NCBI GenBank assembly: GCA_902541175.1
Contig: CACBPP010000001.1
Coordinates: 198,923 to 262,922, forward strand
Length of the DNA stretch: 64,000 nucleotides
Direction: 5' to 3'
From: an uncultured SAR86 cluster bacterium
GTDB lineage: Bacteria; Pseudomonadota; Gammaproteobacteria; Magnimaribacterales; D2472
Part shown: piece after piece, positions 1 through 64,000 of the stretch
Layout of the letters: each line of letters opens with the position of its first letter
Numbering within the stretch: position 1 is the stretch's first letter
Program-made: the position numbers and the translations under genes
The notes under the pieces: model-generated
What the model was told of the DNA's origin: nothing
What the model saw: the letters and a program-made list of their open reading frames with translations, nothing else
Databases searched by the model: none

Positions 1-400
1 CAAAGAGTTTATTCATTACAATTTCTTCTGGAATGATTTGAAATTTTGTTATGTAGCCAGCAAATAGCATAGTAAGAACAATTCCTCCTATTAAATTAAA
101 TTTGAATGATATTGAAAGAAGAATTAAAACCATCCCTAAATACATTGGGTTTCTTGAATATTTAAAAACTCCTGACACAACCAATGAGGTTGCTTTGTCA
201 ATATTTATAGGATTGATAGTCGTTTCTTGGACTTTAAATGATCTGGCTGCTGATATAAGAGTAAGTGGACCAACTATTATCAGAAATAAACTTAAAACAT
301 TCAAAATTACATTACTAAAGTCAGGGAATAAGGGTTTAGAAAAATAAATTGCTAATCCAAATACTAAAGTAACTATTGGTGGGGGTATCTTATTATTCAT
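1..400 (-). CDS. Isoprenylcysteine/phospholipid methyltransferase-like membrane protein (3' end outside window)
   Basis: The reading frame begins with ATG at 400 on the minus strand and runs off the window start, giving 133 codons. Several hydrophobic segments are followed by a stretch reading SGVFKYSRNPMYLG, the signature of the ICMT/PEMT-type methyltransferases (substrate loop plus SAM-binding region), and then by IPEE, which fits the conserved E-E pair downstream in that family. Enzymes of this fold methylate lipids, prenylcysteines or other membrane substrates; the substrate here cannot be told. It diverges from the cyclase-family gene across an 86-bp gap. The family call is firm; the function is open. 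Confidence 0.75.
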   Translation of the reverse strand, partial: MNNKIPPPIVTLVFGLAIYFSKPLFPDFSNVILNVLSLFLIIVGPLTLISAARSFKVQETTINPINIDKATSLVVSGVFKYSRNPMYLGMVLILLSISFKFNLIGGIVLTMLFAGYITKFQIIPEEIVMNKLF

Positions 401-486
401 ACTATGAATTAAATCATATTTTTTTGTTGCCTTAAATATATTGGTTATTGTGCTTATAATGGTGTTATGAGTTTTTGGAGGTCATA

Positions 487-1425
487 ATGCGTAATTCACT
501 TTTTTATATTTTATTTATTTCCCTCTTTGCGATCTCAGATGATGGTTGCGAAGTTTCTAAATGGGGTAAAGATGACGAGATTGGTGCTGCTAATCTAATT
601 TCAAATGCCAACACACTGGACGCAATTAAGCTTGTTAAAAAAGGTATGTCTCACGGTCTTGGTATTGTTATTGAACCAGGGATGCCAGCATTCCCGCCAA
701 GATATACAGAATTACAAGTGGTCCAACCAAATCAACATTTTGGAAGAGATACAACTGAAGATTTTGGATACGACATTACCTACAACGATGATATTCTGCA
801 AATGTGGATTGGAACAGGACCTCAACTTGATGGATTAGGTCATATTGGTGATAACGATATTTTTTATAACTGTCATAAGGGTGCGGATTTCTCTTTTATA
901 ACTGGCTTAACTAAATTTGGTATTGAAAAAGTGCCTCCGCTAGTTGGTAGAGGCGTAGTAGTAAACATGGCAAAGTATTTCGGAATTGCTGCTATGGAAG
1001 GAGGCCAAGGAATTACAAGAGATGATATAAAAAATGCTGCTAAACAACAAAATATTAAGTTTAAGGATGGAGATATCATTCTCTTTCACACTGGTTGGAC
1101 CGATGCATACCTAAAAAGCTCTCCAGAATTATGGGGAAGTACAATACCTGGAATTACAAATGATGCAGCTGTATATTTATCTTCACTTAATCCCATGGCC
1201 GTTGGGGCTGACACATGGGGATTAGGTGCAGTTCCTCCTGTTGAAGGAGATTTGGTTTACTATGACCATGTCACCCTTATCAAAGAAAATGGTATCTATA
1301 TACTAGAAACTATGAATACTGGTAAATTGGCTGAAAATGATGTTACAGAATTTTTATTTGTCTTAGGCCAGCCAAAGCTTAAAGGCGCTGTTCAAATGAT
1401 TATTAATCCTGTAGCTCTTTGGTAG
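487..1425 (+). CDS. Cyclase-family (kynurenine formamidase-like) hydrolase
   Basis: A 312-residue protein of the cyclase superfamily (PF04199), metal-dependent hydrolases that include kynurenine formamidase. The metal-binding region is seen as GTGPQLDGLGHIG about a third of the way in, a variant of the family HxGTHxDxxxH motif in which the first histidines are replaced. Later family blocks follow (DGDIILFHTGW, then AVGADTWGLGAVP). ATG 487 was chosen over an in-frame TTG at 475 because GGAGGT sits a few bases before the ATG. The N-terminus has about 15 hydrophobic residues and may be a signal peptide, though the following Cys is not in a good lipobox. Substrate unknown. Confidence 0.75.
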   Translation: MRNSLFYILFISLFAISDDGCEVSKWGKDDEIGAANLISNANTLDAIKLVKKGMSHGLGIVIEPGMPAFPPRYTELQVVQPNQHFGRDTTEDFGYDITYNDDILQMWIGTGPQLDGLGHIGDNDIFYNCHKGADFSFITGLTKFGIEKVPPLVGRGVVVNMAKYFGIAAMEGGQGITRDDIKNAAKQQNIKFKDGDIILFHTGWTDAYLKSSPELWGSTIPGITNDAAVYLSSLNPMAVGADTWGLGAVPPVEGDLVYYDHVTLIKENGIYILETMNTGKLAENDVTEFLFVLGQPKLKGAVQMIINPVALW

Positions 1426-1567
1426 ACATAGCAAGAATAAATCTTAATGAAGATTATTAATATTTACTTCTAGATTTGGTATTTACTTGGAGCAGCAGGT
1501 GCACTCACAGCAATCGCAACAATCACACATGCTAGCAGTATACATCATTTAATAGGAGGTGAAAATT

Positions 1568-1948
1568 TTGAAGAATTTGCTAACAAACATTGCTCGAATA
1601 TTCCTTGCACTATACTTTCTGCTTCCTGGAATAGGAAAATTTATTGCATGGGATGATCAAGTTATGCTTATGGAAGCTCATAACATGAAAATGGTTCCGT
1701 TGTTGCTTGCAATTGCCGGAATTATTCAGATCGTTGGAGGCATAAGCTTATTATTAAAAAAATACGTGGTGGTTTGTGCGCTTGGTTTTGCTGTAATGAC
1801 TATTGTAATTAATGTAAATTTGCATGATTTTTGGAATGTTTATGAAGGCATAAATGCTGAACGTGAAGCTCAAAACTTTTTTAAAAATTTAGGAATCTTT
1901 GCTGGTCTTTTATCGCTTGCAGCAATTCATATGGAAGAATCACGTTGA
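1568..1948 (+). CDS. DoxX-family membrane protein
   Basis: A roughly 126-residue protein with four hydrophobic segments and the DoxX-family start (ARIFLALYFLLPGIGKF), then the central GGISLLL and a C-terminal GIFAGLLSLA segment. DoxX proteins are small inner-membrane proteins, some tied to redox or thiosulfate metabolism; no specific role can be read here. The start is taken as TTG 1568, which lies 8 nt after a perfect AGGAGG at 1554-1559. A GTG at 1559 would overlap that ribosome site and is unlikely. It stands alone, with about 130 bp on either side in which no other gene is seen. Confidence 0.7.
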   Translation: MKNLLTNIARIFLALYFLLPGIGKFIAWDDQVMLMEAHNMKMVPLLLAIAGIIQIVGGISLLLKKYVVVCALGFAVMTIVINVNLHDFWNVYEGINAEREAQNFFKNLGIFAGLLSLAAIHMEESR

Positions 1949-2079
1949 TAGTAAGCTTATTTATGTATTGGTGGTTGCTTACAGAATAAATTCAAAAAAG
2001 AACCAAAGAATAGTTCCCCACATTATTGCATTAACGATAATAGATCTAATAAAGCTTTTTACGTGTTGCTGCATTTTCT

Positions 2080-2607
2080 TTATTTATGAATAAATTTAAC
2101 ACTTAGAAAATAGTATATTACAGACAAAAGCAAGGTTATTTGCATTACCATAGGACCGAAATATTCGAACAAAGCAAAAGTGGTTGAGCCTAGAATAAAT
2201 ATGTAACCTATTTCTCTAGCGCTACCCAAATATCCTTCACCGAGAGCTGATTTAAAAATTAAGTAATTAACAGGTAGATAAAGCAGAACTCCAGTAATGG
2301 CGCCTGGACTAAAGTCTAGAAAATAAAGACTGAAAAAAACATGAAAAAAAGCATTAACAACTTGAGTAGTCATTAAAAAATAGAGCAAAATATGAGCGCT
2401 TCCTTTATTTCTTTTAATGGAATGAAGAAATATAAACACTAACATTACAGCTAGAAGTCTTAAAAGAACTTCTTCTGTTGAAAGAGAGTTATTATCTAGA
2501 AAATATGTAAGTCTCCATTCTCTAAAATTAAAAATTATATGCTCTTCAAAATGATGAAGCACATATACAAGAGGACTTAAAATTATTAGATTTCTAAAGT
2601 TTTTCAT
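2080..2607 (-). CDS. HXXEE-domain membrane protein
   Basis: About 175 residues, largely hydrophobic, with the motif HHFEEH at residues 18-23, which defines the HXXEE domain family (PF13787), integral membrane proteins of unknown function. An earlier in-frame ATG at 2631 exists, but ATG 2607 forms an ATGA overlap with the stop of the upstream peptidase gene. That overlap implies translational coupling and a two-gene operon. The acidic and histidine residues could bind a metal, but that is only an inference from the motif. Confidence 0.65.
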   Translation of the reverse strand: MKNFRNLIILSPLVYVLHHFEEHIIFNFREWRLTYFLDNNSLSTEEVLLRLLAVMLVFIFLHSIKRNKGSAHILLYFLMTTQVVNAFFHVFFSLYFLDFSPGAITGVLLYLPVNYLIFKSALGEGYLGSAREIGYIFILGSTTFALFEYFGPMVMQITLLLSVIYYFLSVKFIHK

Positions 2608-3290
2608 CGCCTTAATAAAATAAAAGCCCAACGACCCAGGTTTAAAATATCAGCTAGCGCAGCTGACACATAAGTGAGGGCTGCTGCCCTTAGAACATGA
2701 CTAACGGCTTTTTCATTTGACTGCGACACATAATTCCCTTCCCTTAATATAGGGAGCGCTTTAGAGAAACTTGCATCAAATTCAATAGGCAATGTAAATG
2801 CATGAACCATCATGCGAGCAATAAATCCAGATAGTCCTAGGAAGAGTAATAAAGAAAATGGCATTGGATGGCGCGTAATGATACCAATTACTGGAGATAA
2901 TGAAATAATGGCAACACTCCATCGGGCTACCACATTAACAATAGGTATCATCTTTGTTCTTGTAGCCAAACGTCTATCGCCTTGATGATCCTGAATAGCA
3001 TGTCCAACCTCATGAGCTGCAATAGCTACTGCGGTCAATGATTTTGATTCATAATGCTCTCGTGAAAGTCTAACTTTTTTTTCAATTGGATCATAATGAT
3101 CTCCTAGCTGAGTTATTTCGACCTCAACGTCTTTTAATGAAAACCGCTCAATCAAATGGTTTGCCAGCTCACCTCCAGTACCAGGCATTTCAGGCTTTTC
3201 AGAAGAATACCTGCTCATAACCAGCTTCACCCACAAAGATGGTCCAAATATTATTGCTAATACTATGATTACGCCCAACGCATACGTCAT
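2604..3290 (-). CDS. YugP-type zinc metallopeptidase
   Basis: About 228 residues with an N-terminal membrane segment (residues 4-24), the zinc-peptidase motif HEVGH at 93-97, further hydrophobic segments and a later FDAS near residue 173 that could give the third ligand. This is the layout of PF04298 (YugP/Zn_peptidase_2), membrane-bound peptidases with unknown natural substrates. The start is ATG 3290, preceded by AGGA at a good distance; an upstream ATG at 3353 would add 21 residues without family similarity. It is the first gene left of the oldest-looking glmS tail copy. Confidence 0.78.
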   Translation of the reverse strand: MTYALGVIIVLAIIFGPSLWVKLVMSRYSSEKPEMPGTGGELANHLIERFSLKDVEVEITQLGDHYDPIEKKVRLSREHYESKSLTAVAIAAHEVGHAIQDHQGDRRLATRTKMIPIVNVVARWSVAIISLSPVIGIITRHPMPFSLLLFLGLSGFIARMMVHAFTLPIEFDASFSKALPILREGNYVSQSNEKAVSHVLRAAALTYVSAALADILNLGRWAFILLRR

Positions 3291-3413
3291 GTTTTGTCCT
3301 AGTAAAAAATAATTTTTATTTAAATATGTGTTGATTATAGTTATTTTTAACACATAAAACTTTAAAAAAAGTTCTATTCTTTTGTGATTTTTGATTAACC
3401 GAGAAATCTCTCC

Positions 3414-3434
3414 TTATTCAACTGTGACTGACTT
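3414..3434 (-). repeat. glmS-tail copy R5 (K-S-V-T-V-E-stop)
   Basis: Read on the minus strand this is AAG TCA GTC ACA GTT GAA TAA, encoding K-S-V-T-V-E-stop, the same C-terminal peptide as GlmS, but with no glmS body before it. It shares the AAG TCA GTC start with the tail of the intact glmS. It is the outermost of the five copies, so it may be the original tail displaced by successive insertions. The inverted repeat of cassette E4 starts at the next base, 3435. Confidence 0.85.
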
Positions 3435-3786
3435 GAACAAAACAGAGAATTAGATTTTTTGTTCTGAAATCCTTTATGAAAACTCTGGTAAAACTTTATA
3501 TATTTTTCTTCCACTGCTAATTGTTATATTTTATTTTCTTGCCTTCTGCATCTGTAAACTCTCCAAAACATGCGATTATGAAGTCAGCAAGTGCCCAAAT
3601 GCCCAATCCACCAATTGTAAGTATCATGAAAATACCTGATTGTATTTTTCCGCAATAAAATCTATGAACCCCAAAAACACCTAGGAGAAAACATAATACT
3701 AGCAATAAGAAAAAATTTTTATCACTTGTTTCTGATGTGTTTATCACTTCATTCATTTTCTTCTCCGTTTAATTATCTGTTTTGTT
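3435..3786. mobile_element. Cassette E4 at the glmS hotspot, cargo TM2 gene
   Basis: About 350 bp lying between tail copies R5 and R4. It is bounded by a terminal inverted repeat: GAACAAAACAGAGAATTAGA at 3435-3454 and, inverted, GAACAAAACAGATAATTAAA at 3768-3787, 18 of 20 bases identical. The only gene inside is the TM2-domain gene, on the same strand as glmS. No transposase or integrase is encoded, so any movement would need an enzyme supplied in trans. Confidence 0.7.
3517..3756 (-). CDS. TM2-domain membrane protein
   Basis: A 79-residue protein with two hydrophobic helices separated by a short loop, and the TM2 signature FLGVFGVHRFYCGK followed by a glycine-rich second helix ending WALADFI (PF05154). 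TM2 proteins are small inner-membrane proteins of unknown function. A GGAG ribosome site precedes the ATG. The start is only 30 nt after the stop codon of glmS-tail copy R4, so after insertion behind an intact glmS the gene would have been positioned for read-through transcription. Cargo of cassette E4. Confidence 0.8.
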   Translation of the reverse strand: MNEVINTSETSDKNFFLLLVLCFLLGVFGVHRFYCGKIQSGIFMILTIGGLGIWALADFIIACFGEFTDAEGKKIKYNN

Positions 3787-3804
3787 CTACTCCACCGTCA
3801 CTGA
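3787..3804 (-). repeat. glmS-tail copy R4 (S-V-T-V-E-stop)
   Basis: Minus-strand codons TCA GTG ACG GTG GAG TAG give S-V-T-V-E-stop. Compared with the glmS tail it differs only at third codon positions. It separates cassettes E4 and E3, and both inverted repeats begin at its edges. Confidence 0.85.
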
Positions 3805-3948
3805 ATGTTTTCGTTTGCAGAATAAATTTCTTGTAGAAATTTATATATTTTTTTTCCATATAAAAAATTATACAATAATTTTAATTGTAACCTTTACTTC
3901 TCATATTAAAGATGGTAAGTTTGCGTTACATTTAATTGGAGAATTAAT

Positions 3949-4356
3949 ATGATTGGAGAATTAACACACATAATGGGAGTTTTAACTGGATGGGTTGCTA
4001 TCTTAATGCCAGTACTTCTGATATGGGTTATTTTTTACTACAGTACAAAAAATGATAAAGAGAAATATGCGACTATGGTAGAAATTGCTAAAAATCTAGA
4101 AAACCCTTCTGATGTTGAAGACTTATTAGAAAATTTCAAAGAAAAGAAAAGACCAATAGACTACAGAAGAACTGGTGTCATTACTATATTTATTGGTTTG
4201 GGTTTATTTCTCTTTGGTTTAGTAAATATTGCAATCTTAAAAGGGGTTGGTCTTTTAGTTATATGTATTGGTTTTGGTTCCTTGATTGCTGGTTACATAT
4301 ATCCAAATAACAGTGAAGAAATAGACAAGGCAGTTGAAAAATTTGAAAAGAAATAG
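3949..4356 (+). CDS. DUF6249-like membrane protein
   Basis: A 135-residue protein with a hydrophobic segment near residues 14-32, a charged middle (residues 35-72, with paired Glu/Lys and predicted helix) and two more hydrophobic segments near 75-95 and 98-116. The plan resembles small DUF6249-type membrane proteins, but the match is by overall pattern, not a diagnostic motif. GGAG lies 7 nt before the ATG. It is followed 2 nt later by an XRE regulator, so the two are cotranscribed and may act as a regulator/membrane-effector pair. Confidence 0.55.
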   Translation: MIGELTHIMGVLTGWVAILMPVLLIWVIFYYSTKNDKEKYATMVEIAKNLENPSDVEDLLENFKEKKRPIDYRRTGVITIFIGLGLFLFGLVNIAILKGVGLLVICIGFGSLIAGYIYPNNSEEIDKAVEKFEKK

Positions 4357-4358
4357 TT

Positions 4359-4577
4359 TTGGGTAAAAATCATTACAAACTTCTAAACAATCTTGAGCGA
4401 TTCAGAAAAAAAGCAGGTCTGACTCAACAAGAACTTTCAAATAAAGCAGATGTTTCAAGAAAAAGTATCAATGCTATTGAAAATGGGATTTACGTGCCCT
4501 CAACCGTTCTAGCATTAAAAATATCAAAGATTTTTAATTGTAAAGTTGAAGATTTATTTGAACTGCCTAAGAATTAA
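4359..4577 (+). CDS. XRE/Cro-type small transcriptional regulator
   Basis: A 72-residue protein that is almost entirely one helix-turn-helix domain (LERFRKKAGLTQQELSNKADVSRKSINAIENG, then the LALKISKIFNCKVEDLF helix pair typical of PF01381). It begins with TTG at 4359, two bases after the stop of the membrane-protein gene; no ATG is available before the domain. Likely autoregulates the two-gene unit. Its stop codon at 4575-4577 lies in the right inverted repeat of cassette E3, so the repeat doubles as coding sequence. Confidence 0.8.
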   Translation: MGKNHYKLLNNLERFRKKAGLTQQELSNKADVSRKSINAIENGIYVPSTVLALKISKIFNCKVEDLFELPKN

Positions 4578-4591
4578 TTCTGCAAACGAAA

Positions 4592-4609
4592 CTATTCAAC
4601 CGTCACGAA
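4592..4609 (-). repeat. glmS-tail copy R3 (F-V-T-V-E-stop)
   Basis: Minus-strand codons TTC GTG ACG GTT GAA TAG. The V-T-V-E-stop part is intact with only third-position changes relative to glmS; the preceding Ser codon has become Phe, the only amino-acid change among the five copies. It separates cassettes E3 and E2. Confidence 0.8.
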
Positions 4610-4844
4610 GTGTATAAAGGTGTCTACTTGTTGGTTTATGAAATTTAGTCAGAAAATCAAGGTGCTTCTTTTTCATTATTTTTAATGTAAATTTTTCCAA
4701 AAATTGCAAATAAACCAAATAAACCAATTAACCACCATTTATAGTCACCTGCATTTAATAAAATAATCGTTACTATTGCTGCACCCCAAAATGGTGAATG
4801 GAGAATTTGAATTAATTTACTCATTTTTAATTAGACACCTTTAT
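4610..4844. mobile_element. Cassette E2 at the glmS hotspot, cargo 55-residue membrane protein
   Basis: Only about 235 bp, the smallest unit of the array, between tail copies R3 and R2. Its terminal inverted repeat has an identical 13-bp core, ATAAAGGTGTCTA at 4614-4626 and the same sequence inverted at 4832-4844, with partial matching on either side. The same core recurs at the right end of cassette E1, so E1 and E2 belong to one end-sequence class. Confidence 0.7.
4657..4824 (-). CDS. Small two-helix membrane protein (55 aa)
   Basis: A 55-residue frame from ATG 4824 to TGA 4657, short enough to be missed by common length cut-offs. It reads as an amphipathic start, a hydrophobic helix at about residues 12-24, a short polar turn (NAGDYKWW), a second helix at about 30-46 and a basic/acidic tail KNNEKEAP. 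I do not recognise a family. The start lies 20 nt after the stop of glmS-tail copy R2, and the repeat sequence AAAGGTG may serve as its ribosome site. It fills most of cassette E2, the best argument that it is a real gene. Confidence 0.55.
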   Translation of the reverse strand: MSKLIQILHSPFWGAAIVTIILLNAGDYKWWLIGLFGLFAIFGKIYIKNNEKEAP

Positions 4845-4862
4845 CTATTCCACGGTCACTGA
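4845..4862 (-). repeat. glmS-tail copy R2 (S-V-T-V-E-stop)
   Basis: Minus-strand codons TCA GTG ACC GTG GAA TAG encode S-V-T-V-E-stop; every difference from the true glmS tail is at a third codon position. It separates cassettes E2 and E1. Confidence 0.85.
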
Positions 4863-5522
4863 GTAGATTTAACTGTCTACTTTTAATTTTCTTCAACTTC
4901 CCTTCTCAATTCTGATAATGTTTTACCATTATATGTCCAAAATCTAGGTCCTTGGATCTTCCCCCAATTATAACCTTGTTCATTCATTAAAATTAATGCT
5001 GCACTTGAAAGAGAATGGTCTTGTCCTCGAAAATTAACTCTAGTTTTTGAAGTTACCTCACAAGTAATATTCTCATCTCTTGTAAATTTTAATGTTGTTC
5101 CAGGTTGGATATTTATCATATTAAAATTAAATCTTTCTCTTATTCTTGTCTCATTTTCAAAAGCAACTCTATCTTCTTCAGTTTCAAAATTTTCTTCCTG
5201 TGGGGTTACATCATTACCTGGTATCAAATCGAAAAAATGTATTAATTCTTCCTCAAGAATCTTAAAGAATTCTCTTCTGTTATTAAGTCTTTTGCTATCA
5301 AATGCAGCATGAAGTTTTGTTTCAACAAAATCCATGTCTTCTACCTCTTTTGCATAAATGCATTCAAATGGCAACGGAACTCCTGTGCTGTATAAAGATG
5401 ATAGTCTTTGCTCAAGATTGGTGGTTTTGCCTATTTTTACCAAATCTGGCATTGCGGGGTTTGTTAAAACGTAAATTATTCCTTTTGACATTATTTTATC
5501 TATATAAAGTAGACACCTTTAT
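4863..5522. mobile_element. Cassette E1 at the glmS hotspot, cargo GIY-YIG/RAMA nuclease
   Basis: About 660 bp directly behind glmS, ending at tail copy R2. Imperfect terminal inverted repeats lie at 4861-4881 and 5508-5528, 17 of 21 bases identical. They share GAGTAGAT at the outer edge and GTCTACT at the inner edge, with a diverged middle. The right end carries the same ATAAAGGTGTCTA core as cassette E2. The nuclease gene takes up 609 bp of the unit. Being next to glmS, it should be the most recent insertion. Confidence 0.7.
4883..5491 (-). CDS. GIY-YIG nuclease (T5orf172/MUG113 type) with C-terminal RAMA-like domain
   Basis: A 202-residue protein. Residues 5-90 form a GIY-YIG fold of the T5orf172/MUG113 subgroup: GIIYVLTNPAMPDLVKIGKT, then LEQRLSSLYSTGVPLPF and a later Glu-containing helix (FVETKLHAAF). 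The C-terminal 60 residues (VNFRGQDHSLSSAA, then a conserved W and a final LRREVEEN) resemble the RAMA domain found with restriction and DNA-modification proteins. The middle is acidic and variable. Such nucleases occur in phage-defence loci and mobile elements; which applies here is not shown. It starts 31 nt after the glmS stop, on the same strand, and is the cargo of cassette E1. Confidence 0.75.
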   Translation of the reverse strand: MSKGIIYVLTNPAMPDLVKIGKTTNLEQRLSSLYSTGVPLPFECIYAKEVEDMDFVETKLHAAFDSKRLNNRREFFKILEEELIHFFDLIPGNDVTPQEENFETEEDRVAFENETRIRERFNFNMINIQPGTTLKFTRDENITCEVTSKTRVNFRGQDHSLSSAALILMNEQGYNWGKIQGPRFWTYNGKTLSELRREVEEN

Positions 5523-5543
5523 CTACTCTACAGTGACTGACTT
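5523..5543 (-). repeat. Native glmS tail R1 (K-S-V-T-V-E-stop), insertion hotspot
   Basis: The last codons of the intact glmS, AAG TCA GTC ACT GTA GAG TAG. This is the region that holds attTn7 in other bacteria (the TnsD protein reads the glmS 3' end). Here four other copies of the same peptide-coding end lie downstream at 4845, 4592, 3787 and 3414, each separated by a cassette with inverted-repeat ends. Confidence 0.85.
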
Positions 5544-7349
5544 TGCTAAATTTCTTGGTTGATCAATATCGGTTCCTCTTAACAAAGCTACTTCATAAGA
5601 AAGTATTTGAAGAGGTATCGTATATATAATCGGCGTCAAAAGAAAGTCGCACTTTGGCATATTGATTAGTCTTCCAGACTTTAAATCCATTGAAATTGAT
5701 GGATCAGAAAATACATATAAAGTTCCACCCCTGGCTTTAACTTCTTCTAAGTTAGAAACCAACTTCTCAGCTATCTCACTCTCTGGTGCTAAAGCTATAA
5801 CTGGCATTTCTTCATCAATTAAAGCGAGTGGGCCATGTTTTAACTCGCCAGCAGGATAAGCCTCTGCATGAATGTAAGAAATTTCTTTAAGCTTTAGTGC
5901 TCCCTCTTTAGCAATTGGATAAAAAATACCTCTGCCTAAAAACAAAGCATTATCTTTATTGGCTATTTCAGGTGCTATTTCTAAAATTGTGTCTTTAAGC
6001 TTTAAAGTTTCTTCAACAGTTTCTGGCAATGATCTTAATGCTGTTATTACTCTTGTTCTTAGCTTTGGATTTTTTTCTCTGCTTTTTGCAAGAGACAAAG
6101 CCAACAGCATTAAGGCTGCAAGTTGAGTAGTAAAGGCTTTTGTAGAAGCAACTCCAATTTCAGGACCAGCGTTGGTAAATATTGAATACTCTGATTCTCT
6201 TGTAAGAGAACTTGTAGGAACGTTGCATATACACAAAGTCGATAAATAATCTTTTGCTTTTGCATATCTTAATGCTGCAAGAGTGTCTGCTGTTTCTCCA
6301 GATTGAGAAATTGTGACAAGAAGAGAATCATCATCCACATGAGGATTCCTATATCTATATTCAGAAGCATAGTCTATTTGTGTAGGAAGTTCTGAAATTG
6401 CTGAAAACCAATTAGCTGCAACTCTTCCAGCGTGCAAGCTTGTTCCACAGGCCACTATTTGGACTCTCTTAACTTTTTCAAACATTTCAGATGAGCCAAG
6501 ACCAAATATATTATCTAAAACGTCATCTCCGCCTACTCTTCCATCAATCGTCTTAAGAATCGCTTCTGGTTGTTCATAAATTTCTTTTTCCATAAAGTGC
6601 CGATATTCACCTTTAGATGTAGCTTGACTTGAAATATCTATTTGAGAAATCTCTCTTTCAACTTTCTTCTTTGACTCATCAAAAATGGTATAACTCTCAG
6701 ATGATAATTCTGCAACGTCTCCGTCTTCTAAAAAAATAAACTCGTTTGTCAGTTGGCCTATTGCTAAAGGATCTGAGGCAGCCAAAAATTCATCCATTCC
6801 AATCCCTATTAAAAGTGGAGATTTGCTTCTAGCAATAATAATATTTTGATCGTCTTCTTTGTCTATGGCTGCTATTGCATATGCACCATCAAGCTTTTCT
6901 TTGGTTAAATACATCGAATCCAACATGTTGTTTCCTTTATTAAGGAAATATTCAAGAAGGTGAGCTATTAATTCAGAGTCTGTTTGAGATGAAAAAGAAT
7001 AACCTTCCTTTTTTAAAAAATCTTTAAGATCTAGATAATTCTCAATTATTCCATTGTGAACGATATAAACTCTTTCATTTGACATATGTGGATGTGCATT
7101 TTCTTCTGATGGTTCTCCGTGAGTGGCCCATCTAGTGTGAGCAATACCAAGCTTGCTTTTTGGCTTTTCAGCAATCATTTTTTCTTCAAGTAGTTTTACT
7201 TTTCCTAGGGTTCTAAGATGAGCAATTTGGTCTGTTTGGTGAAGAGCGATTCCAGCAGAATCGTAACCACGGTATTCCATTTTATGAAGCCCTTGAACAA
7301 GCAACTTTCCAACGTTACGATTTGAGGCAGCAGCTATAATTCCACACAT
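5523..7349 (-). CDS. glmS: Glutamine-fructose-6-phosphate aminotransferase (isomerizing)
   Basis: A full-length 608-residue GlmS, making glucosamine-6-phosphate from fructose-6-phosphate and glutamine, the entry step to peptidoglycan and LPS amino sugars. The N-terminal MCGI gives the catalytic Cys of the glutaminase domain, with HTRWATHGEP further on. Two SIS isomerase domains follow (VACGTSLHAG and LFLGRGIFYPIAKEGALKLKE). The C-terminus LAKSVTVE is intact and matches the E. coli protein, although four cassettes have landed behind it. It lies 6 nt downstream of glmU and is probably cotranscribed. No glmS ribozyme is expected or seen. Confidence 0.97.
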   Translation of the reverse strand: MCGIIAAASNRNVGKLLVQGLHKMEYRGYDSAGIALHQTDQIAHLRTLGKVKLLEEKMIAEKPKSKLGIAHTRWATHGEPSEENAHPHMSNERVYIVHNGIIENYLDLKDFLKKEGYSFSSQTDSELIAHLLEYFLNKGNNMLDSMYLTKEKLDGAYAIAAIDKEDDQNIIIARSKSPLLIGIGMDEFLAASDPLAIGQLTNEFIFLEDGDVAELSSESYTIFDESKKKVEREISQIDISSQATSKGEYRHFMEKEIYEQPEAILKTIDGRVGGDDVLDNIFGLGSSEMFEKVKRVQIVACGTSLHAGRVAANWFSAISELPTQIDYASEYRYRNPHVDDDSLLVTISQSGETADTLAALRYAKAKDYLSTLCICNVPTSSLTRESEYSIFTNAGPEIGVASTKAFTTQLAALMLLALSLAKSREKNPKLRTRVITALRSLPETVEETLKLKDTILEIAPEIANKDNALFLGRGIFYPIAKEGALKLKEISYIHAEAYPAGELKHGPLALIDEEMPVIALAPESEIAEKLVSNLEEVKARGGTLYVFSDPSISMDLKSGRLINMPKCDFLLTPIIYTIPLQILSYEVALLRGTDIDQPRNLAKSVTVE

Positions 7350-7355
7350 AATTTT

Positions 7356-8711
7356 TTAGTCCTTCTTCTTAGACCAATTTTCTTTGTTATCTTGCTTCGC
7401 CCTTCCTACGCCAAGAGCATTATCAGGAACATCTTTTGTAATTACGGATCCTGCTGCAACATATGCATTTGAGCCAATTGTTACCGGAGCAACTAATGAT
7501 GAATTGGTTCCAACAAAGCTATTATTTCCAATCTTTGTTTGGTGTTTATCTTTACCATCATAATTACATGTTATTGTCCCTGCTCCTATATTGGAGTCAC
7601 TGCCAATATCAGCATCTCCTAGATATGCAAAATGGTTAGCTTTAGATTCTTTGCCAACTTTTGTTTTTTTAGTTTCAACAAAATTTCCAATCTTTGCTGA
7701 GTCATCTATATGGCTACCCTCTCTTAACCTTGCATATGGTCCTATAGAACAATTATTCCCAACTTTTGATGACACTAAATGAGAAAAAGCCTCAATTTTT
7801 GAATTATCTCCAATCTCAACATCTTTTAAAATTGTATTCGGACCTATGGAAACATTATTACCTAATGATACATCACCCTCCAAAATTACATTCACGTCAA
7901 TAAAACAATCTTTGCCAGCTGAGACATCTCCTCTGACGTCAACCCTAGATGGATCGGATATAGTTATACCCATATTTAATAGATCGTTTGCTTTCATTTC
8001 TCTATATATTCCCTCTAACTCTGACAATTCTTCTTTTGTATTGGCGCCCTTTACTTCATCATTGGAGACAATACATGTATTAATTCTAAACCCTTTTGTA
8101 TTTATTATAGAAACAATATCTGTTAAATAGAACTCTGATGCAGCATTATCGTTATTTACTTCGCTTATCGCCTCTTCAAGTAATTTTTTATTACAACAAA
8201 GTATCCCTGTAAAAATTTCTTTTATCTTCTTATCTTCCTCAGACGCATCTTTTTCCTCAACTATTGATATTACTAATCCATTTTCGTTTTTCTTAACTCT
8301 TCCATAGCCAGTTGGATCTTTAAGTTCAGTGCTCAAAATCGTGAGGCTGTCATCTGTCATTGAAATTAGATTATTAAGTGTTTCCTTTTTAATTAAAGGA
8401 ACATCTCCGTATAAGACTAAAACCATTGAGTCTTGTTTTATGGAGTCTAGTGCGGATTTCACAGCATCAGCAGTACCAATTGGCTTTTTTTGTTCACAAA
8501 TATGATTTTTTCCAGAAAATTTTTCTATTTCATTAGTCACTGAATCTTTTTCGAAACCAACTACAAAAGAAGTTTCATCAGTTAAATTAGAAACAGTATC
8601 AAAAATACGCCTAAGCATTGACAGTCCGCCAACAGGTTGAAGAGATTTTGCTTTGTTTGATAGCATTCTAGAGCCCTCTCCGGCAGCTAGAATTACAGTA
8701 TGAATTTTCAC
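7356..8711 (-). CDS. glmU: Bifunctional GlcNAc-1-phosphate uridyltransferase / GlcN-1-phosphate acetyltransferase
   Basis: A 451-residue protein of normal length. The N-terminal pyrophosphorylase domain carries LAAGEGSRM and the following basic loop, with the VLYGDVPL and GTADAV blocks. From about residue 240 the protein turns into a left-handed beta helix of hexapeptide repeats (IGDNSKIEAFSHL, IGAGTITCNYDG) ending in a basic tail. It catalyses the last two steps to UDP-GlcNAc and so uses the product chain of GlmS next door. The start ATG follows atpC by 22 nt, so glmU-glmS probably also receive read-through from the atp operon. Confidence 0.96.
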   Translation of the reverse strand: MKIHTVILAAGEGSRMLSNKAKSLQPVGGLSMLRRIFDTVSNLTDETSFVVGFEKDSVTNEIEKFSGKNHICEQKKPIGTADAVKSALDSIKQDSMVLVLYGDVPLIKKETLNNLISMTDDSLTILSTELKDPTGYGRVKKNENGLVISIVEEKDASEEDKKIKEIFTGILCCNKKLLEEAISEVNNDNAASEFYLTDIVSIINTKGFRINTCIVSNDEVKGANTKEELSELEGIYREMKANDLLNMGITISDPSRVDVRGDVSAGKDCFIDVNVILEGDVSLGNNVSIGPNTILKDVEIGDNSKIEAFSHLVSSKVGNNCSIGPYARLREGSHIDDSAKIGNFVETKKTKVGKESKANHFAYLGDADIGSDSNIGAGTITCNYDGKDKHQTKIGNNSFVGTNSSLVAPVTIGSNAYVAAGSVITKDVPDNALGVGRAKQDNKENWSKKKD

Positions 8712-8733
8712 AATATAAGGCTAAATTGATACC

Positions 8734-9147
8734 TTACTGTTTTTTTCGCAATTTTTGAATAGTTTTAAGCCTCGCAACAGCTTCTGCAAGTTGGGCTGAA
8801 GCTTTTGCATAATCAATTGAGGTGTCTTTATTTGCAAGCTCCTGTTCAGCAACCTCTTTAGCTTTAATCGCTTCTGACTCATCAAGGCTTTCTGCTCTTT
8901 CTGCAGTATCAGATAAAACAGTTACCAAATCTGGCTGAACCTCTAAGAATCCTCCAGAGCAGAAAAATGTTTCTTCATCCGATCCATTTTGAACTCTAAC
9001 AGGTCCAGCAGCTAGCCCAGTTAAAAGTGGTGTATGGCCAGGTGCAATTCCAAGCTCTCCCAGAGTTCCAGTAGCAAACACCATAGTTGCTTCTCCAGAA
9101 TAGATTTCCTCACTAGAAGAAACAATATTTATTTTTATGGTATTCAT
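8734..9147 (-). CDS. atpC: F0F1 ATP synthase subunit epsilon
   Basis: A 137-residue protein with an N-terminal beta barrel (IVSSSEEIYSGEATMVFATGTLGELGIAPGHTPL) and a C-terminal two-helix hairpin rich in Ala and Glu. It is the regulatory subunit of the central stalk. It is last in the atp operon, starting 2 nt after atpD ends, as in other gammaproteobacteria. Confidence 0.95.
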   Translation of the reverse strand: MNTIKINIVSSSEEIYSGEATMVFATGTLGELGIAPGHTPLLTGLAAGPVRVQNGSDEETFFCSGGFLEVQPDLVTVLSDTAERAESLDESEAIKAKEVAEQELANKDTSIDYAKASAQLAEAVARLKTIQKLRKKQ

Positions 9148-9149
9148 GT

Positions 9150-11421
<2,272 letters not shown>

Positions 11422-11431
11422 TATTTATAAT

Positions 11432-12976
11432 TTAATAAGTTTGTGTTTTCTTAAAGTCTTCAACCAAAGCAGTAAATTGTGCTTCAATATCGTCGTTCCA
11501 GTCACCTGTTGAGTTAATTTGTTCTTCGAGATCACCCTTTTCAGAGGTCAAATATCCATGAAGGGCTTCTTCAAAATCAAGAATTTTTTCAACCTCAACA
11601 TCCGCCATGTATCCTCTGTCAGCAGCAAATAAACTTAATGCTTGTTGAGCAACACTCATTGGCGCATATTGTTTTTGTTTTAGAAGTTCTGTAAAAGCTT
11701 TACCATTTGCAAGTTGCTGTTTGGTAGCATCGTCTAAATCAGAAGCAAACTGAGAGAAAGCAGCTAATTCACGATATTGAGCTAACGCAGTTCTAACACC
11801 ACCAGCTAATTTCTTCATAATTTTTGTTTGCGCTGATCCGCCAACCCTTGATACAGATAAACCTGGGTTAATTGCGGGTCTTACACCTGAATTAAATAAT
11901 TCTGTTTCTAAATATATTTGTCCGTCTGTGATAGAAATTACATTGGTTGGAACAAAGGCTGAAACGTCTCCAGCCAAAGTTTCAATAATCGGCAATGCGG
12001 TTAATGAGCCTGTTTTGCCTTTGACTTTTCCACCGGTAACTTGCTCAACATATTCAGCATTTACTCTCGCAGCCCTCTCAAGCAACCTTGAGTGAAGATA
12101 GAATACGTCCCCAGGATATGCCTCTCTTCCTGGAGGCCTTTTAAGAAGCAATGATACCTGTCTATATGCGACAGCTTGTTTTGAAAGGTCATCGTAAACA
12201 ATTAGAGCATCTTCTCCCTTGTCTCTAAAGTATTCTCCCATTGTGCATCCAGCGTAGGCTGACAAATATTGCATAGGTGCTGGATCTGCAGCTGTGGCTG
12301 AAACAACAATGGTATGTTCCATAGCTCCATATTCTTCTAGTTTTCTAACAACATTAGCAACAGTTGATTGTTTTTGACCAATAGCAACATAAATACATTT
12401 AATGCCTGTGCCTTTTTGATTAATAATTGCATCAATTGCAACAGCTGTTTTACCAGTTTGTCTATCACCAATGATTAATTCCCTTTGGCCTCTTCCTATT
12501 GGAACCATAGCATCAACAGCTTTTAAGCCAATTTGAACAGGTTGATCTACTGACTGACGTGCAATAACTCCAGGAGCAACAACCTCAACTGGTGAAGAGT
12601 GTTCAGCATTAATTTCACCCTTACCATCAATAGGTGCGCCCAATGTATTTACAACCCTACCGAGCATAGCCTCCCCAACAGGCACCTCTAAAACTTTTCC
12701 AGTACAAACAGCTTTTTGACCTTCAATAATTTCAAGATAATCACCAAGAACAACTGCACCAACAGAATCTTGTTCTAAGTTAAGTGCCATTCCTTTTGTG
12801 CCATTTTCAAATTCAATAACCTCACCATACATGACGTCGCCCATACCATGAATTCTTACAATACCGTCTGAGACACTTACAACTATGCCTTCATTTTTTC
12901 TTTCAGCTGATAGATCAAGGCCAGCAATTTTCTCTTTTAAAACGCTGGAAATTTCTGATGGATTTAATTGGCTCAT
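11432..12976 (-). CDS. atpA: F0F1 ATP synthase subunit alpha
   Basis: A 514-residue non-catalytic nucleotide-binding subunit. Its P-loop is [11 protein letters not shown] near residue 170, and the arginine-finger segment follows in [11 protein letters not shown]-terminal [11 protein letters not shown] is the helix that contacts subunit delta. It starts 9 nt after atpH and its length is typical. Confidence 0.97.
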
Positions 12977-12985
12977 ATTTTCACC

Positions 12986-13522
12986 TTAAAAATTTAATTG
13001 GTTTACAAGTTTTTTAACCTTGCCTTTGATGGAAAGGTCTAATGTCTCATCTCCTATCTTTATTGATAGGCCGCCCATCATTGATGGGTCTTTAGAAAAA
13101 TAGATATTGGCGTCTTTGCCATAAGTTGATTTTAATTTGTCTTCAATATTTTGTTTGGCCTCTTCTCCAGGATCAACAGCTACAAAAACTTCTACTGATT
13201 TTTGCTCTTTATGCTCTTCTAAGAGTTCTTGATAAATTATATAGATTGTTTCGAGAAGATTTAGGCGTTTATTTTCTGATAATATTTCTAATAGCTTTTT
13301 TGAGGTGTCAGAAATACTTTCATCAAATATATCGACCAATACATTTACAACATCTTGTCTTGATAAGACAGGATTTTCAATGGTATTAATTACACCATCG
13401 GTTTTTGATGCTAGCGCCATAGTTTTTAATTCAGACGCCATTTCGTCAATGTTTTTGGATTCTAATGCCGAGGCAAATAATGCTTTGGCATATGGTCTGG
13501 CAAGAGGCGTTAACTCAATCAT
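12986..13522 (-). CDS. atpH: F0F1 ATP synthase subunit delta
   Basis: A 178-residue peripheral-stalk subunit. The N-terminal ARPYAKALFASALE is the family signature of OSCP/delta, and the C-terminus ends with a GGLSIKIGDETLDLSIKGKVKKL block typical of the family. It joins F1 alpha to the b subunits. It starts 3 nt after the end of atpF. Confidence 0.95.
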   Translation of the reverse strand: MIELTPLARPYAKALFASALESKNIDEMASELKTMALASKTDGVINTIENPVLSRQDVVNVLVDIFDESISDTSKKLLEILSENKRLNLLETIYIIYQELLEEHKEQKSVEVFVAVDPGEEAKQNIEDKLKSTYGKDANIYFSKDPSMMGGLSIKIGDETLDLSIKGKVKKLVNQLNF

Positions 13523-13525
13523 TTT

Positions 13526-13996
13526 TTATAATTCCTCGGCAGCTTTTTTGAGGATTTCTTCATGTTTTTCTTTTGATATCTCATCTCCAAGAATTTTTTG
13601 AGTGGTATCAATTATTATGTCTGACATCTGCTGCCTTAATTCTTCTTTAGCTTTATTGGTTTCATTTTCTATTGTTGTTGATGCTGAGTTAAGTATCTTT
13701 TCAGCTTCTGCTTCTGCTTTAGATGCAGCATCACTTACAATTTGAGATGCTCTAGCGTTTGCTTTATCAAGAATTTCTGCTGCTTCGGCCTTTGCCTGAT
13801 TAAGTTCTTTATCAAAAGCAAGCTTAGCTTCTTCTAATGAATCATCAGCTTTTTTTGCAGCCTCAAGACCGTCAGATATCCTTTTTTCTCTTTCTTTCAT
13901 AACGGAGAGAATAGGAGGATAAATGTATCTCCAACAGATTGCTACAAATACAATCATTACAACTGCTTGGGCAATTAAGGTTGCGTTTATGTTCAT
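13526..13996 (-). CDS. atpF: F0F1 ATP synthase subunit b
   Basis: A 156-residue protein with one N-terminal membrane segment (about residues 5-26, with VAICWRYIYPPIL) followed by a long alanine- and glutamate-rich coiled coil that forms the peripheral stalk. The length matches the E. coli subunit (156 residues). A single b gene is present, without a b' partner, as expected for this group. Confidence 0.95.
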   Translation of the reverse strand: MNINATLIAQAVVMIVFVAICWRYIYPPILSVMKEREKRISDGLEAAKKADDSLEEAKLAFDKELNQAKAEAAEILDKANARASQIVSDAASKAEAEAEKILNSASTTIENETNKAKEELRQQMSDIIIDTTQKILGDEISKEKHEEILKKAAEEL

Positions 13997-14015
13997 TTTT
14001 TAGCTTCTATACTTT

Positions 14016-14246
<231 letters not shown>

Positions 14247-14260
14247 CTATAATTTGAGGA

Positions 14261-15489
<1,229 letters not shown>

Positions 15490-15531
15490 ACTCAGACTTT
15501 GGGATATATTTATATATTTTTTCTGGCGAGA

Positions 15532-15560
15532 ATTATAGAAACATAATCATTGATAAACAA
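15532..15560 (-). promoter_or_regulatory. Promoter of the atp operon
   Basis: On the minus strand a -35 box TTGTTT (15555-15560) and a perfect -10 box TATAAT (15532-15537) are 17 bp apart, about 45 bp before the atpI start. It lies in the only gap between parB and atpI and would drive all nine atp genes. Confidence 0.7.
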
Positions 15561-15572
15561 GCTGTTTGTCAG

Positions 15573-16412
15573 TTATTTTTTTATCTTTGCAATAATATTA
15601 TCAAGCTCATCAAGGCTTTTATAAAAAATAGATACTTTTCCAGATTTTTTATTCTTAGTTTCTATTTCAACCTTATGTCCAAATGATTCAGACATCTCTT
15701 GTTCTATATTCAACATATCGGTATCTTTTTGTTTTGATTTTGGTGAATTTTTGGATTTGTTTTTTAAAGAAACATTGCTGAGATCTTTTACGGTCAATCT
15801 TTCCTTAATTATTTTTCTTGCCATTTTTTCGGCATCAGAGGGTGGCATTGATGCTAAAAGTTTTGCATGTCCCTTTTCAATTTTTCCTTCTGAAAGCAAA
15901 TCAAGAACCATTGCTGGCAAAGATAATATTCTAAGTGAGTTGGCTATTGTGCTTCTTGCCTTGCCTGTTGAAGTTGCCACTTCGTCTTGAGTAAGTCCAA
16001 ACTCTCTTTTTAGTCTATCAAGACCTCTTGCTTCTTCAACAGGATTAAGATCTTCTCTTTGAAGGTTCTCTATTAGGGCCGACACAAGGGCGTCTTGATC
16101 TTTTTTTTGATCTACCAAACAAGGTATCGTTTCTAGTCCCGCCATTTTTGATGATCTTAACCTTCTCTCGCCAGCAATAACCTCATACTCATTAAGACCA
16201 AGCTCTCTGACTAAAATGGGTGAAAGAACTCCTTGTTTTTTTATCGATTCAGTTAATTCCTGAAGCTTTTCATTATCAAAGTTTGATCTTGGTTGAAACC
16301 TACCTGGCTTAATTTTTGATATTTCTATTTCTTTTACAGATCTTTGATTGGTATTAGATTGTCCCAAAAGCGCATCTAGTCCCTTGTTGAGTGTTTTATT
16401 TTCTTCAGACAT
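15573..16412 (-). CDS. parB: Chromosome-partitioning protein ParB
   Basis: A 279-residue ParB with the N-terminal ParA-contact segment (LNKGLDALLGQ), the CTPase/sliding-clamp domain with GERRLRSSKMAG and ENLQREDLNPVEEA, the central helix-turn-helix (LTQDEVATSTGKARSTIANSLRIL) that binds parS, and a C-terminal dimer domain after a Lys/Ser linker. It overlaps parA by 8 nt. A parS-like palindrome lies about 10 kb away at the end of recF. Confidence 0.95.
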   Translation of the reverse strand: MSEENKTLNKGLDALLGQSNTNQRSVKEIEISKIKPGRFQPRSNFDNEKLQELTESIKKQGVLSPILVRELGLNEYEVIAGERRLRSSKMAGLETIPCLVDQKKDQDALVSALIENLQREDLNPVEEARGLDRLKREFGLTQDEVATSTGKARSTIANSLRILSLPAMVLDLLSEGKIEKGHAKLLASMPPSDAEKMARKIIKERLTVKDLSNVSLKNKSKNSPKSKQKDTDMLNIEQEMSESFGHKVEIETKNKKSGKVSIFYKSLDELDNIIAKIKK

Positions 16413-17166
16413 ACTCCACCTTTCTAATAAGCTCTCCTGCTAGCGCTAAATATGCTCTTGCTCCATAAGAGTCTGGTTTGTATTTTATACCAGATATTCC
16501 ATGGCTTGGGGCCTCGGCTAGTTTTACATTTCTAGGAATAAGGGTATTAAACACCAAGCTTTCAAAGTGTTTTTCAAGCTCATCAGAAACCTCTTTTGCA
16601 AGGTTGTTTCTCATATCCACCATTGTTCTTACTATCCCAAGGATCCTGTTTGATGACATGTTTTTGTTTGATATTGTTTCAATCGTATTCATGAGTCCTG
16701 TTACTCCCTCGAGTGAATAATATTCGCACTGAAGTGGGATAAGTGTTCCAGAGGCACAAAACAGACCCTCGATGGTAAGTTGGTTTAGGGTTGGAGGTGT
16801 GTCAATAATTGTATAGTCGTAGTTTTGAGAGATTGGTTCTAAGCTTTTAGACATGAAGCCCTGCTTGTTATCATTTCTTATTGCTATTTCAAGGGCAATG
16901 AGCTCCTCTCCTCCGGGTATGATTTTATAACCGTCGCTACTTTCATAGACACAGTCTTCTATTGAAGTATTTTCAAAGTAGTGGTTGTAAAGGTTTGTGG
17001 TTGCATTTTCCTTAATGCCTGCCGCGGTAGTGGCATTCCCCTGTGGGTCAAGATCTATTAACAATACTTTTCTTTTGGTTGCGGCCAGACTTGCGGCGAG
17101 GTTAACTGCTGTTGTTGTTTTGCCAACCCCTCCTTTTTGGTTCGCAATTGCAATTACTTTATTCAT
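16405..17166 (-). CDS. parA: Chromosome-partitioning ATPase ParA
   Basis: A 253-residue Soj/ParA-type ATPase with the deviant Walker A KGGVGKTTTAVNLAA near residue 10, LIDLDPQGNAT, and TIIDTPPTL as Walker B. There is no N-terminal DNA-binding extension, as in chromosomal ParA. It overlaps rsmG and parB by 8 nt each, giving a tightly coupled mnmG-rsmG-parA-parB unit. Confidence 0.96.
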   Translation of the reverse strand: MNKVIAIANQKGGVGKTTTAVNLAASLAATKRKVLLIDLDPQGNATTAAGIKENATTNLYNHYFENTSIEDCVYESSDGYKIIPGGEELIALEIAIRNDNKQGFMSKSLEPISQNYDYTIIDTPPTLNQLTIEGLFCASGTLIPLQCEYYSLEGVTGLMNTIETISNKNMSSNRILGIVRTMVDMRNNLAKEVSDELEKHFESLVFNTLIPRNVKLAEAPSHGISGIKYKPDSYGARAYLALAGELIRKVEYV

Positions 17167-17746
17167 CTTTGCATAATAGAACTATGTTTCTTTCTTTTGT
17201 TGTGTCTTGATTGATTATTTCATATCTGAACATATTTTTGTCGATATCTTTTAACTCCTTTTTTATATTTGATGCTTTTCCTTTAAGCAAAAGGTATTTT
17301 GTGTTTACGTGGGTGTTTGTTTTTGTGAGGCTTGTTGTTTTTTCAATAGTGGCAAAAGCTCTTGAGGTAATGATGTCAAACTTGCCTAGCTTGTTTTTTT
17401 TGGTAATTGTTTTGTTAATTATTTTTGTATTCTTTAGGTTCAGCTCGTAGGATACTTTTTTTAAAAAATAGCACTTCTTGTTATTGCTCTCTAATAGGCT
17501 TATTTTGTTTTCTGGTTTTGTTATTGATAATAATATTCCTGGGAAGCCCCCTCCTGAGCCAAGGTCTAATACACTTTCATTCTTTTTTATATGCTTAATT
17601 AGTGGCCTGCAGTCTAATATATCGTTCTCATATACCTCGTTATAGGATTCTCTTGAAAAAATGTTGTGTGTTTTGTTGAATTCTAGAGCAAGGTTTATAA
17701 ATGTTTTTATTTTGCTTTCTTGTTCGTCTGAAAAGACTTTAGGCAT
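17159..17746 (-). CDS. rsmG: 16S rRNA (guanine527-N7)-methyltransferase
   Basis: A 195-residue SAM-dependent methyltransferase with the binding loop [12 protein letters not shown] and a following SRAFA block typical of RsmG (GidB). It methylates G527 of 16S rRNA. The coding strand is strongly enriched in A and C, and the protein in Lys, Asn and Thr, like mnmG upstream and unlike mnmE. Overlaps both neighbours by 8 nt. Confidence 0.94.
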
Positions 17747-19583
17747 GTTGTTTTAAAATTTCTTTTTTCTTTATTTGAATCAATATAAGGTTTACTGCTG
17801 CTGGTGTAATGCCTTCAATTTTTGATGCGTGCCCTATGGTTTTGGGTTTGTGTTTGATCAGTTTTTCTTTAACCTCGTTGGAGAGTCCGGGTATGTTGTT
17901 ATATTTAAGGTCTTGGGGTATTTTTTTGTTGTTTTGTTTTTGTGTTTTTTTAATTTCTCTTTTTTGTTTTTCAACATAGCCCATGTACTTTGATTCAGTT
18001 GCGGCTCTTTTATAAAGGTTTCTGTCTTTCTTTTTTGGTTTAAAAATTTTTGTTGTATCAATATCTGTTCTCTTTAAAAGCTCAAAGACGTTTTTGCTTT
18101 CATTTAGTTTTAGTGTTTTGTTTTTTCTGTCTATGATTTTTGTGGTTTTGATTTTTTTTATTGCTTCCAGGAATTCTTTATATTCCACTTCCTTGGTTGT
18201 GAAGCTGTTTTTTCTTTCGACACCTACAAGTCCAGCATTAAACGCTTTTATTAAAAGTCTTTGTTCTGCGTTGTTTTGGGAAAGCATAAGCCTGTGTTCC
18301 GCTCTACTTGTAAACATTCTGTAGGGCTCTGTAATTCCGTGTGTTGTTAGGTCATCTATTAAAACTCCTATATATGCTTCGCTTCTTTTTAAAACCATGG
18401 GTTGTTTTTTTTGAATTGATCTCACAGCATTAAGGCCGGCTATTAAGCCCTGGGCGGCAGCTTCTTCATATCCCGTTGTTCCGTTTATTTGTCCCGCTAA
18501 ATAAAAGTTTTTAAGGAACTTTGTTTCTAGAGATGTTTTTAGGTTTCTTGGGTCTACAAAATCATACTCTACAGCATAGCCAAACTCGGTTATGGTCGCC
18601 TCTTCGAGACCTTTAATGGAGCGTATAAAATCTTCTTGTGCTCTTCTAGGCAGGCTTGTAGATATTCCATTGGGATATATTAGGTCTTTGTTTATGCCTT
18701 CAGGTTCAATAAATATTTGGTGGCTTTCTTTATCACTAAATCTATTTACCTTGTCTTCGATTGATGGGCAATACCTAGGCCCTATTCCCACAATATCTCC
18801 TGAGTACATAGCTGACAAATGAGTGTTTTCTTTTATGACTTCATGGGTTTTTTTGTTAGTTCTTGTTATAAAGCATGAGAGTTGTTTTTGATGTTTTTTT
18901 GGTCTGTTGTATAAAGACATCCATGGCGTAGGTTTTTCACCGGGCTGCTCTTCCATACAGGATGTTGAAATGCTTGAAAGCTTTATCCTAGCTGGGGTTC
19001 CTGTTTTCAGTCTTCCCATAGGAAGTTTTAGTGAATAAAGTTTTTCAGATAGTGGTATCGCCGTTCCCTCACCCATTCTTCCACCTTTGGTTACTTCATT
19101 TCCTACATACATCTTTCCGTTTAAAAATGTGCCTGTGGTTAAGATGGTTTTTTTTGCTAATATATTTTGGTTGCTTGTTATTACCCCGGTTACTTTGTTG
19201 TTTTTGATTAAAATATCTTCAACCTCATCTTCGTATACATCAATATTTGTTTTTTTTAGTATTTTTTGAACTGCTTTTTTGTAAAGATCTCTATCACACT
19301 GAACCCTTAAAGCCTGAACCGCATCTCCTTTTTTTGTATTAAGTGTTCTATATTGGATGCCTGACATATCCGTGGCTATTGGCATCAAGCCACCCATAGC
19401 ATCAATCTCTCTGACTATATGTGATTTACCCAAACCTCCAATTGCAGGATTACAAGACATCTGGCCTATAGCTTTTTTATTAAATGTAACAAGAGCGCAT
19501 GACATACCTAATCTATGTACAGCGTATGCTGCCTCAACCCCGGCATGACCACCTCCAACAACTATCACATCGTATTTATTCAT
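17739..19583 (-). CDS. mnmG: tRNA uridine-5-carboxymethylaminomethyl modification enzyme MnmG
   Basis: A 614-residue FAD enzyme that, with MnmE, forms the cmnm5 group on U34 of tRNAs. The FAD loop is [14 protein letters not shown] at the N-terminus. Family blocks include [23 protein letters not shown]-like sequence and a GTPARI stretch, and the C-terminal helical domain ([15 protein letters not shown]) binds MnmE and tRNA. The C-terminal third is unusually rich in Lys, Asn and Thr, reflecting an A/C-biased coding strand. Partner mnmE is 211 bp upstream, on the same strand but with the opposite base bias. Confidence 0.96.
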
Positions 19584-19794
19584 TAATAATTAAACCTTAA
19601 TATCTATATTATATACTTTTTGTTATTTCTATTAAGTTAGTTGTTTTCTGTTAAAAGCTTCTATAAACCCTTTCTTTATAAAGGAATATTTGATTTATAA
19701 AAACGGTTAAGCTTTGTTTAGAAACAGGTAATAGATACTTAACAAGTTGTTAGCAAAAAAAACAATACAAAATTATTAACAAATAAATAACAAC
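19584..19794. other. AT-rich gap between mnmG and mnmE; composition switch point
   Basis: This 211-bp stretch is one of the longest non-coding gaps in the core region and is very AT-rich. It contains a dyad TAACAAGTTGTTA at 19740-19752 and a weak DnaA-box match TTATTAACA near 19777. Strand composition flips across it: to the left the plus strand is rich in G and T, to the right in A and C. In E. coli the space upstream of mnmG holds oriC, and Pseudomonas also has a replication-competent region near here, so an accessory origin role is possible but not shown. I see no small gene in it. Confidence 0.4.
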
Positions 19795-21108
19795 CTATTT
19801 ACCAATACAATAACTACTAAATATATCTCCCAATAATGAATCTGAAAATTTTTCACCGACAAGCTCATCAAGACATGACCTTGCTAACCTAAGGTCCTCA
19901 GCAACCAAATCCAAAGATAAATTCTCTTTTAAACCTTTTTGAGCAGAGATTAAGTTTTTAACAACATTCTCAAATAATTTGTTATGCCTGTCTCTTATCA
20001 TAAATTTATAATCATTTTTCTTAACACCTTTATTAAAAGAAGATAAAATTAGTTTTTTTAGATCATCAAAACCATCACCGGTTTTAGCAGAAACACAACA
20101 GTCAAAATGCTTAAAGATCTTTTTATTAACATCAGTTTTATTTTGAATAGATATAAAAGAGGTATTCTTTGCTAAATCCTTAAAATTTTTCATTAAAGCT
20201 TTATCAAACAAATCAAAAACCCCTATTACCAAATCCGCACTTTTGATTTGTGACAAAGACAAATCAATACCCGCACCCTCAATTTTATTATCGGTTTCTC
20301 TTATACCGGCAGAGTCTTGTATGGAAAATATACTAGACTCGTAAAAAAGCTCACTGCTGATAATGTCTCTAGTTGTTCCAGGAGTGTTCGAGACAATAGC
20401 CCTTTCAAAACCCAGAAGCCTATTAAACACAGAAGACTTACCCGAGTTAACAGGACCAACCAAAAGCACATTATTTTTTTGAGAAAACATGTTTTTATTA
20501 ACACAACCAGACATAAAAGAGTTAAACCTATTTATAAGGTTGCCCAAATCATCAACCAGTCCCCCATCCATATATTCATTACCCTCATCAGAAAAGTCAA
20601 TTTCAGCCTCTACCCGCACCCTAATTTGATCAATTTCATCCGCAAAAGAAGATATGTTTGAAGACAAACCACCAAACAAAGAACTACCAGACAACACAGC
20701 CCCCTTGTCATCTGTAGCATCAATAAAATCAACCAAAGCCTCGGCCTCATTCAAACTCATTTTATTGTTCAAAAAAGCACGTTTGGTAAACTCACCCCCA
20801 GCAGCCTCATCAAAACCAACACTCTTAAACAATGTAACAAAAGAAGACATTACAGCAAGGCTTCCATGTGCATAAACCTCAAAAGAATCTTCACCCGTAT
20901 AACTATTTGGACCTTTAAAAACTAACAAACCAGCCCTATCAACCAAACGGTCACCATTATAAAAACCCCTTACATGAAAGCGGCCTGGCTCAAAACCCTT
21001 GTTTCTAATAATTTTTGATAGTCCTACAAGACACCCCTCACCCGAAACCCTAAATATACAAATGGCTGACTTGGCAGGCGGCGTTGCTAGCGCAAAAACA
21101 GGATGCAT
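19795..21108 (-). CDS. mnmE: tRNA modification GTPase MnmE
   Basis: A 437-residue GTPase. An N-terminal folate-binding domain (ATPPAKSAICIFRVSG) is followed by a helical domain into which the G domain is inserted, with P-loop GPVNSGKSSVFN, DSAG as G3 and NKTD as G4. The C-terminus ends CIGK, with the conserved Cys. The start is ATG 21108, beginning MHPVFALATPP as in the family; an upstream in-frame start at 21198 would overlap yidC. The coding strand is rich in G and T (Val, Gly, Phe, Ser), the reverse of its partner mnmG. Confidence 0.95.
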   Translation of the reverse strand: MHPVFALATPPAKSAICIFRVSGEGCLVGLSKIIRNKGFEPGRFHVRGFYNGDRLVDRAGLLVFKGPNSYTGEDSFEVYAHGSLAVMSSFVTLFKSVGFDEAAGGEFTKRAFLNNKMSLNEAEALVDFIDATDDKGAVLSGSSLFGGLSSNISSFADEIDQIRVRVEAEIDFSDEGNEYMDGGLVDDLGNLINRFNSFMSGCVNKNMFSQKNNVLLVGPVNSGKSSVFNRLLGFERAIVSNTPGTTRDIISSELFYESSIFSIQDSAGIRETDNKIEGAGIDLSLSQIKSADLVIGVFDLFDKALMKNFKDLAKNTSFISIQNKTDVNKKIFKHFDCCVSAKTGDGFDDLKKLILSSFNKGVKKNDYKFMIRDRHNKLFENVVKNLISAQKGLKENLSLDLVAEDLRLARSCLDELVGEKFSDSLLGDIFSSYCIGK

Positions 21109-21110
21109 AG

Positions 21111-22637
21111 TTAGTCTGTATTTAGGGCGCCTTGCTGTTTGTAAAGATAGCTTTGTTGCCCAAGCTGAACCCCGGTATTTACAACAGTATATAAACAAAG
21201 AGCAGCAGGGAAAAACAAAAAGAACACCGAAAACATTACAGGCATATACTTCATAACCTGTGCTTGGGTTGGGTCCATACCAGCGGGTTGAGGATTAAGT
21301 TTTTGTGTTAGTAGCATAAGCAAACCAAAAACTGCAGGCAAAACAAAATATGGATCTGGAGCAGAGAGGTCTGCCCAAAAACCCAGCGAACTATACCTTA
21401 ACTCAACCATCTCTCTTAGAGCAAAAAAGAAGCCTATAAAAAACGGCATCTGAATAAACAAAGGCAAACAACCCCCAAGAGGATTTGCCCCATGTTTTTT
21501 CATAAGCTTCATCGTTTCAGTTCCAGCTGTCTGGCGGTCGTTCTTATATCTTTCTTTTATCTCATTAAGCTCTGGGGTGATTTTTCTTAATGCAGCCATC
21601 GACTTAAAGCTTTTAGCTGTTACAGGCCAAAACAACAATTTAATTAATATAGTAAATATAATTATTGTTAAACCCCAGCTATTAACATAACCATTAATGA
21701 AATCCATAACAAACACCATGGGTTGTGCTAAAAACCAAAACCAACCCATATCAATTGCTAGCTCTAAATTATCAGCCCTTTCCATAAGATCTTTTCTAAT
21801 CTTTGGACCAACAAACAGCCTATGCTCATGACCATAAACCAAATTACTTGTTGACGACCCTTCTACCGTATAGCCCATCCTGTAGAACCCAGACTCCTTT
21901 GGAAGAACGTAATAGTTATAAATATATTCATCTGAACCAATAATGGCCGCAAAGAAATATTTTTGAATAAAGGCAACCCAACCAGACTTTGACAAAACCT
22001 CAAGGGGTTCATCGATCGACCTTAACCTGGATGTGGAATATGGGTCAAGTTCTGTGCTTATCGCAACACCCTCATAGGAGCTGTTGTTCATCATTCCACC
22101 CTCAAGAGCCCCTCTTTTTAAGTCAAGAGCCCTTCCTTCAGAACGATACAAACCTGCAAACGATTTACCATTAATTCCATTAGCCGTTGAATCATAGACA
22201 CTTACTTCATAACTAACATCAGAAAAAGATATTCTCTTAGATACACCAAGCTCTGGATCTAATAAAACGACAAAACCATCACCTTTCTCTGAAACTTCAT
22301 AGACCGGTGCGATTCCGGTAAACCCACTCTTAAAATAATACTGAAACGCCGAAGACTCAGAAGACCCAAACACCCTAAACCCCAAAGAGCCATTTACATT
22401 TTCAACAGGATATTTTTTTAACCTCGCCTCAACAATAGAACCATTAGATACAGAAACAACCAATGACAGCTCATCGTTTTCAATTGAAACAAACTTGCTG
22501 TCATCCTTATAAGAGGACGACCCAACCATATCAAGGTGTTGTTTGATTGATTTTGTTTTTTGTTCTGAATTCCACTCATACAACAAAGCAAGAGAAAGAA
22601 AAACAATCAGAGCTAAATACAAACTTCTTATATTCAT
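21111..22637 (-). CDS. yidC: Membrane protein insertase YidC
   Basis: A 508-residue YidC with an N-terminal membrane anchor, a large periplasmic domain to about residue 300 and the conserved C-terminal membrane core (GLTIIIFTILIKLLFWPVTAKSFKSM, NPLGGCLPLFIQMPFFIGFF). It inserts and folds inner-membrane proteins such as F0 subunits. The ATG overlaps the rnpA stop as ATGA. The yidD gene usually found between rnpA and yidC is absent. Confidence 0.95.
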   Translation of the reverse strand: MNIRSLYLALIVFLSLALLYEWNSEQKTKSIKQHLDMVGSSSYKDDSKFVSIENDELSLVVSVSNGSIVEARLKKYPVENVNGSLGFRVFGSSESSAFQYYFKSGFTGIAPVYEVSEKGDGFVVLLDPELGVSKRISFSDVSYEVSVYDSTANGINGKSFAGLYRSEGRALDLKRGALEGGMMNNSSYEGVAISTELDPYSTSRLRSIDEPLEVLSKSGWVAFIQKYFFAAIIGSDEYIYNYYVLPKESGFYRMGYTVEGSSTSNLVYGHEHRLFVGPKIRKDLMERADNLELAIDMGWFWFLAQPMVFVMDFINGYVNSWGLTIIIFTILIKLLFWPVTAKSFKSMAALRKITPELNEIKERYKNDRQTAGTETMKLMKKHGANPLGGCLPLFIQMPFFIGFFFALREMVELRYSSLGFWADLSAPDPYFVLPAVFGLLMLLTQKLNPQPAGMDPTQAQVMKYMPVMFSVFFLFFPAALCLYTVVNTGVQLGQQSYLYKQQGALNTD

Positions 22638-22948
22638 TTTTTATCCATATTATCAGCTATAGATTTTGCGGCTGAAGAGATCTCCATTACCGCCTCTTCA
22701 TATGATAACTCTCCAAAAGGCCTAAATACAGAAAAAACCAAAACTCCATCTGGCATATTTATTGATAATTTTCTAAAAATTTCTTTTATCCTTCTTTTTG
22801 CTTTATTCCTCTCGACCGCAAGCTTAAAAAACTTTTTCGAGATTGATATTTCAAGCCCATTATTTTTTGATCGCTTATAAAATATTCTAAAAAACTTACA
22901 GGAATATAAGCACTCAAGAGATGCAAACTTTTGGTTGGAATTAGACAA
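22634..22948 (-). CDS. rnpA: Ribonuclease P protein component
   Basis: About 104 residues from a TTG at 22948, two bases... after the rpmH stop. The RNase P signature is clear in RIFYKRSKNNGLEISISKKFFKLAVERNKAKRRIKEIFR, with the conserved RNxxKR-type basic block near residue 50. It binds the catalytic RNA of RNase P for tRNA 5' processing. An in-frame ATG at 23038 would add 30 residues but lies inside rpmH in another frame; the added part has no family similarity, so I prefer the TTG. Which start is used cannot be settled from sequence alone. Confidence 0.75.
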   Translation of the reverse strand: MSNSNQKFASLECLYSCKFFRIFYKRSKNNGLEISISKKFFKLAVERNKAKRRIKEIFRKLSINMPDGVLVFSVFRPFGELSYEEAVMEISSAAKSIADNMDKK

Positions 22949-22949
22949 A

Positions 22950-23084
22950 TTAAGCGCTAAGAACCTTTCTACCCTTTTTTCTTCTGTTGGATAAAACAGC
23001 TCTTCCAGCTTTGGTTGACATTCTCGCACGAAAACCATGGGTTCTTTTTCTTTTTAAGTTGCTTGGTTGAAAAGTTCTCTTCAT
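22950..23084 (-). CDS. rpmH: 50S ribosomal protein L34
   Basis: A 44-residue basic protein, [20 protein letters not shown] at its start and [11 protein letters not shown] at its end, matching L34 over the whole length. It is easily missed because of its size. It stands next to the putative origin and begins the leftward rpmH-rnpA-yidC-mnmE run, the standard order in this group. Confidence 0.95.
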
Positions 23085-23177
23085 AATATCTACTGCTAAA
23101 AGTGTTGAGGATTATAGCGCAATAAGTTTTTAAAACCATAAAAATCGCCATAAAACATAATTTTTTTTATATACAAG

Positions 23178-23186
23178 TTATCCACA
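23178..23186 (+). promoter_or_regulatory. DnaA box (perfect)
   Basis: TTATCCACA, the consensus high-affinity DnaA box, 75 bp before the dnaA start. It may serve both initiation and dnaA autoregulation. Confidence 0.75.
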
Positions 23187-23217
23187 GTAAATTCCTATAT
23201 TTATTCTGTAGATATCT

Positions 23218-23226
23218 TGTGGATTT
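23218..23226 (-). promoter_or_regulatory. DnaA box (7 of 9)
   Basis: Reads AAATCCACA on the minus strand, two mismatches from consensus, facing the perfect box 31 bp away. Confidence 0.45.
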
Positions 23227-23260
23227 TTTAATAGACTATGAATCAAATAGGAGATAATAA

Positions 23261-24553
23261 TTGGAACTTTGGAATAAGTGTTCTGAAAAGCTTGAAAATA
23301 CCCTTTCTCAAGAAGATTTCAACACCTGGATTAGGCCTCTAAAGGCAAAAATAGATAAAAATACTCTAGAGCTTGTTGCACCTAACGACTTTATTTTAGA
23401 CTACATAGAAAAAAACTATTCCAAAGAGATCAAAAAAATTGTCAAAACACAGTCAAAGTCAAACATAAATCTTGTATTTAAAACTCTTACAAAAGAAACC
23501 TTTATTGATAAATATAAAAACAATCAAAACACAGAAATAAAACTAGTTGACGGATATACTTTTGATAGTTTTGTTGAGGGGAAGTCAAACCACCTTGCTT
23601 TAGCCGCAGCCAAACAAGTAGCAGCCAATCCAAAAGGAGACTATAACCCGCTTTTTATTTATGGCGGTGTTGGTTTAGGAAAAACACACCTAATGCATGC
23701 TGTTGGTAATGAGATTCTAAAAAATGAACCAAAAAAAAGGATTGTTTATGTTCATTCAGAAAAATTTGTGTCTGATATGGTGAAGGCGCTTCAATTGGGC
23801 GCAATGAATGAGTTCAAATCATTTTATAGAAACGCTGACGCTCTTTTGATTGACGACATTCAGTTCTTTGCTGGTAAGGAGCAGTCTCAAGAGGAGTTTT
23901 TTCATACTTTTAATGCCTTGTTGGATAGAAACAATCAAATGATATTAACGTGTGATAAATATCCAAAAGAGATCGATGGCTTGGAAGAAAGGTTAAAATC
24001 AAGACTTGGTTGGGGCCTACCTGTTGTTATTGATCCACCTGAGCTCGAAACAAGAGCAGCGGTTTTACTAAGCAAAGCAAACTCAATGGGTATTTCTCTT
24101 CCTAACGATTGTGCAATATACATTGCCCAAAGAATAAGATCTAACATCAGGGAGCTTGAGGGAGCATTAAAGAGGGTTGTTGCAAATGCTAGATTTACAA
24201 ATCAAGAGGTTGACCTCGCTCTTGTGAAAGACGCACTAAAAGATCTTTTTGTAATCTCCGCAAAAATGATAAGCGTAGAGAACATACAAAAAACAGTTGC
24301 AGAATACTACAATATTAAACTTTCAGACCTTCTTTCAAAAAGAAGAAGCAGATCGATAACAAGACCAAGACAAATGGCAATGGCATTAACAAAAGAACTT
24401 ACAAACCACAGCCTTCCAGAAATTGGAGAGGCATATAATGGAAGAGACCATACAACCGTTCTTCATGCTTGTAAAAAAATCAAAGAATTAAGAAAAGAAA
24501 GCCCCTCACATGAAGAGGACTACAGAAATTTAAATAGAGCCTTAACCAACTAA
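23261..24553 (+). CDS. dnaA: Chromosomal replication initiator DnaA
   Basis: A 430-residue DnaA starting with TTG at 23261, with TAGGAG 7 nt before it. Domain I (residues 1-80) begins [22 protein letters not shown]. The linker is short. The AAA+ domain has [13 protein letters not shown] as Walker A and LLIDDIQFF as Walker B, and the C-terminal DNA-binding domain ends with [14 protein letters not shown], the DnaA signature. The TTG start may keep expression low. The stop overlaps the dnaN start by one base. Confidence 0.97.
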
Positions 24554-25656
24554 TGGATTTCTATATAACCAAAGAAGAGGTTGTTAAATCAATAAATCTA
24601 ACACTTGGAGTTGTTGAAAAGAGACAAACGTTGCCTATTTTATCAAATGTGTTGTTTGAGGTTGATGAGTCATCGCTAAAACTTACTGCCACTGACTTAG
24701 AGAGTGAAATATCGACAACCTCAACAATATCAAATTTCAAGAGCGGGGGAAAAATCACAGCTCCGGCAAGAAAATTAAGTGACCTTTGCAGGCTTATGCC
24801 AGATCTGGCTGAAATTCATTTTTATCTTGATGGAGATAATTTAAAAATAGAGACCGAGTCTGGTAAGTATAATCTCTCAACTCTTCCAAGCGAAGATTTT
24901 CCTGTTTTTGAAACAGAGGACACTCAATCCCAAATTAATATTTCATCTCAAAATCTAAAAAACTTAATTACGAAAACATCTTTTGCAATGGGTAATCAGG
25001 ATTGGCGTCATTACCTAAACGGGCTTTATATGATGATAGATGATAAAGTTATTACCACCGTAGCAACTGATGCCCATAGACTTGCCATGGCAACTTCATC
25101 ACTCAACGAAGCTTCGTCTGAATCAACAAGTGGAATTGTTCCAAGAAAATCTATTAATGAAATTGGTAAGCTTGTTGGTGACGAATCTGAAAATGTTGTG
25201 ATTCAACTTGGGCAAACTTCAATTGCAGCAAATGTTTCGGGCACTACTTTTGTTAGTAAATTAATTGAAGGTAAGTTTCCAGACTATGAACAAGTAATTC
25301 CATCTGGTGAAAGTTCACTTTTAGTTGTTGACAGAAAAAATTTTTCAGAAAGCCTAAGCAGGGTTAGTGTTTTATCAAGTGAAAAATATAAGGGAGTAAG
25401 AATAATTACTAAAAAAGATTCTTTAAATATTTCTGCCAATAATCCCGAGAAGGAACAGGGTGAAGAAAATCTTTCATGTGAATATCAAGGTGAAGAAATT
25501 GATATAGCTTTTAATGTTAATTATTTACAAGAAATATTATCTACTATCGATTCTGAAAAAATAGAAATTAATTTTTTTGGTTCAGAAAAAAGCTGCTTAA
25601 TAACAGACCCAAATTCTGAAAATCTTAAATATGTCGTAATGCCACTTCTTATCTAA
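24553..25656 (+). CDS. dnaN: DNA polymerase III beta sliding clamp
   Basis: A 367-residue clamp with three similar domains, start [34 protein letters not shown] and end YVVMPLLI, both as in the family. It encircles DNA and tethers replicative and repair polymerases. It lies between dnaA (1-nt overlap) and recF (2-nt gap). Confidence 0.96.
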   Translation: MDFYITKEEVVKSINLTLGVVEKRQTLPILSNVLFEVDESSLKLTATDLESEISTTSTISNFKSGGKITAPARKLSDLCRLMPDLAEIHFYLDGDNLKIETESGKYNLSTLPSEDFPVFETEDTQSQINISSQNLKNLITKTSFAMGNQDWRHYLNGLYMMIDDKVITTVATDAHRLAMATSSLNEASSESTSGIVPRKSINEIGKLVGDESENVVIQLGQTSIAANVSGTTFVSKLIEGKFPDYEQVIPSGESSLLVVDRKNFSESLSRVSVLSSEKYKGVRIITKKDSLNISANNPEKEQGEENLSCEYQGEEIDIAFNVNYLQEILSTIDSEKIEINFFGSEKSCLITDPNSENLKYVVMPLLI

Positions 25657-25658
25657 AA

Positions 25659-29360
<3,702 letters not shown>

Positions 29361-29362
29361 TA

Positions 29363-30709
29363 TCAGTGATTTATTAATTTAATTAAATAATTGTTAAGAT
29401 CATCAATATCTATTCTTTTTTGCTCCATTGAATCTCTGTCTCTTAAGGTAACTGAGCCATCTTCAAGTGTTTGAAAGTCAACTGTAATACATACTGGTGT
29501 TCCAATTTCATCATGTTTGCGGTAGCTTTTACCAATATTTCCAGTATTTTCAAATATAACCCTTCCCAAACCAATTTTTTGAAGCTCATTCTTTATATTT
29601 TTTGCAGCTTCAACTAATTCTGTATTATTTTTCTTTAAAGGTATAACAGCTGCCTTTACTGGTGATAAATGCGGTTTTAGTCTTAAGACAATCCTAGTTT
29701 TATCATTTTCTAGTTCCTCAACAAAATAAGATTCATTTAATATTGCTAGAAAGCCTCTTTCTACACCTGCTGATGGTTCGATTACAAATGGCACAACCCA
29801 TTTACCAGAGTCATCTTGTACCGCCATTTTACTATTTGAGTGTTTATTTTCCTTTACAGATGACCCAATATTCAATTCATTTTGTTTCTTAGAGTGCGAA
29901 CCTAAATCAAAATCAGTTCTGTTTGCAATACCTTCAAGCTCTTCAAGGCCATGAGGAAATTTATACATTAAATCAATAGTTTTTTTAGAATAATGAGCTA
30001 GTTCTTCCGTGGGTACATCGTAAAGCTCAATACTTTTTGTGGGTACACCTTGGTTATTCCACCATTCCAGTCTTTTTTGTACCCATTTATCATGAGATTT
30101 TTCGTCTTCACCTGGCATAACAAAATATTCTAATTCCATTTGTTCAAATTCCCTGACTCTAAAAATAAAATTTCTCGGTGTTATTTCATTTCTAAATGCT
30201 TTACCAATTTGGGCAATTCCAAATGGGATTGGCTTTGATGTTGAGTCTATGACGTTTTTAAAGTTAGTGAATATCTGTTGAGCTGTTTCAGGCCTTAGAT
30301 ATGCAAAACTCGAACCATCGTCTATTGGACCAACATTTGTCTTAAACATCAAGTTAAATTGCCTTGGTTCAGTTAGATCTTCTGGTTTGCACTCTTTTGG
30401 TACTTGATCAGCTCTAAATCTAAGACCACATGACTTACAATCGACCATTGGATCTGAAAAGGTGTCTTCATGGCCTGAATACCCCAAAACAAGTGGGTTT
30501 GTAAGAATAGATGAGTCAAGTCCCTCAATGTCATCATTTTCATACACCATTGCTTCCCACCAGGCGTTTTTAATATTATTCTTTAGTTCAACACCTAGTG
30601 GTCCAAAATCGTAGGTTCCTTGAAGGCCACCGTAAATTTCGCTAGATTGGAATATAAAGCCTCTTCTTTTACATAAAGCAACTAGCTCTTCCATGTTTTT
30701 AGCTGGCAA
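29363..30709 (-). CDS. glyS: Glycyl-tRNA synthetase, single-chain (dimeric) type
   Basis: A 448-residue class II synthetase of the alpha2 type found in Gram-positives, archaea and eukaryotes. The start [31 protein letters not shown] is diagnostic, as are [11 protein letters not shown] and [24 protein letters not shown]. The anticodon-binding domain is C-terminal ([11 protein letters not shown]). Most gammaproteobacteria instead use separate glyQ and glyS subunits, and Pseudomonas has these at this very position between plsC/lptA and lpxL. The gene appears to have replaced the two-subunit enzyme in place. Confidence 0.93.
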
Positions 30710-30823
30710 TTTTAATCTCCTTAAAAATTAACATTTGTCCCTTTTATTAAGAGGCTTATTTTTAAATTATCTGTGTATAATTAATACTTTTGTGATTATA
30801 TATCAAGCTTATAAATTATTATC

Positions 30824-31690
30824 ATGATATTTACACTATTTTATATTCTTTCTTACATTCCAAGGTTTTTCTTAGTTTTTATTATTGATTTATTCATTTA
30901 TTTACGACTTTATAAGATTACAAAGTCTTATAAGATAACAAAAATTAATCTTAAAATAGCTTTTCCTGAATTAACCCTCTCAAATATCGAATTATTATCA
31001 AGAAGAAGTATTAGAGAATCCATTATGTCAGGATATGAGACAGCATATTCATGGGGGAGACCATTTTCAGATTCAAACAATTTAATTTTTAAAATAGAAA
31101 ACAATTTTTTACTAAAAAGGAATATTTTAAGTGAACAAGGATTAATTTGTGTGGCAATACATAATAGAAGTGTTGATATGTTGTTAACTTGGATCAACTC
31201 GCAAACACCAACGGTAAGTCTTTACAAAGAGATTAAAAATAAGTACATGGAAACATTTGTAAAAAATAAAAGAGAAATAAATAACTCAGTGAGTGTTAAA
31301 ACCTCAATATCTGGTGTTAGAACGATTTACAGAGCTTTAAAAGATAAAAAAGTAATATGTTTTGCTGCAGATCAAGTCCCCAAAAGGGGCCTAGGAGAAC
31401 ACATAAAGTTATATAATAAAATGGCATATACAACCACACTTGTTCAAAATTTGGCTTCTAAAACCAACTGTCCAGTAATATATCTATGTATGAATTCAAA
31501 TATAAATGGCTTTCTTTCTGTATCAATAAAGCCATGTAGTGATGATATATATGATGATAGTAAGCACTTACATTTAGTAAACAAAGATATAGAAAAATTA
31601 ATTAATAGAAGGCCAATAGATTATTCATGGGAATATAAAAGGTTTAAGAGAAGCTTGCCAGAAGAAAAAAATTTATACAGTGGTATATAG
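30824..31690 (+). CDS. LpxL/HtrB-family lipid A acyltransferase
   Basis: A 288-residue member of the lipid A late acyltransferase family (PF03279) with an N-terminal membrane helix, the catalytic H-x4-D in VAIHNRSVDML near residue 115, the following AADQVPKRGLGEHIKLYNKMAYTTTL block, and YSWEYKRFKR near the C-terminus. It transfers a secondary acyl chain to lipid A at the inner membrane. Pseudomonas has an htrB-like gene at the same point of the gene order. Which acyl position it serves is not clear. It ends one base before the convergent trkH. Confidence 0.82.
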   Translation: MIFTLFYILSYIPRFFLVFIIDLFIYLRLYKITKSYKITKINLKIAFPELTLSNIELLSRRSIRESIMSGYETAYSWGRPFSDSNNLIFKIENNFLLKRNILSEQGLICVAIHNRSVDMLLTWINSQTPTVSLYKEIKNKYMETFVKNKREINNSVSVKTSISGVRTIYRALKDKKVICFAADQVPKRGLGEHIKLYNKMAYTTTLVQNLASKTNCPVIYLCMNSNINGFLSVSIKPCSDDIYDDSKHLHLVNKDIEKLINRRPIDYSWEYKRFKRSLPEEKNLYSGI

Positions 31691-33127
31691 TTATTTTGCC
31701 CAAAACATTGGAGTTAAGATTACTAAAAGCGTGAATATCTCTAATCTACCCAAAAGCATTGCAAAGGCTAATGTACTCTTAGTAAAAGCACTTAGATTAG
31801 AATAATTTTCTGATACCACTCCCAATCCAGGACCGAGATTGTTAAGGCATGCACCCACTGCTGAAAATGCAGATTCTAAATCAAGACCCGAGGTCAAAAC
31901 AGCAAGTAAAAGTATCATAAAAGAAATTACATAAATAGAAAAAAAGCCCCATACAGATGTTGCAACTTCATCATCTACACTTCTTGAGCCAATCTTTAAA
32001 GATATTACAGAATTTGGATGAATTATCTTCATAATATTAGAGTAAGCATGATTTAACATTATCATGACTCTCCAAGACTTTACTCCACCTCCAACTGAGC
32101 CTGAACAAGCTCCAATAAAAGCTCCTATAAGTAGAAGAAAAGATATTGATAATGGCCAATTTGAAGTATCAGAAATTGAGAAACCTGTAGTCGTTATCAT
32201 TGAAACTGAATGAAAAACAATTTCTTTATAGCTAGGACCATTTTCGTAATTAGAAAGTAAATTTATAAGAAACGAGACAATCAAAACTAATAATAGTATT
32301 GAAAAGAAAAATCTAAACTCTGGATCATAAAAGTACTTCAATGGCTTTTTTCTGTAAATTGCAAAATAATGAAGCGTAAAACTAAATGCAGATAAAAGCA
32401 TAAATAAAATGCATATAACCTCAATCGTCGTGCTATTAAAATATCCAATGCTTTCGTTGTGAGTAGAAAATCCTCCAATTGCAACTGTTGACATTGCGTG
32501 TGACACTGCATCAAATGGAGACATTCCACTCAAGTAATATAAAAGTGCACATACAATGGTAAGTCCAAGATATATAGACCATAACGCTTGTGCAGTTTCC
32601 TTTATTCTAGGTGTAAGTCTTTGTTCTCCCATTGCTCCGGGTATCTCAGTTTTATATATTTGACCACCTCCAATGCCTAATAATGGCATCACGGCGATTG
32701 CAAGAACTATAAGACCCATTCCACCCATCCATTGGAGCATTTGTCTATAGAATAGAATAGATTCAGGTAGGGCATCTATATTTGAAATAACAGTTGCTCC
32801 AGTAGTAGTAATTCCTGACATTGACTCAAAGAAAGAGTCAATTATGCTCATTCCACTCAGGTAGAATGGTATTGAGCCTGCAAAGGACAGGACAACCCAG
32901 AACATAACTATAATTACAAAACCATCCTTCTGAGATAATTCATTATTTATATTTCTCGTTAGTATTAATCCAACAACACCTACCAAGCTTATTGATATAA
33001 ATGTCTTTAAAAAAATATAAAAGGCATCGTCATTAAAAATAATTGATATAAAAATAGGAAAAACAAATGAAAAGCTGAAAAATAAAATCAACACACTAAA
33101 AAGGTTTAATATTGACTTAGGATTCAT
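31691..33127 (-). CDS. trkH: Trk potassium transporter membrane subunit TrkH
   Basis: A 478-residue protein with about ten hydrophobic segments and the four pore loops of the SKT family: SGITTTGATV, MSTVAIGGFSTHN, SMITTTGFSISD and ACLNNLGPGLG. TrkH forms the K+ pore and needs TrkA. It overlaps trkA as TAATG, so the two are translationally coupled. Confidence 0.94.
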   Translation of the reverse strand: MNPKSILNLFSVLILFFSFSFVFPIFISIIFNDDAFYIFLKTFISISLVGVVGLILTRNINNELSQKDGFVIIVMFWVVLSFAGSIPFYLSGMSIIDSFFESMSGITTTGATVISNIDALPESILFYRQMLQWMGGMGLIVLAIAVMPLLGIGGGQIYKTEIPGAMGEQRLTPRIKETAQALWSIYLGLTIVCALLYYLSGMSPFDAVSHAMSTVAIGGFSTHNESIGYFNSTTIEVICILFMLLSAFSFTLHYFAIYRKKPLKYFYDPEFRFFFSILLLVLIVSFLINLLSNYENGPSYKEIVFHSVSMITTTGFSISDTSNWPLSISFLLLIGAFIGACSGSVGGGVKSWRVMIMLNHAYSNIMKIIHPNSVISLKIGSRSVDDEVATSVWGFFSIYVISFMILLLAVLTSGLDLESAFSAVGACLNNLGPGLGVVSENYSNLSAFTKSTLAFAMLLGRLEIFTLLVILTPMFWAK

Positions 33128-34482
33128 TATTGTGTTTTAAAAAGAATCTCGACCTCAGAAACCATGTCTTTATTTGCTAAAAATATAATTAAATGATCAT
33201 TTAAACATAGCTCAACATTAGAATCGGGCATAATCAAATCACCATGTCTAACAACTGCGCCAATTGAAGCCCCCTCAGGTAATGGTATTTCTTTAACCGA
33301 CTTTCCGAATAGATTTGAAGTAAACTCATTTGCATGAACAACACCTTCAATGGCTTCGGCCCCAGTATCCATTTTTAATAATACATCTTGAGTAACATCA
33401 CTTTCTCTTAGGTCTTGGAGTACTGAAGAAACAGTTAGTCTGTAGGGTGCTATATATATATCAATAAAGCCTGGAACCAGACCAAGATATGATGGATTAT
33501 TTAAAATGATCATTGTTTTTTTTGCACCCATTTTTTTTGCGATAAGTGAAGACATTAAGTTTGTCTCATCATCGTCAGTAAGAGCACAAAAAATGTCAAT
33601 ATTTGATATATTCTCGCTTTTAAGAAGGTCTTCATCAGTCGCAGACCCACTTAGGACGATAGTTTTATCAAGTTTTTTAGATAATTCTTTACATTTTTGT
33701 TTATTTGAATCAACTAGTTTTATTTTGTAATCATGTTCTAGCTCTTTTGCTAATGAGTAGCCTATTTTTCCGCCTCCAATAATCATTACCCTTGAATAAA
33801 CATCAATCTTATCTCTAAATTCATTAACAATTAGATCAATGTTAGAAACAGAAGATACAAAATAGACCTCATCACCTTCTTTTATAATAGTTTCACCAGA
33901 GGGAATAAAGGGCTTTCCTTTTCTATAAATGGATGCAACAAAGGCATTTGTATCAGGCATGTCATCTTTAATGCCTTTTAATTCTCTTCCAACAAGCTTA
34001 CCTTTCTTTTTTGCTTTTACACTAACGAGATTTACTTTTCCGTCAGCAAATTTTTCTATTTGTTCTGTCCCAGGATGCTTAATAAGCTCTTTAAGATGAT
34101 TCATAACCTCTTTTTCAGGGCTAATAACAATGTCAACAATGTCAGTACCAAATATATCTAAGTTTTCTGAATAAGTTTCTTCTGATAATCTACATATTGT
34201 TTTCTTAACATTGAAACTATTTTTTGCTATCTGACAAGCAATTAAATTAACTTCATCATTTGAGGTAACTGCAATTACAGTTGTAGATTCATCAGCGCCA
34301 GCTTTTTTTATTGAAAGAGGGTGCGAAGCATGTCCTTCTACTGTCAAAATATCAAGCTTATCCTCTAAGACAGCAAGAGAAGATTTATCAAAATCAACAA
34401 TCGAAACATCATAGTTATTATTTACTAATGCAGTGGCAAGACTTCCACCAACTCGACCAGCACCTAAAATTAGTACTTTCAT
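33127..34482 (-). CDS. trkA: Trk potassium transporter regulatory subunit TrkA
   Basis: A 451-residue cytoplasmic protein made of two RCK units. Each has a Rossmann NAD(H)/nucleotide fold (ILGAGRVGGSLATALVNN near the start, MIIGGGKIGYSLAKELE near residue 235) followed by a TrkA-C domain. It gates TrkH. In E. coli the order is def-fmt-rsmB-trkA; here rsmB is missing and fmt comes directly before trkA with a 58-nt gap. Confidence 0.94.
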   Translation of the reverse strand: MKVLILGAGRVGGSLATALVNNNYDVSIVDFDKSSLAVLEDKLDILTVEGHASHPLSIKKAGADESTTVIAVTSNDEVNLIACQIAKNSFNVKKTICRLSEETYSENLDIFGTDIVDIVISPEKEVMNHLKELIKHPGTEQIEKFADGKVNLVSVKAKKKGKLVGRELKGIKDDMPDTNAFVASIYRKGKPFIPSGETIIKEGDEVYFVSSVSNIDLIVNEFRDKIDVYSRVMIIGGGKIGYSLAKELEHDYKIKLVDSNKQKCKELSKKLDKTIVLSGSATDEDLLKSENISNIDIFCALTDDDETNLMSSLIAKKMGAKKTMIILNNPSYLGLVPGFIDIYIAPYRLTVSSVLQDLRESDVTQDVLLKMDTGAEAIEGVVHANEFTSNLFGKSVKEIPLPEGASIGAVVRHGDLIMPDSNVELCLNDHLIIFLANKDMVSEVEILFKTQ

Positions 34483-34540
34483 AGTGTGTAAATTAAACCT
34501 CTTTTTAAATAAAGCAAGACTTATCGTATAAATTTATTTT

Positions 34541-35458
34541 TTATGAAAAAAAATCTTTATGTGAATTATAAAGATCATTTGATGAAATAATGTTCTTGTT
34601 TTGAAATTGTAAGTAAGTAATTACTACCACTTTATCACCTGTATTTATGTATAGTCCTGTCTTATCAATTTTGTGGACTGTTCCAGGAATGTCACTGCTG
34701 TTTTCATTAGTTTTTTCAATTTTATGAATTTTAATAACTTTATTTTTATAGTTGAAATATACGCCTGGCCATTCAATATATGCTCTATATTTATTAATAA
34801 TATTAGTGCTGCGATCATTAAAATTTATTTCTGATTCTTGTTTTAAAACCTTATTACAATAAGTAGCTTTTGAATGATCCTGAGGTATAGCATTTAATTC
34901 ATTTGAATTAATTTTATCTAGAATATTAAATAGGTTTGCATTACATAATTGAGTTAATTTTCTTTCAAGTGAAATTTTATCATCATCATCTTTAATATTT
35001 TTTTCAAAGACTGAATAGATGTCGCCAGAATCGAGCTTATTATTTATTTTAATTATTGATATCCCAGTAGATGTGTCGCCGTTTAAAATTGCAGATTGAA
35101 TTGGTGATGCCCCTCTATATTTTGGAAGAACAGAAAAATGAATATTAATTGGTGAAACTGTCGGTAAATCTAATAACCAACTGGGTATAATTTTTCCATA
35201 TGCTACGACAATTAAAAACTCAACTTCTATCAATGATAGTTCGGCTTTAAACTTATCATCTAGATGTTCTGGTTTAAAAATTTTAATATCTAATGAACTT
35301 GCTTTATTCGCAACAGCTGACTCTATTAATTTACTGCCTCTTTTGCCTCTTTTGTCAGGCTGGGTAATAACCGCTTTAATATTTATATTTGACTCACTAT
35401 ACAAAGAATCTAAAACTTCAGCAGCACAATGAGGACTTCCAGCAAATAAAATATTCAT
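34541..35458 (-). CDS. fmt: Methionyl-tRNA formyltransferase
   Basis: A 305-residue enzyme with the formyl-folate-binding fold: LFAGSPHCAAEVL at the start, VAYGKIIPSWLLDLP, then the catalytic NIHFSVLPKYRGASPIQSAILNGD. The C-terminal OB-like domain binds tRNA. It formylates initiator Met-tRNA. Upstream lies def, 136 bp away rather than directly joined as is common. Confidence 0.94.
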   Translation of the reverse strand: MNILFAGSPHCAAEVLDSLYSESNINIKAVITQPDKRGKRGSKLIESAVANKASSLDIKIFKPEHLDDKFKAELSLIEVEFLIVVAYGKIIPSWLLDLPTVSPINIHFSVLPKYRGASPIQSAILNGDTSTGISIIKINNKLDSGDIYSVFEKNIKDDDDKISLERKLTQLCNANLFNILDKINSNELNAIPQDHSKATYCNKVLKQESEINFNDRSTNIINKYRAYIEWPGVYFNYKNKVIKIHKIEKTNENSSDIPGTVHKIDKTGLYINTGDKVVVITYLQFQNKNIISSNDLYNSHKDFFS

Positions 35459-35594
35459 ATCACAATCATTTTAAGTTATTTAATCAGATCTTTATTAATG
35501 CTCTATTTAATCTATTAGATAAGTAATTTATAGATTTATTCAATTTATTACAGTTTTCTGTGGGTAAAATAATGATATTTACCATTATAATCTG

Positions 35595-36104
35595 TTAATA
35601 TCTTTTAAATTCTTTTAAAAGTTTTGATCTTACGCGATCTCTTTTTAAAGCACTGACATAGTCAACCATTAATTTACCCTCCAAATGATCAATTTCATGC
35701 TGTATGCATACAGTCAATAGGCCTTCTGGTGTATCTACATGTGTTTCACCTTTTAAATCCTGCCATGAAAGTTCTATTTTATCGGGTCTCGCTATAACTT
35801 CGTTAAATCCAGGAATTGATAAGCACCCTTCCTCATACTCAAACATTTTGTAACCTTCAAGAATCTTGTAGCTTGGATTTATAAATACTCTTGGTTCATT
35901 TCTGTCTTCAGATAAATCCATAACAATTAATCTTATGTGATGATCAACCTGAGTTGCTGCTAAACCTATGCCATTAGCCTCATACATGGTATCAAGCATA
36001 TCAGAAGCTAATTTTTCTAGACATTTGTCGAATTTAACAACTTTTTCAGCAACTTTTCTTAATCTAGGGTCCGGAAATATTAAAATATCTAATTTTTTAG
36101 CCAT
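35595..36104 (-). CDS. def: Peptide deformylase
   Basis: A 169-residue metalloenzyme with all three motifs: GIGLAATQV near residue 45, EEGCLSIPG near 90 and QHEIDHLEG near 133, which supply the Cys and two His metal ligands and the catalytic Glu. It removes the formyl group from nascent proteins, the step that undoes Fmt. It diverges from purE across 63 bp. Confidence 0.96.
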   Translation of the reverse strand: MAKKLDILIFPDPRLRKVAEKVVKFDKCLEKLASDMLDTMYEANGIGLAATQVDHHIRLIVMDLSEDRNEPRVFINPSYKILEGYKMFEYEEGCLSIPGFNEVIARPDKIELSWQDLKGETHVDTPEGLLTVCIQHEIDHLEGKLMVDYVSALKRDRVRSKLLKEFKRY

Positions 36105-36167
36105 TTTTAAAGTTTTTCATTATAATTTTGAGATTATAATCCACTTAACAATTTAAGAGTACACATA

Positions 36168-36668
36168 ATGACAAATGAAACAATACAAGTAGCAATTATA
36201 ATGGGTTCTGACTCAGATCTTCCTGTTGTAGAAGCGAGTTTTTCAATATTAGATGATTTTGGTGTCAAATACACTAAGAATGTCATGTCAGCGCATAGAA
36301 CGCCTCATGATGTAATGGAGCTAATAAAAAACTCTGAGGAAAACGGATGTAAAGTTTTTATAGCAGCTGCTGGTATGGCGGCTCATCTTGCCGGAGCAGT
36401 AGCGGCTCACTCAACAAAACCAGTGATAGGTATTCCAATAGAATCAGGCGGCATGGGTGGAATTGATTCCTTGTTGTCCACTGCTATGATGCCACCGGGT
36501 GTTCCTGTTGCAACAGTAGCCGTTGGAAAAAGTGGAGCAAAAAATAGTGCAATACTTGCAGTTCAAATTCTTGCAACTAGCGATGAAGATCTTGCACAAA
36601 AGTTGGTTGAATATAAACAAAATATGAGATCTGAAGTTTTAGAAAAAGATAAAAAACTTAATTCATAA
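36168..36668 (+). CDS. purE: 5-(carboxyamino)imidazole ribonucleotide mutase
   Basis: A 166-residue class I PurE with VAIIMGSDSDLPVV at the start, SAHRTPHDVMEL and AAGMAAHLAGAVAAHSTKPVIGIP. It rearranges N5-CAIR to CAIR in purine synthesis. A purK gene is not adjacent; the next gene, tsaC, begins at the following base. Confidence 0.95.
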   Translation: MTNETIQVAIIMGSDSDLPVVEASFSILDDFGVKYTKNVMSAHRTPHDVMELIKNSEENGCKVFIAAAGMAAHLAGAVAAHSTKPVIGIPIESGGMGGIDSLLSTAMMPPGVPVATVAVGKSGAKNSAILAVQILATSDEDLAQKLVEYKQNMRSEVLEKDKKLNS

Positions 36669-37229
36669 TTGAAAAATAATTCTTTAAATATCAACTCATC
36701 TGTTGAGTGGTTAAATGCCGGAAAAATTCTAGCCCATCCTACTGAATCAATTTGGGGTTTGGGTTGTGATGCGCTGAATGAAGAAGCAGTGAACCTTATT
36801 TTTAAGATAAAAAAAAGAGATAAAAAAAAGAACTTTATTTTGCTTGTAAAATCACTCGAATCATTTGAAAAATATTTAAAAGAAATAAATACGGAAGATA
36901 AAACTTTTTTAAATAAACATTGGCCTGGTCCATATACTTTCTTAATTAAATACAATGAAAAACTTCCAGCTCATTTAAAAAATGCATCTGGAAAAATAGC
37001 AATAAGAGTGAGTAATCACTTACCTATAAGAATGCTATTTGAAAGTTTTTCTGGCTTTATGGTATCAACATCTGCAAATATCTCTGGTGAAGAAAATATT
37101 AATAATCCTAACCATATTATGAATTATTTTGAATACGAAGAGATGGCATATTATGATGAAATATTAGGTGACAATAAAAGCCCATCAACTATTATTGATT
37201 TAGAATCTAGAGCAATTATTAGAGAATAA
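36669..37229 (+). CDS. tsaC: Threonylcarbamoyl-AMP synthase
   Basis: A 186-residue YrdC-fold protein with the family pattern GKILAHPTESIWGLGCDA near residue 16, KKRDKKKNFILL with basic residues, and the later STSANISGEEN. It makes the activated intermediate for t6A37 in ANN-decoding tRNAs. It starts with TTG directly after the purE stop. In Pseudomonas a tsaC gene is likewise found just before hemF and aroE. Confidence 0.9.
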   Translation: MKNNSLNINSSVEWLNAGKILAHPTESIWGLGCDALNEEAVNLIFKIKKRDKKKNFILLVKSLESFEKYLKEINTEDKTFLNKHWPGPYTFLIKYNEKLPAHLKNASGKIAIRVSNHLPIRMLFESFSGFMVSTSANISGEENINNPNHIMNYFEYEEMAYYDEILGDNKSPSTIIDLESRAIIRE

Positions 37230-37230
37230 T

Positions 37231-38136
37231 ATGTTAATAAATTTAGAAAAATCTTTTAAAAAAATTCAATCATTAATCATTAAAAATTTTAAACTTCTAG
37301 AGGGTTCATCTTCTGCAGAAATTTCATCTGATGTATGGAAAAGGCCTGAAGGTGGCGGAGGAAAAACCTTTGTAATATCCAACGGTAATTTCTTTGATAA
37401 TTGTGCTGTAAATTTCTCGTCAATATATGGTAAAAATATGCCTACAAGTGCACTTGGAAAAAAATTAGCAAAAAAAATTGATCATGGCTATCAAGCCATG
37501 GGTGTTTCTGTGATCTGTCACCCAAAAAATCCATATGTTCCAACTAGTCATATGAATGTTCGTCTATTTGGAATATTAGACAAGAAAAAAAACATAAAAG
37601 ATTGGTGGATTGGAGGTGGGTATGATTTAACTCCTTATATATCTTTTTCAGAAGATAATATTAGTTGGCATAACTCAGCAAAAGAAACTCTTGATAAATA
37701 TAATAAAAATTTTTATAGGTCGTTTTCTGAGAATTGTAATAAATATTTTTATATACCTCATAGAAAAGAAAGAAGGGGTATTGGAGGTATCTTTTTTGAT
37801 AATCTATCTAGCTTAAGTCTTGACGATAGCCTAAAAATGCTAAATTCTATTGCAAGCACCTATTTAAATTCATATTTAGATATTGTTTCTAAAAGAAAGA
37901 AAATAAAGTATTCCTCAGATGAGAAAGATTTTCAGCTAATTAGGAGAGGAAGATATACTGAATTTAATCTAATATATGACAGAGGAACATCATTTGGGCT
38001 TCAATCAAACGGAAGAATTGAATCAATCTTAGCTTCACTTCCAACAGAAGTTAAATGGAAGTATAAAAAAAATAAAAAATACAAAATAATGGAAAGAGCT
38101 CTACTTAAAAATCTTGATAGAGATTGGAATGAATAA
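37231..38136 (+). CDS. hemF: Oxygen-dependent coproporphyrinogen III oxidase
   Basis: A 301-residue HemF with the characteristic blocks WKRPEGGGGKTFVI, TSHMNVRLF, WWIGGGYDLTPY, ERRGIGGIFFDN and GRYTEFNLIYDRGTSFGLQ. It converts coproporphyrinogen III to protoporphyrinogen IX using O2, consistent with an aerobic life and with the heme A pathway encoded further on. Its 3' end overlaps aroE by 8 nt. Confidence 0.96.
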   Translation: MLINLEKSFKKIQSLIIKNFKLLEGSSSAEISSDVWKRPEGGGGKTFVISNGNFFDNCAVNFSSIYGKNMPTSALGKKLAKKIDHGYQAMGVSVICHPKNPYVPTSHMNVRLFGILDKKKNIKDWWIGGGYDLTPYISFSEDNISWHNSAKETLDKYNKNFYRSFSENCNKYFYIPHRKERRGIGGIFFDNLSSLSLDDSLKMLNSIASTYLNSYLDIVSKRKKIKYSSDEKDFQLIRRGRYTEFNLIYDRGTSFGLQSNGRIESILASLPTEVKWKYKKNKKYKIMERALLKNLDRDWNE

Positions 38137-38947
38137 AAAATACAAACTTGGTGTTGTTGGGCGGCCTATTGAGCATTCATTATCTCCGTTTATACACTCA
38201 AGATTTTCAAGGAATGAAAACATTAATATTGAATATTTGCCTTATAAAGTAGATGAGTCTGATTTTGAAATCTTTATAAAAGAATTTTTCTCTGATAAAG
38301 ATTCAAAAGGATTAAATGTAACCCTTCCATATAAAAAAAATGCTGCTAATCTAAATGGAAATATTTCATCAGAAGCAAAATATATAAATGCAGTAAATAC
38401 TCTGGTTAAATCAAATGGAGAACTTTCACTATATTCAACTGACGGAAAAGGCTTTATTAACGATATTGATTCAAAGGGCCTTGATTTAAAAAATAAAAAA
38501 GTTCTGATGATTGGAGCTGGAGCAGCCATAGAAAGTGTATTGTATAGAGTTGCAAAAAGCAGCACTAAAAGTATTACTTTATTTAACAGAACTGAAGAAA
38601 AAGCAAACAGGCTGATTAGAAAATTTTCTAATATGGGAAAAATAGACTTATTTCATGAAGAACAAAATTCTGTTTTCGATGTTGTTATAAATGGATCATC
38701 AGCAGGATTAACAGGCGAATTTGAGCCAATAGAAGAAGTCTTTACAAATTCTAATACTTACTTTTACGATTTGAATTATTCTTTAACTGAAACGCCTTTT
38801 TGTAAATGGGCTAGTGAAAATTCTAAACATGTATTTGATGGCATAGGCATGCTCGTGTATCAAGCAGCATTTTCTTTTGAAAAATGGTTTGATGTATTTC
38901 CAGAAACAGATAGTGTTATTAGTGATCTTGAGGGAATGAGAGAATGA
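38129..38947 (+). CDS. aroE: Shikimate dehydrogenase
   Basis: A 272-residue enzyme with the substrate motif VVGRPIEHSLSPFIHSRF, then NVTLPYKKNA, TDGKGFIND, and an NADP-binding VLMIGAGAAIESVLY near residue 125. It reduces 3-dehydroshikimate in aromatic amino-acid synthesis. ATG 38129 is used because homologues begin a few residues before LGVVG; an in-frame TTG at 38114 is the alternative. Loop GAGAAI replaces the more usual GAGGA. Confidence 0.92.
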   Translation: MNKKYKLGVVGRPIEHSLSPFIHSRFSRNENINIEYLPYKVDESDFEIFIKEFFSDKDSKGLNVTLPYKKNAANLNGNISSEAKYINAVNTLVKSNGELSLYSTDGKGFINDIDSKGLDLKNKKVLMIGAGAAIESVLYRVAKSSTKSITLFNRTEEKANRLIRKFSNMGKIDLFHEEQNSVFDVVINGSSAGLTGEFEPIEEVFTNSNTYFYDLNYSLTETPFCKWASENSKHVFDGIGMLVYQAAFSFEKWFDVFPETDSVISDLEGMRE

Positions 38948-39156
38948 AACGATTTGTACAATTCATAGCTGGAGCAATCTGTCCTGAATGTAAATCACAA
39001 GATACTATTGCTCTTAATCCTACAGATGATGAAATTTATTGTGTTAATTGTGATTTTGTTGAAAAAAGACCTAAAGAAAAATCTAAAGATAATATCAATG
39101 AAATTAAGGTGGTCAATTTAGAAGATTTTAAAAAAAATAGGGAAGAAAATCGATAG
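38944..39156 (+). CDS. YheV-like zinc-ribbon protein (DUF2387)
   Basis: A 70-residue protein beginning KRFVQFIAGAICPECKSQDTI and followed by IYCVNCDFVE: two Cys-x2-Cys knuckles that form a zinc ribbon. The RFIAGAxCPxC start is typical of the YheV family, whose function is unknown. The acidic/basic tail is unlike E. coli YheV. It overlaps the aroE stop by 4 nt and is followed by a terminator. Confidence 0.75.
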   Translation: MKRFVQFIAGAICPECKSQDTIALNPTDDEIYCVNCDFVEKRPKEKSKDNINEIKVVNLEDFKKNREENR

Positions 39157-39186
39157 AAATTAAACCTTCAAACATATATCATACGT

Positions 39187-39207
39187 AGCACAAAAAAGTG
39201 CTTTTTT
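39187..39207 (+). terminator. Rho-independent terminator after the purE-aroE-yheV run
   Basis: AGCAC and GTGCT form a 5-bp stem around a six-A loop at 39187-39202, followed directly by six T residues. It closes the purE-to-yheV unit before the cox promoter. Confidence 0.65.
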
Positions 39208-39209
39208 AC

Positions 39210-39239
39210 TTGGTTGTATATATATAAATAGCTTATAAT
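39210..39239 (+). promoter_or_regulatory. Probable promoter of the cox cluster
   Basis: TTGGTT (39210-39215) and a perfect TATAAT (39234-39239) are 18 bp apart, about 50 bp before coxB, just after the terminator. It would drive coxB-coxA-ctaG-coxC. Confidence 0.55.
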
Positions 39240-39289
39240 GTACTATAACTAAATTTTATTATTATAAGACACACTTATTTGGGCGGATA

Positions 39290-40441
39290 ATGTTATTTAA
39301 TCTTCTTAGCTTTACAAAGAGAAATACCTTTCTTATAGCTTTACTTTTGCTAGTTTCACCATTTATGCAGGCTGATTGGTTTGCATTAAATATGACTAGA
39401 GGTAGTACCGATATAAGTAACGAAGTTTTTGAGCTACACATGTTAATTTTTTGGATATGTGTTGCAATTGGAGTCATAGTTTTCAGCGTTATGTTCTACT
39501 CGATGTGGGCTCATACAAAGAAAAAAAATCCAGTACCTGCTAAGTTTCATGAAAATCATAAGCTTGAAATAGCTTGGACCATTATTCCATTTTTGATCCT
39601 GATAGCTATGGCTGTTCCAGCATCAAAAACACTTGTCAAAATTTATGATGATGAGGCGGGCGATATTAATATTCAAGTAACTGGATATCAGTGGAAATGG
39701 CAATACAGATATCTTGAGGACGATGTAAGCTTCTTTTCGAACCTATCAACCGATTTGGATGAGATATATAACCTAGTTCCTAAGGGAGAAAATTACTTAC
39801 AAGAAGTTGATGAGATGGTTGTAATTCCTGCTGGCAAGAAAGTAAGATTTTTAATAACAGCCAATGATGTAATTCATTCATGGTGGTTGCCTGCATTTGC
39901 GATTAAACAAGATGCAATACCTGGATTTGTAAACACAGCTTGGACTATTGTCGACGAACCTGGAATCTACAGAGGCAAGTGCACCGAGTTGTGTGGAAAA
40001 AATCATGGCTTCATGCCAATAGTTGTAAAAGTTGTTGAACAAGCTGAATATGACGAATGGGTTTTTGCTAAAAAACAAGAAGCAATCAAATTAGCTGAGT
40101 TAACAACAAAAGAGTGGACGGCTGCTGAATTGGTTGAAAGAGGTGAAAGCATTTATGAAGTAAATTGTGTTGCTTGTCATCAAACGTCTGGTCAAGGCAT
40201 ATCTGGAATATTTCCGGCGCTTGCAGGAAGTGACATCGTTATGAATGACAAAGATAGAAATATTGAAATTCTCATGGAAGGTGTTCAAGGAGCAGCCATG
40301 AATTCATTTAGCTATCTTTCAGAGGTTGAACTTGCGGCAGTAATTACGTACACAAGACAATCATGGGGTAACGCTGAGAAGGGAGATGGAGAAATCGTAA
40401 TACCCAAAGATATCGTGGATTATAAGGAACCAAAGATTTAA
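39290..40441 (+). CDS. coxB: Cytochrome c oxidase subunit II with fused cytochrome c domain
   Basis: A 383-residue subunit II. After a signal-like first helix come two membrane segments (about 45-70 and 90-115), then the CuA domain with the ligand cluster CTELCGKNHGFMP. A C-terminal cytochrome c domain (YEVNCVACHQTSGQG, distal Met probably in the EGVQGAAMNSF stretch) makes this a caa3-type subunit. The fusion is common in gammaproteobacteria such as Pseudomonas. It takes electrons from soluble carriers; candidates in this window are cytochrome c4 and the pseudoazurin. Confidence 0.95.
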   Translation: MLFNLLSFTKRNTFLIALLLLVSPFMQADWFALNMTRGSTDISNEVFELHMLIFWICVAIGVIVFSVMFYSMWAHTKKKNPVPAKFHENHKLEIAWTIIPFLILIAMAVPASKTLVKIYDDEAGDINIQVTGYQWKWQYRYLEDDVSFFSNLSTDLDEIYNLVPKGENYLQEVDEMVVIPAGKKVRFLITANDVIHSWWLPAFAIKQDAIPGFVNTAWTIVDEPGIYRGKCTELCGKNHGFMPIVVKVVEQAEYDEWVFAKKQEAIKLAELTTKEWTAAELVERGESIYEVNCVACHQTSGQGISGIFPALAGSDIVMNDKDRNIEILMEGVQGAAMNSFSYLSEVELAAVITYTRQSWGNAEKGDGEIVIPKDIVDYKEPKI

Positions 40442-40455
40442 TATAGGAAAATATT

Positions 40456-42039
40456 ATGAGTGCAGTAATAGAGAATCACCATGACGATCACGATCATGGC
40501 CCAGCAAAAGGAATCACTAGATGGTTATACACAACTAATCATAAAGATATAGGAACACTATATTTATGGTTTAGTTTTGCAATGTTCCTTATAGGCGGAG
40601 CAATGGCGATGATAATAAGAGCTGAGCTTTTCCAGCCTGGTATGCAAATAGTTGAGCCTGAATTTTATAACCAAATGATAACGCTTCATGGTTTGATCAT
40701 GATATTTGGTGGTGTTATGCCGGCGTTTGTTGGACTCGCTAACTGGTTGGTTCCAATGATGATTGGGGCACCAGACATGGCATTACCGAGAATGAACAAT
40801 TTGAGTTTCTGGATATTGCCTTTTGCTTTCTTTATTCTTTTATCATCCCTTTTCATGGAGGGCGGAGCTCCTAACTTTGGATGGACATTTTATGCACCAC
40901 TTTCAACAACATATGCACCGCCAAGCGTAACGTTTTTTATATTTTCTGTTCACATAATGGGAGCTTCTTCAATTATGGGCGCAATTAATGTGGTTGTAAC
41001 AATCATGAATATGAGAGCACCAGGTGTAACCTTAATGAAAATGCCATTATTTGTATGGTCATGGCTAATAACTGCATATTTGTTAATAGCTGTAATGCCT
41101 GTTTTGGCCGGAGCAGTAACAATGATGTTAATGGACATCCACTTTGGAACAAGTTTCTTCAATGCAGCTGGTGGCGGAGACCCTGTTCTCTTTCAACATA
41201 TTTTTTGGTTCTTTGGCCATCCTGAGGTTTACATAATGATTTTGCCAGCCTTTGGTATCGTTTCCCACATTATCGAGACTTTTTCGAGGAAACAACTATT
41301 TGGTTATTCTTCAATGGTTTGGGCTATGCTTTCAATTGCAATTCTTTCTTTTGTAGTATGGGCTCACCATATGTTTACAGTTGGCTTGCCATTAGCAGCT
41401 GAAATATTTTTTATGTGGGCAACTATGTTGATAGCCGTGCCTACTGGTGTAAAAGTATTTAATTGGGTAGCGACTATGTTTAGAGGATCTCTAACATTTG
41501 AAACGCCTATGCTTTTTGCAGTTGCATTTGTTGTTTTATTTACTATCGGAGGATTGTCAGGATTGATGCTTGCTATTGTTCCTGCTGATTTCCAATATCA
41601 TGATACATATTTTGTTGTTGCTCATTTTCATTATGTTTTGGTTCCTGGAGCAATATTCTCTATCATGGCCGCTGTTTATTATTGGATTCCAAAATGGTCT
41701 GGAAATATGTATGACGAAAGACTCGGCAAACTTCATTTTTGGCTTTCATTTATAGGTGTAAACGTTACATTCTTTCCACAACATTTTATTGGTTTGGCTG
41801 GAATGCCAAGAAGATACCCTGATTATGCTCTAATATTTGCTGACTGGAACATGGTTTCTAGTATTGGAGCATTTCTATTTGGGTTCTCTCAATTACTGTT
41901 TTTATTTATTGTTATCAAGACTGTGATGGGTGGCAAAAAGGCAACAGATCAAGTTTGGGAAGGCGCCAAAGGGCTTGAGTGGACAGTTGCTTCACCAGCT
42001 CCGTACCACACATTTTCAACACCACCAAAGGTTGATTGA
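40456..42039 (+). CDS. coxA: Cytochrome c oxidase subunit I
   Basis: A 527-residue heme-copper oxidase core with twelve membrane segments. Heme and CuB ligands are recognisable in MITLHGLIMIFGG, FWFFGHPEVYIMILPAFG (cross-linked His-Tyr pair), WAHHMFTVGLP and YFVVAHFHYVL. The D- and K-channel residues of A-type oxidases appear to be present (GHPEVYI includes the Glu and Tyr). The His/Asp-rich N-terminus is a short soluble tail. Its stop overlaps ctaG. Confidence 0.97.
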   Translation: MSAVIENHHDDHDHGPAKGITRWLYTTNHKDIGTLYLWFSFAMFLIGGAMAMIIRAELFQPGMQIVEPEFYNQMITLHGLIMIFGGVMPAFVGLANWLVPMMIGAPDMALPRMNNLSFWILPFAFFILLSSLFMEGGAPNFGWTFYAPLSTTYAPPSVTFFIFSVHIMGASSIMGAINVVVTIMNMRAPGVTLMKMPLFVWSWLITAYLLIAVMPVLAGAVTMMLMDIHFGTSFFNAAGGGDPVLFQHIFWFFGHPEVYIMILPAFGIVSHIIETFSRKQLFGYSSMVWAMLSIAILSFVVWAHHMFTVGLPLAAEIFFMWATMLIAVPTGVKVFNWVATMFRGSLTFETPMLFAVAFVVLFTIGGLSGLMLAIVPADFQYHDTYFVVAHFHYVLVPGAIFSIMAAVYYWIPKWSGNMYDERLGKLHFWLSFIGVNVTFFPQHFIGLAGMPRRYPDYALIFADWNMVSSIGAFLFGFSQLLFLFIVIKTVMGGKKATDQVWEGAKGLEWTVASPAPYHTFSTPPKVD

Positions 42040-42596
42040 TGAAGAAAGAAGCTAAGAAAACATTAATTAAACTAGTTGTGGCTGTTCCTTTGATGTTTGC
42101 TTTTGGCTTCGCACTCGTTCCTCTTTATGATGTTTTTTGTGAGGTTACAGGGATCAATGGAAAGGTTTTTCAATCCGAATATTCTGAAGAGCTAGTTACT
42201 GATGATGGTAGAACTATAGCAATTCAATTTATATCTACAAATAATGAGAATATGCCGTGGACATTTAAACCATCCGAACAAGTTATGAAGATTGAAACGG
42301 GCAAATATCATGGCGCGACTTTTTACGTTAAAAATACAACTGATAAAAAAATGACTGCTCAGGCAGTTCCAAGTGTTGCTCCATCAAATGCAGCTGCACA
42401 TCTAAAAAAACTAGAATGTTTTTGCTTTGAGCAGCAAGAACTTATGCCAGGTGAAGAAGCACTGCTTCCAGTCAAACTATTGGTTTCAAATGAACTACCT
42501 TCAAATATTAAAAACATAATTTTATCTTATACAATTTTTGATATAACTAATTATGATGATGAGGTTTTAGCTCATAATCAAATGGCGATGGAGTAA
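42039..42596 (+). CDS. ctaG: Cytochrome oxidase copper-assembly protein Cox11/CtaG
   Basis: A 185-residue protein with one N-terminal membrane anchor (LVVAVPLMFAFGFALVPLYDVFCEVTG) and a periplasmic domain with the copper motif ECFCFEQQELMPGE. It delivers copper to CuB of subunit I. ATG 42039 overlaps the coxA stop as TGATG; a TTG one codon earlier also exists. Confidence 0.95.
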   Translation: MKKEAKKTLIKLVVAVPLMFAFGFALVPLYDVFCEVTGINGKVFQSEYSEELVTDDGRTIAIQFISTNNENMPWTFKPSEQVMKIETGKYHGATFYVKNTTDKKMTAQAVPSVAPSNAAAHLKKLECFCFEQQELMPGEEALLPVKLLVSNELPSNIKNIILSYTIFDITNYDDEVLAHNQMAME

Positions 42597-42603
42597 AGCA
42601 GAT

Positions 42604-43518
42604 ATGAGTGGGGGAAGTTATTACGTACCAGATCAAAGCAGATTTCCAATTTTTATGGCAGTTTCTTTGTTTCTATTGGTTATGGGAGCTTCAAGTACGA
42701 TAAATAACTTAGATGACCCAAACAGCAACTCTGTATATATATTATATTCAGGATTTGCATGTTTATTTTTGACCATGTTTTTTTGGTTCAGACAAGTAAT
42801 AAAAGAACATCTTGCTGGATTAGATTCTAATCAATTAAAACAATCTTATGTATACGGAATGGCATGGTTCATTTTTTCTGAAGTCATGTTCTTTGCCGCA
42901 TTTTTTGGTGCTTTATTTTATGTTAGAACTCTAGCAGTTCCTTGGTTAGCTGGCGAAGGATCAAAAGGAGCAGCAATTACAGCCATTGAACTATGGCCAG
43001 CCTTTGAATCTTCATGGCCGGTTATGACCACACCGGATCAAGGTAATGAGTATGATTTAGCTGACAAGAGCATGGCATGGCCAGGATGGAGTAAGGCTCT
43101 TTTATGGCTGCCTTTGTGGAACACAATTGTTCTTTTGAGTTCATCATGGACTGTTCACTTAGCCCACCTTGGTTTAAAAAAAGGAAATAGAAAAAAGTTT
43201 AATGTATATCTTGGAGTTACAGTTCTTTTAGCTTTAATTTTTGTTGGACTGCAGGCTCTTGAATATTATGAAGCTTATGCACATTATGGCCTTAAATTAA
43301 ATTCTGGAATATATGGATCAACGTTTTTTATGCTTACTGGTTTTCATGGCTTCCATGTGATGATGGGCGGTTTTATGTTAGCTATTATGCTTGCAAGATC
43401 AGTTTTTGCAGGTCACTTTGAGCAACACGATCACTTTGGCTTTGAAGCTGCATCATGGTATTGGCATTTTGTAGATGTTGTCTGGCTAATGCTATTTATA
43501 TTTGTTTATATTTTATAA
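42604..43518 (+). CDS. coxC: Cytochrome c oxidase subunit III
   Basis: A 304-residue protein with seven hydrophobic segments and the subunit III marks FSEVMFFAAFFGALFY, TGFHGFHVMMGG and a C-terminal ASWYWHFVDVVWLMLF. The loop around residues 120-160 is long. It stabilises the oxidase core. It ends one base before the convergent DUF2909 gene. Confidence 0.95.
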   Translation: MSGGSYYVPDQSRFPIFMAVSLFLLVMGASSTINNLDDPNSNSVYILYSGFACLFLTMFFWFRQVIKEHLAGLDSNQLKQSYVYGMAWFIFSEVMFFAAFFGALFYVRTLAVPWLAGEGSKGAAITAIELWPAFESSWPVMTTPDQGNEYDLADKSMAWPGWSKALLWLPLWNTIVLLSSSWTVHLAHLGLKKGNRKKFNVYLGVTVLLALIFVGLQALEYYEAYAHYGLKLNSGIYGSTFFMLTGFHGFHVMMGGFMLAIMLARSVFAGHFEQHDHFGFEAASWYWHFVDVVWLMLFIFVYIL

Positions 43519-43737
43519 TTAAGAATCTTCCCAAGGAACGCTGTTACCAAGTTCGCCAGTATATAAACCAATTGCAATTAAAATGATTAAAACTGTAGCA
43601 AAGAAAACTCTAAGACCAAGCAAGTAAACTGTTCTTTTTCTTCCTGTCTCGCCCTTATCTACAAGTAGAAAAAAAAGACCGCCAGCAAGTGAAAGAAGTA
43701 ACAGAGGTATTACGATATAAATTAAGGTAGTAATCAT
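43519..43737 (-). CDS. DUF2909 twin-transmembrane protein
   Basis: A 72-residue protein with two membrane helices (about 4-24 and 40-60) joined by a basic loop (DKGETGRKRTVYLLGLR). The pattern and its place between coxC and SURF1, facing the other way, match DUF2909 proteins of gammaproteobacterial cox clusters. Function unknown; possibly an oxidase accessory. Confidence 0.75.
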   Translation of the reverse strand: MITTLIYIVIPLLLLSLAGGLFFLLVDKGETGRKRTVYLLGLRVFFATVLIILIAIGLYTGELGNSVPWEDS

Positions 43738-43771
43738 AATAAAATTTTAATGCATATATACTTTTATAGAT

Positions 43772-44473
43772 ATGAAAAAAAATAAATTTAATCCAGGAGC
43801 AAGAATTACAATTTTTTTTGTTACGTTTGCAATTATTTTTTTCTCATTAGGATTGTGGCAAATCGAAAGAGGACAAGCAAAAACAGTATTGCTTGATGAA
43901 TTCGATAAAAACTCAGTTATAGAACCCCAAGAGATCAAACAGGATTCAAAAAAATGGGAAAGAGTATATGTGGAAGGAACTTGGTATGGAGCCAATCAAA
44001 TATTAATTGATAATGTAATAAATGGAGGCATTGCTGGATATAAAGTGCTTACACCTTTCAGGCTAAACGAAACAGGTGATCTAATCCTGATAGATAGAGG
44101 ATGGATAAAAAGAAACAGAAATATGTCAGACTTACCAAATATCAGTATTAAGGATATTAAAGAAAGAGTAAGCGGGATATTAGAATCACCTGAACTTGGA
44201 CTTGTTCTCTCAGACGAGCTAGTGTCTAGTGAATGGCCAAAAATATCGCAAACTAAGAATATTGATGTAATATCAAAAGAGTACAATGAATCAATATATC
44301 CATTAATTCTTTTAGCAGACCCAGTAAGCAGATATAGCTTAGAATATATTAAAATTAATCCAACAAACATGACGCCAGTAAAACATTATGGTTATTCAGC
44401 TCAATGGTTTTTAATGTTTATAGTTTTATGCGGCATGTATGTCTGGTACGGATACAAAAAAAATGAGAAGTAA
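43772..44473 (+). CDS. SURF1-family oxidase assembly protein
   Basis: A 233-residue protein with membrane helices at both ends (about 10-27 and 208-226) and a periplasmic domain containing the SURF1 blocks GLWQIERGQAKTVLLDEF, VEGTWYGANQILIDN and LIDRGWIKRN, with HYGYSAQWFLMF before the last helix. SURF1 helps insert heme A into subunit I. The next gene overlaps its 3' end by 11 nt. Confidence 0.93.
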   Translation: MKKNKFNPGARITIFFVTFAIIFFSLGLWQIERGQAKTVLLDEFDKNSVIEPQEIKQDSKKWERVYVEGTWYGANQILIDNVINGGIAGYKVLTPFRLNETGDLILIDRGWIKRNRNMSDLPNISIKDIKERVSGILESPELGLVLSDELVSSEWPKISQTKNIDVISKEYNESIYPLILLADPVSRYSLEYIKINPTNMTPVKHYGYSAQWFLMFIVLCGMYVWYGYKKNEK

Positions 44474-45014
44474 AATTTTTCTTGCAGTTTTGTTGCTTAC
44501 ACCAATACTGGTTGTTACTTTCTCGACCTTATATTTTTTATCAGGCATGTCTCCAGAAGGCACTAAAAACAATGGCGTATTTTTTAAAAGCTATTTTGAT
44601 TTAAATGACTTTAAAAATATAGAAGGTAAACAAGACCTTATTAAGTTTGAAGATGGTAAATGGATATTATCTGTATATGTTACAAATATAGATAGCAGCG
44701 AGGAATCCATATACCTTGCAAGACAACTAAATGTCGCACTTAATAGAGATATCAATAAGCTTAAGAGAGTAATTTTCTATTCAAATAAATTACTTGAACC
44801 CAATCTTAAAGATATTAAATTACAATATCCACGAGTTGAAATTATCGAGGATAAAAACGGGGTATTGTTAAACGTTTTACAAAGAAATTCATCGCTTGAT
44901 TTTAATATTGAAAATCCAATATTTGTAATCGATCCATATGGAAGGGCAGTTATGTATTTTTTACCAGATACTGACCCAAAATTAATTTTAAAAGACTTGA
45001 AGGTGTTAATTTAA
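44463..45014 (+). CDS. Cox-cluster conserved protein with one membrane anchor
   Basis: About 183 residues with an N-terminal membrane helix (about 4-24) followed by a periplasmic domain of alternating strands and helices ending FVIDPYGRAVMYFLPDTDPKLILKDLKVL. The last part resembles the end of thioredoxin-like SCO proteins, but no Cys pair is present. It sits between SURF1 and ctaA, where Pseudomonas also has an uncharacterised small membrane protein. ATG 44463 is chosen within the SURF1 end; start TTG-type alternatives upstream would lie inside SURF1. Confidence 0.65.
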   Translation: MRSKIFLAVLLLTPILVVTFSTLYFLSGMSPEGTKNNGVFFKSYFDLNDFKNIEGKQDLIKFEDGKWILSVYVTNIDSSEESIYLARQLNVALNRDINKLKRVIFYSNKLLEPNLKDIKLQYPRVEIIEDKNGVLLNVLQRNSSLDFNIENPIFVIDPYGRAVMYFLPDTDPKLILKDLKVLI

Positions 45015-45988
45015 TGAATCAAATTAAAAATTTGTCTCTTTTTGGTATTTGCTTTGCATTTGTGGTTATTGCATTGGGAGCATGGACGCGTCTTGTAGAT
45101 GCTGGTCTTGGATGTCCAGATTGGCCAGGATGCTATGGTTTTGTTGTTTTTCCTATTAACGAGGCAGACATTGCTATAGCAGAAAGTAGATATCCGTTAT
45201 TTCCATATGATATTAATAAAGCAATTCCTGAGGTTGTGCATAGATATTTTGCAGCAGGACTTGGCCTGATAGCAATCTTTCTAGTTTATCTGTCTTTTAG
45301 AAAGACAAATGATAGATCAATACAAGGTTGGTCGTCATTTTTATTATTTTTTATATGTTGCCAAGGCATTTTTGGATATTTAACAGTAAGCTTAAAACTT
45401 TTACCCATAATAGTTACATTGCATTTATTCGGAGGATTCACCACGTTAACTCTGTTTTATTTTATTTATTTAAAATCTCGAAATTTTGAAATATTTAACC
45501 AGATAAATATTTCAAATTTAAAAATTATTGCTGGCGTAGCATTTTTAGCTTTAATATTTCAGATATTCCTTGGAGTTTGGACTAGTACTAATTATGCCTC
45601 TCTAGCATGTGCAGATTTTCCAACATGCCAGGGAACTTATTTGCCAGAGATGGACTTTAAGAGTGGATTTAATTTAAACCAAGAAGTTGGCCCAAACTAT
45701 TTGTATGGATTATTAGACAATCCTGCGCGAGTAGCCATACATTATTCTCACAGAGTTTCAGCAATACTAGTTACGTTTATATTTCTTATACTTATGTCTA
45801 GACTATGGTTTTCCGAAGCAGCTCCGCTTGCCTCAACTCTCGGCATTCTTCTTCTAACTCAAATAGCACTGGGAATTACTAATGTTGTATATGTTTTACC
45901 TTTATACGTGGCGATTGCTCATAATTTATTTGCAGCCTGTCTTCTTTTAGCAACATTTACTGTAAATTACTTAGCTTGGAAGAAATGA
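45014..45988 (+). CDS. ctaA: Heme A synthase (COX15/CtaA)
   Basis: A 324-residue membrane protein with eight hydrophobic segments. Heme-binding histidines are seen in VVHRYFAAGLG, TLHLFGG, IHYSHRVSA and IAHNLFAA, and GAWTRLVDAGLGCPDWPGC near the start is diagnostic. It oxidises heme O to heme A. It overlaps the preceding stop as TAATG and the following gene as ATGA. Confidence 0.94.
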   Translation: MNQIKNLSLFGICFAFVVIALGAWTRLVDAGLGCPDWPGCYGFVVFPINEADIAIAESRYPLFPYDINKAIPEVVHRYFAAGLGLIAIFLVYLSFRKTNDRSIQGWSSFLLFFICCQGIFGYLTVSLKLLPIIVTLHLFGGFTTLTLFYFIYLKSRNFEIFNQINISNLKIIAGVAFLALIFQIFLGVWTSTNYASLACADFPTCQGTYLPEMDFKSGFNLNQEVGPNYLYGLLDNPARVAIHYSHRVSAILVTFIFLILMSRLWFSEAAPLASTLGILLLTQIALGITNVVYVLPLYVAIAHNLFAACLLLATFTVNYLAWKK

Positions 45989-46851
45989 CCCTTCTTAAAA
46001 GTTATTATCAACTTTGTAAACCAAATGTAGTTTACATGATGCTGATATGCGCTTTTGTAGGAATGTTGTTAGCAGAAAAATCTGTAAGTTCTTTCAGTTA
46101 TTTGATCGTGTCTTTAGTTGGTATAGCATTTTGTGCAGCTTCTGCAGCTGCAATCAATCAGGTAATTGATCGTGAGACTGATGCATCTATGACAAGAACC
46201 GATCAAAGACCATTGCCTCAGGGTGATCTGTCACCAATGCATGCATCAATGTTTGCTTTGGTTATAGGAGGCTTGGGCGCAACAATTTTATATTTATATG
46301 TAAATACATTAACAATGGTTCTAACAATAGCATCTCTAATAGGATATGCTTTTATTTATACCGTTTATTTGAAGAGAGCTACCCCACAAAATATTGTGAT
46401 TGGAGGTCTTGCTGGTGCAGCTCCACCATTATTGGGCTGGTCATCTGTAACAAATACAATAGATCCCTACGCTTTGTTGTTAGTTCTAATAATATTTGTA
46501 TGGACTCCTCCACATTTTTGGGCGCTTGCAATTTATAGAAAGGATGAATACGCGAAGGAATCAATTCCAATGTTGCCTGTCACACATGGAGTAATATTTA
46601 CTAAACTTCAAATAGTTTTATATACGATTATTTTGTTCATAGTCTCATTGTTGCCATATGTGGTTCTAATGTCTGGAATAATTTATTTAGTTTCTGCTCT
46701 AATATTAAGTTCAGTCTTTTTATATTACTCAATTAATCTTTATTACAGTGACAACGATGAAGATGCAATGAGCACTTTCCAATTTTCAATTTATTACATT
46801 TTTTTAATTTTCTTAGCTTTACTGGTAGATCATTTTATAATTGTGGCCTAA
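45985..46851 (+). CDS. ctaB: Protoheme IX farnesyltransferase (heme O synthase)
   Basis: A 288-residue UbiA-type prenyltransferase with NQVIDRETDASMTRTDQRPLP (first Asp-rich motif) and YTVYLKRATPQNIVIGGLAGAAPPLLGW. It attaches the farnesyl chain to heme B, the step before CtaA. ATG 45985 overlaps the ctaA stop as ATGA. Also called cyoE. Confidence 0.95.
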   Translation: MTLLKSYYQLCKPNVVYMMLICAFVGMLLAEKSVSSFSYLIVSLVGIAFCAASAAAINQVIDRETDASMTRTDQRPLPQGDLSPMHASMFALVIGGLGATILYLYVNTLTMVLTIASLIGYAFIYTVYLKRATPQNIVIGGLAGAAPPLLGWSSVTNTIDPYALLLVLIIFVWTPPHFWALAIYRKDEYAKESIPMLPVTHGVIFTKLQIVLYTIILFIVSLLPYVVLMSGIIYLVSALILSSVFLYYSINLYYSDNDEDAMSTFQFSIYYIFLIFLALLVDHFIIVA

Positions 46852-47483
46852 TGACGATAAAAAAAAATATATTAATAATTCTTCTTTTTATATTCACGGT
46901 TTTAGCCCTTTTCATTAATAAGTTAACATCGCCAAGAGTTTTGAGTGAAAATGAACTTTTAATCAATGGCCTTTTTCTTTTTGAAACTCCAAAGCAAATA
47001 TCAGATTTTACTTTTTTGTCAGAAGATAATATTGAATTTAAAAAAGATGACTTAATTGGAAAATGGACTTTAATGTATTTTGGATTTACAAGATGTCCTG
47101 ACGAGTGCCCAACCTCAATGTATCAAATGTCAAAACTTGTCAAAGTTTTAAGAGAAAAAAACTTTCCATTAGAAGATAAACAATTTGTTCTGGTTTCCAT
47201 TGATCCTGAAAGAGATTCACCAGAACAGATTAATAAGTATGCAAAGGGCTTTGATGAGGCATTTATTGGCGTATCAAATGTCAGGCCTATGTTGATAAAT
47301 CTTGCAACACAGCTATCTGTGAATAATGTAATGCCAAGTGGAGGAGAGACTGATCATTCTCACTTGGACAATCATGTAAATAATATAATACTGCTAAATC
47401 CAAATGGGGAATTTGCAGGAGTATTTAGACCTCCATTCGACTTATCAAGACTATCTTTGACTTATCAATCGGTAACTCAGTAA
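46851..47483 (+). CDS. SCO1/SenC copper chaperone
   Basis: A 210-residue protein with one N-terminal membrane helix and a thioredoxin fold carrying the copper motif FTRCPDECPTS (Cys-x3-Cys) near residue 80 and the distal His in the SHLDNHVNNIILLNP region. It delivers copper to the CuA site of CoxB. Last gene of the oxidase cluster; the convergent quinone oxidoreductase ends 3 nt away. Confidence 0.93.
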   Translation: MTIKKNILIILLFIFTVLALFINKLTSPRVLSENELLINGLFLFETPKQISDFTFLSEDNIEFKKDDLIGKWTLMYFGFTRCPDECPTSMYQMSKLVKVLREKNFPLEDKQFVLVSIDPERDSPEQINKYAKGFDEAFIGVSNVRPMLINLATQLSVNNVMPSGGETDHSHLDNHVNNIILLNPNGEFAGVFRPPFDLSRLSLTYQSVTQ

Positions 47484-47486
47484 TCT

Positions 47487-48485
47487 TTATATTTTAATAA
47501 TCACTTTGCCTTTAGCCTTTCTATCTTTAAGGTGAGCAATTGCTTGTGCACCATCATCTAAACTAAATGAATCAGAGACTTCTGGATTAATTTTCCCATC
47601 CGAGTGAAGTTTAAACAGCTCTTCAAAATTCTTTTTATTTTCTTCAGGAAACATTCCAACCCATGCTCCCCAGAAAACTCCAACAATTTTCATACCCTTT
47701 AGTAGAGCAAGATTGATTGGAATTTTTGGAATCTCACCTGCAGCAAATCCAATTACTAAATATCTGCCATCCCATGCAGTAGCTCTGATACAAGGCTCTG
47801 AGTATGAATCGCCAATAGGATCATAAACAACGTTAGCACCAATGCCTCCTGTTAATTCTTTTATTTTAGATGAGAGTTCCTTTTGCTGATCTCTATCAAG
47901 CTTTCCTGATGGATAAATAAAAGCTTCATCAGCGCCATGTTTTTTACAAAGATTAATTTTATCTTCAGTTGATGCTGCAGCTATGACTTTAGCTCCCATA
48001 GCTTTTCCAAGCTCTACAGTAGCAAGACCAACACCTCCTGCCGCTCCAAGAACTAATAAAGTTTCTCCCTCTTTCAAATCCGCTCTTTGTTTGAGAGCAT
48101 ATAGGGATGTGCCATACGTCATTGGTAAAGCAGCAGCAGTTTCGAAGCTCATAGAGTCTGGTATTTTCACAGCAGCTGTTTCTGGAACAACAATCTTTTC
48201 AGCAAAAGCCCCCAAACCAGTCATTGCAAATACTCTATCACCCACGTTTAAATTTTTTACATCTTCAGCGACTGCTTCAACTATACCTGATGATTCACCT
48301 CCGGGGGTAAAAGGTAGTTCTGGTTGAAATTGATATAGCCCTTGTATCATCAAAACATCAGGAAAGTTAACACTACCAGCTTTATTATTAATTAGCACAT
48401 GTCCAGGTAGAATTTCAGGATCAGGCACCTCATTAATTTGTAATTTATCTGGCATGCCCAGCTCGACACATTGTAAAGCTTTCAT
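47487..48485 (-). CDS. NADPH:quinone oxidoreductase family protein (MDR superfamily)
   Basis: A 332-residue medium-chain dehydrogenase/reductase without the structural zinc Cys cluster. An N-terminal GroES-like domain (GHVLINNKAGSVNFPDVLMIQGLYQ) precedes a Rossmann fold with LVLGAAGGVGLATVELGKAMG near residue 150. The family reduces quinones or enoyl/acryloyl substrates with NADPH; the actual substrate is unknown. It is last in the pckA-gshA run on this strand. Confidence 0.85.
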   Translation of the reverse strand: MKALQCVELGMPDKLQINEVPDPEILPGHVLINNKAGSVNFPDVLMIQGLYQFQPELPFTPGGESSGIVEAVAEDVKNLNVGDRVFAMTGLGAFAEKIVVPETAAVKIPDSMSFETAAALPMTYGTSLYALKQRADLKEGETLLVLGAAGGVGLATVELGKAMGAKVIAAASTEDKINLCKKHGADEAFIYPSGKLDRDQQKELSSKIKELTGGIGANVVYDPIGDSYSEPCIRATAWDGRYLVIGFAAGEIPKIPINLALLKGMKIVGVFWGAWVGMFPEENKKNFEELFKLHSDGKINPEVSDSFSLDDGAQAIAHLKDRKAKGKVIIKI

Positions 48486-48494
48486 AATTTCCCC

Positions 48495-50000
48495 CTATAA
48501 CTTTAAGTTGTAGTTTTTAACGAATTCATTCATTTCTTCGTTTGTATTTTCTGGAATTTCTTTTAATTTATTTAATGATAACTCTGCTTCTTTTTTTATA
48601 CCATCTAAATTTAATGAACCATTAGATCTTAAAATTTTAATATTTTCTTTAGCTTTTTTAACACCATCTGAATGAAAGCTATTATCAGGTATTTTTCCTT
48701 TTACTGAGCCAATAACATACTCAATAGATTCTATGAATGATTCACTATTCTCAAAAAAAGATGCAACTAGCTTAAGATCATCAATTATTTCATTTCTTGC
48801 CTCATTGATATTTACCACCCGATTGTTTTTATCTATATTTGTATCATTATCTCTTCCTTTATAAATAACTTTTGAATCGTTTAAATCAATTTTTTCTTTC
48901 TCATCATCTGATATCTTAGGACTTTGATCGATTAAACAATAAATAAGAATAATATCTAAAAATTGCATGTGATGAACTGATGTACCAGTTATGTCATCAG
49001 GCAATAGATCAACACCTCTGACCTCAAGATACTCAATTCCATATTCTTTTAAAAGATTGTATGGCCTCAAGCCATTTAAAGATGATCTTTTAGGCCTTAT
49101 AGCATCATAATATTCGTTTTCTATTTGAATAATTCCATTTGAGATCTGATGGTATTCATCATTAGAATCTAACAAACCAAGTGCTTCAAAGTCCTTGTAA
49201 GGAACAGTAATTGCATCCTTTATCTTTTTTAGAAAACCTGACAACGAGTTATATTTAATATTCAAATTTTTCTGAGCCTTACTTTGATATCCTATATCAC
49301 TCATTCTTAAAGACGTTGCATCTAAAAGATACATATCGTTAGAGTTAAGCTTTTCTAGTTTATGTTCTCTATTATTAACAAAAGACTTATCAACTACATT
49401 CGTTTGACCAAATTCTAGAAGCACAAACCAAAACAATCTTTTAAAGTTTCTTATTAATCCAAGATAGGCTTCATCAATATCAACTTGGTGATTTGAATTA
49501 GTTAAAAAAGTAAGAGAATCAGGATTTATAGAAAAGTTATAGTGCATACCAGAAACGCATTGCATGGTCGGTCCATATCTTACTTTTAGTCCTTTTCTAT
49601 ATACATGCTTAAGCAGGCCAATGTTGCTTTGGTGATAAAAGCCCAAATTTATATCTGATTCATCTTCAATTTGTGGAGGCATTGAAAAAGGCCATAACAT
49701 CTCATTATCATCAATACTTTGTCCTACAAATACGTGAAGAGAATATAAAAAATTATAAAGATCATTAACATCTTCAAATGTGGGAGTAACTAGCTCGACC
49801 TGTGCCTCTGCGAAATCTGTAGTTATAAATTTATTTGTAAGAGCAGACCCCAAAGCTTCTGGATGAGGTTTTTTAGATATACTACCCTCTTTATCTACTC
49901 TAAAAAATTCTTTCTCTATACCTCTTTTTATAATTAGATTTTTAAAAAAGCCTGAGTCTTTTAAATTCTCTAATCTACTTTTTAGTAATGCATTAGTCAT
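48495..50000 (-). CDS. gshA: Glutamate-cysteine ligase
   Basis: A 501-residue GshA of the gammaproteobacterial class (518 in E. coli). The start block [16 protein letters not shown] and a later [13 protein letters not shown] are clear, as is [15 protein letters not shown]. It makes gamma-glutamylcysteine, the first step to glutathione. It overlaps pckA by 8 nt, an unusual pairing that ties glutathione supply to gluconeogenesis in one transcript. Confidence 0.93.
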
Positions 50001-51543
50001 TAAACCCTGGACCAGCTTTTACTATTTCAGGTTTTGCATTAAATTTTTTGAAGTTTTCTTGAAATTTTGTAATTAATTCTGAAAGATATTTTTCGTACTC
50101 ATCTTTATTTTTCCATGTATTAATTGGATTTAGTAATTCACTATCTACTCCATCAACCTTTATGGGTACAGATAGATTTAATCCAGGAACAGTTGTTGTT
50201 TCAACATTATCAAGCTCACCATCCTGAATTGCGTTAACAATTCTTCTCGTTGTGGGTATCTTAAATCTAGACCCTATTCCATAAGGCCCTCCAGTCCAAC
50301 CGGTGTTTACAAGAAAAACCTTAGAATTAAAACTCTCAATGCGTTCCATTAAAAGGTCTGCATATACATTTGCAGGCCTCGGAAAAAACGGTGCCCCAAA
50401 ACACGTTGAAAAAGTTGATTCTATATCAGATCCTGATCCCATTTCAGTTGAACCAACTTTAGCTGTATATCCACTCAAAAAATGATACGCAGCTGCCTCT
50501 TTAGATAATAATGAGACAGGAGGGATAAGACCTGTAAGATCACAAGTTAAAAAAATAACTGTTTTAGGCTCGCCAGCTGCATTGCTTTCAACAGCATCCT
50601 CAATGTGAGACCTTGGATAACAACATCTTCCATTTTCAGAAAGCGAAGTATTACTATAGTCAGGCGTGCCATCTTCATTTATAAAAACATTCTCTATAAC
50701 ACTTCCATGTTTGATAGCTTTATAAATTACAGGTTCATTTTCTTCAGTTAAATTAATTGTTTTTGCATAACACCCGCCTTCAAAGTTAAAAACTGAGCCT
50801 TTGCTCCATCCATGTTCATCATCTCCTATGAGTGAACATTTAGGATCAGCTGATAGCGTAGTTTTTCCTGTACCAGATAAACCAAAAAATAAAGCTACGT
50901 TTCCATTAGAATTTACATTTGCAGAGCAATGCATTGGTAGAACACCTTTTTCTGGAAGTAGAAAATTTTGGACGGAAAACATAGATTTTTTCATTTCACC
51001 TGCATATTTCATACCAGCAAGAATAACTTTTCTTTTTGCAAAATTTATAATCACACAACCATCAGAATTTGTTCCGTCTTCAGAGGGGTCGCAAACAAAA
51101 TTAGCAGCACTTATTATCTGCCACTCTTGCTTATTGGCCGGATTATAATCATCGGTAGCTACAAAAATAAGTCTAGAAAATAAAGAATGCCACGCAGTTT
51201 CTGTTGTAACTTTAACTGGCAAATAATGCTCATCATGAGAACCCACATGAACGTTAGAAATATATCTATTTTTTTCAGCTAGATATGTTTCAACTTTATT
51301 CCACAATGCATCAAATTTTTCTTCTTCATAAGGCTTGTTAATTTCACCCCAATCAATAAGATTTTTTGTTCCAGCTTCTTTAACAATAAATCTGTCATTG
51401 GGGCTTCTTCCGGTTCTTTCTCCAGTAGATGTTGAAAAAGCACCATTAGATGCAATCACACCCTCATCATTATTTATAGCTTCTTGTATAAGCTCTTCAT
51501 TTGTAAGGTATAGATCTTCCGAGGTATTTTGTTGGATGTTCAT
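49993..51543 (-). CDS. pckA: Phosphoenolpyruvate carboxykinase (ATP)
   Basis: A 516-residue ATP-dependent PEPCK with [14 protein letters not shown], the kinase loop [16 protein letters not shown] near residue 225, IGDDEHGW and [10 protein letters not shown]. It turns oxaloacetate into PEP for gluconeogenesis. No Shine-Dalgarno is visible before the ATG; instead a TATAAT lies 15-20 nt upstream inside a long inverted repeat, so the message may be leaderless or controlled by structure. Confidence 0.96.
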
Positions 51544-51544
51544 G

Positions 51545-51633
51545 TTACTAACAAATATTATAGGTACTTGGGGGGAATAATTATATATGTTGAGGAGATA
51601 ATTATGTACCTATAATATTTTAATTGTTAGTAA
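51545..51633. promoter_or_regulatory. Long inverted repeat directly before pckA
   Basis: Left arm 51545-51567 and right arm 51606-51633 are imperfect inverted copies, sharing TTACTAACAA at the outer end and ATATTATAGGTAC at the inner end; the right arm has about five extra bases. Between the arms ATAATTAT occurs twice and could extend the stem. It ends one base from the pckA ATG. Each arm holds a TATAAT-like element. It could be an operator, an mRNA hairpin over the start, or a small mobile-element remnant. Confidence 0.6.
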
Positions 51634-51750
51634 TATATCGAACTACTATGTAGTGTATTTAAAATTTAATGCCAAAGTAAGTCAATAATCTATAAATTTG
51701 TTGTATTAACAGGGATTTAAAAGATAAAAATATGTAGTTTTGCTACAAAA

Positions 51751-52275
51751 TCAAGCTAATTTAATTAAACTTCTATACTTAAAAACTGTAGCAATTAGGT
51801 AAGTTGCAAAAAAAATAAAGCCATACTCTGCAAAATTAAAAATAAATCTCCACCCATCCTCCGCACAACTTGGACCACCAGCAAGCGTCCTATTTATAGC
51901 TTCAATAAGTCCAAAATAATCTACTTGAGCATGAAAAGGCATTCCACAACCTGAGAGACTTAGCAGCTCATCAAAAGACATGTTTTGAATATATATTTGT
52001 CTAGAAGTAACAAATAATCCAATTAGGGAGGATGCAGAAATTAATATAGCACTTACAAATTGCTTTCTAAATAAATATCCTAGCAATCCTGAAACTGCTA
52101 CCAATCCAAAAACATACCGTGTAAGAATACATAAGGCGCAAGCCTGTAAATACATAAACTGGTCCATTAATATTGCTGTGGCAATTATTAATAGAGCTGA
52201 AAAAGTAACAGTAAGCTCAAAATAGTTTTGAAAAATACTTTTTACAATAGTTGAGATTTTTTTATACATTTTTTC
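51751..52275 (-). CDS. dsbB: Disulfide bond formation protein DsbB
   Basis: About 174 residues with four membrane helices. The quinone-side Cys pair is in ACALCILTRY near the first periplasmic loop, and the second pair in LSGCGMPF and GGPSCAEDGWRF. It reoxidises DsbA and passes electrons to quinone. ATG 52275 is preferred: an upstream ATG at 52323 would overlap the divergent polA start. A DsbA is encoded about 5 kb away. Confidence 0.9.
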   Translation of the reverse strand, partial: EKMYKKISTIVKSIFQNYFELTVTFSALLIIATAILMDQFMYLQACALCILTRYVFGLVAVSGLLGYLFRKQFVSAILISASSLIGLFVTSRQIYIQNMSFDELLSLSGCGMPFHAQVDYFGLIEAINRTLAGGPSCAEDGWRFIFNFAEYGFIFFATYLIATVFKYRSLIKLA

Positions 52276-52321
52276 CATTATAGAAAAACAAGAGTCATAA
52301 TACATTATATAAAAGCTAATC

Positions 52322-54994
52322 ATGAAAGACAGAATTTTTGTAATTGATGGATCCTCATATTTATATAGAGCTTTTCATGCTATGCCACCACTAAGCACCT
52401 CAAAAGGACAGCCAACTGGCGCGGTAAAAGGCGTTACAAATATGCTTATGAATTTAAAGAAAGACAGTGAGGGCTCTCCTATCATTGTTGTATTTGATGC
52501 AAAAGGAAAAACTTTTAGAAACGAAATTTATTCGGAATACAAAGCTAACAGGCCCCCTATGCCTGACGAACTTCGATTGCAATTAGATCCAGTCAAATCA
52601 ATTTGTAGAGCCATAGGATTCCCACTTATAGAAATCGAAGGCGTTGAAGCAGATGATGTGATAGCAACAATTACTAGAATGGCTAAAGATGCCAAATATA
52701 AATGTGTTGTTTCATCCTTAGATAAAGATTTGATGCAACTTGTTGAAGATCCAGATACAACTTTAATGAATACTATGAAGCATGAAATTTTTAACGAAGA
52801 AAAAGTATTTGAAAAGTTTGGTGTAAAACCTAATCAAATAAGAGATATGTTAGCTCTTGTTGGTGATTCATCAGATAACATCCCAGGTGTTCCTAAAGTA
52901 GGTCAAAAAACTGCTGCAAAGTGGCTCAACGAATATAGCAATTTGGATGGAGTTATAAAAAATGCTGACTTGATAAAAGGAGTTGTTGGAGATAATTTAA
53001 GAAATAGCTTAAGTGAACTTAAAAGAAATGTTGACCTCGTTTCCTTAAAAGAAGATGTTGATTTAAATGTAAAGTTTGAAGATCTTTTAAAACTAAATCC
53101 AAACCAAGAAGAGCTAGATAAGATTTTTAAAGATTTAGAATTTGCACCAATAAACAAAGATAAAGATGAGCAGGCTCCTAAAAAAAATGGAAAATATCAA
53201 ACAGTCCTTAGCAAAAAAGATCTAAATTCCTGGATTAATAAAATAAAGAAATCTAAAGCCTTTGCAATAGATACTGAAACAGATTCTGTCCAAACTGTTT
53301 CTGCTAACATGTTAGGGATGTCTCTCTCAGTAGCAGAAAACGAAGGTTGTTATATTCCAATTGGACATGATTATGAAGGCTGCCCAGATCAATTATCCAT
53401 GGATGAGGTGATTACAGTCCTTGGCCCTGTTATAGAAGAAAATCAAGATAAGATTGTTGGACAGAATCTAAAATTTGATATCCCAATATTATCAAGACAC
53501 GGTATTAACATAACAAAGTTTTTGGCAGACACAATGTTAATGTCATATGTATTAAATAGTACAGCCACAAGACATGGTATGGATAGACTCGCTGATTATT
53601 ATTTAAACTATACAACTACAAAATACACCGATGTAACTGGAACTGCCTCCAAACAAATAAGTTTTGCTCAAGTTAAATTAGATGTAGCCACTGATTATGC
53701 TGCTGAGGATGCAGATATTACTTTAAGACTATATAACGTGTTATCTCCATTGCTAAAAGAAAAGCCCATTCAGCAAAAGTTACTCGAGGATCTTGAATAT
53801 CCGCTTGTTCATGTTTTATCAAGAGTTGAGCAAAATGGTGCAAAAATTGATAAGAAAAAATTAGCCAACCACTCTAAGGAGTTGAGTGAAAAGATTGATG
53901 AATTATCTTCTGCAGCCTTCAAGATTGCTGGTGAAGAATTTAATTTAGATTCTCCAAAGCAACTTCTAGAAATACTATATGAAAAATTAGGATTACCTGT
54001 GCTAAAAAAAACACCCAAAGGTCAACCATCTACAAATGAGGATACACTTCAAAGATTATCTGAAGAATACGAATTGCCAAAAATTATTCTGCAATATAGG
54101 ACGCTAGCAAAATTAAAGTCTACTTATACAGATAGTTTAATAAATATTGAAAATCCTAAGACAAAAAGAATTCATACATCATATCAACAAGCCGTAACTT
54201 CAACTGGCAGGCTGTCATCTACTGAACCAAATTTACAAAATATACCTATAAAAACTGCTGAAGGCAGAAGAATTAGAGAGGCTTTTGTTCCTGAGAAGGG
54301 CAATATATTAATATCAGCAGATTACTCTCAAATAGAACTTAGGATAATGGCTCATCTATCAGATGATAAAAATTTAACCAATGCATTTAATAATGATATA
54401 GACGTTCATTCTTCAACAGCAGCTGAGGTTTTTGGAGTTTCAATTGAAGATGTTTCTCAAGATCAAAGAAGAAGCGCTAAAGCGATTAATTTTGGGTTAA
54501 TGTATGGAATGTCTGCTTTTGGATTAACAAGACAACTTGGAATTCCAAGAGGCGAAGCACAAGAATATTTAGATACATATTTTGCGAGATATACAGGTGT
54601 CCGGGATTATATGGACAATATAAAAGCAAAAGCAAAGGAAGATAAGTTTGTTGAAACGATTATGGGTAGACGACTTTATTTAAATGAAATCAACGCAGCA
54701 AATGGTTTAAGAAGACAAGCAGCGGAAAGGGCTGCTATTAATGCTCCTCTCCAAGGCTCAGCAGCAGATATTATTAAGAAGGCTATGCTGGATATCGACA
54801 AGCTTTTATTAAACGAAATGCAAGAAGTAAAAATGATTATGCAGGTTCATGATGAATTAGTTTTTGAGTGTCCAAAAGACAACGCTGATATAGTCATGGA
54901 GAAAATGAAAGACACTATGGAGAAAACTGTTAAATTAAATATTCCTCTAATTGCTGAAGCTGCTATTGGCTATAACTGGAATGAAGCTCATTAA
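52322..54994 (+). CDS. polA: DNA polymerase I
   Basis: An 890-residue Pol I with all three domains: 5' flap nuclease (FVIDGSSYLYRAFHA, GVEADDVIAT, GDSSDNIPGVPKVGQKTAAKWL), a 3'-5' exonuclease whose DTET, NLKFD and YAAEDAD motifs are intact, so proofreading should work, and the polymerase with SADYSQIELRIMAHLS, the RRSAKAINFGLMYGMS O-helix and MQVHDELVFE. Its order with engB, cytochrome c4 and dsbA matches Pseudomonas, with two additional genes inserted between polA and engB. Confidence 0.97.
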   Translation: MKDRIFVIDGSSYLYRAFHAMPPLSTSKGQPTGAVKGVTNMLMNLKKDSEGSPIIVVFDAKGKTFRNEIYSEYKANRPPMPDELRLQLDPVKSICRAIGFPLIEIEGVEADDVIATITRMAKDAKYKCVVSSLDKDLMQLVEDPDTTLMNTMKHEIFNEEKVFEKFGVKPNQIRDMLALVGDSSDNIPGVPKVGQKTAAKWLNEYSNLDGVIKNADLIKGVVGDNLRNSLSELKRNVDLVSLKEDVDLNVKFEDLLKLNPNQEELDKIFKDLEFAPINKDKDEQAPKKNGKYQTVLSKKDLNSWINKIKKSKAFAIDTETDSVQTVSANMLGMSLSVAENEGCYIPIGHDYEGCPDQLSMDEVITVLGPVIEENQDKIVGQNLKFDIPILSRHGINITKFLADTMLMSYVLNSTATRHGMDRLADYYLNYTTTKYTDVTGTASKQISFAQVKLDVATDYAAEDADITLRLYNVLSPLLKEKPIQQKLLEDLEYPLVHVLSRVEQNGAKIDKKKLANHSKELSEKIDELSSAAFKIAGEEFNLDSPKQLLEILYEKLGLPVLKKTPKGQPSTNEDTLQRLSEEYELPKIILQYRTLAKLKSTYTDSLINIENPKTKRIHTSYQQAVTSTGRLSSTEPNLQNIPIKTAEGRRIREAFVPEKGNILISADYSQIELRIMAHLSDDKNLTNAFNNDIDVHSSTAAEVFGVSIEDVSQDQRRSAKAINFGLMYGMSAFGLTRQLGIPRGEAQEYLDTYFARYTGVRDYMDNIKAKAKEDKFVETIMGRRLYLNEINAANGLRRQAAERAAINAPLQGSAADIIKKAMLDIDKLLLNEMQEVKMIMQVHDELVFECPKDNADIVMEKMKDTMEKTVKLNIPLIAEAAIGYNWNEAH

Positions 54995-55003
54995 CCTGAT
55001 ATA

Positions 55004-55909
55004 TCACTTAATACTATCAATGAATTCCTGAGCAACCTCTCTTTCTATACCAGATGCAAAAAAATGACCACCAGAATATTTCTTAATTATTGGACTTTGA
55101 TATTTTTTAATTGTTTCTTCAACCAGCTTAGAATCTATTTCAGTATCATCTTCTGCATATGCAAAATAACTTGGTATAGACTTATTTCCGATAATACTAT
55201 GATCTTCAAGCCTATTTCCTGTGGCATTACCTAAAAAAAATTTCTTAAAAAATTTTTCAGTTCCCTTAACACTAAATTGTCCTACGTAATGATCCAGGAG
55301 TTTTTTACTCAATAAATCTTCATACTCTTCTATTCTTTTTAAAACAACAGGAACTAAAAATCCTCTTATTAATAAGTCACCGTATAAAGGAATATTTGCT
55401 ACTGATAACATAGGAATATTTGCGGAATTAATGAGAGGCACTTGGTAGCCAACAAAACTAATTTTTTCCGGGTTATTTGCAGCATATTTTGCTACAACTG
55501 CAGCGCCAAAAGAGACCCCATAAAGAATAATGTCTCCTACTTTACAATGGTCAATCAGCTCTTTAAGTTGCCTTTCCATAAGCTCAATGCTTACGTCATT
55601 ATGTATTCTATCTGAATAACCTCTGCCATACTGGTCATAGGTTATTACTCTATAGTTATTTTCAACAAAAACATCCACATATTCCTCGTATGCAAGTGAA
55701 CCAAAAGTAGCACCGTGAACCAAAACAATAACTTTGTTATTTTTACTTCCAATGTCTTTATAAGAGGTTATACCATCGCTTAACTTAACTTCTTCATATC
55801 CAGAATTTAATCTAAATTCATTTATATCAATGTTTTCTCTATCAAGAGCGACATACAAGCAAACTGGAATAAGAATAAATATTGATATAAGAAAGAAAAC
55901 TTTTTTCAA
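55004..55909 (-). CDS. Alpha/beta hydrolase with N-terminal membrane anchor
   Basis: A 301-residue protein. Residues 4-20 form a hydrophobic signal anchor. The hydrolase core shows VLVHGATFGSLAYEE (oxyanion region), YDQYGRGYSD, the nucleophile elbow YGVSFGAAV near residue 150 and a C-terminal GGHFFASG with the catalytic His. Substrate unknown. It abuts the Coq4-like gene with no gap and is probably cotranscribed with it and engB. Confidence 0.78.
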   Translation of the reverse strand: MKKVFFLISIFILIPVCLYVALDRENIDINEFRLNSGYEEVKLSDGITSYKDIGSKNNKVIVLVHGATFGSLAYEEYVDVFVENNYRVITYDQYGRGYSDRIHNDVSIELMERQLKELIDHCKVGDIILYGVSFGAAVVAKYAANNPEKISFVGYQVPLINSANIPMLSVANIPLYGDLLIRGFLVPVVLKRIEEYEDLLSKKLLDHYVGQFSVKGTEKFFKKFFLGNATGNRLEDHSIIGNKSIPSYFAYAEDDTEIDSKLVEETIKKYQSPIIKKYSGGHFFASGIEREVAQEFIDSIK

Positions 55910-56413
55910 TTAATTAGCTCTTTCTAATGGAATGTAACTCATTTCCTCAGGAAGAAGAACTTTGATACCATGCATTTCTCTTAGATCTGAAACTTTCATT
56001 GATAGATACTCTTCGGGCATTTTAAATGGCCATTTTTTTTTCATCTTAAAAGCTCTAAACATTACCTTTCTTTTAATTCCACCAAGCTTCCAAATAATTT
56101 TAATTAATCCAAAATATCCTATTTCTTTCATCAAGTCTTTATATAGTTGCTTTATCTGAGGTAGCTTTAGATAGCCTAATATATATTTTAGTTCCCACTT
56201 AGTGCCCCATAATACCCAAGTATCAAGAATAGACTCTTGCTCTATAGATATATCCAACCCAAAAATTACATGAGTACAGTCATGATCTCTAAGAAGAGTT
56301 CCAGAATCCTTATTATCTTCAAATATTTCTTTAGTATCAGGGAAAGAGTTGTAATAACAATCTAAGGCCTCTTGCAAAGTAAGGTCACAGTTTTGTATTT
56401 GATAATCTAACAT
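55910..56413 (-). CDS. Coq4-like ubiquinone-biosynthesis family protein
   Basis: A 167-residue protein with HDCTH at residues 44-48 and a Glu at 60, exactly the HDxxH-x11-E metal motif that defines the Coq4 family. In mitochondria Coq4 organises the coenzyme Q complex and has been linked to C1 decarboxylation/hydroxylation. The basic C-terminal half (MFRAFKMKKKWPFKMP) could contact membrane. It overlaps the engB stop by one base. Role in ubiquinone synthesis is inferred from the motif only. Confidence 0.72.
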   Translation of the reverse strand: MLDYQIQNCDLTLQEALDCYYNSFPDTKEIFEDNKDSGTLLRDHDCTHVIFGLDISIEQESILDTWVLWGTKWELKYILGYLKLPQIKQLYKDLMKEIGYFGLIKIIWKLGGIKRKVMFRAFKMKKKWPFKMPEEYLSMKVSDLREMHGIKVLLPEEMSYIPLERAN

Positions 56414-56994
56414 CAGGAAATAAATTTTAATATTTCCTCAGAAAGCTTGTCAAAACCTGTTCCATTTTTGGATGAAATAGCTAAAGCATCTACCTCATGA
56501 ATTTTAGCTTTAATATTTTTAATGGTGGTTGCAATTTTATTTTTTGATAATTTATCACTTTTTGTAAGCACTGGTATAAAGGGAACGCTAAAATCTCTGC
56601 AAAGCTGAATCATGTCCCAATCGCTTTCTTTTAATGGATGACGTATATCCATAAATATAATAACTGCGGTGAGAGCTTGTCGTTTTTGGAAGTATTCTCC
56701 CAACAATGGTCCCCAATCTTGTTTTTTTGCCTTGCTGGATTTTGCAAATCCATATCCTGGTAAATCTAAAAGCTTCAAATCTTCATCTACTTTAAAAAAG
56801 TTGATTTCTGTAGTTCTTCCTGGAGTTTTACTAATTCTTGCTAATTTTTTATTATCAGTTAAACCATTCAATGCACTAGATTTTCCAGCATTCGATCTCC
56901 CAGCCAGTAAAATTTCATAACCAATATCTTCAGGCAAATTTTTATAGCTTGTTACACCAAAAACAAACTCAGTTTTTTTAAAAAGGTTTTTCAT
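56413..56994 (-). CDS. engB: Ribosome-biogenesis GTPase EngB/YsxC
   Basis: A 193-residue small GTPase with G1 GRSNAGKSSALNGL, the G2 Thr region KTPGRTTEINFF, G3 DLPGYGFAK and G4 TKSD. It acts in late 50S assembly. In Pseudomonas it likewise stands between polA and cytochrome c4, facing away from the latter. Confidence 0.94.
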   Translation of the reverse strand: MKNLFKKTEFVFGVTSYKNLPEDIGYEILLAGRSNAGKSSALNGLTDNKKLARISKTPGRTTEINFFKVDEDLKLLDLPGYGFAKSSKAKKQDWGPLLGEYFQKRQALTAVIIFMDIRHPLKESDWDMIQLCRDFSVPFIPVLTKSDKLSKNKIATTIKNIKAKIHEVDALAISSKNGTGFDKLSEEILKFIS

Positions 56995-57062
56995 TTAATC
57001 GTTTATATCATATCAACCTATGTTTATAATACACATCAACAAGACACACATTTATATAATCA

Positions 57063-57728
57063 ATGAAGTATTCATTACTATGTTTTATTTTTTTTGTCCT
57101 ATCAGCTGCTGTAAATGCTGCTGATGATAAATCTAAAGAAATGGAATTGCCAGAAACTTTTATTTCTGGAGATGCAAGCGTGGGAGCTCAATTAGTAGAC
57201 TCTTGTGCTGCATGCCATGGTGTTGACGGTAATAGTATTAGCACTGATTGGCCAAAACTTTCAGGACAAAATCAGAGATATCTTTATGAACAACTTAAAT
57301 ACTTTAGAGATGGGTCAAGAATGAATGCTTTAATGATGTCAGTAACTCCTTATCTACAAACTCTTACCGATGAGAATTTAAAAGACATAGCAGCATTTTA
57401 TTCAAAATATAATAGTACAGTTGGTCAAGCAAAAAATGACAAAGAATTGTTAGAACTCGGAACACAACTTTACAGATTTGGAAATATAAAAAAACAGATA
57501 CCCGCTTGCACATCATGTCATGCAGTATATGGTCAGGGCAATAGTTTGGCAGGCTACCCTGCTGTGGCAGGACAGCAAATAGGATATTTAACATCAACAC
57601 TTAAAGCATATAGATCTAAGGAAAGAAATGCAGGAGAGTCTTCATTGGTTATGCAATCAATCGCTTCCAATCTTACTGATAATGAGATCGATGCTTTAGC
57701 AAACTATATGCATGGGCTATACCAATGA
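57063..57728 (+). CDS. Diheme cytochrome c4
   Basis: A 221-residue periplasmic protein with a signal peptide (cleavage near AVNAA, residue 19-20) and two heme motifs, CAACH at 48-52 and CTSCH in the second half, each followed by a family glycine/proline pattern (WPKLSGQNQRYLYEQL and YPAVAGQQIGYL). Cytochrome c4 carries electrons from the bc1 complex to terminal oxidases, here plausibly the caa3 oxidase at 39-47 kb. A TATAAT lies at 57025-57030. The stop overlaps dsbA as ATGA. Confidence 0.93.
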   Translation: MKYSLLCFIFFVLSAAVNAADDKSKEMELPETFISGDASVGAQLVDSCAACHGVDGNSISTDWPKLSGQNQRYLYEQLKYFRDGSRMNALMMSVTPYLQTLTDENLKDIAAFYSKYNSTVGQAKNDKELLELGTQLYRFGNIKKQIPACTSCHAVYGQGNSLAGYPAVAGQQIGYLTSTLKAYRSKERNAGESSLVMQSIASNLTDNEIDALANYMHGLYQ

Positions 57729-58357
57729 AAAAATTATCTAAATATCTTATAACTTACTTATTTATTATCTTCTTTGCATCATTAACTTATTCTGAAGATA
57801 ATAATTATAGAATTGGTGTAGATTACAGACTTGTAGATAATCCTCTTCCTGTAAAAAAAGATGGTGTAGTGGAGGTCACAGAAACCTTTTGGTACGGTTG
57901 TGGTGGGTGTTATCAGTTCGATCCAGCTGTAAACGCCTGGTCGTCAAAACAAGGCAGTGATGTAAAATTTTCCAAAATTCCAGTTACATGGGGACCAGTC
58001 CATCAACTTCATGCATCTTTATACTATACAATTGAAGCACTTGGTCTTGATTCTTCGGCGCATTCAGCTGTATTTGTTACCATTCATAAAGAAGGAAATT
58101 TTTTGTCAAATCCAAAATCCATTCAAGATTTCCTAAAGGGTTTTGGTGTTTCTCCAGAAATATCTCAGCAATATATAAACTCATTTACGGTTAAACAAAA
58201 AGTAAATAGAGCAATGAAACATGGTAGGCAGCTTAAAGTAAGTTCAACACCTATTATGATTGTGGATGGAAAATATATTATTGAACCAAGGGGTTCATAC
58301 GATAAAATATTAAAAGTTGTAGACCATGTTATAGAACTTCAAAAACCAAATTCTTAA
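57725..58357 (+). CDS. dsbA: Thiol:disulfide interchange protein DsbA
   Basis: A 210-residue periplasmic oxidoreductase with a signal peptide (to about residue 23), a thioredoxin fold holding a helical insert, the active site FWYGCGGCYQFDP (Cys59-Gly-Gly-Cys62) and the cis-proline loop SSTPIMIV. The usual DsbA pair between the cysteines is Pro-His, so Gly-Gly should change the redox potential. It works with DsbB (51751-52275). It overlaps the cytochrome c4 stop by 4 nt. Confidence 0.9.
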   Translation: MKKLSKYLITYLFIIFFASLTYSEDNNYRIGVDYRLVDNPLPVKKDGVVEVTETFWYGCGGCYQFDPAVNAWSSKQGSDVKFSKIPVTWGPVHQLHASLYYTIEALGLDSSAHSAVFVTIHKEGNFLSNPKSIQDFLKGFGVSPEISQQYINSFTVKQKVNRAMKHGRQLKVSSTPIMIVDGKYIIEPRGSYDKILKVVDHVIELQKPNS

Positions 58358-58363
58358 AGAATT

Positions 58364-58948
58364 ATGAATAAAAAATTATTATTAATCTTACCCTTATTTT
58401 TTTTAATTCTTTTTAATGGAAAGAAATATGAGGAAGCTGTTATTGATAGATTATCAGTCCCTGTAAATCTATGTTTAGAAGGTCAGGATTGTGGAAGTGC
58501 TGCGCAAGCTAGCCAATCCATGGTTTCAGATACAGTAGCAGTTGAGAAAGTTCAGTTATCGGAAGGTTCAGAACATACTATAAAAATGCTTAACTCCGGC
58601 GATGGCGGCCAAATGATTTTTGAACCAGCTGTTATAAAGGTTTCCAAAGGAGACACTATTCATTTTAAAGCTGTTGATATGTCTCATAACTCAGCAAGTA
58701 TAGATGGGATGCTTCCCAGTGGAGCAAGTCCTTGGACTGGCCAGATGAATATGGATATTAGTGTTACTCTTGATACCGAAGGAGTATATGTTTATCAATG
58801 TGACCCTCATGTAATGATGGCTATGATAGGAGTAATTCAGGTTGGTGAGGCTACTAATATGGATGATATTAAAGCAGCAACAAATACCCTTAAATCATCA
58901 TTTGTGATGAATGCTGAAAGAATTGATACTTATCTAAGTCAGCTATAA
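58364..58948 (+). CDS. Pseudoazurin-family blue copper protein with N-terminal extension
   Basis: A 194-residue protein. Residues 4-18 are a signal or anchor. Residues 80-160 form a pseudoazurin-type cupredoxin, with copper ligands His108 (DMSHNSAS), Cys146, His149 and Met154 (YQCDPHVMMAM). A 60-residue segment between anchor and cupredoxin (VNLCLEGQDCGSAAQ) has two more cysteines and resembles the start of some marine c5-type cytochromes. It follows dsbA by 6 nt, suggesting co-expression with cytochrome c4 as alternative electron carriers. Confidence 0.82.
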   Translation: MNKKLLLILPLFFLILFNGKKYEEAVIDRLSVPVNLCLEGQDCGSAAQASQSMVSDTVAVEKVQLSEGSEHTIKMLNSGDGGQMIFEPAVIKVSKGDTIHFKAVDMSHNSASIDGMLPSGASPWTGQMNMDISVTLDTEGVYVYQCDPHVMMAMIGVIQVGEATNMDDIKAATNTLKSSFVMNAERIDTYLSQL

Positions 58949-58989
58949 AAATTTTTTTTGTGTAATCATTCATTTAGTATTCATTATAG

Positions 58990-59220
58990 TCATTTTTTTT
59001 CTAATTCTTTTATTCTCTTTTCAAGATCATTTAATATTCTTTCTAAGTTTTGATACTTAGATTTTTTTACATAACCATTTTTTTCTATAAATTTTTCGAT
59101 TTGCGGGGAAATATTATTGCTAACATTTTCCAGAATATCTTTTGGAATTAATTTGCTAAAATTCTTAAATTCTTTCTCAATAATATTTTTAAGCGCTTCT
59201 GTTAGATCTTTATCTTTCAT
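58990..59220 (-). CDS. UbiK/BMFP-family ubiquinone accessory factor
   Basis: A 76-residue, very Lys/Glu/Asn-rich protein. It has an amphipathic N-terminal half and a C-terminal coiled coil (YQNLERILNDLEKRIKELEKK), the plan of the BMFP/UbiK family (PF04380), which helps UbiJ-dependent hydroxylation steps of ubiquinone synthesis under aerobic conditions. The match rests on length and coiled-coil pattern, so it is moderate. It overlaps the HAD gene by 11 nt. Confidence 0.6.
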   Translation of the reverse strand: MKDKDLTEALKNIIEKEFKNFSKLIPKDILENVSNNISPQIEKFIEKNGYVKKSKYQNLERILNDLEKRIKELEKK

Positions 59221-59917
59221 ATTTGTCTTTTATTATATTATTTAAATTTTTCCAAGATGAGAATTCATCTGGCTTTTTAAAATTTTGCTCCCATTCATCA
59301 TCATTATTATTAAACCATAAGCAATTTATGCCAAGATTATGGGCAGCATACATATCATTTATTTGATGATCACCAATATGAAGCATATTTTCAAAAGTAA
59401 CATCATTCACTTGGGCTAAGGCCATATCAAAATGAGATCTATTTGGTTTGCTATCTCTAGCCTCAAGAGAGCTGATAGAAAACTTAAAATATTTTCCTAT
59501 CTTAAATTTATAAATATCCGCATTTCCATTGGTTAATATTCCGAGTAAATATTTTTTTGACAAATCCGCAATACATTCTTCCACTCCATCAAAAAATACA
59601 ATTTCATGCCTTTTAGATATAAAAATATCAAATGCTCTTTCTACAATTTCATTCTTTAACTTTTTTGGATTTACATGAGATAGTTTTTTTCTAAAGATTT
59701 CCTTTCTTAGTTTGCTTATGTCCCATGCAATGCTTTTATCTTCTTTAATTAAATCTTCTCTAAGTTCTAAAAAATCATTAAAATCTCCCCATTCAACTTC
59801 GCCAACTTGATCTTCTATCCATTTTCTTGTGTCCACTTCTGCCTTGATTATAGTTGGACGGTTATCCCACAAGGTGTCATCAAGATCAAAAGTTATCATT
59901 TTTATTTTCTTATTCAC
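59210..59917 (-). CDS. HAD-family phosphatase, YigB-like
   Basis: A 235-residue HAD hydrolase with motif [12 protein letters not shown], motif [10 protein letters not shown], Lys in [12 protein letters not shown] (motif III) and motif [15 protein letters not shown], with a helical C1 cap. Its place after xerC matches yigB in the E. coli dapF-yigA-xerC-yigB cluster, where the protein dephosphorylates a riboflavin precursor and FMN. The substrate is inferred from that order. It overlaps xerC by 4 nt. Confidence 0.82.
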
Positions 59918-60810
59918 TTTTTTGCTCGTGGGTGCGATTTGTCATAAATTTTTGCCAAATGCTGATAATCTAATTTTGTATATATCTGTGTAGTTGATAA
60001 AGAGCTATGACCAAGAAGTTCTTGTATTGTTCTAAGATCACCACTAGATTCAAGCATATGAGTAGCGAAACTATGTCTTAGCATATGAGGATGAACTGGA
60101 GGCAGACCTTGTTTTATTGCCATTTTTTTTAGCCTAAGCTGAATGCTTCTAACTGAGAGTCTTGAACCTTTTGAATTTAAAAAAAGCGCATCAGTATTAT
60201 TTGAAATTTTCTCCCGCTCATTCAACCAATTATTAATTGCGTTAATAGCAAATCTACCCATTGGCACTAATCTTGTTTTAGAACCTTTACCAATTACTCG
60301 AAGAAAAGACATATTTTCTTCAAAATCACTAATATTTATGTTTACAGTCTCTGAAACTCTTAATCCCGATGAATACATTAGCTCAACTATAGCCATATCT
60401 CTAATCTCTATTGTATTAGAAGGTTTGAAGTTCAAAAGTTGTTCAACATCCTCAGGTGAAAGGACATCAGGTAAAGTGTTTGATGATTTTGGCGCAGTAA
60501 CTAGTTCAAAAGGTGACGAGCTTATAAGATCATTTTTTTTTAGAAATCTAAAAAATCCTTTTGCAGATGATAAGTGCCTCTGAATACTTTTAGGCTTATT
60601 ATTTTGTGAATACAGGTCGCCTATCCATGCAGAACAGATTTCCTCTTTAATGTCTGAATAATTTGTTACGTTTAATTTATCTAGAAATAGATAAAGTTTT
60701 TTAAGGTCTCTTTCATATGATTTTGTTGTATTTTCTGAGAGATTTTTTACTTGTGAGACAAAAACGAGGTATGCATTAATGTCATTAAGAATAGGCGAGG
60801 TATTCTTCAT
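59914..60810 (-). CDS. xerC: Tyrosine recombinase XerC
   Basis: A 298-residue recombinase with an N-terminal SAM-like core-binding domain (residues 1-95) and the catalytic domain: Arg in SSGLRVSE near 150, Lys in [10 protein letters not shown] near 176, [26 protein letters not shown] with the nucleophile Tyr near 279. With XerD it resolves chromosome dimers at dif. The order dapF-DUF484-xerC-HAD supports a housekeeping role rather than an integron or phage integrase. Confidence 0.94.
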
Positions 60811-60813
60811 ATA

Positions 60814-61434
60814 TTATTTTGATAATTTTTTCTCTAAAACATCCCTTATATATTCTATAAAAGTGGTATCTTCGTCTCCAAGATATTTAGATCTATCATA
60901 GCTTCCTAGCATCAAAAGACCAATCTGACTTCCAACAAGCACTACTGATACCACCATAGATTCAACTTTCTTATCCTTAAATAAAACTGAAATTTTTTCT
61001 GAAGAGAATGATCCACAATGAATAGCTCCTTTGTGAAATGAAAGATCAGTTACTTTTTCAAGTTCATCAATTTTCTCATTTTTATAAAATTTAAGTATTG
61101 GCTTGTCCACTTTAAAGTCTTTTTTAAAAGCATCTTCGACTACTTTTATAATCTCTTGTTTAGAATTAGATTCAAGAATTTTTAATGTGAGTCTCTTTGA
61201 TTTATTGAATAGATCTTCGTTAATATTGGCTGTTTCAACGAATGATGACAATAAATTTATAAGATTTTTATGCTCTTCTCTAAGTTTTAATATTTGTCTT
61301 TCAAGAATCGATGAGGCTGAACTAGAAGAATGTTTAAATTTCATCTCTCCAACAAGCGACTCTCTGTTTTCAAAGAAATCTAAATTATCAAGTAAGAAAA
61401 GCTCAACATCTTTGGGATTTAATTCTTTAGTCAT
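60814..61434 (-). CDS. DUF484-family protein (YigA-like)
   Basis: A 206-residue protein with an N-terminal helix (DVELFLLDNLDFFENRESLVGEMKFKHS) and coiled coil (ERQILKLREEHKNLINLLS), then a GAF-like domain ending LLMLGSYDRSKYLGDEDTTFIEYIRDVL, the DUF484 signature. Function unknown; always near dapF and xerC in this group. It overlaps dapF by 8 nt. Confidence 0.85.
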   Translation of the reverse strand: MTKELNPKDVELFLLDNLDFFENRESLVGEMKFKHSSSSASSILERQILKLREEHKNLINLLSSFVETANINEDLFNKSKRLTLKILESNSKQEIIKVVEDAFKKDFKVDKPILKFYKNEKIDELEKVTDLSFHKGAIHCGSFSSEKISVLFKDKKVESMVVSVVLVGSQIGLLMLGSYDRSKYLGDEDTTFIEYIRDVLEKKLSK

Positions 61435-62206
61435 TAATATTTCCTTTATATATAAAACTTGCAGGACCTGTCATTAATATACCATTTTTATTTTTTTTAA
61501 AGACTAATTCACCACCAATTGATTTTATCTTTAGAAGTTTGTCCTTAAGAAAATATGAAGCAACGCATAATGCAGCTGATCCACATGATAAAGTTTCACC
61601 AACGCCATTCTCATAAGTTCTTATATCAATACTGTTTCCGTTCTTTTTAAATATTGACACATTCATATCGAGCTCTTTAACGATTCTTTCAAGATTTTCA
61701 TATATTTCGTTAAGACACACTTTTTTAATAGATTTCATTTTAATGCAAAGATGATTATTGCCGATATTTGAGATAAAGAAATTATCTACGAATTTATTTT
61801 TTAATTTGTTATGTAAACTTTTGTGCATAATTTTATCTGGTGAATCGACATTAACTTGAATCATATTGTTCGCTTTAGGCTCACAAATAATATTTTTTGT
61901 TTTTGTTTGGAAATTTACTGCACCTATTGGAGCAAAGCTATTGTTCCATATATATTTTGCAGCACACCTTATGCCATTCAGGCACATCCCTGCTTCCGAT
62001 CCATCAGCATTAAAAAATCTTATAAAAAAGTTTTGATTAGGCTTTGTTGGAAGATCAATTTTTATTAGCTGATCAAATCCAATTCCAGTATTTCTATCAG
62101 ATATCTTTATTATTTTATTTTTGGTAATTTTTAATTCGTTCTCAATTGAATTAATAATTATGAAATCATTACCATTGCCATGCCATTTTTCAAAACTTAG
62201 ATACAA
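61427..62206 (-). CDS. dapF: Diaminopimelate epimerase
   Basis: A 259-residue epimerase with the start FEKWHGNGNDFIIIN, the first catalytic Cys in ADGSEAGMCLNGIRCAAKYI and the second in GETLSCGSAALCV, both present. It makes meso-DAP for lysine and peptidoglycan. A little short (274 in E. coli) but complete. It lies 26 nt after the tiny lptM gene. Confidence 0.95.
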   Translation of the reverse strand: MYLSFEKWHGNGNDFIIINSIENELKITKNKIIKISDRNTGIGFDQLIKIDLPTKPNQNFFIRFFNADGSEAGMCLNGIRCAAKYIWNNSFAPIGAVNFQTKTKNIICEPKANNMIQVNVDSPDKIMHKSLHNKLKNKFVDNFFISNIGNNHLCIKMKSIKKVCLNEIYENLERIVKELDMNVSIFKKNGNSIDIRTYENGVGETLSCGSAALCVASYFLKDKLLKIKSIGGELVFKKNKNGILMTGPASFIYKGNIND

Positions 62207-62232
62207 GATTTACCTCTACAAAAACATGACTT

Positions 62233-62313
62233 TTAAAAAATTAGAGGACCTTTTACACCGCATCCAGACAAAAGTAAGAATATAATTAAACTAAAAATTT
62301 TTTTGAAATTCAT
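62233..62313 (-). CDS. lptM: LptM/YifL-type micro-lipoprotein (26 aa)
   Basis: A 26-residue frame from ATG 62313: a basic start, a hydrophobic stretch, lipobox LSGC with Cys18, then GVKGPLIF and stop. The post-lipobox sequence CGxKGPLxF is the hallmark of LptM (YifL/LppL), and the place just before dapF matches E. coli. The mature peptide would be only nine residues, far shorter than in E. coli. LptM aids disulfide maturation of the LPS translocon LptD-LptE. Far below usual gene-length cut-offs. Confidence 0.8.
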   Translation of the reverse strand: MNFKKIFSLIIFLLLSGCGVKGPLIF

Positions 62314-62357
62314 AAATAGTATTATGAATTAAATTATTTAAATTGATATAGAAGCTT

Positions 62358-63752
62358 TTAGTATTTATATGTTTCCTCTTTGAAAGGACCTTCTTGTGGA
62401 ACATTAATATAATCTGCTTGTTCTTTTGTAAGCTGAGTTACTGTTCCTCCGAAGCCTTCAACCATAAGGCTCGCAACTTCTTCATCAAGTTTCTTTGGTA
62501 AAACTTCAACTGTTAGCATTTCAGCTTTTTTATCAGCATCGTTTACATTTGCAAAACCTTGTTTATATAGATGAATTTGTGCAAGAACTTGATTCGCAAA
62601 TGATCCATCCATAATTCTACTAGGATGTCCTGTTGCATTTCCAAGATTTACTAACCTTCCTTCAGCTAGCAAAATTATATAGTTTTTGCTGGATAAATCA
62701 GGAGTTCCATCTGGGGCTGTATCTCTGAAAACTCTATGAACCTGAGGCTTAATCTCATCCCAATAATAGTTTTCCCTCATATAAGCAGTATCAATCTCAT
62801 TATCAAAATGACCAATGTTACATACTACTGCAGTATTTTTTAAAGTACTTATCATTGCGGAATCACATACATTTACATTACCGGTGGTAGTTACTATTAA
62901 ATCCGTATCACCCATAACATCCATATTAATATCCTTAGGATCTCTGGTTACCACGCCATTTTTGTAGCATGAAACAACTGCAAATCCGTCCATGCATGCT
63001 TGCATCGCACAAATTGGATCTGATTCAACAACACTGACTATCATGCCTTCTTGAGCCAAACTTGCAGCCGAACCTTTACCAACATCTCCATAACCAATTA
63101 CTAATCCTTTCTTACCAGAAAGCAACATATCGGTTCCTCTTTTTAGAGCATCATTAAGACTATGTCTGCATCCATATTTATTATCATTTTTTGCTTTTGT
63201 AACTGAGTCATTTACATTAATAGCAGGAATTTTTAGTTCGCCTTTTTCTAGCATCTCTTTTAACCTATGTACCCCAGTAGTTGTTTCTTCAGACACACCA
63301 TGAATAGTCTCTAACATGTCAGGAAACTTAGCATGCACCATAGCTGTAAGATCACTTCCATCATCAAGAATCATATTTGCATCCCATGGCTTTCCATCTT
63401 TACAAATAGTTTGTTCAATGCACCACTCGTACTCCTCTTCAGTTTCACCTTTCCAAGCAAATACAGGAACTCCTTTTGCAGCCATTGCTGCCGCTGCATG
63501 ATCCTGTGTTGAGAATATGTTACAGGATGACCATCTTAATTCTGCTCCGAGATCGAGTAATGTTTCCATCAAAACAGCAGTTTGAATAGTCATGTGAATG
63601 CATCCCATTATTTTTGCACCAGCCAATGGCTGCTCATCTCGATATTTATCCCTTAAAGCCATTAAGGCTGGCATCTCATTTTCTGCAAGAGATATTTCTC
63701 TCCTTCCAAATTCAGCAAGTTTTATATCAGCAACTTTATAATCGTTTTCCAT
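62358..63752 (-). CDS. ahcY: S-adenosylhomocysteine hydrolase
   Basis: A 464-residue enzyme with [33 protein letters not shown], the NAD-binding loop [20 protein letters not shown], and a C-terminal [15 protein letters not shown]. It clears S-adenosylhomocysteine left by methyl transfer. It begins 20 nt after metK, so the two genes of the methyl cycle are cotranscribed. No SAH riboswitch fits in that gap. Confidence 0.96.
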
Positions 63753-63772
63753 ATTAATTTCCTTATATTTAT

Positions 63773-64000
63773 TTATTGTGAAATTTCTGATGCTTTATCA
63801 GTCTTTTCCCATGAAAGATCGATATCAGTCCTTCCAAAATGACCATAAGCCGCTGTTGGAAGGTAGATCGGTCTTTTGAGATCAAGCATATTTATAAGAC
63901 TTTTAGGCCTAAGATCAAACTTTTCTTCAACTATTTTTTCAATAGTCTCTTTTGATACTTTTTCGCTATCAAATGTATTTACATTAATTGATGTAGGCTT
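63773..64000 (-). CDS. metK: S-adenosylmethionine synthetase (5' part outside window)
   Basis: The last 75 codons of a gene entering from the right edge. [20 protein letters not shown] and TAAYGHFGR followed by LSWEKTDKA are the C-terminal blocks of MetK. It makes SAM from methionine and ATP, feeding the methyl cycle with ahcY. Confidence 0.93.

Follow-up and report, generated by a model that had tools for sequence, protein, structure and literature searches.

Stacked small cassettes at the glmS end of SAR86 bacteria: an apparent means of collecting genes, with a serine integrase as its probable driver

The array behind glmS

The window, by which we mean the whole 64,000-nucleotide stretch of SAR86 DNA that was analysed, contains a glmS gene with full-length relatives at 82-99% identity, and behind it lies a stack of four small cassettes bounded by copies of the last glmS codons (Table 1). 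The preliminary description had placed five such tail copies on the glmS strand, and all of them were confirmed. It read them as (K)S-V-T-V-E-stop, which is exact in four, while the copy at 4592 encodes F-V-T-V-E-stop (TTC GTG ACG GTT GAA TAG) and the K precedes the tail only in glmS proper and in the outermost copy. The exact pattern has four matches in the whole 1.16-Mb assembly, all at this locus. The unit sizes, given as about 660, 235, 790 and 350 bp, become 678, 253, 805 and 373 bp when measured from tail to tail, and terminal inverted repeats are indeed present in every unit. It also holds that each cassette carries one or two small genes and that none of these, judged by their Pfam domains, is a recombinase. 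The last codons of the window's glmS are presumed to be its attB site, and the outermost tail is presumed to be the original glmS end. This outermost copy is followed by a stretch that repeats, in inverted orientation, part of the glmS coding region, and a flank of like kind directly follows glmS at a locus with a single tail (L109).

Table 1. Genes, tail copies and cassettes of the glmS array in the window
Feature	Position	Strand	Details
glmS	5523..7349	-	608 aa; SIS 5e-56, GATase_6 (Pfam)
Tail copy 1, functional glmS end	5523..5540	-	TCAGTCACTGTAGAGTAG; presumed crossover AC 5533-5534
Cassette 1	4855..5532	-	678 bp; end repeats 5506-5528 and 4861-4883 (83%); arm symmetry 16/22
T5orf172 (GIY-YIG type) protein, cassette 1	4883..5491	-	202 aa; Pfam 1.2e-17
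Tail copy 2	4845..4862	-	TCAGTGACCGTGGAATAG; AC 4855-4856
Cassette 2	4602..4854	-	253 bp; end repeats 4829-4844 and 4614-4629 (94%); arm symmetry 16/22
Hydrophobic small protein, cassette 2	4657..4824	-	55 aa; ORF
Tail copy 3	4592..4609	-	TTCGTGACGGTTGAATAG; first codon F, not S; AC 4602-4603
Cassette 3	3797..4601	-	805 bp; end repeats 4572-4598 and 3802-3828 (89%); arm symmetry 19/22
HTH_3 (XRE type) regulator, cassette 3	4359..4577	+	72 aa; Pfam 1.6e-14
DUF6249 membrane protein, cassette 3	3949..4356	+	135 aa; Pfam 2.8e-17
Tail copy 4	3787..3804	-	TCAGTGACGGTGGAGTAG; AC 3797-3798
Cassette 4	3424..3796	-	373 bp; end repeats 3770-3792 and 3430-3452 (87%); arm symmetry 19/22
TM2-domain protein, cassette 4	3517..3756	-	79 aa; Pfam 3.2e-17
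Tail copy 5, outermost	3414..3431	-	TCAGTCACAGTTGAATAA; AC 3424-3425
glmS downstream flank (presumed original)	3391..3413		ATTTCTCGGTTAATCA (- strand, 3392-3407), inverted repeat of glmS 5550-5565, 14/16 bases

The T5orf172 protein of cassette 1 matches the phage-defence candidate PDC-S57 (PADLOC, 1.7e-74). The hydrophobic protein of cassette 2 has no Pfam match at E 0.1, and its relatives lie downstream of glmS in two genomes (G031 and G032, at 67% and 71%); the left end of this cassette is also present in two other genomes. Cassette 3, both genes of which are oriented opposite to glmS, has a 70% relative in G028. Over all arrays considered here, the median cassette length is 678 bp, recombinase-free cassettes are as short as 248 bp, and 198 of 232 mechanically called cassette ORFs are co-oriented with glmS. 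A family scan that covered 149 of the 154 ORFs of 110-600 aa, with shorter and longer ones excluded, assigned 79 Pfam, 187 PADLOC and 110 PHROG families. Small ORFs with a PF07508-like helix-turn-helix, which occur in some arrays, lack a catalytic domain and are not recombinases.

Spread, exchange and arm geometry of the cassettes

The glmS arrays are real and general across SAR86, an uncultured group that lives throughout the surface ocean according to the excerpted text of PMC3569297. Its assemblies in the order-level set have 0.7-1.8 Mb. The initial 105 glmS loci were reduced to 104, as L145 lacks the gene end, and then to 82 by removal of duplicates, and nearly all of these are labelled SAR86. 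Downstream of the 82 loci, 193 displaced tails were found on the glmS strand, namely 130 exact ones and 63 with one mismatch, i.e. one changed codon; the opposite strand of the same flanks (673 kb) holds one exact and no one-mismatch tail. The cassettes considered number 193, after exclusion of three of 196 units that were shorter than 150 bp. At least two same-strand exact copies occur in 105 of 203 SAR86-order genomes, a count from a hand-copied table that agrees with the tally of genomes with any match (153/203), versus 5 of 365 other Gammaproteobacteria, counted by eye. The proposed comparison of related glmS downstream regions yields alleles with and without cassettes: where the flank extends for 5 kb or more (66 loci), displaced tails are present in 58 cases and missing within 10 kb in 8. 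In two genomes with 99% identical glmS (G029 and G016), the window's cassette genes were not found between glmS and the next conserved gene. Neither of the results named beforehand as speaking against the pattern, fixed genes without variation or boundaries that lack the tail, was observed.

The cassettes move horizontally. Between different genomes, 43 cassette pairs are at least 95% identical over 90% of their length, and in 39 of these the glmS genes share less than 80% nucleotide identity; near-identical cassettes (up to 99.7%) occur in genomes with glmS only 62-78% identical. Cassette 4 of the window, for example, is 96.8% identical to a cassette of AG-349-N21 (L125), whose glmS is only 74.5% identical. 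The synonymous differences in the tails of the 39 pairs locate the point of exchange. At the right end, tail positions 3 and 6, on the cassette side, differ in 7 and 10 pairs, and positions 9, 12, 15 and 18, on the outside, in 26, 24, 21 and 21. At the left end the outside positions 3 and 6 differ in 25 and 22 pairs, and the cassette-side positions 9, 12, 15 and 18 in 13, 13, 5 and 9, so that positions 9 and 12 are linked only partially to this end. Positions 7-8, the dinucleotide AC, differ in none of the 39 pairs at either end, and the cassette families give the same trend. The linkage thus switches across AC, a two-base exchange point common to the sites, and the glmS-side half of each tail moves together with its cassette. 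In 48 of the 63 displaced tails with a single mismatch, the changed codon is that for S or V, in the right-arm half. In the same pairs, mean identity is 88% over the first 30 nt inside the right end, 41% over the 30 nt outside, and 71% inside the left end, the latter because left ends differ between some cassettes whose bodies are almost identical.

These observations bear out the earlier proposal that insertion occurs into the tail, which is rebuilt each time, since close relatives vary in their cassettes, the boundaries lie at the tail and its glmS-side half travels along. The accompanying suggestion that older cassettes are pushed outward is plausible, but it is not proven as the sole route. 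Three comparisons of A-C with A-B-C arrangements, made by eye, are fitted by joining at AC in 18, 17 and 17 of 18 bases, whereas the whole tail of either neighbour fits just 14-16 of 18, which points to gain, loss or re-joining inside arrays; in addition, some lineages share adjacent cassettes as blocks.

Around AC, the cassette ends are related by dyad symmetry. On average, the left end of a cassette agrees with the right end of that cassette at 12.6 of 22 positions, compared with 8.4 of 22 when ends are shuffled among cassettes, and the excess lies mainly 10-28 bp from AC. About half of the cassettes (103/193) match at 14 or more of 22 positions, versus 8.4% of shuffled pairings. The symmetry is weak (at most 9/22) in 63 of 193 cassettes, through missed tails or asymmetric ends. 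Dyad half-sites that reach about 25 bp from the centre are also a feature of the attP sites of large serine recombinases (LSRs), and the window's four cassettes score 16-19 of 22 in this respect; in the excerpted text of PMC3783163, the ZD motif of attP half-sites is placed at 16-24. A two-base exchange with dyad arms 10-28 bp out thus fits LSR attP geometry, and the diversity of the arms makes it unlikely that one enzyme serves all cassettes. Inspection of glmS by eye for the shifted ZD motif of attB-type sites gave no answer either way. Four junctions had z-scores of -1.5 to -2.3 in RNA folding, which is not decisive.

The recombinase and competing explanations

The window's assembly, which is 90% complete, contains no serine recombinase, and its LSR-free cassettes can therefore only be non-autonomous relatives of LSR elements. 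In the SAR86 order, where many genomes are incomplete, PF00239 matched 6 of 203 genomes, five of them above the cut-off. An LSR at glmS was found only in AH-326-D05 (G031), which is one of 203 genomes and one of 193 cassettes. This protein (Resolvase 6e-24, Recombinase 1e-11) has its stop codon 33 bp from the cassette end, and a replication-protein-like ORF (Rep) lies in the same cassette. Both arms of the cassette recur at 20 or more of 22 positions in three cassettes without an LSR. The proposed search for a recombinase gene elsewhere with the same ends thus yielded one that lies inside a glmS cassette and has arms in common with three others, but in one of 193 cassettes only.

Further searches gave no second candidate. 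The LSRs of G026 and G088 are different ones, with last residues that are typical of tRNA-type sites; the surrounding 13 and 9 kb contain no tail. The PF00239 matches of G107 and G124 are short frames (213 and 210 aa) that are not at glmS, and that of G150, a broken fragment, lies about 0.5 kb from the end of a contig and has no tail within 10 kb of sequence. A tblastn search of the 193 cassettes and their 10-kb flanks with three LSRs, XerC, XerD and one small resolvase (that of G124 was effectively not among the queries) matched only the G031 cassette. Three junction patterns of circular cassette forms had no matches in a viral collection, in which no relative of the AH-326-D05 LSR or Rep was found either; Rep had no match in plasmids, and in phages the LSR has distant matches only, all below 60% identity.

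We consider it likely that the arrays are stacks of small mobile cassettes placed in the last glmS codons by site-specific recombination of the LSR type, with non-autonomous members mobilised in trans. A circular cassette would carry an attP-like site consisting of the right arm, TCNGTN, AC, NGTNGARTAR and the left arm. Recombination of its AC with the AC that forms part of the Thr codon in the glmS tail would splice the cassette in, after which glmS would end with cassette-supplied codons and the old end would be displaced outward, behind the right arm of the cassette. Repeated insertion would produce a stack, probably with glmS-proximal insertion as the main route. The AH-326-D05 cassette would bring its own LSR, and the remaining ones would be mobilised in trans like SCC elements without ccr.

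The main competitor is a site-specific mobile array in which the enzyme acting at AC is not an LSR but some other recombinase or transposase, possibly host-encoded. The AH-326-D05 LSR could then be a mere passenger of its cassette, as its rarity, the many unrelated arm sequences and the 63 weakly symmetric cassettes would allow. However, the two-base exchange and the dyad arms at ZD distance are LSR-like, and the LSR gene abuts an att end whose arms recur in LSR-less cassettes. The window's genome has just two tyrosine recombinases, XerC and XerD, genus members have 0-3 such matches each, and the transposase check, which covers the IS110/IS1111 DEDD family (PF01548), was negative in all 203 SAR86-order genomes. 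We think that this explanation is unlikely.

XerC/XerD-dependent or integron-type elements would also give a point crossover, by single-strand exchange at a folded site. XerD and XerC are the sole tyrosine recombinases of the window's genome (the only two PF00589 matches) and both pass NF040815, a XerA-type model that names integron integrase in its description; the small, varied and mostly co-oriented cassettes are integron-like as well. Yet both proteins exceed the NCBIfam equivalog cut-offs for XerD or XerC and stay below the dedicated integron-integrase models TIGR02249 and NF011946. In attC sites, conserved boxes lie outside a variable loop, whereas the arms of the glmS cassettes flank a conserved core; and Xer recombination relies on 6-8 bp of overlap homology, whereas the bases beside AC vary freely. 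This makes such elements highly improbable here.

Static repeats, formed by local duplication of the glmS end or by homologous recombination among old neighbours, have even less to recommend them: the sharing of whole cassette blocks would be compatible with transfer by homologous recombination between flanks, but near-identical cassettes stand in unrelated contexts, their identity stops at the tail, and the synonymous tail differences track the neighbouring cassettes. Transposition of the Tn7 type, which targets glmS as its attachment gene and inserts downstream of it with a 5-bp duplication, has a negligible chance of being the explanation, as the insertion lies inside the coding tail at AC, the new end moves together with its cassette and the arms vary from one cassette to another.

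Relation to known systems and meaning

Cassette recombinases of SCC elements are of the serine type, and SCC islands measure tens of kb. The claim that no described element has such a structure was too strong, since SCC elements at rlmH and the ssrA islands of Dehalococcoides are likewise stacked at the 3' end of a gene, carry copies of this end at their junctions and include some members that lack a recombinase, as can be taken from the excerpted texts of PMC7029136 and PMC3146451. According to the first, SCC/SCCmec elements have their att site in rlmH/orfX, junction direct repeats that vary among elements, tandem composites and pseudo elements without ccr (PMC7029136). The glmS arrays resemble them in the junction repeats of the target gene end, the tandem stacking and the recombinase-less members. 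They differ in the target, which is glmS instead of rlmH/orfX, in the host, a group of marine Gammaproteobacteria, in the small size of the often single-gene cassettes, in their diverse arms and in the recombinase, found in 1 of 193; the window's genome has neither ccrAB/ccrC nor any serine recombinase, and the AH-326-D05 LSR is only distantly similar to CcrB and CcrA (8e-23, 80.8 bits versus a cut-off of 900).

The Dehalococcoides islands (DsiB/DsiA) are, in the portion of PMC3146451 considered, tandem insertions behind one essential single-copy gene with 20-bp repeats of its 3' end, the newest being thought to lie near the gene; they have Ccr-like serine recombinases, an integration module is present in 16 and absent in 15 of 31 islands, and vcr islands have about 12 kb. 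The glmS cassettes likewise stand in tandem at the 3' end of an essential gene, with copies of it, and are mostly recombinase-less, but their target is a coding gene instead of an RNA gene and the LSR is in 1 of 193. With Tn7 they have the glmS 3' end in common as a target; unlike Tn7, they replace the gene end from within the tail and have no common terminal repeats. In integrons, too, small cassettes that can be exchanged and mostly share one orientation are arrayed at a single site, and the recombinase that moves them is supplied in trans. The glmS arrays share this organization, but no protein of the window's genome passes the dedicated integron-integrase models, and the cassettes rebuild a host gene at a site that is a coding gene end with a central core and flanking dyad arms.

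The best reading is therefore an LSR system like that of SCC, whose miniature cassettes recall those of integrons and would be mobilised in trans. Its kind is known from SCC at rlmH and the Dehalococcoides ssrA islands; new are the target, the cassette size, the rarity of the recombinase and the clade-wide spread. Openly accessible journal papers on SAR86 and glmS, or on glmS and serine integrases, gave no account of such arrays in their titles and the starts of their abstracts, and searches of this literature found no paper that joins SAR86, or genomic islands with attB in glmS, to serine recombinases. Among the papers listed, one deals with a hypervariable region of SAR86; its excerpted text (PMC3569297) reports outer-membrane genes there and does not mention glmS.

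The arrays look like a means by which the whole lineage collects genes, probably with the help of a serine integrase that is missing from most of the cells. We are evenly divided on whether they represent a third bacterial way of building up gene arrays, next to those of integrons and composite SCC-type islands. In this view the clade would share a bank of miniature cassettes, often with one gene each, which capture the 3' end of an essential coding gene, and the integrase would be carried by rare autonomous members and act in trans on many cassettes with diverging att arms. The wobble-codon analysis mapped the exchange point from sequence alone. The arrays supply attP/attB pairs of natural origin at a gene end that is widely conserved, and they open to experiment the question whether cassettes down to 248 bp in length that lack a recombinase can move in trans at the sites of serine integrases. 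A gene-capture locus in 105 of 203 SAR86 genomes is a concrete source of strain variation, and the glmS flank is a predictable spot for accessory and defence genes. If the reading is true, a streamlined ocean genome would have access to a shared, exchangeable pool of accessory genes, including candidate phage-defence genes.

The cassette array behind glmS and its distribution

The window, positions 198923-262922 of its contig, belongs to an assembly of 1.16 Mb that is 90% complete, and the five copies of the glmS 3' end that the preliminary description had reported as bounding four units with inverted ends were seen again in its sequence. We call the last six glmS codons (S-V-T-V-E-stop) the tail, copies beyond glmS displaced tails, and the DNA between successive tails a cassette, with a left arm on the glmS side and a right arm on the outer side. 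Each of the four window cassettes, numbered outward, has its own inverted ends, and their cargo comprises T5orf172, a 55-aa ORF, DUF6249 with HTH_3, and TM2 genes. The genome of the window has four exact matches to the tail pattern, all at this array, and the fifth window copy (4592) has one codon changed.

Features of the glmS array, in window positions
Feature	Position	Strand	Description
glmS	5523-7349	minus	followed outward by four units, each closing with a copy of the last six glmS codons
Presumed original glmS flank	3391-3413		after the outermost tail; inverted repeat of glmS coding sequence 5550-5565, 14/16 bases

Judged from sequence, the flank beyond the outermost window tail probably represents the unoccupied glmS flank. 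The single-tail locus L109 has the same kind of inverted-repeat flank directly after glmS. Cassettes with a flank-like left end also sit inside arrays (genome G025), and such left ends are therefore portable. In the window and at L109, this inverted repeat spans the glmS stop codon and could make a stem-loop at the end of the glmS mRNA.

Downstream flanks were sampled at 25 glmS loci of one genus, the window included, and at 80 named loci, which are mostly from the SAR86 cluster, with a few whose records say only Gammaproteobacteria or gamma proteobacterium, plus one, L158, titled SAR92; glmS of the named SAR86 cluster relatives is up to 99% identical to that of the window. After duplicates and one truncated gene were dropped, 82 distinct loci were left, and the 673 kb downstream of them contain 130 exact and 63 one-mismatch displaced tails on the glmS strand, and one exact and no one-mismatch copy on the opposite strand. 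As expected of the cassette system proposed in the preliminary description, occupied and empty alleles both exist: where 5 kb of flank or more was available (66 loci), displaced tails number one to nine within 10 kb at 58 loci, and eight loci lack them. By hand-copied genome-wide counts, the tail pattern is present in 153 of 203 SAR86-order genomes, with at least two same-strand tails in 105 and up to 10, and a class-wide sample, counted by eye, gave two same-strand tails in 5 of 365 non-SAR86 genomes. In one of these five, G550 (locus L198), a gammaproteobacterium outside the SAR86 order, two glmS tails lie 980 bp apart with no obvious arms.

Grouping the 193 units that are 150 bp or longer gave 148 families, of which 122 are singletons; the median unit length is 678 bp (131 units are below 1 kb). 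Near-identical units recur in diverged hosts, with glmS identities taken ungapped over 1,470 nt: one unit of 248 bp shows 99.6% identity between two genomes that share only 66.7% in glmS, one of 1.6 kb has 98.3-99.5% among five of its six genomes (glmS 62-78%), and window cassette 4 is 96.8% identical to a cassette of L125 (glmS 74.5%). We regard it as virtually certain that the cassette array is real, general and mobile.

Cassettes of 663-683 bp with an MNRKF... gene have different left ends in G001, G017 and G023 than in G025 and G026, diverging upstream of the start codon, and their right ends differ too; from their sequences they seem to have been re-packaged with new att arms. Two further cassettes, in L042 (G025) and L128, are 5,230 and 5,337 bp long and resemble each other at the right end (...gtaggataaag); each of them encodes two ORFs of 749-882 aa, far larger than the usual cargo.

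Point of exchange and arm symmetry

Third codon positions of the tail were used as markers in 39 cassette pairs, near-identical to each other but from diverged hosts. On the right-arm side, tail positions 3 and 6 track the cassette, differing in 7 and 10 of the 39 pairs versus 25 and 22 at the opposite end, whereas positions 9, 12, 15 and 18 track it on the left-arm side (13, 13, 5 and 9 versus 26, 24, 21 and 21), the linkage of 9 and 12 to the left end being partial. Positions 7-8 (AC), the presumed crossover, differ in none of the pairs, and a family-wise comparison shows the same trend. Because the linkage switches at AC, a displaced tail is a hybrid, its first six bases from the preceding cassette and its last ten from whatever comes next. 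Three comparisons of arrays A-C with A-B-C (B being two units in one) were scored by eye: the A-C tail expected from a join at AC agrees with the observed one at 18, 17 and 17 of 18 bases, versus 14-16 for either whole neighbouring tail. That displaced tails still encode the glmS end follows from the left half becoming the working glmS end upon insertion, where it is presumably held by selection; among one-mismatch displaced tails the fault lies in the right-arm half in 48 of 63.

The left and right ends of a given cassette, aligned from AC outward, are alike at positions 10-28 (12.6 of 22, versus 8.4 with ends shuffled among cassettes), and positions 1-9 show no clear excess of likeness. A symmetry of at least 14 of 22 is found in 103 of 193 cassettes, versus 8.4% of shuffled pairings, and one of 9 or less in 63; the four window cassettes score 16, 16, 19 and 19. 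In the proposed model, the attP-like circle junction would consist of the right arm, TCNGTNACNGTNGARTAR and the left arm of one cassette. The exchange made by tyrosine recombinases spans 6-8 bp. A crossover of two bases between dyad arms is the pattern that the large serine recombinase (LSR) class produces. In serine integrases, attP half-sites carry a zinc-domain motif at 16-24, and there is a central dinucleotide (PMC3783163).

A candidate recombinase

The window's genome contains no serine recombinase, and PF00239 matches were found in 6 of 203 SAR86-order genomes, one of them within a glmS array. There, the first cassette of G031 (AH-326-D05; locus L039) spans 6,047 bp and encodes a 551-aa LSR, together with a REP_ORF2-G2P protein (1.6e-6, barely above the curated cut-off). 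By sequence, this LSR is nearest, among solved structures, to the SPbeta (YokA) and TP901-1 integrases; in NCBIfam it matches CcrB best, far under the cut-off. We think it likely that LSRs drive the cassette array. The weak point is how rare the enzyme is: autonomous members may be few, different enzymes may handle other arm types, or the G031 LSR may be a passenger. It is possible that it is a passenger of its cassette, as by tblastn this cassette alone among 193 carries such an enzyme, and only 1 of 203 genomes has one at glmS; however, the LSR stop codon is located 33 bp from the end of the cassette, and the arms, which match each other at 18 of 22, recur at both ends with at least 20 of 22 in three LSR-less cassettes (G012, G025, G026). 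Other LSRs lie away from glmS, namely L180 (G026:C1:250674) and L179 (G088:C2:1414), of 525 and 519 aa, with a broken relative in G150; the last residues of L180 and L179, VELxGIEPxTxC..., presumably point to a tRNA-type site.

Cargo and relation to known systems

Among 149 of the 154 ORFs of 110-600 aa, the Pfam families include, within the 25 of 79 listed, DUF805 (7), MORN_2 (5), HNH (4), Exo_endo_phos (4), sulfotransferases (3) and Mrr nucleases (2). Restriction families and candidate defence families are among the PADLOC matches listed; the T5orf172 protein of the window matches one candidate defence family, PDC-S57, at 1.7e-74. Among family representatives (148 families), mechanical calling with a 60-aa minimum gave 232 ORFs, of which 198 are co-directed with glmS, window cassette 3 being an exception; this mostly shared orientation would allow read-through from glmS. 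A small helix-turn-helix protein of about 60-85 residues occurs in 10 of 193 cassettes (L039 of G031, G025, L097, L110, L128, L129, L136, L156, L157 and L161). In seven of them, its gene starts no more than about 100 bp from the end that faces glmS. One tested member matches PF07508, the LSR Recombinase domain (3.6e-5), and the G031 member has no Pfam match; this protein may possibly be a regulator or directionality factor.

No description of a glmS cassette array was found in the literature searched (glmS, SAR86, serine recombinase, islands). SCC elements (PMC7029136) and Dehalococcoides ssrA islands (PMC3146451) have their logic in common with the SAR86 glmS cassettes, but target and ccr genes both differ from those of SCC, so the array is not SCC. 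By analogy, the SAR86 array would work like SCC and the ssrA islands, with cassettes of integron-like size.
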